Part shown: one piece after another, positions 1 through 64,000 of the stretch
Layout: the number at the start of each line of letters is the position of its first letter
Numbering within the stretch: the first letter of the stretch is position 1
Origin: Citrobacter youngae ATCC 29220
GTDB lineage: Bacteria > Pseudomonadota > Gammaproteobacteria > Enterobacterales > Enterobacteriaceae
DNA: 64,000 bases
Assembly (NCBI RefSeq): GCF_000155975.1
Contig: NZ_GG730299.1
Location: 1,150,734 to 1,214,733 of the forward strand
Direction of reading: 5' to 3'
The notes under the pieces: generated by a model
Told to the model about the DNA's origin: nothing
The model's input: the letters and a program-made list of their open reading frames with translations, nothing else
Database searches by the model: none
Position numbers and translations under genes: made by a program

Positions 1-1716
1 CGCTTTCACCCGCCAGTTTCCCGCAAAACGTTGATCCCAGGCTAATTCGGCCCCCTGACGGCGGGTTTTTCCGGCGTTCTTATAGGTTGTTCGTCCACCG
101 TTGCTACTGTCAACCACGATCTCGTCATCGGTATCGGTCTGGAATAACGCCGCGGTAAACAGCCCATCGCCGATACGCGTTTTGCTGCCGATTTCAATGG
201 TGTCATTCGTAGACGGCTGTAAACCAAGATTCATGCCGCTTTGTCCGTCGGAACGGTAGGAGAGTTCGTTAATGGTGGGCGTTTCGAATCCTCGCCCCGC
301 GGCCAGATAGATGTTCCAGGCATCCGTCATGGCATATTTTAACGATCCGGCTGGTAACCATTGGTGATAGCTGACGTCACCGCTGTCGTCTCCGTTACCA
401 GGCGTAATGTAGCGATCGTTGGAGTCAAACCACACGGAACTGTAACGAACGCCCGCATCCAGCGAAAGCTTCTGCGTTAATTGCCACTGGGTTTGCAGAT
501 AGGGATCGACGTTCCACATCAGGTTACGTTCATTGCGTCGCAGGTCGCCTTTCTGACCGTACTCCGGCACGCCATCGTCCAGGCGAAAGTTGTTGTAGCC
601 TTTACGGTTTTCACTCATGTTTTCATAGTTCACCCCGGTGGTGAAGGTCACCGGGATCCCCCAGTCGTCGCGGTGAGTCCAACGGTTATCTATCCCCTGA
701 TAATGGCGTTGCAAAGCGATGACGCCTCCGGCGTGAGACGGTCTTAACTGTGGGGCCATCGGGAACGACTGATACTGAGTGGTTTCGCGTTCCCCCGCAT
801 AGGTCATGATGCTGATATCATCCTGCGCGCTAAGCTGGCGTTCATAACGCAATCCCGCCTGGGTCTGCTTGATGGTTTTTCGCGTATCGAATTGCTCAGC
901 GCGCGGAGATTGCTGCGGATCGGCGTGCCACTCCGACCCGGTAAGACCGCCAGGATCGTCGGCCTCGCTGTCTACACTGTTGAAAATTAACGTCAGTTTG
1001 CTCGCGTCATCAACGCGAACGCCCAGTTTGGCATTAGCCAGATTTTTTTGTGCGCTGCTGCGATCGCGATAGCCATGGGTCGTAAAGCGGGTGGTTGAAA
1101 CCGTGTAATCCACATCGCCCGGTTGAGTACCGTCGCCCAGCGCGCCGGTTGCTTTTAAACCGTAGCGCCAGGTGTCAAAGCTGCCGTAATAGCTGCTGGC
1201 CTCGATGGTTGGCGGTTCACGCCCGGTTTCCGTACTGACATTTATCACGCCGCCGGAGGCATTGCCATACAGAGCAGAGAAGGGGCCGCGTAAAACCTCA
1301 ATATTTTGTACGCTGCTGATATCGATATTGGATGTTTGCCCCTGTCCATCCGGCATCGTCGCCGGGATCCCATCGACGTACAAACGAATGCCGCGGATGC
1401 CGTAAGTGGTTCGCGAACCAAATCCGCGAATCGACAACTGGAGGTCCTGGGCGTAGTTCTGCCGGTTTTGCACCTGTAGCCCTGGGACGCTGGTCAGGGA
1501 TTCAGACAGGTTAATGCGCGGCGTTGCCAGACGCATATCCTCCCCGGTCACCACGCTGACGGCAGCAGGCGTATCCAGCTCTGAAACGGCTTGTGGCGTG
1601 GCGCTAACGATCAGCGTTTGCTCGTTTATCTCACTTTCTGCCGTGGCAAATGGCGACAGGAAGACAGGCAGTAATGAAACAGGAAAGACAGTATAGCGGG
1701 CTGAAAAAATCGTCAT
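1..1716 (-). CDS. yncD: TonB-dependent PQQ receptor YncD/PqqU, C-terminus cut by window start
   Basis: Outer-membrane TonB-dependent receptor; the family member in E. coli (YncD, now PqqU) takes up pyrroloquinoline quinone. About 572 N-terminal codons are present; the E. coli protein is about 700 residues, so the last fifth of the barrel lies outside the window. The start at 1716 is followed by a signal peptide, then a TonB-box-like stretch (QTLIVSA), a plug domain (TPRINLSESLTSVPGLQVQN, RGFGSRTTYGIRGIRLYVDG) and barrel strands (YKNAGKTRRQGAELAWDQRF). It is divergent from yncE and shares with it an upstream region holding a Fur-like box. No frameshift is seen in the visible part. The family call is sure; the PQQ substrate is taken from the E. 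coli orthologue. Confidence 0.95.
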   Translation of the reverse strand, partial: MTIFSARYTVFPVSLLPVFLSPFATAESEINEQTLIVSATPQAVSELDTPAAVSVVTGEDMRLATPRINLSESLTSVPGLQVQNRQNYAQDLQLSIRGFGSRTTYGIRGIRLYVDGIPATMPDGQGQTSNIDISSVQNIEVLRGPFSALYGNASGGVINVSTETGREPPTIEASSYYGSFDTWRYGLKATGALGDGTQPGDVDYTVSTTRFTTHGYRDRSSAQKNLANAKLGVRVDDASKLTLIFNSVDSEADDPGGLTGSEWHADPQQSPRAEQFDTRKTIKQTQAGLRYERQLSAQDDISIMTYAGERETTQYQSFPMAPQLRPSHAGGVIALQRHYQGIDNRWTHRDDWGIPVTFTTGVNYENMSENRKGYNNFRLDDGVPEYGQKGDLRRNERNLMWNVDPYLQTQWQLTQKLSLDAGVRYSSVWFDSNDRYITPGNGDDSGDVSYHQWLPAGSLKYAMTDAWNIYLAAGRGFETPTINELSYRSDGQSGMNLGLQPSTNDTIEIGSKTRIGDGLFTAALFQTDTDDEIVVDSSNGGRTTYKNAGKTRRQGAELAWDQRFAGNWRVKA

Positions 1717-1881
1717 GAAGAAGGCCAGTTTATGATGCTGACGCCGGAAACGGACGGTAAGCATGTGAATTTTTTTTATAAAAAAGATGAATTTTAGCGC
1801 TGCTGAATGGTGGTAATTTTTCGGGCAATGAAAACGAGTGTAGTCAATATGTGAAGAAGTGCTCCACTTTGAGATGAATAA

Positions 1882-1896
1882 TGATTACTATTCTCA
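1882..1896. promoter_or_regulatory. Fur-box-like 7-1-7 dyad between yncD and yncE
   Basis: TGATTAC-T-ATTCTCA matches the 7-1-7 Fur model (TGATAAT-N-ATTATCA) at 11 of 14 positions and sits in an AT-rich run of ATT/CAT repeats. It lies 166 bases before the yncD start and 82 before the yncE start, so it could serve both. Iron control of yncE by Fur is known in E. coli; assigning this exact site is inference. Confidence 0.6.
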
Positions 1897-1977
1897 TTAT
1901 TAAAAAGGCAGAACCATGATTTTGCGCATTGAAGCTCTGTGAAGCAGTAACAAACGAATTTATCAAAGGGAGTCGTC

Positions 1978-3039
1978 ATGTCTTTACGTCATCTGTTTTC
2001 GCCGCGTCTGCGTGGTTCTTTACTGTTAGGTTCACTGCTCGTTGCATCCTCTTTTACTACGCAGGCTGCAGAAGAAATGCTGCGCAAAGCCGTGGGCAAG
2101 GGCGCCTATGAAATGGCGTACAGCCAGCAAGAGAACGCGCTGTGGCTGGCGACCTCACAGAGCCGCAAACTGGATACCGGCGGCGTGGTGTACCGTCTTG
2201 ACCCGGTAACGCTTGAAGTGACCCAGGTTATTCATAACGATCTCAAACCGTTTGGCGCCACCATCAACCCCACCACGCAGACGCTGTGGTTTGGTAATAC
2301 GGTAAACAGCGCGGTGACGGCGATGGATGCCAAAACGGGGGCGGTGAAAGGACGCCTGGTACTGGATGCGCGTAAGCGTTCTGAAGATGTGCGCCCGCTG
2401 CAGCCGCGTGAACTGGTCGCCGATGACGCCACCAACACGGTATACATTAGCGGCATTGGTAAAGAGAGCGTGATTTGGGTGGTGGACGGTGATGCCATTA
2501 AACTGAAGGACACCATTCAGAATACCGGCAAAATGAGCACCGCTTTGGCTGTCGACAGCAAGGCTAAACGCCTGTACACCGCCAATGCGGACGGTGAGTT
2601 CATCACCATCGATACCAGCACGAACAAAATTCTTAGCCGCAAAAAGCTGCTGGATGATGGAAAAGAGCACTTCTTTATCAACCTGAGTCTGGATACGGCG
2701 GGCAACCGCGCATTTGTTACCGACTCTAAGGCCGCGGAAGTCCTGGTTATCGACACCCGTAATGGCAATGTACTGGCGAAAGTCGCCGCGCCGGAATCCC
2801 TCGCCGTGCTGTTCAACCCGGCGCGCAACGAGGCCTATGTGACCCATCGTCAGGCCGGTAAAGTCAGCGTGATCGACGCGAAAAGCTACAAAGTCGTCAA
2901 AACGTTCGAGACCCCAACCTTCCCGAACAGCCTGGCGCTCTCCGCCGATGGTAAAACCCTGTACGTTAGCGTGAAACAGAAATCCACCCGCGAGCAGGAA
3001 GCTACCCAGCCGGACGATGTTATTCGTATTGCGCTGTAA
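1978..3039 (+). CDS. yncE: Periplasmic seven-bladed beta-propeller protein YncE
   Basis: 353 residues, the full length of E. coli YncE, with a near-identical sequence pattern. A Sec signal peptide occupies residues 1-30 (hydrophobic core LLLGSLLVAS, cleavage near TQA/A). The rest is a propeller of YVTN-type repeats, for example NTVYISGIGKESVIWVVDG, RLYTANADGEFITIDT and KTLYVSVKQKS. The E. coli protein is periplasmic, iron-repressed and binds DNA in vitro; its cellular role is not settled. Divergent from yncD, which suggests a shared function around the receptor. The start has a good Shine-Dalgarno (aaagggag). Nothing looks broken. Confidence 0.95.
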   Translation: MSLRHLFSPRLRGSLLLGSLLVASSFTTQAAEEMLRKAVGKGAYEMAYSQQENALWLATSQSRKLDTGGVVYRLDPVTLEVTQVIHNDLKPFGATINPTTQTLWFGNTVNSAVTAMDAKTGAVKGRLVLDARKRSEDVRPLQPRELVADDATNTVYISGIGKESVIWVVDGDAIKLKDTIQNTGKMSTALAVDSKAKRLYTANADGEFITIDTSTNKILSRKKLLDDGKEHFFINLSLDTAGNRAFVTDSKAAEVLVIDTRNGNVLAKVAAPESLAVLFNPARNEAYVTHRQAGKVSVIDAKSYKVVKTFETPTFPNSLALSADGKTLYVSVKQKSTREQEATQPDDVIRIAL

Positions 3040-3045
3040 TTAACC

Positions 3046-3070
3046 GGAGGGGGAAACCCCTCCTGTCATT
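3046..3070 (+). terminator. Stem-loop after yncE
   Basis: A 7-bp GC stem (GGAGGGG / CCCCTCC, 3046-3052 and 3057-3063) with loop GAAA follows the yncE stop by 6 bases. The tail is only weakly T-rich, so termination may be partial. Confidence 0.6.
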
Positions 3071-3175
3071 TCTCTAAACCTCACGATACGCCTCGTTACA
3101 CCCCGCCAGTAGCCTGACTAACTTCATGGACTTACACTACGCCCTCAACGGCTAACTGAATAACACGGGAATACC

Positions 3176-3397
3176 ATGAAAAAGCCATTTATTTGTCTTT
3201 GTGCTGGCGTAATGCTGTTTACGTTGGCTGGCTGCACGACCGATTACGTGATGACGACCAAAAGTGGACAAACCATTACTACCCAGGGCAAGCCAAAGCT
3301 GGACAAAGATACGGGAATGACCAGCTATACCGATCAGGATGGGAACGCGCGGGAAATTAACAGCAACGACGTCGCGCAGCTCATTGAAGCAGACTAA
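3176..3397 (+). CDS. Small YgdI/YgdR-family outer-membrane lipoprotein
   Basis: 73 residues. The N-terminus is a lipoprotein signal with lipobox LAGC, acylated Cys at residue 20. The mature part reads DYVMTTKSGQTITTQGKPKL and continues into a DQDG...REINSNDVAQL segment, the pattern of the YgdI/YgdR (DUF903) family: a small SH3-like beta domain attached to the membrane. No function is known for this family. It stands alone between yncE and the convergent ansP, with its own upstream gap of 136 bases and a terminator right after the stop. Confidence 0.9.
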   Translation: MKKPFICLCAGVMLFTLAGCTTDYVMTTKSGQTITTQGKPKLDKDTGMTSYTDQDGNAREINSNDVAQLIEAD

Positions 3398-3403
3398 AAA
3401 AGA

Positions 3404-3435
3404 AGGCCTGAAGGGATAACCTGTCAGGCCTCTTT
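3404..3435. terminator. Bidirectional terminator between the lipoprotein gene and ansP
   Basis: Stem AGGCCTGA (3404-3411) / TCAGGCCT (3424-3431), flanked by AAAAAAGA on the left and TCTTTATC on the right. It can end both the lipoprotein transcript and the convergent ansP transcript. Confidence 0.8.
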
Positions 3436-3439
3436 ATCA

Positions 3440-4882
3440 TTACGGCGCGGTGCGGTGGACTTCCGCGACGCGCTTACGTACGCCGAACCAGCCCGCAACC
3501 AGCAGGATGGCGATCAGCGGTAACGACGCGATGGTATAAGTGCCGTTTGGATAATCAAACGCCATCAGCACCAGCACGCTCAGCAGGAACAGCAGCGTGA
3601 GCCACGAGGTAAACGGCGCGCCCGGCAGTTTAAAGCTGACGTCTGCCGTTTTACCTTCTTTAATGGCCCGGCGCAGACGCATCTGGCAAACCATGATAAA
3701 TCCCCACGACGCAATGATGCCCAGCGAGGCGAAGTTAAGCACGATCTCAAATACCTGCGACGGTACCAGATAGTTCAGGAACACCCCGACGACATAGACA
3801 ACCAGCGTGGCGAGGATCCCAGCCCACGGCACCTGTTGACGGCTCATTTTAGCCATAAATTTTGGCGCGGAACCGCCCATCGACATGGAGCGTAAAATTC
3901 GCCCGGTGCAGTACAGGCCCGAGTTCAGGCTGGAAAGCGCCGCGGTGAGCACCACAATATTCATGATGCTGCCGATATACGGTACGCCCAGTTTGGAGAA
4001 GAAGGTGACGAACGGGCTTTGCCCCGCCTGATAGGCGTTCCACGGCAGTAACAGAACCAGCAATACGACCGAACCCACATAGAACAGACCAATACGCCAG
4101 ATAACGCTGTTGATCGCTTTCGGCACCATCGTTTGCGGATCTTTGCACTCACCGGCGGCAGTGCCGACCAGTTCAATGGAGGCAAACGCAAAGACGACCC
4201 CTTGCACCAGTACCAGCGCAGGCAGCAGGCCATGCGGGAAAAATCCGCCGTTGTCGGTTATCAGATGAAAACCCGTGGCGTTGCCATCAAGCGGTTTTCC
4301 GGTGCCCAGAAAAACGGTACCCACCACCAGGAAAATCACAATCGCCAGCACTTTGACCAGCGCAAACCAAAACTCCATCTCCGCGAACCACTTCACGCCG
4401 ATCATGTTCATGGTGCCAACAATGGCCAGCGCCCCGAGGGCAAACACCCACTGCGGTACGTCGCCAAATGCGCCCCAGTAATGCATGTACAGCGCAACTG
4501 CGGTGATATCGACAATGCCGGTCATCGCCCAGTTGATGAAGTACATCCAGCCCGCCACATAGGCGGCTTTCTCACCTAAAAATTCACGGGCGTAAGAGAC
4601 AAAGCTGCCGCTGGAAGGGCGATGTAAAACCAGTTCGCCAAGCGCGCGAAGAATAAAGAACGAAAAAATACCGCATACCAGATAGACCAGCGCCAGAGCA
4701 GGGCCCGCCATCTGCAAGCGTGCGCCTGCCCCTAAAAACAATCCGGTACCAATCGCGCCGCCAATGGCGATCATTTGTACCTGCCGATTGCCCATCGCCT
4801 TGTGATACCCCTCTTCGTGAGCATTCAACCAGCGTCGTTTCGCCGCATGTTGTTCCGCGGCTTGCGTGTTGTGTGTGTTCAT
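3440..4882 (-). CDS. ansP: L-asparagine permease AnsP
   Basis: 480 residues from the start at 4882. I chose this over the upstream in-frame ATG at 4930 because AGGAAA sits 6 bases before it and the protein then begins like E. coli AnsP (AKRRWLNAHEEGYHKAMGNR). Amino acid-polyamine-organocation family, about 12 membrane spans, with the family motif IGGAIGTGLF at residues 40-49. Inner-membrane proton-driven uptake of L-asparagine. Closely follows the E. coli protein to the C-terminal EVHRTAP, where the E. coli protein carries about 20 more residues. Monocistronic: convergent with the lipoprotein gene and divergent from the organosulfur operon. Confidence 0.95.
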   Translation of the reverse strand: MNTHNTQAAEQHAAKRRWLNAHEEGYHKAMGNRQVQMIAIGGAIGTGLFLGAGARLQMAGPALALVYLVCGIFSFFILRALGELVLHRPSSGSFVSYAREFLGEKAAYVAGWMYFINWAMTGIVDITAVALYMHYWGAFGDVPQWVFALGALAIVGTMNMIGVKWFAEMEFWFALVKVLAIVIFLVVGTVFLGTGKPLDGNATGFHLITDNGGFFPHGLLPALVLVQGVVFAFASIELVGTAAGECKDPQTMVPKAINSVIWRIGLFYVGSVVLLVLLLPWNAYQAGQSPFVTFFSKLGVPYIGSIMNIVVLTAALSSLNSGLYCTGRILRSMSMGGSAPKFMAKMSRQQVPWAGILATLVVYVVGVFLNYLVPSQVFEIVLNFASLGIIASWGFIMVCQMRLRRAIKEGKTADVSFKLPGAPFTSWLTLLFLLSVLVLMAFDYPNGTYTIASLPLIAILLVAGWFGVRKRVAEVHRTAP

Positions 4883-5214
4883 TACGTTTCCTGTTGACCT
4901 GACAAAAATACAAAATCCTTTTTGCCGCACTTGCTGCGGCGAAAACAGCGTTACCCTTCATTGTGTTACGCGGGAAAACTGTCGGCCGAGCATCCTACAT
5001 TCAATTGTTCGGTTCCGCAAAGCCCCGACAACAAGAAGTCAGCTTTTTTCTTTATCCAGAACTGGCGGGCTGTGGCCTCGATTCAGCCCAAAATCCCTGA
5101 TGGCGGCAGGGCTGGTTATCTATTTTTTAGCTGAACAAATGTGAATTAAATGTTTCTGAATGGTTATTTGATAATTTAATAATAAAGACATGTTAACAAA
5201 CATAGGCCCGTAAC
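4883..5214. other. Divergent intergenic region ansP / organosulfur operon
   Basis: 332 bases without a gene. The right half is AT-rich (around 5140-5200) and must hold the promoter of the seven-gene operon; the left half holds the ansP promoter. I looked for a clear CysB, NtrC or sigma-54 signature and could not assign one. No RNA fold stands out. Confidence 0.5.
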
Positions 5215-6213
5215 ATGTCATATCGCCTGAGTATTCTGGATAAAAGCCCCATCGGGGAAGGTGAAACCGCCGCGATGGCGCTTGCCCGGACGTTGCGTCT
5301 GGCGCAACGGGCAGAGGAGTGGGGTTACCATCGTTTCTGGATCGCGGAGCACCATAATACACCACAGCTGGCCAGCCCATCGCCGGAGCTGGTGATCGCC
5401 TGGATCCTCGGACAAACCCAGCGTATTCGCGTGGGGTCCGGTGGCGTAATGCTGCAGCATTACAGCCCGTACAAAGTGGCGGAAAACTTTAATCTTCTGG
5501 CATCGCTGGCCCCCGGACGTGTCGATCTCGGCGTAGGGAAAGCCCCTGGCGGCTTACCCCTGTCGACTCAGGCGTTGCAGCATGGACTGCACCAGGATGA
5601 AAAAGGCAGTTTTGCTGACCAACTTTCTCAACTTAACGGTTGGCTGGCGCTGAACGGCACGGAAAGCGGGGAAACGGTTTTCCCGACGCCAATCCCACCG
5701 CAACCGCCGGAAGGTTTTGTACTGGGAGCCAGTGTGCAAAGCGCACAGCTAGCCGCGCAATCCAACTGGAATTTTATCTTCGCGGCGCACCTCAACGGCG
5801 ACAGAGCATTACTGCATGACGTTTTATCATTCTGGCAGAGCCACAGCGCGCGTCCGACGATCGTCGCCGTGCAGGTGATTGTCGCAGAGAGTAACGACAC
5901 CGCCGCGCAGCTTGCGGAAAACGTGCAAATCTGGGGCGTAGAGCTGGAAAACGGTCAACGCGTCACGGTAGCCAGCGAAGAGCAGGCGCTGGCATTCGCC
6001 GCGCAGGCGGGTAGCCCGCCGCGTAAAATCGCGCGTCGTGAGCTGGCGCTGTTACACGGCACCGCTCAGGAGGTGATGGCGAAGCTGAACGCTCTGCATA
6101 CGCAATTTGGCATTGATGAGTTCATTATCGACACGCCGGTGGCGCAAGGAGACGCGCGTCTGACATCGCTGCGTTTGCTGGCGCAAGCCCATAACACCGT
6201 GGAGGTGCTCTGA
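5215..6213 (+). CDS. LLM-class flavin-dependent oxidoreductase (YtmO/MsnO8-like)
   Basis: 332 residues, a single TIM-barrel luciferase-like domain with the family segments EEWGYHRFWIAEHHNTP near residue 40, RIRVGSGGVMLQHYSPYKVAENF and LAPGRVDLGVGKAPGG. It would use FMNH2 from a partner reductase to attack a C-S or similar bond. First gene of a seven-gene operon; its stop overlaps the next start as TGATG. Bacillus subtilis has a similar protein (YtmO) in its S-modified-cysteine operon, and that parallel is the basis for the role here. The exact substrate is unknown. No flavin reductase gene lies in the operon, so reduced flavin must come from elsewhere. Confidence 0.85.
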   Translation: MSYRLSILDKSPIGEGETAAMALARTLRLAQRAEEWGYHRFWIAEHHNTPQLASPSPELVIAWILGQTQRIRVGSGGVMLQHYSPYKVAENFNLLASLAPGRVDLGVGKAPGGLPLSTQALQHGLHQDEKGSFADQLSQLNGWLALNGTESGETVFPTPIPPQPPEGFVLGASVQSAQLAAQSNWNFIFAAHLNGDRALLHDVLSFWQSHSARPTIVAVQVIVAESNDTAAQLAENVQIWGVELENGQRVTVASEEQALAFAAQAGSPPRKIARRELALLHGTAQEVMAKLNALHTQFGIDEFIIDTPVAQGDARLTSLRLLAQAHNTVEVL

Positions 6214-7334
6214 TGGCTCTCGGTTCAACGCTTATCGACTGGCGTCGTGAATTACACCAGCACCCGGAACTTTCCCTGCAGGAGGAGGCAACCACGGCGC
6301 GTATTCACGCCTGGCTGCACGCAGCGGACATCGACATTTTGCCATTTAACCTGAAAACCGGTCTGGTCGCGGAAATAGGACAGGGGGAAGATGTCATCGC
6401 GCTCCGAGCGGATATCGATGCGCTACCAATAGAAGAAAGCGCCGACGTTCCGTTTCGCTCCCTGACGCCAGGCGTGATGCATGCCTGCGGGCACGATGTT
6501 CACACCAGCGTCATGCTTGGCGCCGCGTTGCTGCTCAAGCAACAGGAAACAGACTTACCGGGGCGAGTACGCATATTGTTTCAGCCAGCTGAAGAGAGTT
6601 TCGGCGGCGCAAAAACGCTGATCCGCGCCGGAGCGCTGCAAAACGTCGCGGCAATTTTTGGCATGCACAATGAGCCAGGTTTACCGGTGGGTGATTTTGC
6701 CACACGCGGCGGGGCGTTCTATGCCAATGTCGATCGCTTCGTGCTGCGAATTAATGGCAAGGGCGCGCATGCGGCGCGTCCGCATGAGGGTAAAGATGCC
6801 ATCCTGCTCGCCAGCCAACTGGTAACGGTGTTGCAAAGCGTCGCCAGCCGCGACGTTAATACCCTGGATTCGGTGGTGCTCAGCGTGACCCGCATTCAGG
6901 GAGGAAATACCTGGAACGTGCTGCCAGAATCCGTTGAGCTGGAAGGGACGCTCAGAACGCATCGCATTGAGGTGCAGCAGCAGGTTAAAGCGCGGGTTAA
7001 TGACATCGCCGCCGGATTTGCCCACGCCTTTGGCGCACAGATAGACGTTATCTGGCATGCGGGGCCGACCGCGTTGGTAAACGATGCGCGTTGGGCCGAT
7101 ATCGCCACCGCGGTGGCGAAACAATCAGGCTACACCACCCATCATGCCGCTCTGCATATGGGCGGGGAGGATTTTGCCGTCTATCTGCAAAATACGCCTG
7201 GCGCGTTTGTCAGTATTGGCAGCGCCAGTGAATACGGATTACATCACCCGGGATTTAATCCGGACGAACGTTTAATTGAACCCGCCGCGCATTACTTTGC
7301 ACAGTTAGCAAAAACGGCATTCGCACATCTTTAA
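6213..7334 (+). CDS. M20-family amidohydrolase / N-acyl-amino-acid deacetylase (SndB/YxeP-like)
   Basis: 373 residues, the usual length of M20D hydrolases. Metal-binding motifs are intact: [13 protein letters not shown] (bridging Cys and His), [10 protein letters not shown] (general base Glu), [11 protein letters not shown] and [11 protein letters not shown]. The dimerisation domain starts near [15 protein letters not shown]. Cytoplasmic, no signal peptide. In the Bacillus yxe operon the matching enzyme (SndB/YxeP) removes the N-acetyl group after the monooxygenase step and frees cysteine. Translation is coupled to the preceding gene through a TGATG overlap. Hippurate- or IAA-amino-acid-type hydrolysis is possible for the family, but the operon favours N-acetyl-S-alkyl-cysteine chemistry. 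Confidence 0.85.
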
Positions 7335-7359
7335 GTTTACCTGTTGGGTAGGGGTTATT

Positions 7360-8673
7360 ATGGCTGAAAATCGGCAACTACGGCTCGGCACTATTCTGCA
7401 TGGCGCCTCGGGGAATATGTCCGCATGGCGTCATCCGGCGGCTCAGGCCGATGCCAGTATTAATTTTGATTTTGTTAAAGAGACTGCGCTTATTGCGGAA
7501 AAAGGGAAGCTGGATTTTATTTTTGTCGCCGATGGCCTGTATATAAATGAAAAATCAATCCCGCATTTTTTAAATCGCTTTGAGCCGCTGACGGTATTAT
7601 CTGCGTTGGCCAGTATCACCCAACATCTGGGGCTGGTTGGCACGGTATCCACGTCCTACAGCGAGCCGTTTACAACAGCGCGGCAGTTCGCCAGTCTTGA
7701 CCATCTCAGCCAGGGCCGTGCCGGATGGAACGTGGTGACTTCACCTCTGGAAGGTTCGGCGAAGAACTATTCCCGCGCCCGGCATCCGGAGCATGCCCAG
7801 CGTTATCGTATTGCCGATGAATATTTGCAGGTGGTGAAAGGACTGTGGGATTCCTGGGAAGATGATGCTTTTACCCGTAATAAAGCAAGCGGGGAATTTT
7901 TTAATCCGCAAAAATTGCACACGCTTAACCATCATGGGGATTATTTTCAGGTCGCCGGGCCATTAAATATTGGGCGTACGCCACAAGGCCGTCCGATTAT
8001 ATTTCAGGCGGGCGCTTCAGCCGATGGCAAGAAATTAGCGGCGCAGCATGCCGATGCTATTTTTACCCATCAGGAGTCGCTGGCGGAGGCCAAAGCGTTC
8101 TATCAGGATGTAAAAAGCCAGTTGGAAAACGCCGGGCGACATCCCGATCAGCTGCATATATTCCAGGGCGTCAGCGTGATTGTTGGCGACAGCGCAGAGG
8201 ACGTTGAGCGGCAGTATCAGACGACCGCGGCGCTGGTCTCCATTAGCGATGCGCTGAACTACCTTGGCCGCTACTTTGAGCATCATGACTTTGCCCAATA
8301 CCCGCTGGACGCACCGTTCCCGGAGCTGGGCTCCCTCGGGGAAAACAGCTTTCGCAGTACGACAGACGAAATCAAACGCAATGCGCGCGAGCGTGGCTTA
8401 ACGCTTCGCCAGGTTGCTCTGGAGGCGGCAAGCCCACGCCCGCGCTTCAGCGGTACGCCGCAACAGGTAGCCGATGGCCTCCAGCAGTGGTTCGACGAAC
8501 AAGCCGCAGACGGTTTTATCATCCAGGGCGGAACGCCGGACACTTTCCCGCGTTTTGTCGAACAGGTTGTCCCCGTGCTTCAGGCGCGAGGGCTGTTCCG
8601 CCATGAATATCCGGGTACGACCCTGCGCGCAAGCCTGGGATTAGCGACACCTGCAAACCAGTTCACACAATAA
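7360..8673 (+). CDS. NtaA/SnaA/DszA-family flavin monooxygenase (YxeK-like)
   Basis: 437 residues, typical for the NtaA/SnaA/DszA branch of the luciferase superfamily, which is longer than the first LLM enzyme of this operon. Family segments are visible: [18 protein letters not shown] at the N-terminus, [53 protein letters not shown] and [20 protein letters not shown]. Members oxidise C-S or C-N bonds with FMNH2 and O2. YxeK in Bacillus cleaves N-acetyl-S-(2-succino)cysteine, and the surrounding gene set here is the same. Follows the amidohydrolase by 25 bases. Substrate is inferred from context only. Confidence 0.85.
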
Positions 8674-8690
8674 AATAAGAGAAAAACGCT

Positions 8691-9623
8691 ATGCAGAAAA
8701 AATCAGTATTCCTCGCGCTGTCGCTGGCTTTCAGCGCGACCGTCTGGGCAAATGATGTCACCATCAACGGTACGGGCGTCAGCCTGGAAGCCAATAAAAC
8801 GCCGATCAATACGGCAAAAAATCCGCAGGCGATTGCACAGTTGCCCGCGAACCTGCACCTGGCCGTACCGGGCAAATTCACCGTGGCGATTGCCGGGCTG
8901 AGCCAGCCGCCGCTGACCGTCTTTGCCGATGACAATAAAACGCTGATCGGCAGCGAGGCGGACATCGCCCGTCTGGTGGCTGATAGCCTGGGGCTGGAGC
9001 TCAACGTTGTGCCCACGTCATGGGAAGACTGGCCGTTGGGCGTCACTTCCGGCAAATACGATGCCGCGATCAGCAATATTACCGTCACTAAAGCGCGCAA
9101 AGAAAAATTCGATTTCGCCACGTATCGTAAGGACTCTCTGGGTTTTTACGTTAAAACCGGCAGCAAACTGAAAAAAATCGAGCAGGCGGAAGATATCGCC
9201 GGTTTGCGCATCATCGTCGGTTCGGGGACGAACCAGGAAGCCATCCTGCTGGCCTGGAACGATGAGAACGTGAAGAAAGGGTTGCAGCCGTTTACGCCGG
9301 TGTATACCAAAGACGATGCCGCGCAAACCCTGGCCCTGCAGTCAGGCCGTGCCGATGCCTATTTTGGGCCTAACGTTATTGGCGCGTGGAAAGCCGCGCT
9401 CAACGGTAAAACACAATTAGTGGGTAGCGTTGATGGCGGTTGGCCAAAAGCGGCGCACATCGCCGTGACGCTGAAAAAGGACAGCGGTCTGGTTCTGCCG
9501 GTACAAACCGCCCTCAACGGCGTAATTGGTAACGGCGACTATGACAAGGTGCTGAACCGCTGGGGAGAAGGGGTGGAACGCATTCCGCAATCTGAAATCA
9601 ATCCGGCCGGTTTGGGCGACTAA
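8691..9623 (+). CDS. ABC transporter periplasmic amino-acid-type binding protein (YxeM/TcyJ-like)
   Basis: 310 residues with a clear Sec signal peptide (hydrophobic run VFLALSLAFSATVWA, cleavage near residue 20). The body is a family-3 solute-binding domain: GKFTVAIAGLSQPPLTVFAD, LIGSEADIARLVADSLGLEL, YDAAISNITVTKARKEKFDF and GLRIIVGSGTNQEAILL. It delivers substrate to the permease and ATPase encoded downstream. Somewhat longer than usual for this family because of about 45 extra residues before the first lobe. By analogy the ligand is an S-substituted cysteine or its derivative. Confidence 0.88.
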   Translation: MQKKSVFLALSLAFSATVWANDVTINGTGVSLEANKTPINTAKNPQAIAQLPANLHLAVPGKFTVAIAGLSQPPLTVFADDNKTLIGSEADIARLVADSLGLELNVVPTSWEDWPLGVTSGKYDAAISNITVTKARKEKFDFATYRKDSLGFYVKTGSKLKKIEQAEDIAGLRIIVGSGTNQEAILLAWNDENVKKGLQPFTPVYTKDDAAQTLALQSGRADAYFGPNVIGAWKAALNGKTQLVGSVDGGWPKAAHIAVTLKKDSGLVLPVQTALNGVIGNGDYDKVLNRWGEGVERIPQSEINPAGLGD

Positions 9624-9633
9624 GGAGGTTATC

Positions 9634-10143
9634 GTGAGCGATCAATTTCGCGTGGTCTCACCCGAAGCCAGCGAGCTGCAGCCCATTTTGAACGGTCTGT
9701 TTGGTGAATATGCCGCCCGCTATGGCGATTATTTTTCTCGCGACGCGGAGGTGGAGCTGACCGAATGGTATCTGGCGCCGCAGGGGCTGTTCGTCGTACT
9801 GGAGCGCAACGGCGAGATCATCGCCACCGGAGCCTACAAACCTTACGACAAAGATACCGCCGAGATTAAGCGTATCTGGACGAAAAGTAGTCTACGCCAG
9901 CAGGGGCTGGCGGCGCGCGTGGTGCAGGAACTGGAGCGTCGGGCGCTGCTCGCGGGCTACAGCCGGATTTACCTGACCACAGGATTTCGCCAGCCGGAGG
10001 CCGTCCGGCTGTATTTAAGCCAGGGCTACGATCCGCAATTTGATACAGCGCGCGATCCCGAAGAGTACAGCCAGCCGCCGTTTGATGGACGACTGCGCTT
10101 TACCAAGCTGTTGACTATCGCCGGTCAGGCCAGAATAGCCTGA
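9634..10143 (+). CDS. GNAT-family N-acetyltransferase (SnaA/SnaB-like)
   Basis: 169 residues starting with GTG; a strong TAAGGAGG lies 6 bases upstream and overlaps the stop of the binding-protein gene. The acetyl-CoA pyrophosphate loop is seen as RQQGLA followed by ARVVQELERRALLAGYSRIY and FRQPEAVRLYLSQGY. In the Bacillus yxe/ytm pathways the first step is N-acetylation of the S-modified cysteine by such an enzyme, so this gene supplies the step the M20 hydrolase later reverses. Its place inside an ABC transporter operon, between binding protein and permease, supports that role. Confidence 0.85.
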   Translation: MSDQFRVVSPEASELQPILNGLFGEYAARYGDYFSRDAEVELTEWYLAPQGLFVVLERNGEIIATGAYKPYDKDTAEIKRIWTKSSLRQQGLAARVVQELERRALLAGYSRIYLTTGFRQPEAVRLYLSQGYDPQFDTARDPEEYSQPPFDGRLRFTKLLTIAGQARIA

Positions 10144-10152
10144 GGAGAGAAG

Positions 10153-11079
10153 ATGAAAACGACTGATAGCATTAAAGTCGTACCGGCGCGCTATCCTATG
10201 CGCACCGTCGGCGCGGTCATTGCCTTGTTTGTTATGGCGGTGATTATCCAGTCCGTGGCGTTTAATCCGCGCTGGGAATGGGGCGTGTTTGCCCGCTGGT
10301 TTTTTGATCCGGTTATTTTGTCCGGCCTCGGGCAAACCCTGCTACTAACGCTTATCGGCACGCTGTTGAGTATTATCATCGGCGGTCTGCTGGCCCTGGC
10401 GCGACTTTCATCTTCCTGGCTGTTGAACGGTCTGGCATGGGGATACATCTGGCTGTTTCGTTCGTTACCGCTGATTGTGGTGCTAATCGTTCTGTACAAC
10501 TTCTCCTATCTGTACGACACGTTGACGATTGGTATTCCGTTTACTCCCATTCAGTGGGGCAGTTTTGAGACCATCAATGTGCTCGGCCAGTTTTCCACTG
10601 CGGTAGTCGGCCTGACGCTGGTGCAAAGCGCCTATACCGCTGAAATTATTCGTGGTGGATTTTTGGGCGTTGATCACGGTCAGTACGAGGCGGCGGCAGC
10701 GCTGGGATTACCGGCATGGCGACGGACGCTGCGGATTATTCTACCGCAGGCGCTGCGTACCATTTTGCCTGCTGGCTTCAATGAAATCATCAGTCTGGCG
10801 AAGGGAACGGCGATGGTGTACGTGCTGGCGATGCCGGAGCTGTTCTACACCATCCAGATGATCTACAACCGCACGCAGGAGGTGATCCCGCTGCTGATGG
10901 TGGGCGCGGTATGGTATCTGGTGATCACCAGCGTCCTGTCGTTAATTCAGCACATAGTCGAACGCGCGTTGGCACGTAGCGAACGACGTTCTGCCATCAA
11001 TACTGCCCGGGTGACGCGTGCAGAAAAACGTAGCCGTCAACGTCCACAGCAGGAGGCCGCCCATGTCCCACTCGCCTGA
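10153..11079 (+). CDS. Amino-acid ABC transporter permease (YxeN/TcyL-like)
   Basis: 308 residues, a HisM-type inner-membrane permease. The EAA loop is seen as [35 protein letters not shown] cut by its conserved G; other typical segments are [20 protein letters not shown] and [15 protein letters not shown]. It is about 70 residues longer than the minimal family member because of an N-terminal extension with one extra membrane segment ([19 protein letters not shown]) and a charged C-terminal tail. The tail-coding region overlaps the ATPase gene start by 17 bases. Likely a homodimer, as no second permease gene is present. Confidence 0.88.
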
Positions 11080-11836
11080 AGGCCATATCTCTATTACCGG
11101 CGTCAGCAAATACTTCGGCCGCCACAAAGCGCTGGATAATGTGTCGCTGGAGATCCCTCCCGGTACGGTAACCGTTATTCTTGGCCCCTCTGGCTCCGGA
11201 AAATCCACGCTGTTGCGGACTATCAATCATCTGGAGCGCGTCGATGAGGGGTTTATTCAAATTGATGGCGATTACATTGGCTATCGTCGGCAGGGAGACA
11301 AGCTGTATGAGCTGAAAGAGGCGGAGATTTTGTGCCAGCGCGTTAACGTCGGCTATGTGTTCCAGAACTTTAACCTGTTCCCGCACTTAACGGTGCTGGA
11401 GAATTTGATTGAAGCGCCCATTGCGCACGGTCTGGCATCGCGTAAAGCCGCCACCGAGCGGGCATTAACTCTGCTGGATGCGGTAGGGCTGCGTAATAAA
11501 GCCGATGCCTGGTCGCGCCATCTGTCCGGCGGTCAGCAGCAGCGTATCGCCATTGCCCGTGCGCTGGCGCTAAATCCGCGCGTGATGCTGTTTGATGAAC
11601 CGACTTCCGCGCTGGATCCTGAACTGGTCGGAGAAGTTCTGGACGTGATTAAAGCGCTGGCCCGGTCGGGAACCACGCTGGTTGTGGTGACGCACGAAAT
11701 TGGTTTTGCCAGAGAAGTGGCGGATCAGGTCGTGTTTATGGTCGATGGCAAAATCGTTGAGCAGGGCAGCAGCGAGCAGGTGCTTAATCATCCACAGCAT
11801 ACGCGCACGCAGCAGTTTTTGTCGAAAGTGCTGTAA
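11063..11836 (+). CDS. Amino-acid ABC transporter ATPase (YxeO/TcyN-like)
   Basis: 257 residues from the ATG at 11063, preceded by CAGGAGG; an upstream in-frame ATG at 11018 has no such site. Polar amino acid uptake ATPase with Walker [11 protein letters not shown]-loop [17 protein letters not shown], signature LSGGQQQR, Walker [13 protein letters not shown] and the switch histidine in [10 protein letters not shown]. Last gene of the operon, followed by a terminator. It powers uptake through the preceding permease and binding protein. Confidence 0.9.
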
Positions 11837-11854
11837 ATACGCGAAAAAGAGCGT

Positions 11855-11876
11855 TGCGGCACAGGGTTGTGCCGCA
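11855..11876. terminator. Terminator stem between the organosulfur operon and the MDR oxidoreductase gene
   Basis: Perfect 8-bp stem TGCGGCAC (11855-11862) / GTGCCGCA (11869-11876). On the minus strand it is followed by AACGCTCTTTTTC, so it best serves the minus-strand oxidoreductase transcript; it can also stall the plus-strand operon. Confidence 0.65.
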
Positions 11877-11882
11877 CAGCGA

Positions 11883-12872
11883 TTACAGGGTAACGACGAT
11901 TTTGCCTACCTGACCGTTGGCTTCCATGTACTGGTGGGCCTTAACGATGTCATCAAACACAAAGGTTTTATCAATCAGTGGCTTGAGCTGCCCGGACTGC
12001 AATCCTTCAAAGATAAACCGTTTCGCTCGCGAAAGTTTTTCTACGTCCGAGGTGATTTCAAAAATTTCATAACCGCGGAAAGTCAAATGGCGACCGAGGA
12101 TCTCAATGACCGGTATAGAAAGGTCTCGTGCATCAAGCGAGCCATATTGGAAAAAGATCCCTCCGGCTGGCATCACCTGGGCAATTTTTGCCACTCCCGG
12201 GCCACCGACCGGATCGAAGACCACACGGGTTCCTTTACCATCAGTGATGCGTGAGATCTCAGCAACAAGATCTTGCTCATGACTGGCGATAACATCTGCT
12301 GCGCCGAGCTGCAAAAGCTGGCTTCGCTTCTCGCTGGTTCGAGTCATCGCAATAGGCTTTGCGCTGAGCATATTAGCAATCTGAATCGCCGCCAGACCAA
12401 CACTGCTGGACGCGGCATTGATCAGCACGTTATCACCAGGCCCGATATTGGCATATTCCACCAGCGCGCCAAAAGCCGTCACATACATCATCCAACTGGC
12501 GGCGGCCTCGGCAAAGCTCAGGTTTTCGGGATGTTTGACGACCGCATGAACAGGCGCATTGACGATTTCGCCATACATACCGTATTCATGAAAACTGAAT
12601 GCTGGGATGACGCTCACGCTATCGCCTGGTGCGAACTCGTGCACATTGTCACCGACGGCTTCAACAATGCCGGAGGCTTCATAGCCCAGGCGAGCAGGAA
12701 AATTGGGTTGGTAAATATACTGTCCGGTACGGTACATAATTTCCGCCCGGTTAATACCTATGGCATGCACACGAATCTGGACTTCATTGCTTTGAGGCGC
12801 AGGAACCTGCATCTCCTGAATATTCAGAACCTCAGCGCCACCTGTTTGCTTAAAAACCACGACTTTAGACAT
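11883..12872 (-). CDS. Zinc-type alcohol dehydrogenase-like MDR oxidoreductase
   Basis: 329 residues from the ATG at 12872, preceded by TGAGGT; longer in-frame starts would add about 29 unconserved residues. Medium-chain dehydrogenase/reductase fold: GroES-like part (GINRAEIMYRTGQYI, LGYEASGIVEAVGDNV), then a Rossmann fold (NVLINAASSSVGLAAIQIA) that binds NAD(P)H. The catalytic-zinc Cys and His are not evident, which fits the quinone-oxidoreductase side of the family. Substrate not predictable. It lies downstream of, and on the same strand as, a LysR regulator gene, 89 bases away. Confidence 0.8.
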   Translation of the reverse strand: MSKVVVFKQTGGAEVLNIQEMQVPAPQSNEVQIRVHAIGINRAEIMYRTGQYIYQPNFPARLGYEASGIVEAVGDNVHEFAPGDSVSVIPAFSFHEYGMYGEIVNAPVHAVVKHPENLSFAEAAASWMMYVTAFGALVEYANIGPGDNVLINAASSSVGLAAIQIANMLSAKPIAMTRTSEKRSQLLQLGAADVIASHEQDLVAEISRITDGKGTRVVFDPVGGPGVAKIAQVMPAGGIFFQYGSLDARDLSIPVIEILGRHLTFRGYEIFEITSDVEKLSRAKRFIFEGLQSGQLKPLIDKTFVFDDIVKAHQYMEANGQVGKIVVTL

Positions 12873-12961
12873 TGCAGACCTCAGTAAATTGTTCTGTATT
12901 GGGTCCGCACAATCTAACGATTCAGATGAGAGTGAAAAACCGCAGTTGTGGAACTTCACTA

Positions 12962-13891
12962 TTACTCATTTTGTAACAATCTCTGTAGTCGCGGTTTTTG
13001 TTGGCAAAAAAGTTCGCACAGCCAGTCAATGAATACCCGTACCCGAGGGGCGAGGTGACGCCTGTCGGGGTAAAGCACAGAAACCGGTTTTGATTCTCCG
13101 GCGTAATTGGCCAGAACCTCAACGAGCTGGCCCGACTGGAGGTAGGGGGCCAGCACAGCATGCACACCGCGTATAATGCCGAGTCCAGCTAAACAGCCGG
13201 TCAGCAATATATCGGAGTTATCAACGCTGATTCGACCCGCGGGTGTGAATGACACGGTTTCATCGGCACTAACAAAGGACCATTCCAGCGCTTCGCGATG
13301 ACGTTCGCTAAAAAAGTTAACTGCCTGATGTCGCGATAAATCCTCTGGTGTCTGCGGTATGCCATGTTGTTGCAAATAATCCGGTGACGCACAGGTCACC
13401 ATTTTTACCGCGCCAAGTCGCCGTGAAATCAGGGAAGAATCTTGCAACTCTCCGATGCGGATCATGCAGTCGATGCCTTCGGCAAGCAAATCGATTCTGC
13501 GATCGGTGGAAGTGAGTATCATCTCGATATCGGGATATCGAGACTGGAAATCTTTCAGTGCAGGAACTAATACGGAATGCGCCAGCGACAAAGGTGCATT
13601 AACTCTGAGTTTTCCGCGAGGTGGGCGAGTTGGTGAGAAAGAGGCCATAATGTCATCAACGTCAGCAAGCAATACTTTTGTGCGCTGGTAAAAAGCTTCG
13701 CCTTCATCAGTCAGGCTCACTTTACGCGTAGTACGGTTAAGCAGTTTTGCCCCCAGGTCGTCTTCCAGGTGTTGGATGGCTTTGGTCACCGCAGGGCGGT
13801 GTAGGTGTAACACCTCTGCAGCTCTGGCAAATCCGCCTTGCTCAACAACCTGCACAAAAATGTTCATGTATTCAAACATACTGGAACGCAT
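12962..13891 (-). CDS. LysR-family transcriptional regulator
   Basis: 309 residues. Winged helix-turn-helix at the N-terminus (GGFARAAEVLHLHRPAVTKAIQHLEDDLGAKL cut at the H; wing NRTTRKVSLTDEG) and a periplasmic-binding-like effector domain from about residue 90 (GKLRVNAPLSLAHSVLVPAL). The N-terminal FEYMNIFVQVVEQGGF is typical of the CrgA/DmlR-like group. The start at 13891 is preceded by GGGAG at proper distance. The likely target is the oxidoreductase gene just downstream and/or the divergent yncG; effector unknown. Confidence 0.88.
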   Translation of the reverse strand: MRSSMFEYMNIFVQVVEQGGFARAAEVLHLHRPAVTKAIQHLEDDLGAKLLNRTTRKVSLTDEGEAFYQRTKVLLADVDDIMASFSPTRPPRGKLRVNAPLSLAHSVLVPALKDFQSRYPDIEMILTSTDRRIDLLAEGIDCMIRIGELQDSSLISRRLGAVKMVTCASPDYLQQHGIPQTPEDLSRHQAVNFFSERHREALEWSFVSADETVSFTPAGRISVDNSDILLTGCLAGLGIIRGVHAVLAPYLQSGQLVEVLANYAGESKPVSVLYPDRRHLAPRVRVFIDWLCELFCQQKPRLQRLLQNE

Positions 13892-14012
13892 CTCTTACTC
13901 CCTCACTGTCCGTTCAGACGGTAATTGTCTCTGTTGATTGTTATTATGAGAGTAACAATCACGTCTGCATAGGTTGCTCTACACTTAGGGTTTTAACTTT
14001 AGGGGGTGCAGC

Positions 14013-14630
14013 ATGATTAAGGTCTATGGGGTGCCGGGCTGGGGATCGGCCATCAGTGAAGTGATGCTCACACTGGCGGAGATCCCTTACCACTTTGTGG
14101 ACGTCAGTGGGTTTGATTCCGCCGGAGCTTCTCGGGATTTACTAAAAAAACTGAATCCATTGTGTCAGGTACCCACGCTGACTCTGGAAAATGGCGAAGT
14201 CATGACAGAAACGGCGGCGATCGCCCTGACGATCCTCGATCGTTGCCCGGAGCTTTCGCCACCCGTTGGGCGCAGCGAGCGCCAGCAGTTTCAGCGTCTG
14301 CTGATATGGCTGGTGGCAAATGTCTATCCCACGTTTACCTATGCCGATTATCCTGACCGCTGGGCGCCAGACGCCCCGGCGCAGTTGAAAAAGAACTGTA
14401 TTGAGTACCGAAAATCTCTCTATATGTGGTTGAACGACCAGCTAAGCGCCGAGCCGTATGCGTTCGGGGATCAGCTAACGTTGCTGGACGTTTATCTTTG
14501 CGTGATGCGCACCTGGGGACCGGGACATGACTGGTTCCAGGACAATACGCCGAATATCAGTGCCATCGCTGATGCGGTTTGTCAGCACCCACGGCTGCGT
14601 ACCGTGCTAAAAAACAATAAAATTATTTAA
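14013..14630 (+). CDS. yncG: Glutathione S-transferase-like protein YncG
   Basis: 205 residues, same length and pattern as E. coli YncG. Thioredoxin-like N-domain ([28 protein letters not shown], then the E-T pair in MTETAAI that contacts glutathione in the family) and an all-helical C-domain ([19 protein letters not shown] segment near residue 150). Cytoplasmic. Physiological substrate unknown. Followed after 37 bases by pptA on the same strand, so the two may be cotranscribed. Confidence 0.9.
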
Positions 14631-14667
14631 AACAAACTTGCTGACCCCAAACAATAAGGAACCGGCT

Positions 14668-14895
14668 ATGCCGCACATTGATATTAAGTGCTTCCCCCGC
14701 GATCTGAACGACGAGCAAAAATCTGCGCTGGCGGCGGATATTACTGAAGTGATTATTCGTCATTTGCAAAGCAAAGACAGTTCTGTGAGCGTGGCGCTTA
14801 CTGAAATCGAGCCCGAGGCGTGGCAGGGCGTATGGGATGCGGAAATCGCACCGCAAATGGACACATTGATTAAAAAACCAGGTTATCGCATGTGA
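14668..14895 (+). CDS. pptA: 4-oxalocrotonate tautomerase-family protein PptA
   Basis: 75 residues. The ATG at 14668, with AAGGA 9 bases upstream, gives the catalytic Pro directly after Met ([18 protein letters not shown]), as the family requires. E. coli PptA has 77 residues and the same N-terminus. Small cytoplasmic tautomerase that acts as a dimer in E. coli; natural substrate unknown. The C-terminus (KKPGYRM) is two residues shorter than in E. coli. A strong terminator follows. Confidence 0.93.
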
Positions 14896-14903
14896 GAGAA
14901 ATC

Positions 14904-14926
14904 GGGCGGACAATCCGCCCGTTTTT
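14904..14926 (+). terminator. Intrinsic terminator after pptA
   Basis: Perfect 7-bp stem GGGCGGA / TCCGCCC (14904-14910, 14914-14920) with a 3-base loop, then GTTTTT. Ends the yncG-pptA transcript. Confidence 0.9.
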
Positions 14927-14930
14927 GATG

Positions 14931-15072
14931 ACTACGGCGTGACAATATTGAACCAGAATTCGAACTTATCCATATAGCCGAGCATAGCATTAAGCTTAGC
15001 CCCGTCGTCGGTTATCTTCACGTCGCCGCTGTCTTGCGCCTGCTTCAGCACGCTATTCTCCAGTTCAAGTGA
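14931..15072 (-). pseudogene. Remnant of an alkyl/aryl-sulfatase gene (C-terminal 46 codons)
   Basis: Minus-strand codons directly after the yddH stop read, in the same frame, SLELENSVLKQAQDSGDV, then KITDDGAKLNAMLGYMD, then KFEFWFNIVTP and a stop at 14937-14939. The ending FWFNIVTP and the preceding helix are, from memory, those of SdsA1/YjcS-type alkylsulfatases, which are about 650 residues long. No start codon, signal peptide or metallo-beta-lactamase domain remains. It looks like the scar of a deletion that joined the end of a sulfatase gene to the end of yddH. The codon pattern is clean, so the loss may be recent. Confidence 0.65.
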
Positions 15073-15648
15073 CTATTTCTCACCTGCGATAACGCGTTTT
15101 CCACTGGTGACAAACGTCCCGGCCCCGAGATGATGCAGGGTATTGAGTTTGTCGTCGTCAAACTGCCAGCGGCCTTCCATAAACGCTCGCTCGTCAGCGG
15201 CCGCCGAGACCACTTCCCCAAACAGGGTGTCATATTTTTCTTGCGCCGCCGTTGCAGGCAGCAGACGACATTCCATCCATGCCAGACATTTTGCTTCTAT
15301 CAGCGGTAATCCCAACACGGGGCCTTGCACAACTGGAATGCCGTAGCAGTTGAACTTATCTTCCGCACGGCCAGTAACGCTGCCGACGGCCCAGGTCCAG
15401 TTGGCGGCGGCAACGCCTGGAATAACAATGCCAAATTTGCCGCTACGTTCAATCAGTTCACGCGACCAGGCGGTCTTGTCGACGACGATCGCGATGCGTG
15501 GCGGCTCGAATTCAACGGGCATTGACCATGCTGCAGCCATCACATTGCGCCGTTCGGTATGTTCATCCCGGCTGGTGATTAAAATGGTAGGGCCATGATT
15601 TAGCAGCCGACTGGCATGTTTTAATTCGATCGGACGAAAATGGCTCAT
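15073..15648 (-). CDS. yddH: Flavin reductase-like FMN-binding protein YddH
   Basis: 191 residues from the ATG at 15648, which aligns with the E. coli start (MS-F-PIELKHASRLLNHGP). Split-barrel flavin reductase fold: ILITSRDEH, NVMAAAWSMPVEFEPPRIAI, ELIERSGKFGIVIPG and the C-terminal HHLGAGTFVTSGKRV. Probably binds FMN and could reduce it with NAD(P)H; the partner is unknown. It is the only flavin-reductase-like gene in the window, and could in principle feed the LLM monooxygenases at 5-9 kb, but nothing links them directly. The last residues (IAGEK) differ from E. coli, next to the sulfatase scar. Confidence 0.9.
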   Translation of the reverse strand: MSHFRPIELKHASRLLNHGPTILITSRDEHTERRNVMAAAWSMPVEFEPPRIAIVVDKTAWSRELIERSGKFGIVIPGVAAANWTWAVGSVTGRAEDKFNCYGIPVVQGPVLGLPLIEAKCLAWMECRLLPATAAQEKYDTLFGEVVSAAADERAFMEGRWQFDDDKLNTLHHLGAGTFVTSGKRVIAGEK

Positions 15649-15806
15649 AGCGATACCCTTTGCTGAGCGATAACACATCACAATAAACATAGATATTAAC
15701 GGTATTAGCGATTTTGTCGCCTCGTCTGGATGAACAACGCACAAAATCGACGGCGTAAAATTAAAAATGCGTTATAAGTACTGCATTAATCGAACAGGAA
15801 CTCCGT

Positions 15807-16652
15807 ATGACGCCTTTTTTAACTGCTTATTTTGCCCGTATTGGCTGGACAGGTTCGGCCAGCGCCAACATTGAAACCCTGCGAGCGCTGCATTTACTGC
15901 ACAACAGCGCCATTCCTTTTGAAAATCTCGATGTGCTGTTGCCACGCGAAATGCAGCTCGACGACGTATCACTGGAGGAGAAGCTGGTGACGGCGCGCCG
16001 CGGCGGTTATTGCTTTGAGCAAAATGGGATACTTGAGCGGGCGCTACGCGAAATGGGTTTCACCGTTCGCAGTTTACTTGGACGCGTGGTGCTGGCCAAT
16101 CCGTCGAGCCTGCCGCCGCGCACGCATCGTCTGGTTCTGGTTGAGTTGCAGGAAGAGCAGTGGATTGCCGACGTCGGCTTCGGCGGGCAAACGCTGACGG
16201 CGCCGATCCGTCTGCAGGCTAACATTACGCAGCAGACGCCGCACGGCGAATATCGGCTGATTCAGGAAGGCGAAGACTGGATCCTGCAGTTCCGCCATCA
16301 CGAACACTGGCAATCAATGTACCGTTTCGACCTGGTGGTGCAGCATCAGAGCGATTTTCTGATGGGCAACTTCTGGTCGGCGCACTGGCCGCAGTCGCAT
16401 TTTCGTCACCATCTGCTGATGTGCCGTCATCTGCCGGATGGCGGTAAATTAACGTTAACCAATTTTCATTTTACCCATTACCAGGATGGCCATGCGGTAG
16501 AGCAGATTAATCTGCCTGATGTCGCCAGTCTGTATACCTTGTTGCAGGAACGTTTCGGGCTGGGCGTTGACGACGCGAAACATGGCTTTACCGAAGCGGA
16601 GCTGGCGACGGTAATGGCGGCGTTTGATACGCATCCGGAGGCGGGGAAATAG
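15807..16652 (+). CDS. nhoA: Arylamine N-acetyltransferase NhoA
   Basis: 281 residues, as in E. coli NhoA/NatA. The Cys-His-Asp triad is visible: Cys in RRGGYCFEQNG (near residue 69), His in PPRTHRLVLVEL (near 107) and Asp in WIADVGFGGQTLTAPI (near 122). Cytoplasmic enzyme that transfers acetyl from acetyl-CoA to arylamines and N-hydroxyarylamines. Stands alone, divergent from yddH, with a REP element just after the stop. Confidence 0.95.
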   Translation: MTPFLTAYFARIGWTGSASANIETLRALHLLHNSAIPFENLDVLLPREMQLDDVSLEEKLVTARRGGYCFEQNGILERALREMGFTVRSLLGRVVLANPSSLPPRTHRLVLVELQEEQWIADVGFGGQTLTAPIRLQANITQQTPHGEYRLIQEGEDWILQFRHHEHWQSMYRFDLVVQHQSDFLMGNFWSAHWPQSHFRHHLLMCRHLPDGGKLTLTNFHFTHYQDGHAVEQINLPDVASLYTLLQERFGLGVDDAKHGFTEAELATVMAAFDTHPEAGK

Positions 16653-16667
16653 GGGCATCGGAAGTAA

Positions 16668-16702
16668 TGCCGGATGCGGCGTCATCGCCTTATCCGGCCT
16701 AC
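16668..16702 (+). repeat. REP palindrome after nhoA
   Basis: TGCCGGATGCGGCG...CTTATCCGGCCTAC is the classic enterobacterial REP unit, lying between the convergent nhoA and yddE genes. It can fold in RNA and protect 3' ends. Confidence 0.9.
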
Positions 16703-16711
16703 AGGAATAGA

Positions 16712-17614
16712 TTAAAAATCTATCGCCCATTCTGCGTGAAACAGGATCACCGCCGAGCCGGTAATGGTAACTTTTTCCGGCTGGTTATCGCGAATCGTGA
16801 CCGTCACATCAACAATACCGTCGCGACCCAGCGCCCGGCCCTGATGCCCCTGAACACGTAATGTTTTTCCATCATGCGCCATCAGCCCGTGGTGGACCAG
16901 CCATGCGCCCATCGGCCCGTTGGCATTGCCGGTGACCGGATCTTCAACAATGCCGATAGCGGGTGAAAACATGCGTCCGTCGGTGGCATTTTCACCCTTA
17001 CGAATTTGAAAAGGGAAGAAACCGTTGCAGCCAATCTCTTTGCTGATTGCCGTCAGCGCGTGCAGGTCAGGGGAAAGGGCGTCGAGGTTCACCTCAGACT
17101 TAAGCGGGATCATCACTTTCGAATGGCCGGTAGTGGCAACCTGGATCGGCAACCCCGGTAGCATATCGTCTTCGCTCAGATGCAGGGCGTCGATAATCGC
17201 AGCGCGAACAGCGCCGCCAAGCGGCGGCTCAAACCCTGGTTCGCCTTGCTCAAGGCTAATACGATAGCCGTTCTCTGTAGCGGCAATATCTACCCGATGA
17301 CGGCCCGCCAGCGAGGTTTGCCAGACGGTGGTATTGCCCAGACCCAGCACCGTTGCCCGCACATAGTGCGCGGCGACGGTCGCATGTCCGCAGATGGGGA
17401 CTTCGACCGTCGGCGTGAAGTAGCGGATCCTGACATCGCTGACATCGCTGTCGTCGCTGGTCAGCAGGAATGCGGTTTCCGAATGACGCAGCTCGCGAGC
17501 AATCAGCTGCATCTGCGCTTCGCTCAGTCCGTCAGCATGCAGCACCACTCCCGCTGAATTGCCGCGAAAGGGTACCGAGGTAAAGGCATCGACGTGGTAA
17601 ACCTGTGGTTTCAT
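16712..17614 (-). CDS. yddE: PhzF-family isomerase YddE
   Basis: 300 residues, E. coli YddE being 297. Two-domain diaminopimelate-epimerase-like fold. PhzF features are seen: VYHVDAFTSVPFRGNSAGVV at the N-terminus, the catalytic Glu in RELRHSETAFLL (near 48), CGHATVAAHYV, and DPVTGNANGPMGAWLV in the second domain. Substrate unknown for YddE. Flanked on both sides by REP elements; convergent with nhoA. Confidence 0.93.
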   Translation of the reverse strand: MKPQVYHVDAFTSVPFRGNSAGVVLHADGLSEAQMQLIARELRHSETAFLLTSDDSDVSDVRIRYFTPTVEVPICGHATVAAHYVRATVLGLGNTTVWQTSLAGRHRVDIAATENGYRISLEQGEPGFEPPLGGAVRAAIIDALHLSEDDMLPGLPIQVATTGHSKVMIPLKSEVNLDALSPDLHALTAISKEIGCNGFFPFQIRKGENATDGRMFSPAIGIVEDPVTGNANGPMGAWLVHHGLMAHDGKTLRVQGHQGRALGRDGIVDVTVTIRDNQPEKVTITGSAVILFHAEWAIDF

Positions 17615-17656
17615 TAGCGTTCTCCCTGGTATGGAGAAGCATCATAACGTGCAAAA

Positions 17657-17707
17657 TGCCGGATGGCGACGCCCTGCGTCTTATCCGGCCTACGGGCCGG
17701 ATAAGAC
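17657..17707 (+). repeat. REP element upstream of yddE / downstream of narV
   Basis: One full REP unit (TGCCGGATGGCGACG...CTTATCCGGCCTAC, 17657-17693) followed by a half unit GGGCCGGATAAGAC. It lies at the 3' end of the nar operon, where REP stem-loops usually protect mRNA ends. Confidence 0.88.
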
Positions 17708-17718
17708 ATCAGAGACCA

Positions 17719-18399
17719 TTAGCGGCGCGAGCGCACAATTTGATATCGGCGGGTGAAGTACTCCAACGGCGCGCTCCAAACGTGTACCAGACGCGTGAAC
17801 GGGAACAGTAAGAATATCGTCATGCCCAACACCAGGTGTGCGCGGAATATCGGCGCTACCCCGTCCAGATGCGCAGACGCGCCGCCCTGGAAGGTGACCA
17901 CCGACTGCGCCCAGCCCACCAGTTTCAGCATTTCACTGCCGTCAGGATGCTGTGCGGAGAACGGGATAGTGGTTAAGCCGAGAATGCACTGAACCAGCAG
18001 AACGCAGAGGATCAGAATATCGGCGGTTGAGGACGTGGCGCGAATACGCGAGTTGGTCAGGCGACGTACCAGCAGGCCCGCGCCGCCGACCAGCGTTAGC
18101 ACGCCGCAAACGCCGCCGAGAATCATTGCCATTTGCTGCTTCACCGCAATCGGCAGAAACCAGGCGTACATCCAGTGCGGGGTTAACATGCCAAACAGGT
18201 GCCCGAAAAAAATCCCCAGAATGCCGATATGGAACAAGTTCGACCATAACACCATGCCGCGTTTGTCCAGCATCTGGCTGGAGGAGGCGCGCCAGGTGTA
18301 CTGCCCGTAGTCGTAGTGCAGCCAGCTGCCGAGGATAAACACCGTCCCGCACAGGTACGGGTAGATGTCGTAAAAGAAGACGTTCAGATACTGTATCAT
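17719..18399 (-). CDS. narV: Respiratory nitrate reductase 2 gamma subunit (cytochrome b) NarV
   Basis: 226 residues, the E. coli length. Five hydrophobic spans. The four haem-ligand histidines characteristic of NarI/NarV fall in [15 protein letters not shown] (two) and [23 protein letters not shown] cut by its R (two). Anchors NarZY to the inner membrane and passes electrons from quinol to NarY. Last gene of narZYWV; its start overlaps the narW stop by 4 bases (ATGA). Confidence 0.95.
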
Positions 18400-19091
18400 T
18401 TCGGACCTCCCGCGCTGACGTCGACATACTGCGGCGCCACGTCCTGGCTAAAGCGTCGTTGATAGTTTTGTAACGGTGAACTGTCACAGGCGGTGGCGTT
18501 ATCCTCGATAAACTTCACCTGTTCCTCTTCCCAGACCGCATCCAGCGCCTGACGGGTATCGTCGCGTGTTTCCGCACCAACCTGTTTTGTGACGCTGTCA
18601 CTTGAAAGGGGGCTTCCGGCAAGCAGCAGCAGGGCATCGAACAACTGATACCACGGCGTATCACGCTGTTTTAATCGACCACCAAGCAGCGCCAGAATCG
18701 GTGCGACGTTCTGCAATCCTTCTTTGGCCTGAGCCTCCGGCAGCACGCTTAAATACTCCAGATACAACGGCAGGTGATCCGGCAGTTCGCGGCAGTTGAG
18801 CTGAAGCCCGACCTGTTCGTACTGCGCCAACAAATCAACCATCGCCTGGCCGCGGTCACGCGACTCGGCATGAACATGTTCGAACAGCAATAGTGAGGTG
18901 GCGCGCCCCCGATCAAACACTTCACACCATTCGGCTTGTTTATCCAGTAATGGCGCATTGAGCAACCCCTGGCTAAATTCGGTAAGCATTGGGGCATCGC
19001 TGGACACCAGCGCCAGCGCGTCGTCCTTACACTCCCACAGCAGCGCGTCCGGATATTCCATCAGCAGTCCGATAACCTTGAGGATTTGCAT
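18396..19091 (-). CDS. narW: Nitrate reductase 2 molybdenum cofactor assembly chaperone NarW
   Basis: 231 residues, as in E. coli. TorD/NarJ-family all-helical chaperone: [16 protein letters not shown] at the N-terminus and [14 protein letters not shown] in the middle are family hallmarks. It holds apo-NarZ until the molybdenum cofactor and FeS cluster are in and is not part of the final enzyme. Coupled to narY (1-base overlap) and narV (4-base overlap). Confidence 0.94.
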
Positions 19092-20635
19092 TATTCCCCC
19101 TCCGCTTTATCGCGCACTTCGGTGATGTCGATGGCATCAATGCGGCTGCTGTTAAACAGGTTGAATTTGGTATCAGAACCGTGACAGCCGTCGCCAAAGG
19201 TGAAGCCACAACCGTTTTTCTCCGGGAACGCATCGCGCGCCATTTCACGGTGGCTGGTCGGGATCACGAAGCGGTCTTCATAGTTGGCGATGGCCAGGTA
19301 GCGATACATCTCCTCAACCTGCTCAACGGTCAGACCCACTTCCTCAATGGCGCGAGTGTCCGTCACGCCTTCGACGGTTTGTGAGCGCATGTAGTGGCGC
19401 ATCGCCATCATACGTTTGAGCGCGCGCAGTACCGGGCCGGTATCGCCTGCGCTGAGCATGTTGGCGAGGTACTGGACCGGAATTCGCAGTGACTCAACCG
19501 CAGGAAGAATATTGCCATTGTGCGGCAGGCCGCCTGCGTCGGCGACCGACTGAATCGGTGACAATGGCGGCACGTACCAGACCATCGGCAGGGTGCGATA
19601 TTCAGGATGCAGCGGCAGCGCCAGCTTCCAGTCCATCGCCATTTTGTAAACCGGCGAACGCTGGGCCGCGTCGATGACGTTGTGTGGAATGCCTTGTTTT
19701 AACGCCTCTTCAATCACCGCCGGATCGTGCGGATTGAGGAACACATTGCACTGACGCTCATAGAGATCGGTTTCATGTTCGGTGCTGGCCGCTTCCTCAA
19801 TGCGGTCGGCGTCGTACAGCAGCACGCCGAGATAGCGGATGCGCCCGACGCAGGTTTCCGAGCAGACCGTCGGCTGGCCGGACTCAATACGCGGGTAGCA
19901 GAAAATGCACTTCTCTGACTTGCCGCTCTTCCAGTTAAAGTAGATTTTCTTGTACGGACAGCCGCTGATGCACAAGCGCCAGCCGCGGCACTTGTCCTGG
20001 TCGATCAGCACGATGCCATCTTCTTCACGCTTATAGATGGCACCGCTCGGGCAGGTGGCGACACAGCTTGGGTTCAGGCAGTGCTCGCACAAACGCGGCA
20101 GATACATCATGAAGGTGTTTTCAAACTGGCCGTACATCTCCTTCTGCATCTTCTCAAAGTTACGGTCGCGGGCACGTTTTGAAAACTCGCCGCCGAGCAG
20201 CTCTTCCCAGTTAGGTCCCCAGATAATCTTGTCCATCCGTTTGCCATCGATCAGCGAGCGTGGACGCGCGGTGGGCTGGTTTTTGCCTTCCGGCGCGCTG
20301 TGCAGATGCTGATAATCGTAGGTAAACGGTTCGTAGTAATCATCGATTTGCGGGATCACCGGGTTGGCGAAAATTTTGGTAATCACCCCCATCTTGCCGC
20401 CCAGACGCGGTCTTATCTTACCGTTAACATCGCGCACCCAGCCGCCTTGCCACTCTTCCTGATCTTCCCAGTTTTTCGGATAACCAATGCCGGGCTTGGT
20501 CTCGACGTTGTTAAACCATGCATATTCCATCCCTTCACGCCCGGTCCAGACGTTTTTACAGGTGACGGAGCAGGTGTGGCAACCGATACACTTATCCAGA
20601 TTAAGCACCATGCCGACCTGTGAGCGTATTTTCAT
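19091..20635 (-). CDS. narY: Nitrate reductase 2 beta subunit NarY
   Basis: 514 residues. Ferredoxin-like Cys clusters for three [4Fe-4S] and one [3Fe-4S] centre: CIGCHTCSVTC near residue 16, CEHCLNPSCVATCP near 183, CRGWRLCISGCPYKK (the Trp replaces a Cys, which makes the 3Fe-4S centre) near 216, and CIFCYPRIESGQPTVCSETC near 243. Cytoplasmic-side electron wire between NarV haems and NarZ. Overlaps narZ by 4 bases. Confidence 0.96.
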   Translation of the reverse strand: MKIRSQVGMVLNLDKCIGCHTCSVTCKNVWTGREGMEYAWFNNVETKPGIGYPKNWEDQEEWQGGWVRDVNGKIRPRLGGKMGVITKIFANPVIPQIDDYYEPFTYDYQHLHSAPEGKNQPTARPRSLIDGKRMDKIIWGPNWEELLGGEFSKRARDRNFEKMQKEMYGQFENTFMMYLPRLCEHCLNPSCVATCPSGAIYKREEDGIVLIDQDKCRGWRLCISGCPYKKIYFNWKSGKSEKCIFCYPRIESGQPTVCSETCVGRIRYLGVLLYDADRIEEAASTEHETDLYERQCNVFLNPHDPAVIEEALKQGIPHNVIDAAQRSPVYKMAMDWKLALPLHPEYRTLPMVWYVPPLSPIQSVADAGGLPHNGNILPAVESLRIPVQYLANMLSAGDTGPVLRALKRMMAMRHYMRSQTVEGVTDTRAIEEVGLTVEQVEEMYRYLAIANYEDRFVIPTSHREMARDAFPEKNGCGFTFGDGCHGSDTKFNLFNSSRIDAIDITEVRDKAEGE

Positions 20636-23600
20636 TTTTTCGCCTCCTGTACCTGATCGCGACCTTCATCATCCAGCCAGTTAATATTTTTCATCTTTCT
20701 AATCATGATGAACTCATCGCGGTTAGAGCCGACCGTGCCGTAATAGTTGAAGCTGTACGCCAGCTGCGCATAGCCGCCGATCATATGCGTCGGTTTCGGG
20801 CAGACGCGGGTGACCGAGTTATGGATCCCGCCACGCATTCCGGTGACTTCTGAGCCGGGAATGTTCATGATTCGCTCCTGGGCGTGGTACATCATGGTCA
20901 TTCCCGGCGGTACCCGCTGACTCACCACCGCACGGGCGGTAAGGGCGCCGTTGGCGTTAAAGGCTTCGATCCAGTCGTTATCCTCAATGCCCAGCTCTTT
21001 GGCATCGGTCTCGCTGATCCAGACAATCGGCCCACCGCGCGACAGCGTCAGCATCAGCAGGTTTTCGCTGTAGGTAGAGTGGATGCCCCATTTCTGGTGC
21101 GGGGTCAGGAAGTTGAGCGCTTTTTCCGGGAAGCCGTTAGGCGGAACGTCGCGCATTTCGCTAACGCTGCGGGTATCGATAGGCGGGCGATACGCCACCA
21201 GGCTTTCACCGAACGCACGCATCCAGGCGTGATCCTGATACAGCTGCTGGCGACCGGACAGGGTGCGCCAGGGGATCAGCTCGTGGACGTTGGTATAGCC
21301 TGCGTTATAGGAGACATGTTCGCTTTCCAGCCCGGACCATGTTGGGCTGGAGATGATTTTGCGCGGCTGCGCCTGAATATCGCGAAAACGAATCTTCTCG
21401 TCTTCTTTGTTCAGCGCCAGATGCGTATGGTCGCGTCCGGTCATCGCACCCAGCGCTTCCCAGGCTTTGACCGCCACCTGACCGTTGGTTTCCGGCGCCA
21501 GGGCGAGGATCACTTCCGAGGCATCCAGCGCCGTGTCGATCAGCGGACGGCCTTTCGCCGGGCCGTCCCGCTTGGTGTAGTTCAGCTTGCCGAGAAAATC
21601 GACTTCCGCCTGGGTATTCCACGCAATGCCTTTCCCGCCGTTGCCTAGCTTGTCCATGAGTGGACCGAGTGAAGTAAAGCGTTCGTAGGTGGCAGGGTAG
21701 TCACGCTCCACAACGGCGATATTGGGCGCGGTTTTACCGGGAATAAGATCGCATTCGCCTTTGCGCCAGTCCTGGATATCAAACGGCTGCGCCAGTTCCG
21801 CCGGAGAGTCGTGTTGCAGCGGTTGCAGTACCACATCGGTTTCTTGCCCAAGGTGGCCGACGCAAACCTCCGAGAACGCTTTGGCGATGCCTTTATAAAT
21901 TTCCCAGTCGCTTTTCGATTCCCACGCCGGGTCGACGGCGGCGGAGAGCGGGTGAATAAACGGATGCATATCCGAAGTGTTCATATCGTCTTTTTCATAC
22001 CAGGTGGCGGTCGGCAGAACGATATCGGAGAACAGACAGGTGCTCGACATACGAAAGTCGAGCGTGACCAGCAGATCAAGCTTGCCTTCAATCGCGGCGG
22101 TCTGCCATTCCACCTCTTCTGGTTTAATGCCATCGCTTGAGCCAAGCGCTTCCCCCTGAATACCGCTTTCGGTACCCAGCAGATATTTGAGCATGTATTC
22201 ATGCCCTTTACCGGAGGAGCCGAGCAGGTTAGAGCGCCAGACGAACAGGTTGCGCGGATGGTTGTTGCCGTTATCAGGCTGCTCGCAGGCAAACCGAATA
22301 TCACCCGATTTCAACGCCTGTGCGGTGTATTCCACAGGAGACAAGCCAGCCTGTTCAGCCTTCGCTTTCACGGTCAGTGGGTTGAGGTTAAGCTGCGGGG
22401 CAGACGGCAGCCAGCCCATCCTTTCGGCGCGGACGTTAAAGTCGATCAAGTGCCCGCTAAACTTCGACGCGTCCGCCAGCGGAGAGAGGAGTTCCTGCGC
22501 GGTGAGTTTTTCATAACGCCACTGGCTGGAGTGATTGTAGAAAAACGAGGTGCTGTTCATCTGACGCGGTGGGCGGTTCCAGTCGAGCGCAAAGGCCAGC
22601 GGTAACCAACCGGTTTGCGGACGCAGTTTCTCCTGACCCACATAGTGCGCCCAGCCGCCGCCGCTTTGCCCGACGCAGCCACAAAATACCAGCATGTTAA
22701 TCATCCCACGGTAGTTCATGTCCATGTGATACCAGTGGTTGACGCCAGCCCCGAGGATGATCATCGACCGGCCATGCGTTTTGTGCGCCGTATCGGCAAA
22801 CTCACGGGCGATTTGTTCGATATGACGGCGCGGCACGCCGGTGATCTGCTCGCCCCAGGCCGGGGTGTAGGCTTTCACTTCGCTGTAATCTTGCGCGCTA
22901 TGAACGTCATCCAGACCACGGTCGAGGCCGTAATTCGCCAGCACCAGATCATAAACGCTCACTACCGGACAACTGCTGCCATCGACGAGGGTGAGGCGTT
23001 TTACCGGAAGTTGCCGTACCAGCACAGGCTCTTGTTTGACGCTGCGAAAATGCGGGTTTTCGTTGCCGCCAAAATAGGGGAATGCCACCCCTGCGACATC
23101 ATCATGCTGACCGAGCAGCGAGAGGGAAAGTTCTGTTTCTGCCCCCGCCGCCAGCGATTCGAGGTTCCATTTACCGGTTTCCCCCCAGCGAAAACCGATG
23201 GAGCCGTTCGGCACGACCAGCTCGCCTTCGCTGTTAAAGGCCACGGTTTTCCACTCCGGGTTATTGCTTTCGCCCAGCCCGTCAATAAGGTCTGAGGCGC
23301 GCAGCATCCTGCCGGGGACGTAGCTGCCGTTTTCGCGCGCATCCAGCAGGACCAGCATCGGCATATCGGTATAGCGGCGGCAGTAATTGAGAAAGTAGTC
23401 GCTGGGCCTGTCGAGGTGAAATTCTTTTAAAATCACATGGCCCATTGCCATCGCCAGCGCGCTGTCGGTGCCTTGTTTTGGTGCCAGCCACTGGTCGCAC
23501 AGCTTGGCGACTTCCGAGTAGTCTGGCGTAATGGCAATGGTTTTGGTGCCTTTGTAACGCACTTCGGTGAAGAAGTGGGCATCCGGGGTACGGGTTTGCG

Positions 23601-24372
23601 GCACGTTTGAGCCCCAGGCAATGATATAGCTGGAGTTGTACCAGTCGGCGGATTCCGGCACGTCGGTCTGCTCGCCCCAGGTCATCGGCGAGGCGGGCGG
23701 TAAATCGCAGTACCAGTCATAAAAGCTCAGGCAGGTACCGCCAAGCAGCGAGAGATAGCGCGTTCCTGCGGCATAGGAAACCATCGACATCGCCGGGATG
23801 GGCGAGAATCCGGCCACGCGATCCGGGCCGTAGGTCTTTACCGTCCAGACGTTGGCGGCGGCAATCAGTTGGTTAAGCTCTTTCCAGTTGGAACGGATAA
23901 AGCCACCGCGCCCGCGTACCTGCCTGTAGCTCTGGCATTTTTGCGGGTCGTTCATTATGGATCCCCAGGCCAGCACCGGATCGGGCTGACGGGACAGGGC
24001 ATCGCGCCACAGTTCTATCAGCCGTTTACGCACCAGCGGATATTTCAGGCGGTTAGCGCTGTAGAGATACCAGGAGTAGCTGGCGCCGCGAGGGCAGCCG
24101 CGGGGTTCATGATTTGGCAGGTCAGGGCGGGTACGCGGGTAGTCGGTTTGCTGCGTTTCCCAGGTCACCAGCCCGTTTTTGACGTAGATTTTCCAGCTGC
24201 ATGAGCCGGTACAGTTCACGCCGTGGGTAGAACGCACAATTTTATCGAACTGCCAGCGCTGACGATAGCTGTCTTCCCAGTCCCGGTTGGTGTGCATCAC
24301 TTGCCCGTGCCCCTCGGCAAACGTATCGCCTTTTTGTTTAAAGTAGCGAAAGCGATCTAACAGTTTACTCAT
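20632..24372 (-). CDS. narZ: Nitrate reductase 2 alpha (catalytic) subunit NarZ
   Basis: 1246 residues, the E. coli length. Molybdopterin oxidoreductase; the N-terminal FeS ligands are His50, Cys54 and Cys58 in STHGVNCTGSCSWK, the unusual His-ligated cluster of NarG-type enzymes. Active-site region GGTCLSFYDWYCDLPPASP holds the Asp ligand of Mo. Reduces nitrate to nitrite on the cytoplasmic side. The operon order narZYWV with overlaps at every junction implies one transcript; the E. coli system is RpoS-dependent and low-level constitutive rather than nitrate-induced. Confidence 0.97.
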   Translation of the reverse strand: MSKLLDRFRYFKQKGDTFAEGHGQVMHTNRDWEDSYRQRWQFDKIVRSTHGVNCTGSCSWKIYVKNGLVTWETQQTDYPRTRPDLPNHEPRGCPRGASYSWYLYSANRLKYPLVRKRLIELWRDALSRQPDPVLAWGSIMNDPQKCQSYRQVRGRGGFIRSNWKELNQLIAAANVWTVKTYGPDRVAGFSPIPAMSMVSYAAGTRYLSLLGGTCLSFYDWYCDLPPASPMTWGEQTDVPESADWYNSSYIIAWGSNVPQTRTPDAHFFTEVRYKGTKTIAITPDYSEVAKLCDQWLAPKQGTDSALAMAMGHVILKEFHLDRPSDYFLNYCRRYTDMPMLVLLDARENGSYVPGRMLRASDLIDGLGESNNPEWKTVAFNSEGELVVPNGSIGFRWGETGKWNLESLAAGAETELSLSLLGQHDDVAGVAFPYFGGNENPHFRSVKQEPVLVRQLPVKRLTLVDGSSCPVVSVYDLVLANYGLDRGLDDVHSAQDYSEVKAYTPAWGEQITGVPRRHIEQIAREFADTAHKTHGRSMIILGAGVNHWYHMDMNYRGMINMLVFCGCVGQSGGGWAHYVGQEKLRPQTGWLPLAFALDWNRPPRQMNSTSFFYNHSSQWRYEKLTAQELLSPLADASKFSGHLIDFNVRAERMGWLPSAPQLNLNPLTVKAKAEQAGLSPVEYTAQALKSGDIRFACEQPDNGNNHPRNLFVWRSNLLGSSGKGHEYMLKYLLGTESGIQGEALGSSDGIKPEEVEWQTAAIEGKLDLLVTLDFRMSSTCLFSDIVLPTATWYEKDDMNTSDMHPFIHPLSAAVDPAWESKSDWEIYKGIAKAFSEVCVGHLGQETDVVLQPLQHDSPAELAQPFDIQDWRKGECDLIPGKTAPNIAVVERDYPATYERFTSLGPLMDKLGNGGKGIAWNTQAEVDFLGKLNYTKRDGPAKGRPLIDTALDASEVILALAPETNGQVAVKAWEALGAMTGRDHTHLALNKEDEKIRFRDIQAQPRKIISSPTWSGLESEHVSYNAGYTNVHELIPWRTLSGRQQLYQDHAWMRAFGESLVAYRPPIDTRSVSEMRDVPPNGFPEKALNFLTPHQKWGIHSTYSENLLMLTLSRGGPIVWISETDAKELGIEDNDWIEAFNANGALTARAVVSQRVPPGMTMMYHAQERIMNIPGSEVTGMRGGIHNSVTRVCPKPTHMIGGYAQLAYSFNYYGTVGSNRDEFIMIRKMKNINWLDDEGRDQVQEAKK

Positions 24373-24409
24373 GACATTTCTCCTGCTCCATACTGTGCCA
24401 AGCGGTCTT

Positions 24410-24481
24410 GTAGGCCGGATAAGGCGTAAGCCACCATCCGGCGCTGTTATTGCCTGATGGCGCTGCGCTTATCAGGCCTAC
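24410..24481. repeat. Paired REP units (BIME) between narU and narZ
   Basis: Two REP units in opposite orientation: GTAGGCCGGATAAGGC...ATCCGGC (24410-24442) and TGCCTGATGGCG...TTATCAGGCCTAC (24451-24481). They form a BIME in the narU-narZ gap. Confidence 0.88.
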
Positions 24482-24506
24482 GTCCGATCCTGCGATAAAC
24501 TTGTTG

Positions 24507-25895
24507 CTATTTTTGTTTAGGCCTACGGCGACCATAGACCAGCCAGGTCACCAGCACGCAGACGATGTAAAACACGAGGAATATTTTCATAGCGCCCACC
24601 GGAGAACCGGTCAGCGCCAGCGATGAACCAAACGCTTTGGGGATGAAGAAGCCCCCGACTGCGCCAATGGCAGAGATAAACCCCAGAGCGGCTGCGGTAT
24701 CCGTTACCGCTTCACGCTGGGCCTGTTCTTCGGTGCCACCGCGCAGTTTCACCCGGTAAATCGTGATTTTGCGAAAGATCACCGCAATCATCTGGAAGGT
24801 CGACCCGCTTCCCAGACCGGCGGTCAGGAACAAGCCCATAAACACCAGGTAGAAGGCGACAAAGTTTCCTTCGCCCGATCCTGGCAAAGTAAGAAACAGC
24901 AGGGCGCTGAACAGAGCCATAAACATGAAATTAATCAACGTGACGCGCACACCGCCGAACTTGTCAGAGATAACGCCTCCCGCCGATCGCGCAAGCGCGC
25001 CGATAAACGGCCCGAAGAACGCCAGTTGCAGGATATTCACGTCAGGGAACTGTGTTTTCGACAACATGGCAAAACCTGCCGAAAAACCGATAAATGATCC
25101 GAAGGTGGCGAGGTACAACAGGCTTAATAACCACAGGTGAAACCGTTTGAGGACAGGTAACTGGGAAGCAATTGAGGCCTTCGAACTGGCAATATCGTTC
25201 ATTCCCATGCCTGCCGCCAAAGTAGCTATCAGCAGTAATGGAACCCAAATCCATGCGGCGTTAGCCAGCGACAGTAACGCGCCGTCAGCTTGTGGTACGC
25301 CCTGAACGCCCAAAAAGGTAAACATGGGCACAAAGATCACCAGCGGCGCGATCAACTGCATCACGCTGACGCCGAGGTTGCCGAGACCGCCGTTGACGCC
25401 TAATGCGCTACCTTGTTTCGCTTTGGGGAAGAAAAAACTGATATTGCCCATACTGGAGGCAAAGTTAGCGCCAGCAAAACCGCACATCAGCGCAATGATA
25501 ATAAATACTCCAAACGGGGTAGCGGTATTTTGCACGGCAAATCCCAGCCAGACGCAGGGAATAACCAGAATAATCGTGCTAAAAATGGTCCAACGGCGAC
25601 CGCCAAATATAGGTACCATAAAGGAGTAGGGAACGCGTAATATTGCACCAGAAAGCGAGGGTAATGCCGTTAATAAAAACAGTTGATCGGTAGTGAAATT
25701 AAAACCAATTTTATTCAGATTGACGGCCACAGCGCTAAATAGCATCCAGACGCAGAAGGCAAGCAAAAGACAACTTACTGATATCCAAAGATTTCTACGG
25801 GCGATGTGCTTGCCTTTGTTTTCCCAAAAGGCAGGATTTTCTGGTTTCCAGTCGGTCAAAAGATAACGATTATTTTTCTCATTTGATGATGACAT
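24507..25895 (-). CDS. narU: Nitrate/nitrite transporter NarU
   Basis: 462 residues from the ATG at 25895, chosen because GGAGA lies 7 bases upstream and the length equals E. coli NarU; an in-frame ATG at 25907 has no such site. Major facilitator family, NNP group, about 12 spans. Nitrate-signature segments are GFAGANFASSMGNISFFFP and GLFLTAGLGSGSTFQMIAV, plus a conserved Arg in RVPYSFMVP. Imports nitrate and exports nitrite. Upstream of narZYWV, with only a BIME between. Confidence 0.95.
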   Translation of the reverse strand: MSSSNEKNNRYLLTDWKPENPAFWENKGKHIARRNLWISVSCLLLAFCVWMLFSAVAVNLNKIGFNFTTDQLFLLTALPSLSGAILRVPYSFMVPIFGGRRWTIFSTIILVIPCVWLGFAVQNTATPFGVFIIIALMCGFAGANFASSMGNISFFFPKAKQGSALGVNGGLGNLGVSVMQLIAPLVIFVPMFTFLGVQGVPQADGALLSLANAAWIWVPLLLIATLAAGMGMNDIASSKASIASQLPVLKRFHLWLLSLLYLATFGSFIGFSAGFAMLSKTQFPDVNILQLAFFGPFIGALARSAGGVISDKFGGVRVTLINFMFMALFSALLFLTLPGSGEGNFVAFYLVFMGLFLTAGLGSGSTFQMIAVIFRKITIYRVKLRGGTEEQAQREAVTDTAAALGFISAIGAVGGFFIPKAFGSSLALTGSPVGAMKIFLVFYIVCVLVTWLVYGRRRPKQK

Positions 25896-26105
25896 ATTAT
25901 TCTCCATGCACATGCCGTTCATGAAAAAGAAATAAACGCATACCGCCGCGCGAGTTCTTTTTAGAAACTATTGAGTGGTTTTGGGAATATTGACTGAAAG
26001 AATAGATAAAAAAGCGCAATAACGCGGGGCGATGGAAGAATTACATGCCGGTTAAGTGTTACTGATTGTAAATATAAAATGTATATTGTTAATTAGTCTA
26101 TGGCA

Positions 26106-26687
26106 TCAGTTAAACAACTCCAGCGAAATCATACGATCCAGGTGGTGTTCGAAAGCAGGATCGGCCATTTCCTCAATGCCCAAAACATACATACCATCCA
26201 GACCGCAAACCAGCGCAATTAAGCGCCATGCGACGTCGGCGGCATCCGGCGACGGTAAAAACTCACCCGCTTTCTGTCCCTGCGTGATGATGTTGGCCGT
26301 TTCTTCATGCCACATCCGCATGGTCAGCAAATAGGCGCTTTTGATTTCCGAATCTTTATCTGCCAGGACCTGCGCTTCACGCCACAGCCTGATATGGGGT
26401 TCAAACCCGCCATCTTCACTGCCCAGCATGGCATGCAGCCGTTCACGAAAGCTGGCGTTTTCGCTGACCAGTTCTGCATCGAGCAGGGTACGGATCAGGC
26501 GAACAAAAGCCTGAGATTTGAGTTCACCGGCAGAGGCAAAGTGGTGATGGACCTGACCCGTCGCCACATGGGCTTCCGCCGCTATACGGCGTACGGTCAT
26601 GGCGGTAAATCCTTCCTCCAGCGCAACCCGCATAGCCGCCTGCAGAATCACTTCCCGCCGTTCATCCCGATTCAGATAGCTCATCAT
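26106..26687 (-). CDS. smvR: TetR-family repressor SmvR
   Basis: 193 residues. N-terminal TetR helix-turn-helix: REVILQAAMRVALEEGF, then MTVRRIAAEAHVATGQVHHHF. The C-terminal domain is all-helical and of the size of TetR_C-type ligand domains. It is divergent from smvA and the gap contains a perfect 16-bp palindrome plus an imperfect copy, so it almost surely represses smvA and itself. In Klebsiella and Salmonella, loss of SmvR raises SmvA and tolerance to chlorhexidine and other cationic biocides. The start 26687 gives MMSYLNRDERRE; the second Met (26684) is equally possible. Confidence 0.9.
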   Translation of the reverse strand: MMSYLNRDERREVILQAAMRVALEEGFTAMTVRRIAAEAHVATGQVHHHFASAGELKSQAFVRLIRTLLDAELVSENASFRERLHAMLGSEDGGFEPHIRLWREAQVLADKDSEIKSAYLLTMRMWHEETANIITQGQKAGEFLPSPDAADVAWRLIALVCGLDGMYVLGIEEMADPAFEHHLDRMISLELFN

Positions 26688-26725
26688 TCCTCCTGTATCT
26701 CAATGGCACGCAGTTTAACAAAAAG

Positions 26726-26778
26726 TTGGACATACGTTCAATTTTCCGTAGGATCGCTAAAGCTGGACATGTGTCCAG
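26726..26778. promoter_or_regulatory. SmvR operator region with two dyads
   Basis: CTGGACATGTGTCCAG (26763-26778) is a perfect palindrome 24 bases before the smvA start. TTGGACATACGTTCAA (26726-26741) is a related imperfect dyad nearer smvR. The shared half-site is TGGACA. Such spacing fits a divergent TetR-type operator that controls both genes. Confidence 0.75.
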
Positions 26779-26801
26779 TTTCAGTTTAGTCAGGGAGTTT
26801 T

Positions 26802-28289
26802 ATGTTTCGTCAGTGGTTAACGTTAGTCATTATTGTACTGGTCTACATCCCTGTTGCGATTGATGCAACGGTGCTGCACGTTGCCGCGCCCACGCTGAGT
26901 ATGACGCTGGGTGCCAGTGGCAACGAGCTGCTGTGGATCATTGATATTTATTCCCTGGTAATGGCCGGGATGGTGTTGCCAATGGGGGCGTTGGGCGATC
27001 GCATCGGTTTTAAACGTCTGCTGTTGTTGGGCGGGGGGGTATTTGGTCTGGCATCGCTGGCCGCCGCCTTTGCGCATAACGCCAGTTGGCTGATTGCTAC
27101 GCGGGCGGTTTTGGCGATTGGGGCGGCGATGATTGTTCCGGCAACGCTTGCGGGGATTCGCGCCACCTTTGCAGAGCAGCGTCACCGTAATATGGCGCTC
27201 GGCGTCTGGGCCGCCGTCGGTTCCGGCGGAGCGGCCTTTGGGCCATTAGTGGGCGGAATGCTGCTGGAGCACTTCTACTGGGGCTCCGTGTTCCTCATTA
27301 ATGTGCCCATTGTCATCGTGGTGATGGCGTTGACCGCACGTTTAGTTCCGCGCCAGGACGGATCTCGCGACCAACCGTTAAACTTCGGTCATGCGATCAT
27401 GCTGATTGTCGCCATTCTGCTATTGGTTTACAGCGCTAAAACCGCACTGAAAGGCCATATGGCGACCGCTGCAATCGCGCTGACATTGCTAACCGGAGCG
27501 CTGCTGTTGGGGCAGTTTGTCCGTATCCAGCTTGCGGCTTCCCGGCCAATGATTGATATGCGTTTGTTTACGCACCGCATTATCTTAAGCGGCGTAGTGA
27601 TGGCGATGACCGCGATGATTACTCTGGTTGGTTTTGAGCTGCTGATGGCTCAGGAGCTTCAGTTTGTGCACGGTTTAACGCCGTATCAGGCTGGCCTGTT
27701 CATGCTGCCGGTGATGCTGGCAAGCGGTTTTAGCGGACCGATTGCCGGTATGTTGGTGTCACGTCTGGGATTACGCTGTGTTGCAACGGCGGGCATGGCG
27801 CTCAGCGCCGTCAGTTTTTACGGTCTGGCGATGACGGATTTCAGTACCCAGCAGATACAGGCCTGGGTATTGATGGCCTTGCTCGGATTCAGCGCGGCGA
27901 GTGCGCTTTTGGCCTCAACGGCGGCGATCATGGCCGCAGCCCCGGCAGAAAAAGCGGCCGCTGCTGGCGCCATTGAGACAATGGCCTATGAGCTTGGCGC
28001 CGGGCTTGGCATCGCTATCTTTGGCTTGCTGTTGAGCCGGAGCTTTTCTGCCTCGATTCTGCCGCCTGCCGGACTTAATCCGCAGGAGATAGAACGCGCC
28101 TCATCATCAATGGGCGAAGCGGTACAACTGGCGCACTCGCTCCCGTCATCGTTGAGCGAGGCATTGCTGGCGGCTGCCAGAGAAGCCTTTACCTGGTCAC
28201 ATAGCGTGGCCTTAAGCAGCGCTGGCAGTATGCTGATCGTATTAGCGGTAGGAATGTGGTTCAGCCTGGCGAAGGTACAGCGTCAATAA
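26802..28289 (+). CDS. smvA: MFS multidrug/cationic biocide efflux pump SmvA
   Basis: 495 residues, DHA2-type major facilitator with 14 spans and proton antiport. Seen: VYIPVAIDATVLHVAAPTL (motif D1 region), MGALGDRIGFKRLLLLGG (motif A between spans 2 and 3) and GVWAAVGSGGAAFGPLVGG (motif C of antiporters). Exports methyl viologen, acriflavine, chlorhexidine and quaternary ammonium compounds in Salmonella and Klebsiella. The locus narU-smvR-smvA-ompD is the Salmonella arrangement. Confidence 0.94.
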   Translation: MFRQWLTLVIIVLVYIPVAIDATVLHVAAPTLSMTLGASGNELLWIIDIYSLVMAGMVLPMGALGDRIGFKRLLLLGGGVFGLASLAAAFAHNASWLIATRAVLAIGAAMIVPATLAGIRATFAEQRHRNMALGVWAAVGSGGAAFGPLVGGMLLEHFYWGSVFLINVPIVIVVMALTARLVPRQDGSRDQPLNFGHAIMLIVAILLLVYSAKTALKGHMATAAIALTLLTGALLLGQFVRIQLAASRPMIDMRLFTHRIILSGVVMAMTAMITLVGFELLMAQELQFVHGLTPYQAGLFMLPVMLASGFSGPIAGMLVSRLGLRCVATAGMALSAVSFYGLAMTDFSTQQIQAWVLMALLGFSAASALLASTAAIMAAAPAEKAAAAGAIETMAYELGAGLGIAIFGLLLSRSFSASILPPAGLNPQEIERASSSMGEAVQLAHSLPSSLSEALLAAAREAFTWSHSVALSSAGSMLIVLAVGMWFSLAKVQRQ

Positions 28290-28730
28290 CTAGTGGGCTA
28301 AATGACAGGGATAATCCATCTCCTCGACTTCTTTCCCACTCAGGCGAGCGTATTGCCCCGTCAGCCTCCAGAAGGCAGGTTGCGTTTCCGTGTAGATCTC
28401 TGCCGCTAACACCAGGCGGCGGCGGTCTACCTCATTAAGTTCCAGCAGCGTCCATGGCACAAAATAGCGATCGCTCCCCGTCAGGGTAAACCACAGCGGG
28501 CACCCGCATCCGGAACAAAAGAAACGTTCGCCACGATTTGAAGAAGGAAAGTGCGAGGGTTGGGCTGAATCCGCTGACATCTGCGGATGAGCGCTGGCCT
28601 CCAGATACATAGCGATGCCACCCGACCATTTCTGACACAGCGTACAGTGGCAGGCATAGACATCCAGCATTTCGACGTCAACGGTAAAATGACTCTGTCC
28701 GCAAAGACAACGACCAGTGAATGTCTGCAC
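28290..28730 (-). CDS. GFA-family (Gfa-like, CENP-V fold) zinc protein
   Basis: 146 residues from a GTG at 28730 with AAGGAG 7 bases upstream. The zinc-binding Cys of the family are present: GRCLCGQSHF, ACHCTLCQKWSGG and FFCSGCGCPLWF. Members include glutathione-dependent formaldehyde-activating enzyme, but most are uncharacterised, so the reaction is not assigned. Its stop abuts that of smvA tail to tail with no gap. The Salmonella orthologue sits at the same place between smvA and ompD. Confidence 0.88.
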   Translation of the reverse strand: MQTFTGRCLCGQSHFTVDVEMLDVYACHCTLCQKWSGGIAMYLEASAHPQMSADSAQPSHFPSSNRGERFFCSGCGCPLWFTLTGSDRYFVPWTLLELNEVDRRRLVLAAEIYTETQPAFWRLTGQYARLSGKEVEEMDYPCHLAH

Positions 28731-28765
28731 GGCATACTCCTTATGACCGAGTCTACATTAAGAGA

Positions 28766-28793
28766 AAAAGCCAGCCCTTGAGGGACTGGCTTT
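28766..28793 (-). terminator. Terminator after ompD
   Basis: On the minus strand AAGCCAGTCCC-TCAA-GGGCTGGCTT is followed by TTTCTC. It lies about 20 bases after the ompD stop. Confidence 0.85.
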
Positions 28794-28813
28794 GTATTCA
28801 GACTACAACAAAA

Positions 28814-29893
28814 TTAGAACTGGTAGTTCAGACCAACAGCCACGATGTTGTCAGTGCTTACACCGGCAATACGGGTGAAGTTGTTGCCATCCAGCAGGTT
28901 GATTTTGTAATCAACGAAGGTAGACATGTTTTTGTTGAAGTAGTAGGTCGCACCCAGATCTACGTATTCAACCAGATCCTGGTCGCCGAAGTTACCCAGA
29001 TCTTTACCTTTGGATTTCAGGTAAGCAACGGACGGACGCAGGCCGAAGTCGAACTGGTACTGAGCAACAGCTTCAAAGTTCTGAGCTTTGTTAGCAATAC
29101 CGTCGATTTTACCGAATGTGGTCATGTTGCGGGTTTCGGAGTAGGTGGTCGCCAGGTAGATGTTGTTCGCATCATATTTCAGACCAGCAGCCCATACTTC
29201 TGCATTCTGACCAGAAGCGTACAGACTGTTGTTACCGTTGCGTACCTGACGGTCAGTACGGTCAGATTTCGCGTAGGTCGCACCGACGCCGAAACCTTCG
29301 TACTCATAAGTAGTAGACAGACCGAAACCGTCGCCGTTTGCTTCTACTTCATTGTTACGATCGTTTTTGCCCTGATACTGAGCAGCAAAGTTCAGACCTT
29401 CAACCAGACCGAAGAAATCGGTGTTACGGTAGGTTGCAACGCCGGTAGCACGCTGGGTCATGAATACGTCAGTCTGGGTCCAGGTATCGCCACCGAACTC
29501 TGGCAGAACGTCGGTCCATGCGCCGATGTCGTAAGCTACGCCGTAGTTACGGCCATAGTCGAAAGAACCGTATTCAGCGAATTTCAGGCCAGCGAATGCC
29601 AGACGAGTTTTGTCTTTGTCGGAACCTTCAGATTCAGAACGGTTGCCTTTGAATTCATATTCCCACTGACCAAAACCAACCAGTTGGTCATTGATCTGAG
29701 TTTCGCCTTTGAAGCCCAGACGTGCGTAGGTTTTGTCGCCATCGCTGCTGGTGTCATCAGAGAAATAATGCTGAGCGTGAACTTTACCGTAGATATCCAG
29801 TTTGTTTGCGTCTTTGTTATATACCTCAGCTGCGTTTACCGCACCTGCCGCCAACAGGCTAGTCACTGCCACTGCAACTAATTTAAGTTTCAT
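28814..29893 (-). CDS. ompD: General trimeric porin OmpD (NmpC-like)
   Basis: 359 residues. Signal peptide [21 protein letters not shown], cut here before the last A, then mature [21 protein letters not shown] 16-strand barrel of the OmpC/F/D group; loop L3 carries the PEFGGDT motif, and the C-terminus is ...VGLNYQF ending in Phe for BAM recognition. The pattern follows Salmonella OmpD rather than OmpC or OmpF. Outer-membrane diffusion pore for small hydrophilic solutes. In Salmonella several sRNAs (RybB, SdsR, MicC, InvR) repress it; whether they act here was not checked. Monocistronic. Confidence 0.92.
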
Positions 29894-30351
29894 TCTAAAT
29901 AATCCTTATAATTTTTTCTTGGTGTGTTTCCTAAACCATTGCTAAACGAAGGGGTTCGTCAATGGCAAACCATTTTTAAATGACGCAGTGGTATAAGTTC
30001 AATAATAAGTTTCATAATATTGCAAAATATTTGAAGTTGTGTGATCCAGATCTACATAATACAACTGATTATATTAATCTTAATATGTGACAAGTCTGAT
30101 TGGATATATTTACGCAGGGGACTATTTTGGCGCCTATGGTTTAAATAGCGTTAGTTTCGTATGTGTAATATATACATGCGGAGGGTTATAGATAAACCTG
30201 AAATACTTTCATGCGTTAACTAATAATCATATATTTAACATTTAATTAAACAAAAATAAACATAAACATAGGGGCAATGAACAATAATTATCCATCAGTC
30301 CGGCTAAAGTATAGCCGGATTTTATTTGTTTGCGATAAAACCCGGTTTTTT
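29894..30351. other. 458-base AT-rich gap upstream of ompD and downstream of yddG
   Basis: Very AT-rich. Nearest to ompD are the promoter and leader (AAGGAT Shine-Dalgarno 12 bases before the start). No ORF with a credible ribosome binding site is seen. Its right end has a stem-loop with a T-tract on the plus strand, described separately, although no plus-strand gene is recognised upstream of it. Confidence 0.6.
30299..30328 (+). terminator. Plus-strand intrinsic terminator without a recognised gene
   Basis: Perfect 8-bp stem TCCGGCTA (30299-30306) / TAGCCGGA (30312-30319), 5-base loop, then TTTTATTT on the plus strand. The minus-strand tail (CTGATGGATAA) has no T-run, so it poorly fits as the yddG terminator, though it could still protect that mRNA end. 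Confidence 0.6.
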
Positions 30352-31233
30352 TCAGGCGCGGCGCGTTGCCAGCCAGCAGAGTAGCGAACCAGCGCAGACC
30401 ATTAGCGCGCCTTGCCAGAAAGAAAGCGACAGCGGGGCGCTGAGCAGCACGGCGGCCAGAGCGGAAGACAGCACCGGGGTAAAATAAGACCCCACCGCCA
30501 TAATGGTGACGTTGCCGTGCAAAATACCAATATTCCACGCAGCATAGGCAAATCCTAACGTTAATGCCGCAGTGAACATCTTAATCGTTACCGGAGTGCT
30601 GAAAACCATTTCCGGTTGAGGGGTCATAAAATAGTAAACCCACAGACTTGCGGCCGTCAGTAAAACGAACACGGTGATGCCATTACAGCCTTTTGCATAT
30701 TTGTTGGTCACTGTGCAATATGTTGCCCAGATAAAAGCCCCGAGAAAGGCGAGAAAATAGCTGAGCGGGCTACTGGCAACATTGCTGATAATTTCATCAG
30801 GATTGAGGCCATTTTCACCGCCTAATACCCAACAAACACCGATTAATGCGATAATTAATCCAGGAATGACCAGCCAGGTTGTTTTTTGACCATTAAATAA
30901 TATGGCGAACAATATCGTCAGGCTTGGCCAAAGATAATTTACCATTCCTACTTCAATAGCCTGATGACGGGTAGCGGCATAGCCCAGAGCCAGGGCTAAA
31001 CATATTTCATAACTCGCAAAAAGCACGCTACCGGCGATTAAATAGCGAACAGGAATTTTGCTGATATTTGGAAGTCCGACGGTAAATATCAACAACAGGC
31101 CGCTTAATGAAAAAATCATTGCTGCGCCGCCCGCAGGGCCCAGTCCCTCGCTGACACCACGAATAAGGCCGACCATGGTGCTCCAGAGCACGATGGCAAT
31201 GAGCCCAATTAACGTTGCTTTTTGTTTTGTCAT
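30352..31233 (-). CDS. yddG: Aromatic amino acid / paraquat exporter YddG
   Basis: 293 residues, E. coli length. DMT (EamA) superfamily with 10 spans in two repeats; conserved KATLIGLIAIVLWSTMVGLI at the start and GNVTIMAVGSYFTPVLSSAL in span 9. Inner-membrane exporter of Phe, Tyr and Trp, also linked to methyl viologen export in Salmonella together with OmpD, which is the neighbouring gene here. Divergent from fdnG. Confidence 0.95.
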   Translation of the reverse strand: MTKQKATLIGLIAIVLWSTMVGLIRGVSEGLGPAGGAAMIFSLSGLLLIFTVGLPNISKIPVRYLIAGSVLFASYEICLALALGYAATRHQAIEVGMVNYLWPSLTILFAILFNGQKTTWLVIPGLIIALIGVCWVLGGENGLNPDEIISNVASSPLSYFLAFLGAFIWATYCTVTNKYAKGCNGITVFVLLTAASLWVYYFMTPQPEMVFSTPVTIKMFTAALTLGFAYAAWNIGILHGNVTIMAVGSYFTPVLSSALAAVLLSAPLSLSFWQGALMVCAGSLLCWLATRRA

Positions 31234-31322
31234 TCTGTTTGTCTGTCCATGCCGCTGGCAAAAATTAAGCTGAAATTTATAGCACTTTTACATCGTAGCG
31301 CGCTAATTAAATACCTTTTTAC

Positions 31323-31338
31323 TACCCCCTTATGGGTA
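31323..31338 (+). promoter_or_regulatory. NarL 7-2-7 site upstream of fdnG
   Basis: TACCCCC-TT-ATGGGTA is an inverted pair of NarL heptamers with the 2-base spacing used by NarL and NarP. It is centred about 103 bases before the inferred fdnG start of transcription, matching the nitrate-activated E. coli fdnG promoter. Confidence 0.78.
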
Positions 31339-31385
31339 CGAAGGTTAAACAAAGTGCACTATTTAGTAGCGGAACCGTTTCGTTA

Positions 31386-31399
31386 TTGATTTGACGCAA
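31386..31399 (+). promoter_or_regulatory. FNR-like site upstream of fdnG
   Basis: TTGAT-TTGA-CGCAA keeps one perfect FNR half-site and one degenerate one, as in a class II FNR promoter. A start of transcription near 31434 would place it at -41.5; a -10-like GATAGT lies at 31419-31424. Confidence 0.6.
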
Positions 31400-31519
31400 A
31401 ATAAATATGGATATAGCTGATAGTTTCGTCGCGAAGTTGTACATGTCATCTTTCCGGCTGCCGCGCTGGCGCACTGAGAGAGATTTCCTGTACGAATCCC
31501 TGCAAAAAAGAGGAAAGCA

Positions 31520-34500
31520 ATGGACGTCAGCCGCAGACAATTTTTTAAAATCTGCGCGGGCGGTATGGCAGGAACAACAGTAGCCGCTCTGGGTTTTGCA
31601 CCCAAGATGGCGCTGGCTCAGGCGCGAAACTATAAATTGTTACGCGCCAAAGAGATCCGAAACACCTGCACATACTGTTCCGTAGGTTGCGGGCTATTAA
31701 TGTATAGCCTGGGTGATGGAGCAAAAAACGCCAAAGAGTCGATTTACCATATTGAAGGGGATCCGGATCATCCGGTGAGCCGCGGGGCATTATGCCCTAA
31801 GGGCGCAGGATTACTGGATTATGTACACAGTGAAAACCGTCTGCGTTACCCGGAATATCGCGCTCCCGGTTCCGACAAATGGCAGCGCATCAGCTGGGAT
31901 GAAGCTTTCTCCCGCATCGCGAAGCTGATGAAAACTGACCGTGACGCCAACTTTATTGAGAAAAATGAGCAGGGCGTAACGGTAAACCGCTGGCTTTCCA
32001 CCGGGATGCTGTGCGCATCTGCGGCAAGTAATGAAACTGGCATGCTGACGCAAAAATTTGCGCGCTCACTCGGCATGTTGGCGGTAGACAACCAGGCGCG
32101 CGTCTGACACGGACCAACGGTAGCAAGTCTTGCTCCAACATTTGGTCGCGGTGCGATGACCAACCACTGGGTTGATATCAAAAATGCTAACGTCGTGATG
32201 GTGATGGGCGGTAACGCCGCAGAAGCACATCCGGTGGGATTCCGCTGGGCGATGGAAGCTAAAAACAACAATGACGCCACGCTAATTGTTGTTGACCCGC
32301 GTTTTACCCGTACAGCTTCGGTAGCGGATATTTACGCGCCGATCCGTTCCGGCACGGACATTACGTTCCTGTCCGGCGTCTTGCTGTACCTGATTGAAAA
32401 TAACAAAATTAACGCTGAATACGTTAAGCATTACACCAACGCCAGCCTGCTGGTGCGGGATGACTTTGCCTTTGAAGACGGCCTGTTCAGCGGTTACGAC
32501 GCGAAAAAACGTCAGTACGATAAATCGTCGTGGAATTACCAGTTCGATGAGAACGGCTACGCGAAACGCGATGAGACGTTAAGCCATCCGCGCTGCGTGT
32601 GGAACCTGCTGAAACAGCACGTTTCCCGCTACACGCCAGATGTGGTGGAAAACATCTGCGGTACGCCAAAAGAAGACTTCCTGAAAGTCTGCGAAGTGCT
32701 GGCTTCCACCAGCGCGGCCGATCGTACCACCACCTTCCTGTATGCGCTGGGCTGGACGCAGCATACCGTCGGGGCGCAAAACATCCGCACCATGGCGATG
32801 ATCCAGCTGCTGCTCGGCAATATGGGGATGGCCGGCGGCGGCGTTAACGCCTTACGCGGTCACTCCAACATTCAGGGCTTAACCGACTTAGGGCTGCTCT
32901 CTACCAGTCTGCCTGGCTACCTGACGCTGCCGTCAGAAAAACAGGCCGATCTGCAAACCTATCTGGCCGCTAACACGCCAAAAGCGACGCTGGCCGACCA
33001 GGTTAACTACTGGGGCAACTATCCGAAGTTTTTCGTGAGCCTGATGAAGTCCTTCTACGGCAATGCGGCGCAGAAAGAGAACGACTGGGGCTTTGAGTGG
33101 CTGCCGAAGTGGGATCAGTCCTACGACGTGATCAAATACTTCAACATGATGGATAGCGGGAAAGTTACTGGCTACATCTGTCAGGGCTTTAACCCGGTTG
33201 CGTCCTTCCCGGACAAAAACAAAGTGGTGCAGTGCCTGAGCAAACTGAAGTATCTGGTGATTATCGATCCGCTGGTCACCGAAACCTCAACGTTCTGGCA
33301 AAACCACGGCGAATCGAACGATGTCGATCCGGCATCTATCCAGACCGAAGTCTTCCGTTTGCCGTCAACCTGCTTTGCGGAAGAGGACGGCTCCATCGCC
33401 AACTCCGGCCGCTGGCTGCAGTGGCACTGGAAAGGTCAGGACGCACCGGGTGAAGCCCGTAACGACGGCGAAATTCTGGCCGGTATTTACCAGCGTCTGC
33501 GCGACATGTATCGCACCGAAGGCGGTAAGGCCGTAGAGCCCGTGCTGAAAATGAGCTGGAACTATAAGCAGCCGGACGAACCGCACTCTGAAGAAGTGGC
33601 AAAAGAGAACAACGGCTATGCGCTGGAAGATCTCTATGATGCCAGCGGCGTACTGATTGCGAAGAAAGGCCAGTTGCTCAATAGCTTTGCGCTGCTGCGC
33701 GATGATGGCACTACGTCATCGTCCTGCTGGATTTATACCGGGAGCTGGACCGAGCAGGGCAACCAGATGGCCAACCGCGATAACTCGGACCCGTCAGGGC
33801 TGGGTAATACGCTGGGTTGGGCATGGGCATGGCCTCTGAACCGTCGCGTTCTGTATAACCGCGCTTCGGCGGATCCGCAGGGTAAACCGTGGGATCCGAA
33901 ACGCATGCTGATCCAGTGGAACGGAACGAAATGGACGGGGAACGACATCCCGGACTTCAACACCGCGGCACCGGGCAGCGGCACCAATCCGTTTATCATG
34001 CAGCCGGAAGGGCTGGGGCGTCTGTTCGCTATCGACAAGATGGCGGAAGGTCCGTTCCCGGAACACTACGAGCCAATGGAAACGCCGCTGGGGACTAACC
34101 CGCTGCACCCGAACGTGATCTCCAACCCGGCAGCGCGTCTGTACGAGGCGGATAAGCTACGTATGGGCACGAAACAAGACTTCCCGTACGTTGGGACGAC
34201 TTACCGTCTGACCGAACATTTCCACACATGGACCAAGCATGCATTGCTGAATGCCATTGCTCAACCGGAGCAGTTTGTGGAAATCAGCGAAACGCTGGCG
34301 GCAGCGAAGGGGATCAACAACGGCGATCATGTGAAAGTCAGCAGCAAGCGTGGATTTATTCGCGCGGTGGCGGTGGTGACGCGTCGTCTGCGTACCCTGA
34401 ACGTTAACGGCCAGCAGGTCGAAACGGTCGGGATCCCGATCCACTGGGGCTTTGAAGGAGTCGCGCGTAAAGGCTTTATCGCCAACACCCTGACGCCGAA

Positions 34501-34567
34501 TGTCGGTGATGCAAACTCGCAAACGCCGGAATACAAAGCGTTTTTAGTTAACATCGAGAAGGCGTAA
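31520..34567 (+). CDS. fdnG: Formate dehydrogenase N alpha subunit FdnG, selenoprotein
   Basis: 1015 residues including selenocysteine at position 196, encoded by an in-frame UGA at 32105-32107 (VUHGPTVASL context). A twin-arginine signal (SRRQFF at residues 4-9, cleavage near Ala33) sends the folded enzyme to the periplasm. An N-terminal [4Fe-4S] site reads CTYCSVGCG with a fourth Cys in ALCPKGAG. Oxidises formate with a bis-MGD molybdenum centre bound by Sec196. Heads fdnGHI. Without selenium recoding the gene would look split into 195- and about 800-residue pieces. AGGAAAG precedes the start. Confidence 0.98.
32105..32150 (+). promoter_or_regulatory. UGA selenocysteine codon and bacterial SECIS hairpin in fdnG
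   Basis: Directly after the UGA the sequence can fold with an upper stem AGCAA / TTGCT around loop GTC (within 32122-32134) and a lower stem from ACCAA and TTGGT. This is the position and form required for SelB recruitment. The function follows from the FdnG family; the fold was read by eye. Confidence 0.8.
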
Positions 34568-34579
34568 GGGGGCGAATAA

Positions 34580-35464
34580 ATGTCTATGGAAACGCAGGAC
34601 ATCATCAAACGGTCCGCAACAAACGCCATCACGCCGCCGCCTCAGGCTCGTGATTACAAAGCAGAGGTCGCGAAGCTGATCGACGTTTCCACCTGTATAG
34701 GCTGTAAGGCCTGCCAGGTGGCATGTTCAGAGTGGAACGATATCCGCGATGAAGTTGGCCACTGCGTCGGGGTCTATGACAATCCCGCCGATCTCAGCGC
34801 CAAGTCCTGGACGGTGATGCGCTTTAGCGAAACCGAACAGAACGGCAAGCTGGAGTGGCTAATTCGTAAAGACGGCTGTATGCACTGTGAAGATCCGGGC
34901 TGCCTGAAGGCGTGTCCGTCTGCCGGGGCAATCATCCAGTACGCCAACGGGATAGTTGATTTCCAGTCAGAGCACTGTATTGGCTGCGGCTACTGTATTG
35001 CCGGGTGTCCATTTAATATTCCGCGCCTCAATAAAGAGGATAACCGCGTGTATAAATGTACGCTGTGTGTCGATCGCGTCAGCGTCGGGCAGGAGCCTGC
35101 CTGCGTGAAGACTTGTCCGACCGGGGCAATACATTTCGGCACCAAGCAGGAAATGCTGGAAATGGGCGAGCAGCGTGTGGCAAAACTGAAAGCACGCGGT
35201 TTCGAACACGCGGGTCTCTACAACCCGGAAGGTGTGGGCGGCACGCACGTGATGTACGTTCTGCATCATGCCGACCAGCCGGAGCTGTATCACGGCCTGC
35301 CGAAAGATCCGCATATCGATACCTCTATCAATCTGTGGAAAGGGGCGCTGAAGCCGCTGGCCGCTGCCGGATTTATCGCCACCTTCGCCGGGCTGATTTA
35401 CCACTACGTTGGCATTGGTCCGAATAAGGAAGTGGACGACGAGGAGGAAGATCATCATGAGTAA
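34580..35464 (+). CDS. fdnH: Formate dehydrogenase N beta (iron-sulfur) subunit FdnH
   Basis: 294 residues, E. coli length. Four ferredoxin-type clusters: [11 protein letters not shown] near residue 39, [14 protein letters not shown] near 99, [12 protein letters not shown] near 133 and [21 protein letters not shown] cut at its last P near 157. A single C-terminal membrane helix ([20 protein letters not shown]) anchors it in the periplasmic face. Carries electrons from FdnG to FdnI. Starts 12 bases after fdnG and overlaps fdnI by 8 bases. Confidence 0.97.
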
Positions 35465-36113
35465 GTCGAAAATGATTGTGCGCACGAAGTTTATCGACCG
35501 CGCCTGTCACTGGACGGTGGTGATCTGCTTCTTCCTGGTGGCGTTGTCGGGGATTTCATTTTTCTTCCCGACGCTGCAATGGTTGACGCAGACCTTCGGT
35601 ACGCCGCAGATGGGGCGCATTTTGCACCCGTTCTTCGGACTGCTGATCTTCGTGGCGCTGATGTTCATGTTTGTTCGCTTTGTTCACCACAACATCCCGG
35701 ATAAAAAAGATATTCCGTGGCTGAAAAACATTGTGGAAGTGCTGAAAGGCAACGAGCACAAAGTGGCGGATGTGGGCAAGTACAACGCCGGACAGAAAAT
35801 GATGTTCTGGTCGATCATGAGCATGATTTTCGTGCTGCTGATTACCGGTATCATTATCTGGCGTCCGTACTTTGCGCAGTTCTTCCCGATGCAGGTCGTG
35901 CGTTACAGCCTGCTGATCCATGCGGCGGCGGGGATTATTCTGATGCACGCCATCCTCATCCATATGTATATGGCATTTTGGGTGAAAGGCTCGATTAAAG
36001 GCATGATCGAAGGGAAAGTAAGCCGTCGCTGGGCGAAGAAACATCACCCGCGCTGGTATCGCGAAGTTGAAAGACAAGAAGCGAAAAAAGAGAGTGAGGA
36101 AGGGGTTAAGTAA
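35457..36113 (+). CDS. fdnI: Formate dehydrogenase N gamma (cytochrome b556) subunit FdnI
   Basis: 218 residues from the ATG at 35457; an earlier in-frame ATG at 35409 lies within fdnH and lacks conservation. Four membrane spans. Haem b ligands are expected from the first-span CHWTVV (His) and from [20 protein letters not shown]. Transfers electrons to menaquinone in the inner membrane and completes the formate-nitrate loop with a nitrate reductase. The C-terminus is basic ([19 protein letters not shown]). Confidence 0.96.
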
Positions 36114-36133
36114 ACCCGGTTCTTCTGACAAAA

Positions 36134-36163
36134 ATGGCGCTGCGAACGTAGCGCCATTTTTTA
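36134..36163 (+). terminator. Terminator after fdnI
   Basis: Perfect 9-bp stem AATGGCGCT (36134-36142) / AGCGCCATT (36151-36159) followed by TTTT and preceded by an A-run. Ends fdnGHI. Confidence 0.9.
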
Positions 36164-36176
36164 TTCATCAAGATCT

Positions 36177-36206
36177 GCCGGATGGCGCAAGCTTATCCGG
36201 CCTACA
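36177..36206 (+). repeat. REP unit, left member of an identical inverted pair
   Basis: TGCCGGATGGCGCAAGC...CGGCCTAC, 30 bases. The same 30 bases occur in opposite orientation at 36961-36990, so the two bracket the higBA genes. Confidence 0.9.
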
Positions 36207-36214
36207 ACGACATG

Positions 36215-36502
36215 TCACTGCACTGCCAGCCTGCGCAGGCGTGAAGTATCCACGTTTTTTTGAGCCTCTGCCAGGCTCCAGGTATTTTGCAGGTTTAACC
36301 ACATTTCGGGGGAACTGCCAATCACCACAGAGAGTTTGATCGCCATCTCAGGCGTTAGGGCTGCTTTGCCGGTTAATAGTCGGCTTGCCGTTGAAGGTGC
36401 AATCTCCATAGCCCTGGCAAACTCGCGCAGGCTGACATTGAGTTCGTCCAGCGCTTCCTGAATGATATCCCCAGGACGGGGATGATTCGCCATCTTCATC
36501 AA
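36215..36502 (-). CDS. higA: HigA-type antitoxin (XRE family, YddM-like)
   Basis: 95 residues. XRE helix-turn-helix of the VapI/HigA type: [20 protein letters not shown], then [20 protein letters not shown] and [20 protein letters not shown]. Binds the upstream HigB toxin and the operon operator. E. coli K-12 has a very similar protein, YddM, at the same map place. The gene overlaps the toxin stop by 4 bases; toxin first, antitoxin second is the usual higBA order. Confidence 0.9.
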
Positions 36503-36786
36503 TGATAATCCTCGTAGTCCAGTATGTACGCGTCGCCATTGACGAATTCAAACGTAATACGCCAGTTACCTGAAACAGAAATTGCCCATATACCGTCACG
36601 CTCACCCACCAGAGGATGTAGCCTATAACCGGGCATATTGATATCTGTAACCTTGCTTGCCGCATCAATAACGGCAAGCCTGTGTCGTAATCGCCGGACA
36701 TGTTTCGCCATAACGCCTGATGTTCGTCCATGAAGAAACAAATCGCGCAATCCCTTGTGTCTGAAGTTCATGATCGTCCGTATCAT
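36499..36786 (-). CDS. higB: HigB-type toxin (RelE superfamily)
   Basis: 95 residues from the ATG at 36786, which has AAGGAA 8 bases upstream; the internal ATG at 36771 would give 90 residues and has a weaker site. RelE/HigB fold with [57 protein letters not shown] and [20 protein letters not shown]. The conserved basic residues used for mRNA cleavage on the ribosome are retained, so the toxin looks active. Paired with higA in one operon. Confidence 0.9.
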
Positions 36787-36790
36787 CCCT

Positions 36791-36836
36791 GTTCCTTCAA
36801 GAGGAACACGACCATTAATGTTCCTTTAAGCGCAAC
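36791..36836 (-). promoter_or_regulatory. Probable HigA operator upstream of higB
   Basis: GTTCCT-TCAAG-AGGAAC (36791-36807) is a perfect 6-5-6 dyad. A second, weaker copy, GTTCCTTTAAGCGCAAC (36820-36836), follows. Both lie just before higB, where autoregulation by the toxin-antitoxin complex would act; the first also contains the Shine-Dalgarno region. Confidence 0.65.
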
Positions 36837-36960
36837 ACCAAGATTGCGATATTTAAAATTGTGCGGCGAACGGAGGAAAAGAAAAAGGGACAAGGGGAAT
36901 ATCTGGAAAGCGTCACGCAAGAATGACCGGATGGCTGGCCTACACGAACATTTTGCTGAT

Positions 36961-36990
36961 GTAGGCCGGATAAGCTTGCGCCATCCGGCA
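36961..36990 (-). repeat. REP unit, right member of an identical inverted pair
   Basis: Reverse complement of the 30-base unit at 36177-36206 with no mismatch. It lies just after the 3' end of the ABC-F gene. Confidence 0.9.
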
Positions 36991-36997
36991 CCAGGGT

Positions 36998-38713
36998 TTA
37001 CTCCAGTAGTGAGTTCAGACGCTCAATCTCCTGACGCCATTGCGCCTGTAGCAACGGCTTTTGATGTTTCGGCTTGCGGGCGAGATCGTCGGCCAGACGC
37101 TGCTCCAGCTCAACAAGTTGTTCCAGCAATCCATCGCTGTCACCGCTTATTTCTGCTCTCGCTTCGACCACCGTTTCGGGAACGGTTATCTCAGTAGACG
37201 TCTGCCGAATACGATCGTTGATCGCATCCAGATCATGCCATTCGCTCAGTTCGCCATTGTCTATGAACCAAAACCGGTTACAGCTTTGGCTAATAAGCTG
37301 ACGATCGTGGCTAACCAGCAGCACGCCGCCCTGATAGCTTTGCAGCGTTTCTGCCAGCGCCTCTTTACCTTCCATATCCAGATGGTTGGTCGGTTCGTCG
37401 AGCATCAGCAGACTGTAGCGCGCAAGCGTCAGCCCAACAAACAGCAGCCGGGATCGCTCACCGCCGCTTAATGTACTGACTCGCTGTGCGTGACGAACCC
37501 ACGGGAAGCCCGCGCTAATCAGCGCCATCTTGCGAATCTCTGGCTGAGGGGCAAACGCTTCCAGCGCGTCAAATAACGAATCGTTATCTGCGAGCTGGTG
37601 CAGCGTCTGGTCATAGTATCCCAGCGTAACGCGCGGATGTAACACCAGTGAAGGTGATGCCAGCTGCGACTGAAACTGTTGCCAGATAAGCCTTAGCAGC
37701 GATGATTTACCGCAACCATTGCGTCCGACAATCGCCACGCGATCGCCGCTTTTCAAGCGGATACCGGCAATGGAAAACAGCGTATCCGCGCCGGGAGCAG
37801 GGGCCACAGACAGATTAGTCATTTCCAGCAAACGATCCGCACGCAGGGCATCACCCTGCAATGTTAGCGTCCACTGACTTCCTGACGTCACCTCGGTCTG
37901 TAGCTCTTTCAGGCGCAGTACCTGTTTTTCCATCTGCTTGGCCTTGCGGGAGAGATCTTCATTGTCGTAGACCCGCCCCCAGGTTGCCAGCCGTTTGGCG
38001 CTGGCGGTCACGCGGTCAATCTCCTTTTGTTCGGCCTTATGGCGCAGGGCTTCGCTGGCGTCTCTTTCTGCCAGAGCCTGACGCGCCGCGCTACAGGGCA
38101 GATCGAAGGCATGGATCGTTCGATCGCGCAGGATCCATGTGCCATGCGTCACCGCATCCAACAACTGCGAATCGTGAGAAACCACCACAAAACTGCCAGA
38201 CCAGTTCTGTAAGAACTGTTCCAGCCACAGCAACGTGGGTAAATCCAGGTGGTTACCCGGTTCATCCAGCAGCAGCAGGTCAGGATTGCGCATTAACGCA
38301 CGCGCTAATAACAGACGCGTATGTTGACCGCCGCTCAGCGTTTGCGCTGTCAGAGATAAATTCTCCGCCGTGAAGCCCATTTCGGCGAGCAACGCTTCAA
38401 CCCGCCACTGCTGGCCTGCGCGTTCATGCTCGGGAAGTTGAGCGAGAACGGCTTCCTGCAGCGTAAGCGGCAGGATATCGTCAGGCAGATGTTGCTCCAC
38501 GCGGGCAAGGTGGCAGTAGTTGGCCTGGGAAATGGTGCCGCTGGTGGGCGAAATCGTGCCATCAAGCAGTTTTAACAGCGTACTTTTGCCGCAGCCGTTG
38601 TAACCCATTAGCCCAATGCGGTCGCCTTTTTTCAGGGTAAAGGAAAGCTCGTCGAATAGCGTGCCGAATGCCGTTTCAACGTGTAAGGATTGTGCGGTTA
38701 GTAATGTGCTCAT
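36998..38713 (-). CDS. ABC-F family ATPase (ribosome-associated type)
   Basis: 571 residues, two ABC domains and no membrane segment. First domain: Walker A GYNGCGKST at residues 37-45, signature LSGGQ, Walker B LLLLDEPGNHLD. Second domain: GRNGCGKSS, LSGGE, LLMLDEPTNHLD. Between them is an interdomain linker of about 80 residues, rich in charged residues (HKAEQKEIDRVTASAKRL), as in ABC-F proteins that enter the ribosomal E site. It is not EttA, Uup, YbiT or YheS by length and pattern. The first Walker B has Gly where the family has Thr (DEPTNHLD). It sits where E. coli has adhP. The leader upstream suggests antibiotic- or translation-linked control. Role in antibiotic protection or ribosome rescue is inference. 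Confidence 0.85.
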   Translation of the reverse strand: MSTLLTAQSLHVETAFGTLFDELSFTLKKGDRIGLMGYNGCGKSTLLKLLDGTISPTSGTISQANYCHLARVEQHLPDDILPLTLQEAVLAQLPEHERAGQQWRVEALLAEMGFTAENLSLTAQTLSGGQHTRLLLARALMRNPDLLLLDEPGNHLDLPTLLWLEQFLQNWSGSFVVVSHDSQLLDAVTHGTWILRDRTIHAFDLPCSAARQALAERDASEALRHKAEQKEIDRVTASAKRLATWGRVYDNEDLSRKAKQMEKQVLRLKELQTEVTSGSQWTLTLQGDALRADRLLEMTNLSVAPAPGADTLFSIAGIRLKSGDRVAIVGRNGCGKSSLLRLIWQQFQSQLASPSLVLHPRVTLGYYDQTLHQLADNDSLFDALEAFAPQPEIRKMALISAGFPWVRHAQRVSTLSGGERSRLLFVGLTLARYSLLMLDEPTNHLDMEGKEALAETLQSYQGGVLLVSHDRQLISQSCNRFWFIDNGELSEWHDLDAINDRIRQTSTEITVPETVVEARAEISGDSDGLLEQLVELEQRLADDLARKPKHQKPLLQAQWRQEIERLNSLLE

Positions 38714-38734
38714 TGTTGCTTACTCAAGAGTTAC

Positions 38735-38857
38735 AGGCGTGAAAACGCCTCGTCAAACATCGCTGACGATAACCCGGTAAGCCCGAGAGAAGGGGATTTA
38801 GAAGTTAGCTTCGCTCAAGCAAAAGTTATCGCAGCACGATACCGATAACGCTTGAGC
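38735..38857 (-). promoter_or_regulatory. Putative leader switch upstream of the ABC-F gene
   Basis: Reading the minus strand, segment 1 GCTCAAGC-GTTATCG (38857-38843, inside the leader ORF) pairs perfectly with segment 2 CGATAAC...GCTTGAGC (38831-38813, at the leader stop). Segment 3 GTTATCG (38773-38767) is a second perfect partner for CGATAAC, so 1:2 and 2:3 exclude each other. CTTGAG at the ABC-F Shine-Dalgarno (38728-38723) is complementary to CTCAAG of segment 1. A further hairpin AGGCGT/ACGCCT (38750-38735) precedes the start. No T-run follows, so control would be at translation rather than by intrinsic termination. Confidence 0.55.
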
Positions 38858-38909
38858 ACTGGCGATCGCCAAAAGCATGTGAAACGATAAAACGTTCACA
38901 GTACAGCAT
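38826..38909 (-). CDS. Putative 27-residue leader peptide of the ABC-F gene
   Basis: A short ORF with a very strong Shine-Dalgarno (AAAGGAGGAT, 6 bases before the ATG at 38909), ending 112 bases before the ABC-F start. The peptide begins MLYCERFIVSHAFG and ends SVIGIVLR. It resembles no family I know. Its last third is encoded by one arm of the hairpin described as the leader switch and its stop codon overlaps the competing arm, so ribosome position would decide the fold. FIVS is loosely like the arrest motif IFVIS of ErmCL; that similarity is weak. Too short for usual gene callers. Confidence 0.6.
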   Translation of the reverse strand: MLYCERFIVSHAFGDRQCSSVIGIVLR

Positions 38910-38991
38910 AAGTATCCTCCTTTTATTTTTCAGAATGTTAATCGGTGCTGAAAGTGTAATCGCAATTTACGCAGTCGCGCAAGTTTTGAGC

Positions 38992-39015
38992 GCCCGGCAG
39001 CAGAGTCCGCCGGGC
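38992..39015 (-). terminator. Stem-loop after maeA
   Basis: Perfect 7-bp stem GCCCGGC / GCCGGGC (38992-38998, 39009-39015) 7 bases beyond the maeA stop. The minus-strand tail GCTCAAAACTTGC is only weakly T-rich. Confidence 0.6.
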
Positions 39016-39021
39016 AAACCG

Positions 39022-40719
39022 TCAGATAGAGGTACGACGGTAGTCGCGATATTCCGCCTGCCAGAAATTATCGTCAATCGCCTGTTGCAGCGCTTCGGCG
39101 GAGGTTTTCACCGCCACGCCTTGCTGCTGGGCCATTTTACCGACGGCAAAGGCAATGGCGCGGGAAACGGTCTGAATATCTTTCAGTTCCGGTAACACCA
39201 GACCTTCGCCGTTGAGCACCAGCGGTGAATACTGCGCCAGCGTTTCACTGGCCGACATCAGCATTTCATCGGTAATGCGCGATGCGCCGGAAGCAATAAC
39301 ACCCAGCCCGATACCCGGGAAAATATAGGCGTTGTTACACTGGGCAATCGGGAAGACTTTCTCTTTCCACACTACCGGCGCGAACGGGCTACCGGTGGCG
39401 ACCAGCGCATTACCTTCAGTCCAGGCGATAATGTCCTGCGGCGTGGCTTCAACGCGTGAGGTCGGGTTAGACAGCGGCATGACGATCGGACACGGGCAAT
39501 GTTTGTGCATCTCGCGGATGATCTCTTCAGTAAACAGGCCCGTCTGCCCGGAAACGCCGATCAGGATATCCGGCTTAACGTTGCGAACTACGTCGAGCAG
39601 CGACAGCACATCCTCTTGCGTATCCCAGTGCTGCAGATTTTCGCGTTTTTGCACCAGTTTGGTCTGGAATGACAGGAGATTAGGCATTTTGTCGGTCAAC
39701 AGCCCAAAGCGGTCAACCATAAATACGCGCTGGCGCGCCGCTTCTTCACTCAGTCCTTCGCGCTGGATTTGCGCAATGATCTGCTCAGCGATCCCGCACC
39801 CGGCAGAGCCTGCGCCAAGGAAGACGATATTTTGTTCGCTCAACTGGCTACCCGCCGCGCGGCTGGCGGCAATGAGCGTACCGACGGTGACCGCCGCGGT
39901 TCCCTGAATATCGTCGTTAAACGAACAAATTTCATCGCGATAGCGGGTCAACAGCGGCATGGCGTTTTTCTGTGCGAAGTCTTCGAACTGCAGCAGCACG
40001 TCCGGCCAACGATGTTTCACCGCCTGGATGAATTCATCGACAAATTCGTAGTATTCCTCATCAGTGATACGCGGATTACGCCAGCCCATGTACAGCGGAT
40101 CGTTGAGCAACTGCTGGTTGTTGGTACCGACATCCAGGACGACCGGCAGGGTGTAAGCCGGGCTGATCCCGCCGCAGGCGGTGTACAGCGACAGCTTCCC
40201 GATCGGAATGCCCATCCCGCCGATGCCCTGGTCGCCAAGGCCGAGAATACGTTCGCCGTCGGTGACGACGATAACTTTGATATTGTGGTTAGGAACGTTT
40301 TGCAGGATATCGTCCATGTTGTGGCGGTTCTGGTAGGAGATGAACACGCCGCGCGCGCGACGGTAGATCTCAGAGAAACGTTCACAGGCCGCACCCACCG
40401 TTGGGGTGTAGATGACAGGCATCATCTCATCAAGATGATTATGCACCAGGCGGTAGAACAGGGTCTCGTTGGTATCCTGGATGTTGCGCAGATAAATATG
40501 CTTGTCGATTTCGGTTTTGAATCCCTGATATTGGATCCAGGCGCGTTCTGCCTGTTCTTCAATCGTCTCGACCACTTCCGGCAGTAACCCCAGCAGGTTG
40601 AAGTTACGGCGTTCTTCCGCACTGAAAGCGCTCCCTTTGTTCAGTAAAGGGAACTCCAGCAGAACCGGGCCAGCGTAGGGGATGTAAAGGGAACGCAGTT
40701 TTTTAGTTTCGTTTTCCAT
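39022..40719 (-). CDS. maeA: NAD-dependent malic enzyme MaeA (SfcA)
   Basis: 565 residues from the ATG at 40719, the E. coli length; a start at 40755 would add 12 unconserved residues. Converts malate to pyruvate and CO2 with NAD. Malic-enzyme motifs: [40 protein letters not shown], the metal/catalytic [29 protein letters not shown], and the NAD site [16 protein letters not shown]. Cytoplasmic. Monocistronic, upstream of the ABC-F gene on the same strand but separated by 110 bases and a stem-loop from its leader. Confidence 0.97.
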
Positions 40720-40841
40720 GTCACTCACTCTTTTTTGAATAACCGTCCCTGGCACGCTTTATGATCGTATGTGGCCTGTCCGCCAGGGAAACGGGCGAAG
40801 TATAAAGCATTGTGAATGGGTTAAGGGGTTTTATAAGCAAA

Positions 40842-40867
40842 AACACCACTGCGGTTGCAATGGTGTT
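40842..40867 (-). terminator. Terminator after sra
   Basis: On the minus strand AACACCATTGC-AACC-GCAGTGGTGTT (one G-U pair) is followed by TTTTGC. It lies about 30 bases after the sra stop. Confidence 0.82.
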
Positions 40868-40899
40868 TATCTCGTTATTCAGTCAGACGTGAGAAAGGT

Positions 40900-41040
40900 C
40901 TACTTGCCGTCGGCGCGGCGCTTTCTTCCGGTAGGATTGTTGACCACGTTGGTTTTGTCACCTTCGGTCACGACTTTACGTTGATTAGAGATTTTGTGGT
41001 CCAGTCCAAGAATATGACGGGCCTGACGGTTCGATTTCAT
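40900..41040 (-). CDS. sra: Stationary-phase ribosome-associated protein Sra (RpsV)
   Basis: 46 residues, very basic, too short for many gene callers. Reads [20 protein letters not shown] and continues [20 protein letters not shown], then RRADGK; E. coli Sra is 45 residues with the same pattern and a different tail. Binds the 30S subunit in stationary phase. AGGAGT precedes the start. Lies between maeA and osmC, as in E. coli, but the bdm gene that separates sra from osmC in E. coli is absent. Confidence 0.93.
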
Positions 41041-41228
41041 TCTAACTCCTTAATCCTGTTACTGGTTTCAAGGGCGAGCCCGTATAACAACGGACGAAAT
41101 ACAACCTGATAGAAAGCCGATGTTGAAAATAACGGCTTTCAGGATGGTCGGTCATTTTATCTGAAAGGTCAATGCTTAAGCGGCAAATGCAGAACTATCC
41201 CTTATGTGTCATGCATTTTCTCAGGCGT

Positions 41229-41237
41229 CCTATACTT
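41229..41237 (+). promoter_or_regulatory. Sigma-S-type -10 element of osmC
   Basis: CCTATACTT matches the extended RpoS -10 (CTATACTT) and lies 31 bases before the osmC ATG, as in E. coli osmC promoters, which respond to osmotic stress and stationary phase. Confidence 0.72.
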
Positions 41238-41268
41238 GTAACTTCGACGACAACACAGGAGAGCGGTA

Positions 41269-41700
41269 ATGACTATCCATAAGAAAGGTCAGGCACACTG
41301 GGAAGGCGACATTAAGCGCGGTAAAGGTACCGTATCAACCGAAAGTGGCGTGCTGAATCAGCAACCGTATGGGTTTAATACCCGGTTTGAAGGTGTAAAA
41401 GGCACCAATCCTGAGGAGTTGATTGGCGCGGCCCATGCCGCCTGCTTCTCAATGGCGCTTTCGCTCATGCTGGGCGAAGCGGGATTTACGCCTGACGCCA
41501 TTGACACCACTGCCGATGTTTCTCTGGATAAAGTGGAGGCGGGTTTTGCGATAACCAAAGTGGCGTTGCACAGCGAGGTGAGCGTACCGGGGATCGACGC
41601 CGCCGCGTTTGACGGCATCATCCAGAAAGCGAAAGCCGGCTGTCCGGTGTCGCAGGTGCTGAATGCGGAAATTACGCTGGATTATCAGCTGAAGTCTTAA
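41269..41700 (+). CDS. osmC: Organic hydroperoxide reductase OsmC
   Basis: 143 residues, the E. coli length. The two redox cysteines, Cys59 (AHAACFSMAL) and Cys125 (KAGCPVSQVL), and Arg39 of the active site (FNTRFEG) are present. Cytoplasmic homodimer that reduces organic peroxides. Strong AGGAG upstream. Followed by a REP element and by genes absent from E. coli. Confidence 0.97.
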   Translation: MTIHKKGQAHWEGDIKRGKGTVSTESGVLNQQPYGFNTRFEGVKGTNPEELIGAAHAACFSMALSLMLGEAGFTPDAIDTTADVSLDKVEAGFAITKVALHSEVSVPGIDAAAFDGIIQKAKAGCPVSQVLNAEITLDYQLKS

Positions 41701-41708
41701 TCGTGGCG

Positions 41709-41737
41709 TGCCGGATGTGAGTCGGTCTTATCCGGCA
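41709..41737 (+). repeat. REP unit between osmC and the hydroxybutyrate operon
   Basis: TGCCGGATGTGAG...CTTATCCGGCA in the convergent gap between osmC and bdhA. It is the last REP in the window; none is seen in the remaining 22 kb. Confidence 0.85.
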
Positions 41738-41746
41738 CCAATGAGG

Positions 41747-42517
41747 TTATTGCGCCACCCAGCCGCCGTCCATATTCCACGCAACGCCACGCACCTGCGC
41801 CGCGCCGTCTGAACATAAAAACAACGCCAGTTCCCCTAACTGCTCCGGCGTGACGAATTCGCGCGACGGCTGTTTTTCCGCCAGCAGGGCGTCACGCGCA
41901 GCGTCCGGCTCTGCGCCTTCGGCAATACGCTTATCAATCTGCTGCTGGACCAGCGGCGTGAGCACCCAACCGGGACACAGCGCATTACAGGTAATGCCTG
42001 TCTGCGCGGTTTCCAGCGCAATGGTTTTGGTTAATCCCACCACGCCGTGCTTGGCCGCCACGTAGGCGGATTTCTCTTTTGAGGCCACCAGGCCGTGAAC
42101 AGAAGCGATATTAATGATGCGCCCCCAGTTACGCGCACGCATGCCGGGAAGCACCAACCGCGTCGTATGAAAAACGGAGGAGAGGTTGATGGCAATAATC
42201 GCGTTCCATTTATCAACCGGGAAGGTCTCTATTGGTGATACATGCTGGATCCCGGCGTTATTGACCAGAATATCCACGCCGCCGAATTCGCTTGCGGCAT
42301 AGCGCATCATGTCTGCAATTTGCGCGTCATCGCTCAGGTCCGCACCGTGATAGCCTGGCGTTTTGCCGTACTGCGCAACGGCGTCTTTGGCGGCTTCAAC
42401 ATCACCAAACCCGTTGAGGATCAACGTAGCGCCCGCATGTGCCAGCACCTGAGCGATGCCTAAGCCAATACCGCTGGTCGAGCCGGTAACCAGGGCGGTT
42501 TTTCCCGTTAAGTTCAT
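41747..42517 (-). CDS. bdhA: D-3-hydroxybutyrate dehydrogenase (SDR family)
   Basis: 256 residues. Short-chain dehydrogenase with the NAD loop TGSTSGIGLGIAQ at residues 11-23, NNAGIQHVSPIE, the catalytic Ser in INIASVHGLVASKEK and the YVAAKHGVVG Tyr-Lys pair. The pattern VHGLVASKEKSAYVAAKHG is that of bacterial 3-hydroxybutyrate dehydrogenases. Oxidises D-3-hydroxybutyrate to acetoacetate with NAD. Last gene of a six-gene ketone-body operon, 11 bases after the permease gene. Confidence 0.9.
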   Translation of the reverse strand: MNLTGKTALVTGSTSGIGLGIAQVLAHAGATLILNGFGDVEAAKDAVAQYGKTPGYHGADLSDDAQIADMMRYAASEFGGVDILVNNAGIQHVSPIETFPVDKWNAIIAINLSSVFHTTRLVLPGMRARNWGRIINIASVHGLVASKEKSAYVAAKHGVVGLTKTIALETAQTGITCNALCPGWVLTPLVQQQIDKRIAEGAEPDAARDALLAEKQPSREFVTPEQLGELALFLCSDGAAQVRGVAWNMDGGWVAQ

Positions 42518-42528
42518 GATGATTCTCC

Positions 42529-43923
42529 TTAAACAATTCCGGTAGTGTAGAAGACGCCAATAACAAACAGCACGGCCAGGCTTTTGATCACCGTGATGGC
42601 GAAAATCCCGCCATAGGCCTGACGATGGCTGAGGCCGGTGATAGCCAGCAGGGTAATCACCGCGCCGTTATGCGGCAGAGTATCCATCCCGCCGCTGGCC
42701 ATTGACGCCACGCGGTGGAAGACTTCGAGCGGAATATTGGCGGCATGGGCAGCGGCAATAAACGTGTCGGACATGGCGGCAAGGGCAATACTCATCCCGC
42801 CGGACGCCGAGCCGGTGATCCCGGCAAGGGTGGTGATACTGATAGCTTCGTTAAGGAGCGGGTCGGGGATCGCCGCCAGCGCTTTTGACAACACGAGGAA
42901 ACCCGGCAGGGCCGCGATCACCGCGCCAAAACCGTACTCCGACGCGGTATTCATGGCCGCGAGGATCGCGCCGCCAACCGCCGTTCTGCTGCCTTCCGCC
43001 AGGCGACCTTTAATGTTGCGATAGCCGAACAGCACCACCAGTAAGATCCCTGAAATCAGCGCTGCTTCCACCGCCCAGATAGCGGTGATTTTACCGACTT
43101 CGGTGGTAATCGGTTTGGCAAGGCCGGGAAGTTCCAGTTGATGCGTTGCGCCGTACCACTGTGGGATCCAGCGGGTAAACAGCAGGTTAAATACCCCGAC
43201 CAGAATCAGCGGAGAGATGGCGATTATCGGATTCGGCAGGTTAATGTTATCCGGCGTTTCCGGCTCGTTTAACAATTCAGTGCCATAGCCTTCATTCTTT
43301 GCCTGCGCTTTACGACGCTGACGTTCGAGATAAATCAGACCGACGAAAATAATAAACAGCGAGCCAATCAGTCCCAGCCACGGCGCGGCCCAGGCGTTGG
43401 TACCGAAGAAGCTGGTCGGAATAATGTTCTGGATCTGCGGCGTGCCAGGCAGGGCATCCATCGTGAAGGAGAAGGCGCCCAGCGCAACGGTGGCCGGGAT
43501 CAGGCGTTTGGGAATGTTACTCTGGCGGAACAGCTCCGCCGCAAACGGATACACGGCAAACGCCACCACGAACAGCGATACCCCGCCGTAGGTTAACAGC
43601 GCACACACCAGCACGATCACCGGGATGGCGTGACGCCGCCCGAGAATGTTGATGGCGGCAGCAACAATAGAGCGGGAAAAACCCGATAACTCGATTAGCT
43701 TGCCAAACACCGCTCCCAGCAAAAACACCGGGAAGTAAAGCTTCACAAAACCGACCATTTTTTCCATAAACAGGCCGGTGAAGGCAGGGCCGACGGCGCT
43801 GGGTTCGGTAAGCAATACAGCACCTAACGCCGCGATGGGGGCAAACAGGATGACGCTGTATCCGCGATAGGCTGCCAGCATCAGCAGGCCCAGCGCTGCC
43901 AGGGCGATTAATACACTCATCAT
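42529..43923 (-). CDS. GntP-family permease, probable 3-hydroxybutyrate transporter
   Basis: 464 residues with about 12 membrane spans. GntP/CitMHS-type organic acid permease: TYGGVSLFVVAFAVYPFAAE, then FRQSNIPKRLIPATVALGAF and FTMDALPGTPQIQNIIPTSF are typical of this family. The C-terminal half carries MASGGMDTLPHNGAVITLLA. In many bacteria this subfamily is linked to 3-hydroxybutyrate or related hydroxy acids and sits next to bdhA, as here. Substrate is inferred from the operon. Confidence 0.85.
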   Translation of the reverse strand: MMSVLIALAALGLLMLAAYRGYSVILFAPIAALGAVLLTEPSAVGPAFTGLFMEKMVGFVKLYFPVFLLGAVFGKLIELSGFSRSIVAAAINILGRRHAIPVIVLVCALLTYGGVSLFVVAFAVYPFAAELFRQSNIPKRLIPATVALGAFSFTMDALPGTPQIQNIIPTSFFGTNAWAAPWLGLIGSLFIIFVGLIYLERQRRKAQAKNEGYGTELLNEPETPDNINLPNPIIAISPLILVGVFNLLFTRWIPQWYGATHQLELPGLAKPITTEVGKITAIWAVEAALISGILLVVLFGYRNIKGRLAEGSRTAVGGAILAAMNTASEYGFGAVIAALPGFLVLSKALAAIPDPLLNEAISITTLAGITGSASGGMSIALAAMSDTFIAAAHAANIPLEVFHRVASMASGGMDTLPHNGAVITLLAITGLSHRQAYGGIFAITVIKSLAVLFVIGVFYTTGIV

Positions 43924-43966
43924 GACTCCTCAATATCATTGTTATAGTGGGGTACAGAAAGAGAAG

Positions 43967-44890
43967 TTACGGTTTCAGGGCAAAGCGCAGCTGATGCTCT
44001 CTGCGTTGCTGGATGTATTCCTTGCGCGAATCATCCCAGCGATAAAATCCCTGACCGCTGCGCAAACCAGTATCACCGTTAGCAACCTTGTCAGCGACCA
44101 GCGACATCATCTCGCTACCCGTTGCCAGCTCCGGTAGCAGATGCCGACAAATGTCCTGCACCGTCGCAAGCCCGGTCATATCAGCGGCTTCCAGCGGACC
44201 AACCATGGCATAGCGTCGTCCGAGCGAGGCGCGCATCACCTGATCCACCACCTCCGCGCTGGCGATACCGCTTTTAACGATATGCAGCGCTTCACGCAGC
44301 AGGGCGAATTGCAGCCGGTTGCCGACAAACCCCGGCGCGGCGCGATCGAGTACGACCGCTTCCAGCTGCATGGAGAGCAGGAGTTGTTGTAATTCATGGA
44401 GATATTCCGCCTTCGTTGCCGTGCCCGGCACAATTTCAACCAGCGGAATAAAGTGCGGCGGATTCCAGAAATGGGCAATCAGCAGGCGCTCCGGATGGGC
44501 GAGCTTTTCTGCCAGCGCATCCGGCGGCAGGCCGCTGGTGTTACTGGCGATCACCGCCTCCGGCGCGATCAGTTCTTCCAGTTGCGCATACAGCGCATGT
44601 TTAAGTTCGAGGCGTTCCGGGATGGCTTCAATCAGTAATCCGCACCCGGCAATCTCCTGTAGCGAAGTCGTACCGTGCAGGCGGTTCACAACCGATGCTT
44701 TTTCGCCTGCGGCAAATTGTTCTGTGGCAATAAGCTCATCCAGAATTCCGCTGGCCACAATGCTAATTTCCGCAATTCGGCCGCTATTGGTGTCGTACAA
44801 CCAGACATCGTGACCAAAGCGGGCGAAGTGGGTGGCAATACCGATGCCCATTAAACCCGCGCCCAGCACGCAAATTGGCTTATTTTTCAT
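43967..44890 (-). CDS. 3-hydroxyacyl-CoA dehydrogenase-family protein
   Basis: 307 residues, single-function 3-hydroxybutyryl-CoA/carnitine dehydrogenase type. Rossmann loop [19 protein letters not shown] at the N-terminus, then [13 protein letters not shown], the His of [17 protein letters not shown], and the C-domain [19 protein letters not shown]. It would interconvert 3-hydroxybutyryl-CoA and acetoacetyl-CoA with NAD, giving a second entry to thiolysis beside the BdhA/CoA-transferase route. The HFWNPP form is also found in carnitine dehydrogenases, so substrate is open. Overlaps the thiolase gene by 11 bases. Confidence 0.82.
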
Positions 44891-46085
44891 GAGATACCCC
44901 CTGCGGACGCTCTACGGCCAGCGCCACCCCCTGACCGCCGCCAACGCACAGCGTGGCCAACCCTTTCGCGGCGTTTCTGCGAGCCATTTCATGCAGCAGG
45001 GTCACCAGAATCCGGCAACCTGATGCGCCAATGGGGTGCCCCAGCGCAATCGCGCCGCCGTTTACGTTCACCCGCTCGCGGTCCCAGTTCAGGGATTCGC
45101 CAACCGCCAGCGCTTGTGCGGCAAACGCTTCGTTAGCTTCAATGAGATCGACCTCATTCAACGTCCAGCCAGCGCGTTTCAGGCACTGAAGCGACGCGTC
45201 TACCGGTCCAATGCCCATAATGGCCGGTTCGACGCCGGAGACCGCGTAGCTTGCTACCCGGCCCAGAACCGGTAAATTGAGTTCTGCGGCTTTGGCGGCG
45301 CTCATCAGCATCACCGCGGCAGCGCCATCGTTGATTGACGAGGCATTTCCGGCGGTCACCGTGCCGTTACCAGGGCGAAACGCTGGCTTGAGCTGCGCCA
45401 GCTTATCGGCCTGAGTATCCGGGCGAGGCTGCTCGTCACGGTCGACTATACGCGGCGGTTTTTTCCCCTGCGGGACGCTGACCGGAGTGATTTCCGCGCT
45501 AAAACGACCGGCTTCAATGGCGGCAGCCGCCTTTTGCTGGGAGCGCAGGGCGAATGCGTCCTGCTGCTCGCGGCTGATGACAAACTTATCCGCCAGATTT
45601 TCCGCGGTAATACCCATGTGATAATCATTGAAGGCATCCCACAGACCGTCGTGCACCACGCTGTCTTTCATGCTGGCATGCCCCAGCCGCAGGCCCGCCC
45701 GGGCGCCGTCGAGAAAATAGGGCGCATTGCTCATGCTCTCCTGTCCACCGGCAATCACTATTTGCGCATCGCCGCAGCGAATTGCCTGTACCGCCTGATG
45801 CACCGCTTTGAGGCCCGAGCCGCACACCAGATTAATGGTTAACGCGGGCGTGGTTACCGGCAGTCCTGCGCGTAGCGCCGTTTGCCTGGCCGGATTCTGG
45901 CCGCAGCCAGCCGTCAGGACCTGCCCGAAAATCACTTCATCAACATGCTCTGGCGCGACGGCGGTTTTTTCCAGCAGCGCGTGAATCACCACCGAACCCA
46001 GCTCGACGGCGGAAAGCGGCGCCAGCGCGCCATGAAAACTGCCAATCGGGGTGCGCGTGGCCGCGACAATAACAACATCCTGCAT
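44880..46085 (-). CDS. atoB: Acetyl-CoA acetyltransferase (thiolase II, AtoB-like)
   Basis: 401 residues from the ATG at 46085 ([20 protein letters not shown]); the longer frame opens inside the preceding gene. The catalytic Cys is in [14 protein letters not shown] (near residue 88); the GHPIGASG motif supplies His, and the C-terminal [13 protein letters not shown] the second Cys. Cleaves acetoacetyl-CoA to two acetyl-CoA. Degradative role fits its place after the CoA-transferase genes. Confidence 0.93.
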
Positions 46086-46095
46086 GGTCAGATCC

Positions 46096-46752
46096 TCAGC
46101 TAAAGTGCATTTCGGGAACATTTTCGGGAACAATCAGCTTGCCAGCGGTTCTGGCGACAATTTCCTCCACGCTGATGCCCGGCGCACGCTCACGCAGAAT
46201 GAACGCGCCGTCGGCGATCTCCAGCAGCGCCAGATCGGTAAGCACGCGTTTGATGCAGGCCACGCCGGTCAGCGGCAGGGTGCAGGCGGGGAGCAATTTC
46301 GACTCGCCGTTTTTGGCGGCATGGGTCATCACCACGATGATGTTGTCGGCCCCGGCCACCAGATCCATTGCGCCGCCCATGCCTTTCACCATTTTTCCGG
46401 GGATCATCCAGGAGGCGATATTGCCGTTGACATCCACTTCAAACGCGCCGAGCACCGTCAGGTCGACATGTCCGCCGCGGATCATGGCGAAGGATTGTGC
46501 GGAGTCGAAGATCGCCGCGCCTTTGCGCGCGGTCACGGTCTGTTTCCCGGCGTTGATCATGTCTGCATCAATTTCATCTTCCGTGGGAAACGGTCCCATA
46601 CCCAGCAAACCGTTTTCCGATTGCAGCATGACGTCCATGCCCTCCGGAATGTAGTTCGCCACCAGAGTAGGAATACCAATCCCGAGGTTGACGTAATAGC
46701 CGTCCCGCAGTTCGCGGGCGACACGCATCGCCATTTGTTCACGCGTTAACAT
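46096..46752 (-). CDS. scoB: 3-oxoacid CoA-transferase subunit B (ScoB/AtoA-like)
   Basis: 218 residues. Contains [20 protein letters not shown] and the SENG motif ([14 protein letters not shown]) with the catalytic Glu that forms the CoA thioester, then [19 protein letters not shown] and [19 protein letters not shown]. Works with subunit A to move CoA from succinyl-CoA (or acetyl-CoA) to acetoacetate. Two bases separate it from scoA. Confidence 0.92.
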
Positions 46753-46754
46753 GG

Positions 46755-47462
46755 TCAGGCTCCTTTCTGGCGCAGGGTGCGTTGTTCAATACGTTTTTCA
46801 AACTGCCCCTGAATAATGCGGTTAACGAAAATGCCGGGGGTGTGAATCGCGGCGGGATCCAGCTCGCCAGGGGGGACAATCTCTTCGACTTCCACCACGG
46901 TAATGCGCCCGGCAGCGGCCATCAGCGGATTAAAATTCTGTGCGGTATGGCGGTAGATAACGTTGCCGTACCAGTCCGCTTTCCAGCCTTTAACCAGCGC
47001 AAAATCACCGGTTATCGCCTGTTCTAAGATGTACGGACGCCCGGCAAACTCGCGCACCTCTTTTCCTTCGGCCACGGGAGTACCGTACCCGGTAGCGGTG
47101 AAGAAAGCGGGGATCCCCGCGCCGCCAGCGCGCAACTGCTCCGCCAGCGTGCCTTGCGGCGTCAGGATGGCTTCCAGTTCGCCACTGAGCACCTGCTTTT
47201 CAAACAGCGCGTTTTCACCCACATAGGACGCGACCACTTTGCGCACCTGACGCGTTTCCAGCAGCACGCCGAGGCCAAAACCGTCCACGCCGCAGTTGTT
47301 TGACACCACGGTAAGGCCCTGGACCTCCCGACGGCGTACTTCGGCAATCAGATTTTCAGGGATCCCACATAAGCCAAAACCGCCCGCCAGCAGCGTCATG
47401 TTGTCGGTCAGTCCTTCCAGCGCCTCTTGATACGTGGCGACCCGTTTATCCAGTCCAGCCAT
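46755..47462 (-). CDS. scoA: 3-oxoacid CoA-transferase subunit A (ScoA-like)
   Basis: 235 residues from the ATG at 47462, with GAAGGGG 8 bases upstream; a start at 47540 would add 26 unconserved residues. Signature [13 protein letters not shown] near residue 27, [34 protein letters not shown] and [19 protein letters not shown] are those of SCOT-type enzymes rather than E. coli AtoD. First gene of the ketone-body operon, 142 bases from the divergent LysR gene. Confidence 0.92.
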
Positions 47463-47604
47463 ACACTTGCCCCTTCTGTTGTCCTTGCCGACATCATTAG
47501 GGGTGAAAAATGATTTGTTAATTTTAAATTTGTGACTCACTCATTGGGTTTTTTTATCAATTTAATGTTAATTAAAGGTATTCAACAAGTTAAAGGAATG
47601 CGAA

Positions 47605-48495
47605 ATGGGAATGAGCATCAAACAGTTACGCGCGTTTTTAGCGGTAGCTCACACTCTGAATTTTGCTCATGCCAGTGAACGGCTGAATATGTCGCAACCC
47701 GCGTTAAGCCTGGCGATTAAAGGGCTGGAGGACTCGCTGGGTGGCGCTTTACTGTTGAGAACCACCCGCAAAGTAACCCTGACGCAGGAAGGGGAAACGT
47801 TGCTCAGCATGGGGCGACAGCTGCTTGCGGACTGGGAGAATACGGAAGAGGCAATGCGCCAGCGTTTTACGCTACAGCGCGGTAAAATCTCTATTGCCGC
47901 TATGCCCTCATTTGCCGCTAACGTCCTGCCGTCGGTGCTGAAGACGTTTCGTGACTCCTATTCTGGGATCAACGTAACGGTTCACGATGTGATTAACGAA
48001 CAAGTCATTGAGATGGTGAGTGAAGGGCGGGTAGAGATGGGCATAGCCTTCGAACCGGACTATTCCGGGCATCTGCATTTTACGCCGCTCGGGGTGGATC
48101 GTTTTATTGCGATTGTCCCGCCAACATGCCGACTGGCCGGGCGGGAGCGTATTGCATGGCGTGAACTGCTGACGCTGGATTTCATCACTCTGCAACGTCC
48201 TTCCGCCGTACGCCTGATGCTGGAAGAACAGTTGGTGCAAAGCGGGCATTCGCTGGAGGTGGCGCTGGAAAGTCATCAACTGGTGACCATTGGCCGACTG
48301 GTAGCCAAAGGCCTGGGCGGCAGCGCGGTACCTGCGCTATGCCGCACGCAAATGGCTGAATTAGGCGCAACCTGTATCGATCTGGATACCCCGGTGATCC
48401 AGCGCAGGATCGGCGTTCTGCGCTCGGCGCATCATAAGCTGTCGACGGCCTCTGAAGTGCTGGTGGAAACGCTGAAGAAGGCGTATCGCGCCTGA
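47605..48495 (+). CDS. LysR-family regulator of the ketone-body operon
   Basis: 296 residues from 47605; an ATG two codons on (47611, MSIKQLRAFLAV) is equally likely. N-terminal LysR helix-turn-helix (NFAHASERLNMSQPALSLAI, RTTRKVTLTQEG) and a substrate-binding domain (GKISIAAMPSFAANVLPSVL). Divergent from scoA with a 142-base AT-rich gap, the standard layout for a LysR activator and its target. The inducer is probably an operon intermediate. Convergent with ddpF, 13 bases apart. Confidence 0.87.
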   Translation: MGMSIKQLRAFLAVAHTLNFAHASERLNMSQPALSLAIKGLEDSLGGALLLRTTRKVTLTQEGETLLSMGRQLLADWENTEEAMRQRFTLQRGKISIAAMPSFAANVLPSVLKTFRDSYSGINVTVHDVINEQVIEMVSEGRVEMGIAFEPDYSGHLHFTPLGVDRFIAIVPPTCRLAGRERIAWRELLTLDFITLQRPSAVRLMLEEQLVQSGHSLEVALESHQLVTIGRLVAKGLGGSAVPALCRTQMAELGATCIDLDTPVIQRRIGVLRSAHHKLSTASEVLVETLKKAYRA

Positions 48496-48508
48496 TTTTC
48501 CGCCGCGT

Positions 48509-49450
48509 TCAGCTCATGTTAACCGCCCGCCAACAGCGAACCTCGCTTCCCGTTTCGCTTTTCAGCAACGCTTGCTTATTCTCACAGCCACGGATCGCCA
48601 ACGGGCACCTGTCACGAAAAAAACAGCCCTGAGGCAACGTTCGGTTTCCCGGCAGTTCGGTTTTGCGTACAACGAGATCCTCCGCCAGCGGCGTCCCCGT
48701 TTTAGGCACGGAGTCCAGTAATAATCGCGTGTAGGGATGGGCAGGATGTGTGAGAACCTGCTGCGCTTCGCCCAGCTCAACAATTTGTCCAAGATACATG
48801 ACCGCGACACGGTCGCTCATATGCCGCACTACCGACACGTTATGCGATATCAGCACATAGGTCAGGTTTCTGCGCGCCTGCAATGACACCAGCAGATTCA
48901 GGATTTGCGCCTGCACGGAGATATCCAGCGCCGAAGTGGGTTCATCCAGTACGATCACGTCCGGCTCTGACGACAACGCCCGGGCAATGGCAATACGCTG
49001 ACGCTGCCCGCCGGAGAACGCATGCGGCAGACGGTCGAGATATTCAGGACGGATCCCAACCTGTTGCGCCAAATCTTCAGCAAGAATGCGGCGTTCACGC
49101 TCGGCGCTTCGTTTCTGTATCCACACCGGTTCAGTTATTATCCGCCACACCGGTAAGCGAGGATCCAGCGATGAAAGGGGATCCTGGAAAACCATTTGCA
49201 TACCGTTAAACGGCTTGTCGCCATGATGCGCAAAGTCACCCTGGCTGGGTTTCAGCATGCCCATCAGCAGCTGCGCGAGGGTACTTTTTCCGCAGCCGGA
49301 CTCACCAACAATTCCCAGCGTTTCTCCACGGCGGATCTGTAAATCCAGACCGTTGAGCGCATGTACCCGTTCCGTTACCTTGCCGAGCCAGTTTTTCCGC
49401 GCAGGAAAGTTGACATGAACATCCTGCAGCGCCAGTAAATAATCAGACAT
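48509..49450 (-). CDS. ddpF: D,D-dipeptide ABC transporter ATPase DdpF
   Basis: 313 residues from the ATG at 49450, which matches the E. coli start; earlier in-frame starts lie in ddpD. OppF-type: Walker A GESGCGKST at residues 49-57, signature FSGGQRQR, Walker [13 protein letters not shown] and the C-terminal oligopeptide-transport Cys region (PQGCFFRDRCPLAIRGCE) that may bind an FeS cluster in the family. Last gene of ddp. The start overlaps the ddpD stop by 8 bases. Confidence 0.95.
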   Translation of the reverse strand: MSDYLLALQDVHVNFPARKNWLGKVTERVHALNGLDLQIRRGETLGIVGESGCGKSTLAQLLMGMLKPSQGDFAHHGDKPFNGMQMVFQDPLSSLDPRLPVWRIITEPVWIQKRSAERERRILAEDLAQQVGIRPEYLDRLPHAFSGGQRQRIAIARALSSEPDVIVLDEPTSALDISVQAQILNLLVSLQARRNLTYVLISHNVSVVRHMSDRVAVMYLGQIVELGEAQQVLTHPAHPYTRLLLDSVPKTGTPLAEDLVVRKTELPGNRTLPQGCFFRDRCPLAIRGCENKQALLKSETGSEVRCWRAVNMS

Positions 49451-50429
49451 GTGTTGTCTCCAGTTGCGGATACCAGCAGGCGGATTGTTGCTCCGCACCA
49501 CCCTGACGACTTAGCGCAGGCGTTTCTTCACAACGAGGACCGGCGGCAAAGCAGCGCTCACGAAATGCGCATCCCGCGGGTAAACAGGTTAAATTCGGTA
49601 CGGTGCCGGGAATGGCGGGCAGCAATGCGCGCGGTTCGCCGTGTTCCGGCGCGCACTTCAGCAGACCGATAGAATAGGGATGCGTCGGGTGTTGAATCAC
49701 GGTTTGCGTCGGACCGCTCTCAATTACGCTTCCGGCATACATGACGTATAACCGGTCGCACAATTGTGAGACCACCGCCATATCATGGCTGATAAACAGC
49801 ACCGCAGTCCCGCTGGCCCGCGCTTTTAACTTCAGTAACCGCAGCACCTGCAGTTGTACCGTAACGTCGAGCGCGGTAGTCGGCTCATCGGCAATGATCA
49901 GCTCCGGCTCGCAGGAAAAGGCCAACGCAATCATTACGCGCTGGCGCATACCGCCGGACAGCTCAAACGGGAAACGTTTCATGACTTCCGCCGCGTCGGG
50001 AATTTGCATCTCGTCGAGTAACGCGATGGCTTTCTGCCGGGCATCCGCGCGGCTTAGAGCCTGATGATGACGGATAACCTCGACCATTTGCTGACCGATG
50101 CGGCGGGTCGGATTGAGCGCGGTCATGGGTTCCTGAAAGATCATTGCCACGCGTGCGCCGCGCCATTGGCGCATTTGTTTTTCGCTGGCGCTGAGCACAT
50201 CTTCGCCCAGCAGAGAAATGCGGCCCTGGTGAATGCGATAGCTGCCCTCCGGCAGCAGGCGCATGGTGAGCATGGCCGTCACGGACTTACCGGAACCGGA
50301 CTCACCGACTACGCCAACGATTTCTCCGCGGTTGATATGCAGCGAAACATGGTTCAACGCATGCACGTCAGCTTTATAGCCGGGGAAACTCAGATGCAAA
50401 TCCTCGATTTCCAGTACGGGCTGTGTCAT
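49443..50429 (-). CDS. ddpD: D,D-dipeptide ABC transporter ATPase DdpD
   Basis: 328 residues. OppD-type ATPase: Walker A GESGSGKSV at residues 42-50, LSGGMRQR signature, LIIADEPTTALD Walker B, switch His in FISHDMAVV, and a C-terminal Cys motif (CAFRERCFAAGPRCEE). Pairs with DdpF to power DdpB/DdpC. Overlaps ddpC by 4 bases (ATGA). Confidence 0.95.
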   Translation of the reverse strand: MTQPVLEIEDLHLSFPGYKADVHALNHVSLHINRGEIVGVVGESGSGKSVTAMLTMRLLPEGSYRIHQGRISLLGEDVLSASEKQMRQWRGARVAMIFQEPMTALNPTRRIGQQMVEVIRHHQALSRADARQKAIALLDEMQIPDAAEVMKRFPFELSGGMRQRVMIALAFSCEPELIIADEPTTALDVTVQLQVLRLLKLKARASGTAVLFISHDMAVVSQLCDRLYVMYAGSVIESGPTQTVIQHPTHPYSIGLLKCAPEHGEPRALLPAIPGTVPNLTCLPAGCAFRERCFAAGPRCEETPALSRQGGAEQQSACWYPQLETTHV

Positions 50430-51322
50430 GACTGTTTTCCTCCGGCTTTCGGATCCAGCAGGTCGCGAATACCATCGCCAAAAAGATTAAAGCCCACGGC
50501 GGTAATCAGAATGGCGGCGCCGGGAAAAGCGCAATACCACCACTGGTCGAGGACGTAGTTGCGGCCAATCGCCACCATCGCTCCCCATTCCGCGCTGGGC
50601 TGCTGTGCGCCAAGGCCGATAAACCCGAGCGTGGCGGCCATCAGGATCGCGCTGCCGATATCCAGCGACGCCTGCACAATCAACGGTGGCAGGGAGTTAC
50701 GTAAAATATGCCAGCTAATCAGATGCCAGCGCGATGCGCCGTAGGTCCGCGCAGCCTGCACATAGGTAAACTGACGCACCACTAACGTCTGGCCGCGGGC
50801 AAGGCGCACATAAAAAGGAATTCGTACGACTGCAATCGCCAGCATGGCGTTAAACAGGCTTGGCCCCAGCGCGGCGGCCAGCGCCATCGTCAGCACCAGC
50901 GAGGGAATGGACAGCATGATGTCCATTATTCGCATAATGATGGCATCGGCGCGTCCGCCCATAACGCCTGACAGACAGCCCAGTAGCGAACCCAATCCAC
51001 CGGCAATTCCCACCACCACCAGACCCGCGACGACCGACTGTTGGCTTCCTACCAGTACGCGGCTGAACAGATCGCGGCCCACTTCATCGGTACCAAACCA
51101 GTGAGCGGCTGAGGGAGGCAGCAGGCGCGCACTTAAATTGATGGCATTCGGATCGTAAGGCGTAATCCACGGCGACAGCGCCATCAATAGCAGTATCAGC
51201 ACGATAATGGCCGCGCCAATCAGCGTCAGCGGGCTGCTTTTCATCATCCAGAACAATTTGGCCCAGTCCGTGCGACGACGACCAATCTGAGGGGCGACCG
51301 GCGTTTCTTGTGTCAGCATCAT
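50426..51322 (-). CDS. ddpC: D,D-dipeptide ABC transporter permease DdpC
   Basis: 298 residues, DppC/OppC family with an N-terminal cytosolic stretch then 6 spans. Typical: FGTDEVGRDLFSRVLVGSQQ near residue 95 and the EAA loop YVQAARTYGASRWHLISWHI. Inner-membrane partner of DdpB. Coupled to both neighbours by 4-base overlaps. Confidence 0.95.
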   Translation of the reverse strand: MMLTQETPVAPQIGRRRTDWAKLFWMMKSSPLTLIGAAIIVLILLLMALSPWITPYDPNAINLSARLLPPSAAHWFGTDEVGRDLFSRVLVGSQQSVVAGLVVVGIAGGLGSLLGCLSGVMGGRADAIIMRIMDIMLSIPSLVLTMALAAALGPSLFNAMLAIAVVRIPFYVRLARGQTLVVRQFTYVQAARTYGASRWHLISWHILRNSLPPLIVQASLDIGSAILMAATLGFIGLGAQQPSAEWGAMVAIGRNYVLDQWWYCAFPGAAILITAVGFNLFGDGIRDLLDPKAGGKQS

Positions 51323-52341
51323 TCAGCACCCCCGCGTCCAATTCGTGGGTCAATCCACAGGTAGAGTAAATCCACCGCCAGGTTGACCAGTACATAAGCG
51401 AAAGAGACCACCACGGCAAACCCCATCACCGCCGGGAAGTCGAGCGCCTGAATTGACGTCACCACCCAGGCGCCCATTCCCGGCCAGGCAAAGACCGTTT
51501 CGGTCAGCACCGCACCGTACAGCAGATCGCCCAATGCCAGGCCGAGAACGGTTATTGATGGGATCAGCGCATTCGGCAACGCGTAACACAACACGATGTA
51601 CCAGCCCGGCAACCCGCTGGCGCGCGCGGTACGAATGTAATCTTCGCTCAGTTGTTCCAGCATGGCGGAACGGATCTGGCGGGCAACGATCCCCAGATGC
51701 ACAAAGGCCAGCGTCAGCGACGGCAGGATCAGGTGCTGGAGCGCATTGAAAAAGACCTCGCCATTACCTTCCAGCAGGGCATCAATCAGGTAAAACCCGG
51801 TGACATGGGCAGGCGGATCCAGCCAGTCATCTAAGCGCCCACCGCCGGGCAATATTTGCAGATGACCGTAAAACAGCACGATAGCCCCCAGCCCCAGCCA
51901 GAACGCCGGGGTTGAAATTCCGGTGATCGCCATCAGGCGGACCAGGTGATCAAGCCAACGGTTGCGCCAGACCGCAGATAAAATGCCCAACGGGATACCG
52001 ATAACCAGCGCCAGCAACAAAGAGCAGAAAGCCAGTTCCAGGGTAGCGGGAAAGAAGATACGCAGCTCATCCAGGACCGGGCGTCCGGTGCGAATGGATG
52101 TGCCTAAATCTCCCTGAAAGATATCGCTGACGTAGCGAAAAAACTGCACATACAGCGGCTGGTTCAGCCCCAGCTGTTGGCGAATATTGTCAACAATTTC
52201 ATCGCTGGCGCGATCGCCCGCCAGCAGCCGGGCAGGGTCGCCGGGGATCAGGTGCGAGATAATAAAGGTGATCACGCAAACACCGATAACCACCAGAATA
52301 AGTCCCCAGCATCGCTGGCGTAAAATGCTCCAGAACGTCAT
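51319..52341 (-). CDS. ddpB: D,D-dipeptide ABC transporter permease DdpB
   Basis: 340 residues, DppB/OppB family: WGLILVVIGVCVITFIISHL first span followed by IPGDPARLLAGDRAS, long periplasmic part, and the EAA loop DYIRTARASGLPGWYIVLCY. Six spans expected. Follows ddpA by 44 bases. Confidence 0.95.
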   Translation of the reverse strand: MTFWSILRQRCWGLILVVIGVCVITFIISHLIPGDPARLLAGDRASDEIVDNIRQQLGLNQPLYVQFFRYVSDIFQGDLGTSIRTGRPVLDELRIFFPATLELAFCSLLLALVIGIPLGILSAVWRNRWLDHLVRLMAITGISTPAFWLGLGAIVLFYGHLQILPGGGRLDDWLDPPAHVTGFYLIDALLEGNGEVFFNALQHLILPSLTLAFVHLGIVARQIRSAMLEQLSEDYIRTARASGLPGWYIVLCYALPNALIPSITVLGLALGDLLYGAVLTETVFAWPGMGAWVVTSIQALDFPAVMGFAVVVSFAYVLVNLAVDLLYLWIDPRIGRGGAE

Positions 52342-52385
52342 TAGCTTCCCCTTGCGGAGCCAGAGCGGCTCCGCATAAACGTGGC

Positions 52386-53948
52386 CTATTTACTCATGGT
52401 GGCGATATTGAAGACCTGTTCCAGCATGGGGTTGAATACGAACCCTTTGACGTCTTTGTTCATCGCCAGCTGATAGTTTTTCTGGAATAAATAGACGTAG
52501 GCCGCTTCATCAATCACGATGGTTTGCGCCTGCTGGTAGTCATTGGTTCTGGCGACCGGATCGGTGGTGGCTAATGCGCTACGCAGCAGCTTATCGACTT
52601 CACCGTTTTCATAGAATGAACGGTTACCCGGCAACCCTTTTTTGTCTGACTCAAACCAGTAATTCATAAACATGTACGGGTCGGCGAAATCCGGACTCCA
52701 GTTGCCGATGGCAATGTCGTAATCGCCTTTACCCACACGGTCACGCATGGTGGCATTCGCCAGCTTTTCCAGCTTGACCTTAATGCCCAGTTTACTGAGG
52801 CTGGCCTGGGTAGAGAGTGCAATCGGCTCCCAGTTAGGATCGTTATCTGAATACAGGAAGCTCAGGCTCTCAGGTTTGCTCACGACTTTGTCCCATGCGG
52901 CTTTCGCTTTTGCTTCATCAAAGCTGTACTGCATTGCTTTGTCATCGAATCCCCACATGCCTTCGGGGATCGGACCGCGCATCTGTTTACCATTGCCACT
53001 TAGGATCCCATTCACCATGCCTTTATAATCGGTGGCCCATGAGATGGCGCGGCGCAAATCCACCTGATTGAGCGGCGCTTTGCTGTTGTTCAGATACAGA
53101 TAGGTCACGCGCAGCGAGGGATAATCCACTACGTTAACGTTGCCTTCCTGTTTTAACGCGGCAAGCTGGTCGACGGGAAGCGCATCCGCGATGTCGATAT
53201 CGCCGCGCGACAATTGCAGGCGGCGGGAGGCGCTTTCACCGATGATTTTTACCGAAACACGTTTAAACGTCGGTTTTGCGCCGGAATAATGCGGGTTTGG
53301 CACCAGCACCAGCTGTTGTCCTTTTTGCCAGCTTTTCAGCATGAAGGGACCGGAGCCCGCCGTGTTCTGCGCCAGGAATCCGCGGGCATCATCTGCCGCG
53401 TGCTCTTTTAAGATAGCCGGGTTGATAATTGAAGCCCCGTCATTTGCCAGCGTATACAGGAATGGCGCGAACGGCTGGCTGAGAGTGAATTTCACCGTGT
53501 TGTTATCGATGGCTTCAACCTTCAGATCTTTCGGGAATGCTTCCGCGGGTCCCTGGCCAATTTTAAGCAGGCGTTCAAAGGATTGTTTCACCGCATCCGC
53601 CGTCACGGGCGTGCCATCGGCAAATTTGGCATCGTTTTTCAGGGTAAACGTCCATTCTTTCTGGTCGTCAGAGGCTTTCCAGCCGCTGGCTAAATCACCT
53701 TCAACTTCCGTGGAGCCTTTCCCGCCTTCGGTTTTGTACTGAACCAAACGCTGATAAGAAGGATAGGTCACCGTCCAGTCGTTGTTGTCGATGGTCACGG
53801 CGGGGTCGAGCGTCTGCGGGTCGGCGGCTTTACCGATGACCAGCATATCTTTGGGTACGGCGGCCTGCGCGGCGGGCAGGGCAAATGCCAGCGCGACGGC
53901 GATCAGAGCGGGGCGAAAAAACGCATTTAACGCAGGTGTAGTCTTCAT
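52386..53948 (-). CDS. ddpA: D,D-dipeptide periplasmic binding protein DdpA
   Basis: 520 residues, family-5 peptide-binding protein. Signal peptide ends near PAAQAA (residue 29). Family segments: MLVIGKAADPQTLDPAVTID, EWTFTLKNDAKFADGTPVTA, and GKGDYDIAIGNWSPDFADPY near residue 420. Binds D-Ala-D-Ala released from peptidoglycan and hands it to DdpBC. Follows ddpX by 15 bases. Confidence 0.95.
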   Translation of the reverse strand: MKTTPALNAFFRPALIAVALAFALPAAQAAVPKDMLVIGKAADPQTLDPAVTIDNNDWTVTYPSYQRLVQYKTEGGKGSTEVEGDLASGWKASDDQKEWTFTLKNDAKFADGTPVTADAVKQSFERLLKIGQGPAEAFPKDLKVEAIDNNTVKFTLSQPFAPFLYTLANDGASIINPAILKEHAADDARGFLAQNTAGSGPFMLKSWQKGQQLVLVPNPHYSGAKPTFKRVSVKIIGESASRRLQLSRGDIDIADALPVDQLAALKQEGNVNVVDYPSLRVTYLYLNNSKAPLNQVDLRRAISWATDYKGMVNGILSGNGKQMRGPIPEGMWGFDDKAMQYSFDEAKAKAAWDKVVSKPESLSFLYSDNDPNWEPIALSTQASLSKLGIKVKLEKLANATMRDRVGKGDYDIAIGNWSPDFADPYMFMNYWFESDKKGLPGNRSFYENGEVDKLLRSALATTDPVARTNDYQQAQTIVIDEAAYVYLFQKNYQLAMNKDVKGFVFNPMLEQVFNIATMSK

Positions 53949-53963
53949 AACCAGGCTCCAGAA

Positions 53964-54551
53964 TTAAAGGGGATGTTGTGTTGTTATGGGGGTGACAGGG
54001 AAACAGGCTATCTGGTCGTCAAGCAGCGGGTAGCGGGCGGCATCAGGTAATTCAAAATGCCACCACTCGCTGTTGATGCCGACAAAACCGCCACCGAACA
54101 TAATGGCGTTGAGTAACAACCGATTACGCTGTGCGGCTGGTGGAACAGAGGGGTGCCAGGCATGCGAACGGTCGTGCATCTCATCAAAACCCGCGCCCAT
54201 ATCGAGAACATTGCCACGCTCGTCCATCAGCGTAACGTCGATAGCGGTTCCGCGGCTGTGATTAGAGCCAATCGCCACATCGACGACATACTGGGGATCC
54301 GGACACGCATTCCACAGCACCGCCTGCGCCTGCTGCGGGCGATACGCGTCGTATACCACCAGTGACAGACCCGCCAGTTGCGCAATACTGATGCTTTTCG
54401 CCAGCGCGGTTACCGCCTCGCTGTGCAACAGGCACCGCGCTTCCTGATAGATAGGCGCCCCGGTAATGTTGTCGGCAGTGGCGTATTTAAGATCGATATG
54501 CAGCGACGGAAATATCACCGATAGATCAACCAGTTCTGGGGTTTCTGACAT
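53964..54551 (-). CDS. ddpX: D-alanyl-D-alanine dipeptidase DdpX
   Basis: 195 residues, VanX family. Zinc and catalytic residues are present: GSNHSRGTAIDVTLMD (SxHxxGxxxD) and EWWHFEL (catalytic Glu and third zinc His), plus Arg in YDAYRPQQAQ. Cytoplasmic; cleaves imported D-Ala-D-Ala to D-Ala as carbon and nitrogen source. In this host it follows an RpiR gene by 14 bases, so both are likely on one sigma-54 transcript. Related VanX gives vancomycin resistance in Gram-positives, but that is not its job here. Confidence 0.96.
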   Translation of the reverse strand: MSETPELVDLSVIFPSLHIDLKYATADNITGAPIYQEARCLLHSEAVTALAKSISIAQLAGLSLVVYDAYRPQQAQAVLWNACPDPQYVVDVAIGSNHSRGTAIDVTLMDERGNVLDMGAGFDEMHDRSHAWHPSVPPAAQRNRLLLNAIMFGGGFVGINSEWWHFELPDAARYPLLDDQIACFPVTPITTQHPL

Positions 54552-54565
54552 AGCACGTTTCCTGT

Positions 54566-55432
54566 TTATTGTTCGAATTGACCAAATTGTTGCTGTAACT
54601 GACGATTGGTTTGCAGGCGTCCTGCGAGGGCGTCGCCAAGCTGCGCCACCACCGCAGAGAGTAATAAGTTAAACAGACAGCTCACGGGCGCCAGAGAGTC
54701 CCAGAAATGTCCGGTGTCGGTTTTTACCTGAAGTAAATCAAGGTCATAATCCCTGGCCCACGGACACCACACATCGGTGATCAGCGCCAGCGGGATCTGA
54801 CGTTCTGTCGCAACACGGCAATATTGTCGGGAAACGGCGGAGTAGGCGCGCACGTCGGTGATCACCACGTATGGCTGGTTAAATCCTGAATTCAGTGACT
54901 CGACCCAACTGCCGGAAAGCCCTTCGGAGTAGCTGACTTTAGGCCGCAGGTATTCCAGGTGGCTAAAAAAGGCGTTAGCAATGCCGCGGGTGGACTGGAT
55001 CCCGAGGATGTAAACCGCTTCCGCGTGCGCCAGCTGCTGCGCAATGCGTAAAAAGGTTTCGCCTTGCGCGAGTTGATAGACGTGGGTAATGGCGTCGATT
55101 TCCAGCAACAACGACTGGTGCGCGCGATCCGGCAGGCTTTGCTGCTGGTGCCAGGAGTCCAGCCGCTCGTTCATTCCCCAGGGTTGATAAGGGACGACGG
55201 GGATCTCTCGCAGGCTGGCTTTGGCATCCTCCAGATTGCGAAAACCCAGTTTACGCAGATACCGCCCCACGGTAATGCCGCTGGTTCCTGCCGCTTTAGC
55301 AATGCCATCCGCGGTTTCAAAAGGGATCTGTACAGCATGGGCTAACAGCCACCCGGCCACGCGCTTTTCGCTGGGCGTAAGCTGGCTGAAGCTGCGTTCT
55401 ATGCGGGTCAATAATTCAGGTTTCGCTGTCAT
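54566..55432 (-). CDS. RpiR/MurR-family regulator upstream of ddpX
   Basis: 288 residues. N-terminal RpiR helix-turn-helix (LTPSEKRVAGWLLAHAVQIP, then ADGIAKAAGTSGITVGRYLR) and a C-terminal SIS domain (AVYILGIQSTRGIANAFFSH, YSEGLSGSWVESLNSG) that usually senses a phosphosugar. It is not part of the E. coli K-12 ddp locus as I know it. Here it is cotranscribed with ddpX (14-base gap). A MurR-like link to cell-wall recycling would fit, but the ligand is unknown and the SIS domain may be repurposed. Confidence 0.85.
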   Translation of the reverse strand: MTAKPELLTRIERSFSQLTPSEKRVAGWLLAHAVQIPFETADGIAKAAGTSGITVGRYLRKLGFRNLEDAKASLREIPVVPYQPWGMNERLDSWHQQQSLPDRAHQSLLLEIDAITHVYQLAQGETFLRIAQQLAHAEAVYILGIQSTRGIANAFFSHLEYLRPKVSYSEGLSGSWVESLNSGFNQPYVVITDVRAYSAVSRQYCRVATERQIPLALITDVWCPWARDYDLDLLQVKTDTGHFWDSLAPVSCLFNLLLSAVVAQLGDALAGRLQTNRQLQQQFGQFEQ

Positions 55433-55489
55433 TACCTTCTCGCTGTTAGTTGGCTGTCAGATTCCGCATCACTGTTATCACATTAACAA

Positions 55490-55505
55490 TGCAGGACGCG
55501 TGCCA
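55490..55505 (-). promoter_or_regulatory. Sigma-54 promoter of the rpiR-ddpXABCDF operon
   Basis: On the minus strand TGGCAC-GCGTC-CTGCA matches the sigma-54 -24/-12 consensus (TGGCAC-N5-TTGCA) with one mismatch. The start of transcription would fall near 55478, about 46 bases before the rpiR ATG. In E. coli the ddp operon is a nitrogen-limitation, sigma-54/NtrC target, which supports the site. Confidence 0.8.
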
Positions 55506-55595
55506 TGTCAGCGACGGCGGCAGGCGGGCGGTGATTGTTAAAAATCAGCTCATAGTCATTAACTAATGATCAACATTTGTGCAGCGTAGTTCAGT

Positions 55596-55604
55596 TTTGG
55601 TGCA
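55596..55604 (+). promoter_or_regulatory. Possible NtrC half-site
   Basis: TTTGGTGCA matches one arm of the NtrC enhancer (TGCACC-N5-GGTGCA). It is about 100 bases upstream of the sigma-54 element, the right distance for an enhancer, but the second arm is poor. Confidence 0.35.
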
Positions 55605-55833
55605 ACGGCAGCGGGAGCGGGGTATGAATCTGCTGGTTTCGTCGGAACGATCACATTGTGAACAACATTTCCCCCTCAAACATCAGAATCAGTAATGAGA
55701 AATATAAATTTCAGCCATATCAATAATGGCAATCTTTATTCTTATGACGGTAGAGGTATTATTTTTTGCGAACTACATTAACGGTTTGAAGCGCAAGTGT
55801 AGATATTATTTATATTATAAATGGAGTACTACA

Positions 55834-56163
55834 ATGAATAAATTCTCCCTTTCTACAGCAGGTATTCTGGTCGCAGCGCTGTTAACCAGCGTTAGCGTCA
55901 ATGCAGCCACTGATAGCGCGAAAACTGAAGTGACGCCGAAAGGCATGAGCTGCCAGGAGTTCATCGATCTGAACCCGCAGACCATGGCTCCGGTGGCTTT
56001 CTGGGTGCTTAATGAAGACGAAGATTTCAAAGGTGGTGATTACGTTGACTATAACGAAACCGTGACTACAGCTGTCCCTCTGACCGTTGAGCTTTGTAAA
56101 AAACATCCGCAGAGCGAATTAAGCAAAATAAAAGACGAAATCAAAAAAGAATTATCCAAATAA
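55834..56163 (+). CDS. hdeB: HdeB-like periplasmic acid-stress chaperone
   Basis: 109 residues from the ATG at 55834 (GGAG upstream). Signal peptide of 24 residues (ILVAALLTSVSVNA). The mature part has the HdeB pattern MSCQEFIDLNPQTMAPVAFW, a GGDYVDYNET loop and VELCKKHPQ; the two Cys would form the family disulfide. HdeB binds unfolded periplasmic proteins at low pH. The lysine-rich C-terminus is longer than in E. coli HdeB. It stands alone, without hdeA, hdeD or gad genes. Own terminator follows. Confidence 0.87.
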   Translation: MNKFSLSTAGILVAALLTSVSVNAATDSAKTEVTPKGMSCQEFIDLNPQTMAPVAFWVLNEDEDFKGGDYVDYNETVTTAVPLTVELCKKHPQSELSKIKDEIKKELSK

Positions 56164-56177
56164 GATTAAGTCGTTAT

Positions 56178-56207
56178 TAAAACCCAGCCAAAGTGCTGGG
56201 TTTTGCT
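56178..56207 (+). terminator. Terminator after the hdeB-like gene
   Basis: AAAACCCAGC (56179-56188) / GCTGGGTTTT (56195-56204), a 10-bp perfect stem with a 6-base loop, ending in TTTT. Confidence 0.9.
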
Positions 56208-56318
56208 ATTTGTGACAATGTCACTTATTTATTTTGCCATACTTAAGGAAACTTTATAAAGATATAAACGCTTGTGCCGATACTGGGTAAAAGTTAGCCT
56301 TTTGCAGAAGGAGTTTGT

Positions 56319-58262
56319 ATGGCCTGGTATCCTACTCGTATTTCAACGCGTTTAACCATTGGCGGCATTCTGCTGCTTGCAGTCACGACCCTTGTTATTG
56401 TTGCGATTATGCTCTGGCGAGGGCAGCCGCGCGTCGTTGAAATCAATACCGCCCTGATAGAAGAAACAGGGCAAGGTTTAACCCGCCAGTTGAGTACCGT
56501 ATTGTCCCGAATTGAAGGCGAAACCGTCAGTATGTCGCGACTGGCTGAGGTGCTGCCAACGGATGAATCGCTGTACCAAAGCGTTGTCCCGCATCTGATT
56601 GGTGAAGATAAAGAGTCGATCATTACCGGCGGCGGCATCTGGCCAGAACCAGATGCCTTCACCGCAGGTGTAGAGAAGCGTAGCTTTTTCTGGGCGCGTA
56701 ACGCTGAAGGAAAGCTGGTGTATTCCAACGACTATAACGTCGAAGGATCAAGCGGATACCACAATGAAAGCTGGTATCAACATGCCAAAGGGCATTCACC
56801 AAACGGTTGCCTATGGTCTGATGTTTACCAGGATGCCAGTTCAGGCGTCAATATGGTCACCTGCAGCGTTCCTTATCTACTGGCCGGTAAGTTTGCCGGC
56901 GTCGCCACGACCGATATTCGTCTGGATAACGTTGCCACCTTTATGCAACAGCAGGGAAACAGCACCGGTGGTTACGCGTTTGTGGTGGATAAACAGGGAC
57001 AAATTCTCTATTTCCCACAGGCCGACCTGACAAAACATAAAACCATTAACGATCTGGCGCAAAGCGCGCCATGGCTTATCTCGGTGGAAAACGGGCTGAA
57101 ATCCCTGCGCCCGGCGGATGGGGTGAAGACGATTACGCTTGCCAACGACAACGTGCTGAATACGGCGTCACGGGTGATGCTGTTCCCGATGGCGGATACC
57201 GGCTGGGTCGTGGGGCTGGTGACGCCTGAATCACGCATCGTCGGCCTCGCCAAAGTGATGATGCAGGATGTGCTGGAAGTGCTGATCCCAATTATGACGC
57301 TATTGCTGGTGGGATCCTGGCTGGTGGTTCGCCGACTGATTTCGCGTCTCGATGACACTCGCCGGGCGCTTGATGATATTGCGCAGGGCGAAGGCGATCT
57401 TACTCGTCGCCTGGATGTGCGCGGCAAAGATGAAATTTCAGCTATCGCCGAAGCGTTTAATCTGTTCGTCGATAAAATCTCAGCCATTCTGATCACCGTC
57501 AGAAGCAGCAGCGTGGTGGTGGCGAATAACGCCGTCAGCCTGGCTGACAGCAATATGGAGCTTTCATCCCGCGTCACGCAGCAGGCCGCGGCGCTGGAAG
57601 AGAGTTCGGCGGCGATGGAGCAGTTAAATGCGACCGTTCATCAAAATGCCAGTAATACACAGCTGGCGGATGAGTTATCCGATAGCACCGCGCAAACGGC
57701 CAACCGCTGCGGTGATGTCATGCAGGGGGTTATCTCGACAATGGATAACGTCAGCGCGTCGTCCGGGAGAATGGTGGAAATTGTCGCGGTGATCGACAGC
57801 ATTGCGTTCCAGACCAATATTCTTGCCCTGAACGCCGCCGTTGAAGCCGCCAGAGCGGGGGATGCAGGCAGAGGGTTTGCCGTCGTTGCCTCTGAAGTCC
57901 GTACGCTGGCCCAGCGTAGCGCTACCGCCGCGCAGGAAATTAAAGCATTGATTGATGAATCCGTATCTCACGTTGGGAGTGGTAGTCAGCAAATTCACAA
58001 TGCGGGCGAACGTCTGGGAGAACTGGTCAATAACGTGCGTCAGGTGCGTCAATTAATGGGAGAAATACGCGTTGCGGGCGAAGAGCAGCGTAAAGGCGTT
58101 TCCGAAGTTACGCTGGCCGTAACGGAAATGGACAGCACCGTTCAGCAGAATGCCTCGTTAATTGATGATGCCGCCGCACGTACGCAGGCGCTGAAAGAGG
58201 AGGCGGAACAGCTGGCGCTGCTGGTCTCTTCGTTCAGATTGCCAGAGCCTGCGGTCGCCTGA
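56319..58262 (+). CDS. Methyl-accepting chemotaxis protein with Cache sensor
   Basis: 647 residues. First membrane span near 14-34 (IGGILLLAVTTLVIVAIML), a large periplasmic dCache-like domain (about 40-310; WPEPDAFTAGVEKRSFFWAR, TTDIRLDNVATFMQ), second span near 325-345 (IPIMTLLLVGSWLVV), HAMP (RRLISRLDDTRRALDDIAQG), then the signalling domain with hairpin tip FQTNILALNAAVEAARAGDA, cut before the final GRGFAVVASEVR. Methylation-type helix: QQAAALEESSAAMEQLNATV. No C-terminal NWETF-like CheR-binding peptide, so it would rely on other receptors for adaptation. Ligand unknown; such Cache domains often bind amino acids. Confidence 0.92.
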   Translation: MAWYPTRISTRLTIGGILLLAVTTLVIVAIMLWRGQPRVVEINTALIEETGQGLTRQLSTVLSRIEGETVSMSRLAEVLPTDESLYQSVVPHLIGEDKESIITGGGIWPEPDAFTAGVEKRSFFWARNAEGKLVYSNDYNVEGSSGYHNESWYQHAKGHSPNGCLWSDVYQDASSGVNMVTCSVPYLLAGKFAGVATTDIRLDNVATFMQQQGNSTGGYAFVVDKQGQILYFPQADLTKHKTINDLAQSAPWLISVENGLKSLRPADGVKTITLANDNVLNTASRVMLFPMADTGWVVGLVTPESRIVGLAKVMMQDVLEVLIPIMTLLLVGSWLVVRRLISRLDDTRRALDDIAQGEGDLTRRLDVRGKDEISAIAEAFNLFVDKISAILITVRSSSVVVANNAVSLADSNMELSSRVTQQAAALEESSAAMEQLNATVHQNASNTQLADELSDSTAQTANRCGDVMQGVISTMDNVSASSGRMVEIVAVIDSIAFQTNILALNAAVEAARAGDAGRGFAVVASEVRTLAQRSATAAQEIKALIDESVSHVGSGSQQIHNAGERLGELVNNVRQVRQLMGEIRVAGEEQRKGVSEVTLAVTEMDSTVQQNASLIDDAAARTQALKEEAEQLALLVSSFRLPEPAVA

Positions 58263-58307
58263 ACGTTGAGTGAGGTCCGGGCGCAACTATTGCACCCGGA
58301 CAGTCGA

Positions 58308-59447
58308 TTAATGATCGAGGTACAGGTAGTGCATCCAACTGGTCATACGCAGGAGTATTTTTCGCAGCAATGATAATGCTTCAAAATGCTGGGCTGAATA
58401 GACGGCGACCTGAGCGGCAACACCATCTGGTAGTTGCTGTTCAGCCTGATTATTATCAACTTCAATACTGACCAACACTTTGTTGCTGCCCGGTGTGACG
58501 TTTAAGGATTGCAATGTTCCCTGGGCATAATAAGCTCCGGTAGGGATCACAGGAGCAACACTGACGACTTTTCCCTGTACAACCAGTCCCGGCAACCCAT
58601 TAAAGACAATCTCAGCTTCATCACCCACATTAAGACGTAAGATCGAATTTTAACGAAACGCCGCAACAATTTGGTTTTTTTGCGCAGGAATAAACACCAT
58701 AACTGGCTTAAAAGGCAGCCTCGACGCATAGGTTCCCGGACGAACCAGTAATTGACTGACATAACCGTCGCTGGGGGCGCGAACAATGGTTTGTTCATAG
58801 TTGAATCGAGCTTCATCAATCTGAGCTTGCAGACTGGCGATCTGCGAGTTTTGTCCATGAATGGTGCTGTCGAGTTCTTTTTGGATACTGTTCAGTTCAG
58901 CGTTGGCGGCGTTCATCGCCGCGTCCTGAGCCAGATAATCCTGGCGCGCAGTATCAATATCGTTGGCAGTAAATGGGTTCACTTTTGCCTGACTGCCTTT
59001 CTGGTAGCGCTGATAGTTTTTGTAATATTTATCACGTTCAGCTCTGGCCTGTTCTAACTGCAGCCGCGCGCTATTGCGTTTCTCCTCCAGAGCCAGAACA
59101 TCATGTTTTGCCGTAACAATGTCCGCTTCAAGCTTTTCCAGTTTAGCCTTATAACGGGCAGGATCGATTTTGAACAGTACATCTCCTTTTTTTATTGGTG
59201 TGTTAATTTTATCTGTTACTTCTGAAACCACCCCGGTAACTTGCGGAACAACGGGGATACCGACAACCAGTTTTTGAGCATCTTCTGTATAGGGATGATT
59301 ATAATTCATGGTAAGGATCAGCGCCCCGAGCATCACCACTCCCCCCAATACCGCTGAAGGTAAGGTCCACTTATTCAACGGAACTTTAAATACTTTAAAA
59401 ATGACGTAAACTATAGCGGCGTAGGTTAATGTTAATAATATTTCCAC
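58308..59447 (-). pseudogene. yibH: YibH/EmrA-like membrane-fusion protein gene interrupted by an in-frame stop
   Basis: The frame is open for 379 codons except one TAA at 58650-58652, codon 266. Upstream part: N-terminal span, HlyD hairpin with coiled coil ([20 protein letters not shown]), and a lipoyl-like half-motif ([20 protein letters not shown]). After the TAA the same frame continues NSILRLNVGDEAEIVFNGLP to the C-terminal MTSWMHYLYLDH. By memory E. coli YibH has Gln at the stop position, so one C-to-T change (CAA to TAA) explains it. The 265-residue product would lack the last beta domain and probably be inactive, unless read through. Sequencing error is possible. Partner gene yibI is intact. 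Confidence 0.85.
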
Positions 59448-59449
59448 GA

Positions 59450-59791
59450 TTAATTCACCTTTGAATCCTGTGGGCCGTATGCGCTATGAGTTTGTTCAAG
59501 TGTTTTTTCCAGTAATGTAATCCGCGCGTTAAGCTCAGCGGTATCATGTCCTGATGTATTTCCATGCCAGCCATGTTTATCACTGTATAATGTTGCCCAA
59601 ATCCAGAGAAATGGCCAAATAGCATGTAGCGTAAATAAACTAACCCAACCCGCGACATGAATAGCATCGAGGTGAGGGTGGTTGCGCTTCTTAGCAATTT
59701 CGTACGGGATGTCGTGCAAGATTAATACACCATAAAAAACAATTAAAAAAACCAGGATGAGTATTGCTAATGATACATAATTGAGCAACAT
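59450..59791 (-). CDS. yibI: DUF3302 inner-membrane protein (YibI-like)
   Basis: 113 residues, two membrane spans ([40 protein letters not shown]) joined by a conserved cytosolic stretch [22 protein letters not shown]-terminal helix follows ([14 protein letters not shown]). DUF3302 proteins are always found with YibH-type membrane-fusion proteins, as here with a 2-base gap. Function unknown, possibly part of an efflux or envelope-stress complex. Confidence 0.87.
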
Positions 59792-59832
59792 AAGAACTCC
59801 AACAGATCTATAACTTAATGTAGAGGGTATCT

Positions 59833-60231
59833 CTAACGTTGTTTTTCGCCGGATTCGAGCACCACTACTGCTACCAGCAAAGCGACCGACCAGCCTGTCA
59901 ACAGCGCGCCTGTCATGCCCTCAAGTGAGCCGGAGATTTCCCAGAATCGTGGCAACAGCAAATCACCATATCCGACGGTGGCAAAACTTGTAATTGAAAA
60001 ATAAAGCGAGTCGTACAATGAACTAAAACAATGATGAATGTAATAGAAAGCTGCATAAACTCCACATTCTGATAAATGAGCAAGGAGCAATAAAGAACAT
60101 AATAATCCCGCTCTCGGCTTTCTCAATGTTGCACATTGCAGGCGTCTGGTTACCCATCGTGTTAAAATATAATGAACCCCCACACATAATCCGGTAATAA
60201 ATAGCGACCACAAAATATTTTTAATTAACAT
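59833..60231 (-). CDS. Small potassium-channel-type (2TM/pore) protein
   Basis: 132 residues from the ATG at 60231; five residues longer if 60246 is used. Three or four spans: residues 5-23, 42-62, a pore helix and the K+ selectivity filter TVGYGD at 85-90, and a last span near 108-128 (LLTGWSVALLVAVVVL). No RCK or cyclic-nucleotide domain is attached. Ion channel family PF07885 by pattern. The gene lies 41 bases upstream of yibI on the same strand and may form one transcript with yibI and yibH. Ion and gating are not tested; the filter strongly implies K+. Confidence 0.82.
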   Translation of the reverse strand: MLIKNILWSLFITGLCVGVHYILTRWVTRRLQCATLRKPRAGLLCSLLLLAHLSECGVYAAFYYIHHCFSSLYDSLYFSITSFATVGYGDLLLPRFWEISGSLEGMTGALLTGWSVALLVAVVVLESGEKQR

Positions 60232-60442
60232 TGAAAAAACCCACAAGAGCCATTTTGTTCACTGATATTATTACTGTATTTTTTTTGACAAAAAGTATTA
60301 ATGTATTGCAAGTATAAAATCAGACTTTCTTGTAACTCTAATGTTAATAATAAAATCCAAAAACGGACTTTTAAGGTTTGCTTTTTTCGCTATTACCGAT
60401 AATCATTAATAAAAGTATATAGTGAATTTTACTGAGCCTTCT
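60232..60442. other. Divergent AT-rich gap between the channel gene and the IprA-like gene
   Basis: 211 bases, very AT-rich; promoters for both genes are expected here. No clear operator dyad was recognised by eye. Confidence 0.4.
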
Positions 60443-61081
60443 ATGACCAGCAATACTGAACAAACCGGTAGCAGCGAAGAACTTCTTTCGACAAATATAG
60501 CCATACTTTTCAACGCATTACTGCCACTTTCTGAAGCCCAATCGCTATATCGCAGCGGTTCTTTTATTATGGACTCTCAGGGGGAGAACGGGATCTGGCT
60601 GTTGACCGAAGGCAGGATAGTCATTCGCCGTCGCATTGATGGGTTGATTCTGGCAAGTCAACAGGCGCCAATGATGTTGGGAATGGCTGAGTTCTTTCTT
60701 CCCACTGGCAATAACTTTTATGATATCGAAGCAGTCAGCCCATGTACTACTCACGTAGTGAAGAAAACGGATTTCATGACGATCGTTAATCGCGATCGAC
60801 TCTGGGAATCTGTAGCAATCGTTGAAGCCTATATTATTCAGGTAATGAGCCAGCGCGATCGTCTGATCACCAGTCGAACCGCAACCGATATGGTGTGGGG
60901 ACATCTTGAACTTTTGCAGCAAGAGCCGGATGACATCAGAAAAAGAATTCCGGCGGTACAGTATATCAGGGAGCGAACCGGGCTTTCTCGCAGCACCATT
61001 ATGGATACGCTTGCCAGGTTAAAACGACAGGGAGCGATCCAGCTGCATCGCGGGCATTTAATCTGTATTTCGGCAGATTAA
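60443..61081 (+). CDS. Crp/Fnr-fold transcriptional regulator (IprA/YaiV-like)
   Basis: 212 residues from the ATG at 60443 (or 219 from 60422). N-terminal cNMP-binding-like beta-barrel (GENGIWLLTEGRIVIRRRID, GLILASQQAPMMLGMAEFF) and C-terminal winged helix (YIRERTGLSRSTIMDTLARL, GAIQLHRGHLICI). The layout is that of IprA/YaiV, which tunes peroxide resistance in Salmonella. It lacks FNR cysteines. Divergent from the K+-channel gene with a 211-base AT-rich gap, so it may regulate that operon. Confidence 0.78.
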   Translation: MTSNTEQTGSSEELLSTNIAILFNALLPLSEAQSLYRSGSFIMDSQGENGIWLLTEGRIVIRRRIDGLILASQQAPMMLGMAEFFLPTGNNFYDIEAVSPCTTHVVKKTDFMTIVNRDRLWESVAIVEAYIIQVMSQRDRLITSRTATDMVWGHLELLQQEPDDIRKRIPAVQYIRERTGLSRSTIMDTLARLKRQGAIQLHRGHLICISAD

Positions 61082-61209
61082 CCACCGCATCCGACCTTAA
61101 CTCTATAATATTGTGTGTAAAGTGGCTTTTATCCCAATAAGGTCCAATATTATGGATTTAACGCCAAATACAGCAGCTGATATCGTCAAACCCGATCTCA
61201 GAACAACCA

Positions 61210-62487
61210 TTAATGTCCCCAACGGCTACGGATATAGGTTACGGCCTCCTGCGTTTGCGGCTGATTAAGATAATCTTCGCGAAACAGGATAGTGCCGTTA
61301 ATGTGCGGTTCAGACTCGTTCAGATCGAGCTGTTTTTTCAGCTCTGGCACGCCGCCTTTAACCGTCCAGTCCGGCTCTTTTCGCGACGGTTCGCCGACCT
61401 TATACAGCGCCACCCCAATATACAGGCGGGTATTGGTTGATTTCACAACATCAGCCCACCATTTCGCCAGCACATCGTATCGCGCCGCATCACGGGCAAA
61501 AGGCCAGTACAACTGTGGGGCGATGTAGTCCAGCAACCCGAGTTGTACCCAGCGGCGAGTATCAGCATATGATTCATCATACGCTGCCGCGCCACGGGTG
61601 TCGGAACCAGCAGGATCATGAGAGCGGTTGCGCCACACGCCAGCAGGGCTGACGCCAAACTCCACATCGGGTTTGAGTTTCTTGATGGTTCGTGAAACCT
61701 GAGCGATCAGACGTTGCGTGTTATCGCGCCGCCAGTCAGCTTTGGAGACAAATCCCTGGCCGTATTTTCTGAAGGTCTGACTGTCGTTAAGCGCTGAACC
61801 GGGAGACTCGGTATAGAAGTAATCATCAAACTGCACGCCGTCAACCGGGTAATTCTCAACCACTTCCGTCACGATGCTGGTGATCCAGTCGCGTACTTCG
61901 GGAATACCAGGATCCAGTACAAAACGCTCACCAGCGGTGCGGATCCAGTCCCGGTGCAGGACATAAACGCTGGAGGGCGTCTGCGACAGCGTGCTGTTTA
62001 ATTCTGCGACTGTTGACGGTTTGGTATTAACTGACACGCGATAGGGGTTAAACCAGGCATGGACTTTCATGCCGCGTTTATGCGCTTCATCGAGCATAAA
62101 CTGTAGCGGGTCGTAACCCGGATCCTGACCAATCGTGCCAGTTAGCGTATCTGACCACGGCAAGATTTTAGATTGCCACAATGCGGTGCCATCGGGTTTG
62201 ACCTGGAAAAAAACGGTGTTGATGCCAAGACGTTTCAGGTTATCCAGCTTATCCGTCAGCGCTTTCTGCTGCAGGCTGATGCGGACGGCCGGTGAACTGA
62301 TGTTCACTGATGAAATCGGCGGCCAGTCAAGACGCGAAACCGTCGCCAGCCAGATACCGCGTACCGGCTCCTTGCTCTGTTGCGGTTTACTCACCGGAGG
62401 CAGCGGGGTGACTTTGGAGCCGGGCGGCTGTGAAGAGCAGCTGCCAAGTAACAGCATACTGCCCACCAGTACCGCAAACCATTTCAT
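61210..62487 (-). CDS. digH: Divisome-localised glycosyl hydrolase-like lipoprotein DigH (YddW)
   Basis: 425 residues from the ATG at 62487, giving MKWFAVLVGSMLLLGSC with lipobox LGSC and acylated Cys17. An in-frame ATG at 62577 would place that Cys at residue 47, and neither start has a strong ribosome site. GHL10 domain: RGIWLATVSRLDWPP, NTVFFQVKPDGTALW, MKVHAWFNPYRVSVNTK, YPVDGVQFDDYFYTES and GVSPAGVWRNRSHDP. In E. coli DigH binds denuded peptidoglycan at the septum and cleaves it. Matches E. coli YddW to the last residues (YIRSRWG). Confidence 0.93.
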   Translation of the reverse strand: MKWFAVLVGSMLLLGSCSSQPPGSKVTPLPPVSKPQQSKEPVRGIWLATVSRLDWPPISSVNISSPAVRISLQQKALTDKLDNLKRLGINTVFFQVKPDGTALWQSKILPWSDTLTGTIGQDPGYDPLQFMLDEAHKRGMKVHAWFNPYRVSVNTKPSTVAELNSTLSQTPSSVYVLHRDWIRTAGERFVLDPGIPEVRDWITSIVTEVVENYPVDGVQFDDYFYTESPGSALNDSQTFRKYGQGFVSKADWRRDNTQRLIAQVSRTIKKLKPDVEFGVSPAGVWRNRSHDPAGSDTRGAAAYDESYADTRRWVQLGLLDYIAPQLYWPFARDAARYDVLAKWWADVVKSTNTRLYIGVALYKVGEPSRKEPDWTVKGGVPELKKQLDLNESEPHINGTILFREDYLNQPQTQEAVTYIRSRWGH

Positions 62488-62589
62488 ATTGGTTAGCGGT
62501 ACTCTGCCATGACAACGGGCGAAGATATTCGCCAGTTTTTTCTGATATTTTCCTGAAAAGAAACCGGATGCTGGCATCTGACTTTGCTC

Positions 62590-62877
62590 TTATTTTTTCT
62601 TGTTGCGGCTGTTAGCCCAGGGATCAATAGCAGGTGTGGTGTTGTTGAACGGGGTCACGTCATGCAGAGAATCAAGATAGAGCGCCTCGACTTCAGCACG
62701 CGCCCACGGCGTACGACGCAGAAACTTTAAACTGGATTTAACGCTAGGTTCATTTTTAAAGCAGTTGATGTTAATCCGTTGAGCAAGCTCAGCCCAACCA
62801 AAACGATCAACCAGCGCATTGACCTGCATTTCCAGGGTTACGCCATGTAGCGGGTCTTTGGAATTATGAGCATTCAT
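62590..62877 (-). CDS. VF530-family DNA-binding-like protein (DUF2132)
   Basis: 95 residues from the ATG at 62877. Pattern KDPLHGVTLEMQVNALVDRF, INCFKNEPSVKSSLKFLRRT and PWARAEVEALYL is that of the VF530 (DUF2132) family, a small fold noted as similar to double-stranded DNA-binding domains. A basic tail (ANSRNKKK) follows. No function is established. It lies 12 bases upstream of the longer possible digH start, on the same strand. Confidence 0.85.
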   Translation of the reverse strand: MNAHNSKDPLHGVTLEMQVNALVDRFGWAELAQRININCFKNEPSVKSSLKFLRRTPWARAEVEALYLDSLHDVTPFNNTTPAIDPWANSRNKKK

Positions 62878-63024
62878 ATGAAGTCCAGTTCGGTATTTCC
62901 AGATTTTGTCAGTCGTGCAGCAAGACAGATTACAAGAAAGCACGACGACCAGCAATGGCAGAAACCAGCACTGTTCCTCGTGGAACGTTCGTTGAAGCAG
63001 GAAGAAGAGGAGGGCGAAGTCTCG

Positions 63025-63044
63025 GCATTACGCTAACGTAATGC
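63025..63044. repeat. 20-base perfect palindrome after the AraC gene
   Basis: GCATTACG-CTAA-CGTAATGC, 8-bp arms with a 4-base loop, with no T-run on either side. It lies in the 232-base gap 62878-63109 between the VF530 gene and the AraC stop. It may be an operator or mRNA-end hairpin; the gap holds no convincing gene. Confidence 0.5.
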
Positions 63045-63109
63045 TCCTTAGCGTTCATTTCAAAAATGCCAGCGTGGACCGCAGTAATATAATTCACTAC
63101 CAATTTTTA

Positions 63110-64000
63110 CTAAAGCTTACCTGCAGACTTTCTCAGCACAGTAATATCCCGCTTGGGTGATTCCCCGAACATCCGCGTATATTCCCGGCTGAAATGGGAT
63201 AAGCTTTCGTAACCTACAGCATAGGCTGCTGTGGTGACATCGTAATGATCATTCAACATCAGTCGCCGGGCTTCATTAAGGCGCAGCCATTTTTGATACC
63301 GGAGCGGACTCATTCCCGCAAGCTGCCTGAAATGTTGGTGGAAAGAGGGCGTACTCATTTGCACGCGACTTGCCAGCTCCTCGACGCGTAAAGGCGATGC
63401 AATATTGGTCTTTAACCAGTCGATAGCTTTACCGATACGGTAGCCATGCCCGTCTACTGCTGCAATCTGTCTGAGATGATCGGACCGATCGCTCATTAAA
63501 AGCCTGTAATGTATCTCTCGTTGAATCAGTGGCCCGAGAACTGGAATGGCTTCAGGCTCGTCAAGCAAAGAAAGCAGACGGCAGAAAGGCTCAAGCAAAA
63601 CATCAGTAATAGTTCCTATACCGACACCCGTTGTCGCGTCTCGTTTTTTGACCGGCGGCAGGCTTCCCTGCGCAATTAACTCCATTAGCACGCGCTGGTC
63701 AAGTTTATAGGCTACGCCAACACAGGGCCGGGATGTCGAAGCCTGTAATACTTCCGAACTGGCTGGCAGGTCAAGAGAGGTGATCAGGAATTTTTCCGTA
63801 TTATATTCATAAGGTTCACCACCAACCCACATGATCTTCGCGCCATCAGCCACCAGAACGATACTGGGAGGGACCAGGCAGCTCACCGGAGGAGCAGGTT
63901 CGTTACGGCGGAATAATTCCAGTCCTTCTACGGCTGTAGGGAAATCACCGGTGCCTGGCGTGCGCTGAGCAATATCGCCAGAAAGCTCACCCAGTAATTT
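63110..64000 (-). CDS. AraC-family regulator with AraC_N domain, N-terminus cut by window end
   Basis: The frame stays open to the window edge: before the GTG at 63886 it reads LLGELSGDIAQRTPGTGDFP and then EGLELFRRNEPAPPVSCLV, so the true start lies beyond 64000. Visible: AraC_N-type cupin-like sensor (PPSIVLVADGAKIMWVGGEP, SLDLPASSEV) and the two C-terminal helix-turn-helices (LRVEELASRVQMSTPSFHQH; VTTAAYAVGYESLSHFSREY). The family includes YqhC, which answers to aldehydes. The target is probably outside the window. Confidence 0.85.
   Translation of the reverse strand, partial: KLLGELSGDIAQRTPGTGDFPTAVEGLELFRRNEPAPPVSCLVPPSIVLVADGAKIMWVGGEPYEYNTEKFLITSLDLPASSEVLQASTSRPCVGVAYKLDQRVLMELIAQGSLPPVKKRDATTGVGIGTITDVLLEPFCRLLSLLDEPEAIPVLGPLIQREIHYRLLMSDRSDHLRQIAAVDGHGYRIGKAIDWLKTNIASPLRVEELASRVQMSTPSFHQHFRQLAGMSPLRYQKWLRLNEARRLMLNDHYDVTTAAYAVGYESLSHFSREYTRMFGESPKRDITVLRKSAGKL

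What the first reader, a model, noticed from the sequence alone, without database searches (positions are those of the whole stretch)
38713..38909. Leader ORF and mutually exclusive hairpins before an ABC-F gene: candidate translation-sensing switch
Seen on the minus strand: a 27-codon ORF with an unusually strong AAAGGAGGAT site; the end of the ORF (GCTCAAGC-GTTATCG) pairs perfectly with bases at and after its stop (CGATAAC plus GCTTGAGC). A second GTTATCG 70 bases downstream competes for CGATAAC, and the ABC-F Shine-Dalgarno (CTTGAG) can pair with the first arm. Known: antibiotic-resistance ABC-F and erm genes in other bacteria are controlled by leader peptides and ribosome stalling. Inferred: ribosome stalling or efficiency on this leader sets the fold and thereby ABC-F translation. 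I do not know this leader from any described system.
Basis: partly seen in the sequence, partly recalled or inferred. Interest (0 to 1): 0.72.

Follow-up and report, generated by a model that had tools for sequence, protein, structure and literature searches.

The report
Ribosome-stalling switch before ABC-F gene
A short coding sequence and a refolding RNA ahead of a little-studied ABC-F gene, of the kind that can protect ribosomes, are kept together in many gut, water and plant bacteria, which suggests a built-in sensor of ribosome trouble, probably of antibiotics.

Summary
The 27-codon leader ORF, its AAGGAGG site, the stop-spanning hairpin and the competing segments lie as described, in a Citrobacter-like chromosome. 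A uORF of 25-28 codons precedes the orthologous ABC-F in 80 of 80 loci from genome contigs (79 in frame), in 44 of 44 order-sample genomes with an ABC-F at least 50% identical, and in named Vibrio, Aeromonas, Proteus, Morganella and Pantoea records. Two mutually exclusive folds, 1:2 with 3:4 and 1:4 with 2:3, are both supported by covariation; partner swaps favour native pairs for all four, 2:3 most strongly, 1:4 least. Masking a ribosome in the fold predicts that a stall about 14-22 codons into the uORF, at or just after a conserved [S/A/P]-[H/R]-x-[F/L/Y]-G motif, frees the ABC-F start, while a ribosome at the stop codon does not; 12 of 77 leaders do not follow. A simple scan finds no terminator; no Rfam family matches. 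The ABC-F fits PAF1, predicted in 2019 to be an unrecognised antibiotic-resistance ABC-F. Best reading: a leader-peptide translational attenuator of a Gram-negative ABC-F, undescribed in the papers searched. Translation, stalling, drug sensing and protection are inferred.

The parts
38914..38924 (-). Shine-Dalgarno site of the leader ORF (AAAAGGAGGAT)
   Evidence: sequence; AAGGAG(G) precedes the uORF start in the 77 leaders printed
38826..38909 (-). leader ORF, 27 codons, MLYCERFIVSHAFGDRQCSSVIGIVLR, TAA stop
   Evidence: 162 leaders, 117 distinct peptides, 25-28 codons
38862..38882 (-). codons 10-16 (SHAFGDR), candidate arrest motif [S/A/P]-[H/R]-x-[F/L/Y]-G
   Evidence: peptide conservation; dN/dS 0.42 in codons 10-17 against 0.52 and 0.85 in shifted frames; role inferred
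38843..38857 (-). segment 1, GCTCAAGC-GTTATCG, inside the uORF; pairs with 2 or with 4
38809..38835 (-). segment 2, GCTGCGATAAC...GCTTGAGCGAAG, spans the uORF stop; pairs with 1 or with 3
38762..38792 (-). segment 3, CTTCTCTCGGGCTTACCGGGTTATCGTCAGC; pairs with 2 or with 4
38718..38733 (-). segment 4, TAACTCTTGAGTAAGC, ribosome-binding region of the ABC-F; pairs with 1 or with 3
36998..38713 (-). ABC-F ATPase, 571 aa, probably PAF1 subfamily
   Evidence: subfamily by match of genus list with PMC6723617 (passages)
38953..38958 (-). TACACT, possible -10 of a leader promoter (inferred)
   Evidence: high column identity in the alignment; against it, one search found no sigma-70-like pair

Best explanation
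It is a leader-peptide translational attenuator of a PAF1-type ABC-F gene. The uORF has a near-perfect Shine-Dalgarno site and should be translated whenever the leader is transcribed. Without a stall, ribosomes run to the stop codon. A ribosome there covers segment 2 and leaves segment 1 free, so the ABC-F start is held, in the model mainly by 1:4 and less by 3:4, and the gene is off. When a ribosome slows or stalls in the middle of the uORF (P site about codons 14-22, the SHxFGDR motif then at the top of the exit tunnel), it covers segment 1, segment 2 pairs with 3, segment 4 is freed and the ABC-F is translated. The likely signal is a drug at the peptidyl-transferase centre or exit tunnel; the ABC-F would then clear such ribosomes, which would also close a feedback loop. 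Shown by computation: conservation of uORF and segments, covariation of both folds, position-dependent opening in the fold model for most leaders. Inferred: translation of the uORF, arrest, drug as signal, protection, feedback.
For: uORF in frame in 79 of 80 fetched orthologous loci and present in 82 of 83 further loci (these include copies of the window's own genome and species held twice). Order sample: 40 of 394 genomes have the leader by covariance model; 47 of 394 have the ABC-F at E <= 1e-100, 44 of them at >= 50% identity; the 40 are all among the 44, with leader and ABC-F adjacent by coordinates in 40 of 40, and the other 4 carry the leader when read. Alignment of 76 leaders: 1:2+3:4 forms standard pairs in 89.2% of cells (shuffled mean 86.2, slid 29-44), covariation score 0.150 (shuffled 0.113, slid at most 0.075); 1:4+2:3 91.6% (88.8, 34-44), score 0.163 (0.129, at most 0.083). 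Partner swap, 14 representatives: native duplex better than the swapped mean for 2:3 in 14 of 14 (p = 0.00012), 1:2 in 12 (0.0023), 3:4 in 11 (0.025), 1:4 in 9 (0.042). Ribosome masking on 77 leaders: start-region accessibility 0.37 with no ribosome, 0.50 mid-uORF, 0.36 at the last codon; mid above last in 65 of 77. The leader stays with the ABC-F in loci without a maeA match upstream (28 of 86; L034 holds only 520 bases there) and on plasmids. No terminator-like site in a simple scan.
Against: No experiment. The predicted opening is modest and absent or reversed in 12 of 77 leaders, among them Proteus-, Aeromonas- and Pantoea-like ones. Leaders with a shuffled spacer also show mid above last in 64 of 77, as many as the real ones by the same measure (64 of 77), with a smaller mean gain (0.078 against 0.140); segments 1 and 4 were left intact there. 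3:4 is weak in the model (about 2.5 expected pairs). The count of pairs with changes on both sides (17 of 38 in each fold) is hardly above one slid control (16 and 15), and for fold I the number of pair types is not above shuffles (172 of 500 reach it). The leaders are related, so the shuffles overstate. dN/dS of codons 2-17 is only 0.56 (shifted frames 0.73 and 0.96), and the 3' part of the uORF is constrained by RNA pairing, so selection on the peptide is not separated cleanly. 1:4 is the weakest pairing in the swap test. Two uORFs are frameshifted (L055, L083). Drug binding and drug classes could not be tested.
Confidence: 0.76

Rival explanations
1. The uORF works as a nutrient attenuator: shortage of a charged tRNA slows the ribosome in codons 10-22 and opens the ABC-F, with no drug involved.
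For: Same geometry would work; His, Arg and Ser codons recur in the motif.
Against: No run of one amino acid; residues at the motif positions change among His/Arg/Leu or Thr/Phe/Leu/Ala, which a sensor of one tRNA would hardly tolerate; the gene is an ABC-F, not a biosynthetic enzyme.
Confidence: 0.07
2. A drug-independent sensor of general translation state: low initiation on the uORF or ribosome shortage changes the fold, or the ABC-F represses itself by clearing a constitutive stall on its own leader.
For: ABC-Fs clear stalled ribosomes in other systems (recalled); the strong uORF Shine-Dalgarno site makes occupancy a good readout.
Against: In the fold model an empty leader leaves the start as closed as a ribosome at the stop (0.37 and 0.36), so a drop of initiation would not switch it on; self-control could not be tested.
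Confidence: 0.1
3. An RNA switch that binds a ligand or a protein, or a thermometer; the uORF is incidental.
For: Very high RNA conservation, e.g. GCTTGAGCGAAG in most leaders; two folds close in energy.
Against: An in-frame uORF with start, stop and Shine-Dalgarno site in 161 of 163 loci; apart from L055 and L083 the length differences are whole codons; much of the conservation falls in the pairing segments; no Rfam match at E <= 1.
Confidence: 0.05
4. The uORF makes a small protein with its own job, and the RNA fold mainly tunes basal expression.
For: Peptide motif kept between groups that share less RNA sequence (L170, L171).
Against: The last ten codons follow RNA pairing; beside the ABC-F in 83 of 83 loci read and in 40 of 40 genomes. 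The exceptions seen are rearranged copies (L211, L212; Rahnella aceris NC_015062). The 79 family hits were not all read.
Confidence: 0.04

Closest known systems
ermC/ermB leader peptides (ErmCL, ErmBL), translational attenuation
   Same: uORF whose stalled ribosome changes the local RNA fold and exposes the start of a ribosome-protecting gene (passages in PMC10219788, and PMC12121999; the 1:2/3:4 against 2:3 scheme is recalled)
   Different: Controls an ABC-F, not a methyltransferase; the stop codon lies inside segment 2; 1:4 can form around 2:3; different peptide; chromosomal in Gram-negatives
toiL-topAI leader of E. coli (PMC12121999, passages)
   Same: Gram-negative uORF whose own bases pair with the downstream ribosome-binding site; stalls by several drug classes relieve it
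   Different: Downstream gene is a toxin-antitoxin operon; a 2:3 partner helix was not mentioned in the passages seen; peptides were not compared
ABC-F leaders of Gram-positives: msrD/MsrDL (PMC10314930, passages); vmlR (PMC9226507) and VmlR2, Ard1, CplR (PMC10201436), listings and abstract starts only
   Same: uORF-controlled antibiotic-resistance ABC-F
   Different: MsrDL acts through a Rho-independent terminator and vmlR partly by transcription attenuation (title); none is seen here. MsrDL is 6 codons and stalls at its stop codon, whereas here a stop-codon stall is predicted to leave the gene off
PAF1 subfamily of ABC-F proteins (PMC6723617, passages)
   Same: Genus list Vibrio, Enterobacter, Klebsiella, Serratia, Citrobacter, not Escherichia, fits
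   Different: The words leader and uORF do not occur in that paper's main text; assignment here rests on distribution, not on its tree

Membership tests
leader-peptide translational attenuator (erm/ToiL kind) | short uORF with its own ribosome-binding site just upstream of the controlled gene | tested here: met
   uORF 25-28 codons, its stop 96-155 nt before the ABC-F start; translation itself not shown
leader-peptide translational attenuator (erm/ToiL kind) | mutually exclusive RNA folds, one of which hides the downstream start | tested here: met
   by covariation and energy only; no probing
leader-peptide translational attenuator (erm/ToiL kind) | a stall position that opens the start | tested here: inconclusive
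   fold simulation only: opens at codons 14-22 on average, 65 of 77 leaders; shuffled-spacer control keeps part of the effect
leader-peptide translational attenuator (erm/ToiL kind) | drug- or metabolite-dependent ribosome arrest in the uORF | not testable with these tools
   needs toeprinting or profiling
transcription attenuator (MsrDL kind) | intrinsic terminator between uORF and gene | tested here: not met
   0 terminator-like sites in 38650-39150 by a simple pattern scan (0.8 expected in shuffles); Rho-dependent control not excluded
NCBIfam NF000355, ribosomal protection-like ABC-F | score above curated cut-off 380 | tested here: not met
   331 bits, best of 194 families but below cut-off
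PAF1 ABC-F subfamily | placement in the PAF1 clade | tested here: inconclusive
   distribution fits; the published tree and table were not used
antibiotic-resistance ABC-F | lowers drug susceptibility or restores translation in the presence of drug | not testable with these tools
   none
any Rfam 15 family | covariance-model match | tested here: not met
   no match at the leader, also none at E <= 1

The most novel reading that the evidence does not exclude
A deeply conserved Gram-negative arrest peptide ([S/A/P]-[H/R]-x-[F/L/Y]-G in codons 10-16 of the uORF) senses a class of tunnel or peptidyl-transferase inhibitors that enter Gram-negative cells, possibly natural peptide antibiotics of competitors rather than clinical macrolides, and turns on PAF1 through a two-fold RNA in which the uORF itself hides the ABC-F start. 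Leader and gene have stayed together, by descent or by transfer, across Vibrio-, Aeromonas- and Enterobacteriaceae-type lineages.
Probability: 0.4. Interest if true: 0.85.

Novelty: new member of a known kind. Interest (0 to 1): 0.68.

Why it matters
PAF1 was predicted in 2019 to be an unrecognised antibiotic-resistance ABC-F, found in Klebsiella, Enterobacter, Serratia, Citrobacter and Vibrio (PMC6723617, passages). A conserved stall-type leader is independent, indirect support for that prediction and offers a direct way to look for the inducing compound: whatever switches on a leader-reporter is a candidate substrate. In the open-access library and Rfam searched here (Rfam) I found no earlier description of this leader or of another leader of a chromosomal Gram-negative ABC-F.

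Tried and rejected
Transcription attenuation by an intrinsic terminator: no terminator-like site in a simple scan. Known RNA family: none. Mobile resistance cassette: 34 plasmid records hold the leader and 40 the ABC-F; of these 40 all but one (a 50.6-kb Morganella plasmid) are longer than 330 kb, some of chromosome size, and 2 are typed mobilizable. No match in GenBank phage records. IMG/VR contigs: 19 matches to a short leader pattern; 17 of 19 carry an ABC-F stretch at E <= 1e-20 and over 45% identity; whether these are host flanks of proviruses was not settled. Wider ABC-Fs: of 14 phylum-level relatives (L186-L199), a simple ATG scan of 350 bases upstream gave no uORF in 12 and a different-looking one in 2. 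Class-wide sample: 1 of 369 genomes, the window's own, at E <= 1e-100. Lower arm of 1:2 as the key element: rejected, least kept. C-terminal VLR-stop as arrest motif: not needed, since those codons are held by pairing 2:3, and a stop-codon stall is predicted to leave the gene off; not disproved. PADLOC gave only general ATPase-type matches (not used). One pairing list had a wrong CTTC partner for part of 2:3; corrected before the model and the counts.

Rows dropped: one search kept 162 leaders (the window and 161 of 163 loci) and left out L055 and L083 (frameshifted uORFs) and L081 (own-genome duplicate). The 162 include copies of the window's own genome and species held in two collections; 117 peptides are distinct. 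L165-L176 were read but are not in these counts. Folding used 77 non-redundant leaders; alignment A3 used 76 of these (L068 left out for a long insertion). A1 used 43 of the 44 listed (L068 left out). dN/dS used 58 of the 77, those with 27 codons. The covariance model was built from 31 hand-picked sequences that include distant ones, so matches to those are by construction.
Full report
WHAT IS THERE. The window lies in a Citrobacter-like chromosome (G000; closest ABC-F orthologues at 92-95% are in C. portucalensis, C. braakii, C. werkmanii, C. youngae and Citrobacter sp. wls619). On the minus strand the order is an sra-like ORF, a maeA-like malic enzyme (39022-40755), the leader, the ABC-F (36998-38713) and a HigBA-like pair (sra and maeA named from memory). 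All elements of the finding are present at the stated places. No Rfam family matches the leader, neither at gathering score nor at E <= 1.

CONSERVATION. One scan of genome contigs with the ABC-F gave 80 loci (the best 80 of 187 relatives). All 80 have a uORF with a strong Shine-Dalgarno site at the same place; in one, L055, a single-base gap shifts the frame. Codon counts for the 75 uORFs of 27 codons in that set (81 with the window) are. The leader is found at DNA level in 34 of 72,556 plasmid records, of Pantoea, Rahnella, Vibrio, Klebsiella, Ewingella and Pseudomonas; not in the E. coli genomes (0 of 5,426 genomes hold the ABC-F over 80% of its length) and not in GenBank phages. A covariance model found it in 40 of 394 genomes of the order and 79 of 295 of the family, one copy in each genome listed. 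In the same 394 genomes, 47 have the ABC-F at E <= 1e-100: 44 at 50-100% identity and 3 at 39-41%. The 40 leader genomes are all among the 44, the two features adjacent by coordinates in each; the other four carry the leader when read. Of the three distant ones, two (L170, L171) have a uORF MKLSQLAFARYLSNLR[I/P]QSAVN with a hairpin across its stop and, by eye, a helix with a bulged U like the one here, and one (L169) showed no uORF. Fourteen phylum-level relatives at 33-37% gave nothing like it in a simple scan. Named records that carry uORF and ABC-F, read: Vibrio sp. THAF64, V. campbellii, Photobacterium sp. GJ3, Aeromonas caviae, Proteus mirabilis, Morganella morganii, Pantoea sp. At-9b, P. 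dispersa, Rahnella sikkimica, Ewingella americana.

THE PEPTIDE. 162 leaders give 117 distinct peptides of 25-28 residues. Counted from the end, well-kept positions are -18 [S/A/P] (114 of 117), -17 [H/R] (99), -15 [F/L/Y] (117), -14 G (101), -9 S (116), -2 L (114) and -1 R (116). The last ten codons also form the pairing segments, so their conservation cannot be credited to the peptide. In codons 2-17, dN/dS is 0.56 in frame and 0.73 and 0.96 in the two shifted frames; in codons 10-17 it is 0.42 against 0.52 and 0.85 (58 uORFs of 27 codons). This is moderate evidence for selection on the peptide; intact start, stop, Shine-Dalgarno site and length differences of whole codons are the stronger evidence that it is translated.

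THE RNA. Two folds exclude each other. Fold I: 1:2 (GCTCAAGCGTTATCG with CGATAAC and GCTTGAGC) plus 3:4 (GCTTAC.GGGTTA with TAACTC and GTAAGC). Fold II: 2:3 (22 pairs in the window) inside 1:4 (GCTCAAG.GTTA with TAAC.CTTGAGT). For the 226-nt window leader the minimum-energy fold is I (-71.8 kcal/mol, z = -3.18). With only the last 150 or so bases, folds with the first half of 2:3 forced are lower than folds with the upper part of 1:2 forced by a median of 4.4 kcal/mol over 76 leaders (lower in 61, higher in 14; 38 within 5 kcal/mol). On alignment A3 (76 leaders) fold I pairs 89.2% of cells and fold II 91.6%, against 29-44% for slid partners; covariation scores are 0.150 and 0.163 against at most 0.083 for slid partners and shuffled means of 0.113 and 0.129. 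Cells with changes on both sides are 83 and 76, against at most 51 and 49 slid. The number of pairs with such changes, 17 of 38 in each fold, does not separate from the best slid control (16 and 15), and for fold I the number of pair types does not exceed shuffles (172 of 500). Per helix: 1:2 upper 95.2%, 1:2 lower 81.6%, 3:4 88.3 and 88.6%, 2:3 98.0 and 90.9%, 1:4 88.2%. The alignment is MAFFT's, made without the structure, but the structures were drawn on the window, and the leaders are related. As a test free of alignment, segments were paired with partners from other species (14 representatives no more than 74% alike): native pairs were more stable than the swapped mean for 2:3 in 14 of 14, 1:2 in 12, 3:4 in 11 and 1:4 in 9. 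Base composition may add to these differences.

HOW IT WOULD WORK. Folding 77 leaders with a ribosome-sized mask at each codon (P site -14 to +16) gave this mean accessibility of the ABC-F start region: 0.37 with no ribosome, 0.37-0.40 from 24 to 15 codons before the last sense codon, 0.44-0.50 from 14 to 4 codons before it, and 0.36 at the last codon. The middle exceeds the last codon in 65 of 77, no ribosome in 68 and the early codons in 64. Expected pairs 1:4 fall from 7.5 to 0.02 with the mid-uORF mask and return to 7.5 at the last codon; 2:3 goes from 16.5 to 21.7 and then 2.7; 1:2 from 5.1 to 0.9 and 0.25; 3:4 stays low, 2.5, 1.5 and 2.5. So in the model a stall in the middle opens the gene, a ribosome at the stop does not, and closure is mainly by 1:4. 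The stretch that would then sit at the top of the exit tunnel is the kept motif. Shuffling the spacer lowers the mean gain from 0.140 to 0.078 (Wilcoxon p = 2e-6) but leaves mid above last in 64 of 77, as in the real leaders by that measure, because segments 1 and 4 were kept; 1:4 alone gives part of the effect and the conserved spacer adds to it. Twelve of 77 leaders do not follow the pattern.

THE CONTROLLED GENE. The protein has two ABC domains. Its best NCBIfam model is the ribosomal-protection-like ABC-F family, 331 bits, below the cut-off of 380. With a profile of 26 orthologues, the solved chain matched in one piece over nearly the whole length is 6ha8_V (labelled ExpZ in the table; B. 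subtilis VmlR by recall); higher total scores go to YheS chains. Murina et al. [quoted passage not shown] The present distribution fits, but the clade itself was not tested.

AGAINST THE KNOWN. It would work like ermC-type and toiL-type leaders and controls the kind of gene that MsrDL- and vmlR-type leaders control, but unlike MsrDL it shows no intrinsic terminator in a simple scan. Searches for a published PAF1 leader or a leader of a chromosomal Gram-negative ABC-F found none in the open library; subscription papers and preprints were not searched. A survey of RNAs in 50 genomes (PMC11109978, passages) has eight uORF candidates; the passages seen describe two, neither like this one.

WHAT IS SHOWN AND WHAT IS NOT. 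Shown: presence, conservation, close association with the ABC-F in the genomes read, covariation of two folds, model-based opening by a mid-uORF ribosome in most leaders. Inferred: translation, arrest, inducer, protection, feedback.

Noticed in passing
L170 and L171 (whole loci): ABC-Fs only 39-41% identical carry a uORF with an ARYLSN motif, a hairpin across its stop and, by eye, an analogous bulged helix; possibly a diverged version of the same leader.
   Followed up: partly
L083:2430-2640: Pseudomonas silvicola plasmid copy: uORF ends early by a frameshift and the ABC-F match covers only residues 1-323 of 571, as if leader and gene decay together.
   Followed up: no
L211, L212: Two IMG/VR contigs carry the leader but only a short start of the ABC-F (48 residues, L212) or none (L211); apparent rearrangements in or just after the leader.
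   Followed up: partly
NC_015062.1 540613-541725 and 585515-585723: Rahnella aceris: the leader and the C-terminal part of the ABC-F lie about 44 kb apart, as if the gene was split.
   Followed up: no
window 36215-36786: HigB-like toxin and HTH antitoxin genes directly after the ABC-F; HigB matched in 9 of 86 loci, HigA in 8.
   Followed up: partly
window 32102-32160: SECIS_3 element (Rfam RF01989), ordinary for a selenocysteine formate dehydrogenase gene.
   Followed up: no
window 38809-38820: GCTTGAGCGAAG is kept in most leaders, more than its pairings alone seem to demand.
   Followed up: no
L172: Morganella morganii 50-kb plasmid p48659_1 carries leader and ABC-F near acetyltransferase and ada/alkB genes.
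   Followed up: partly
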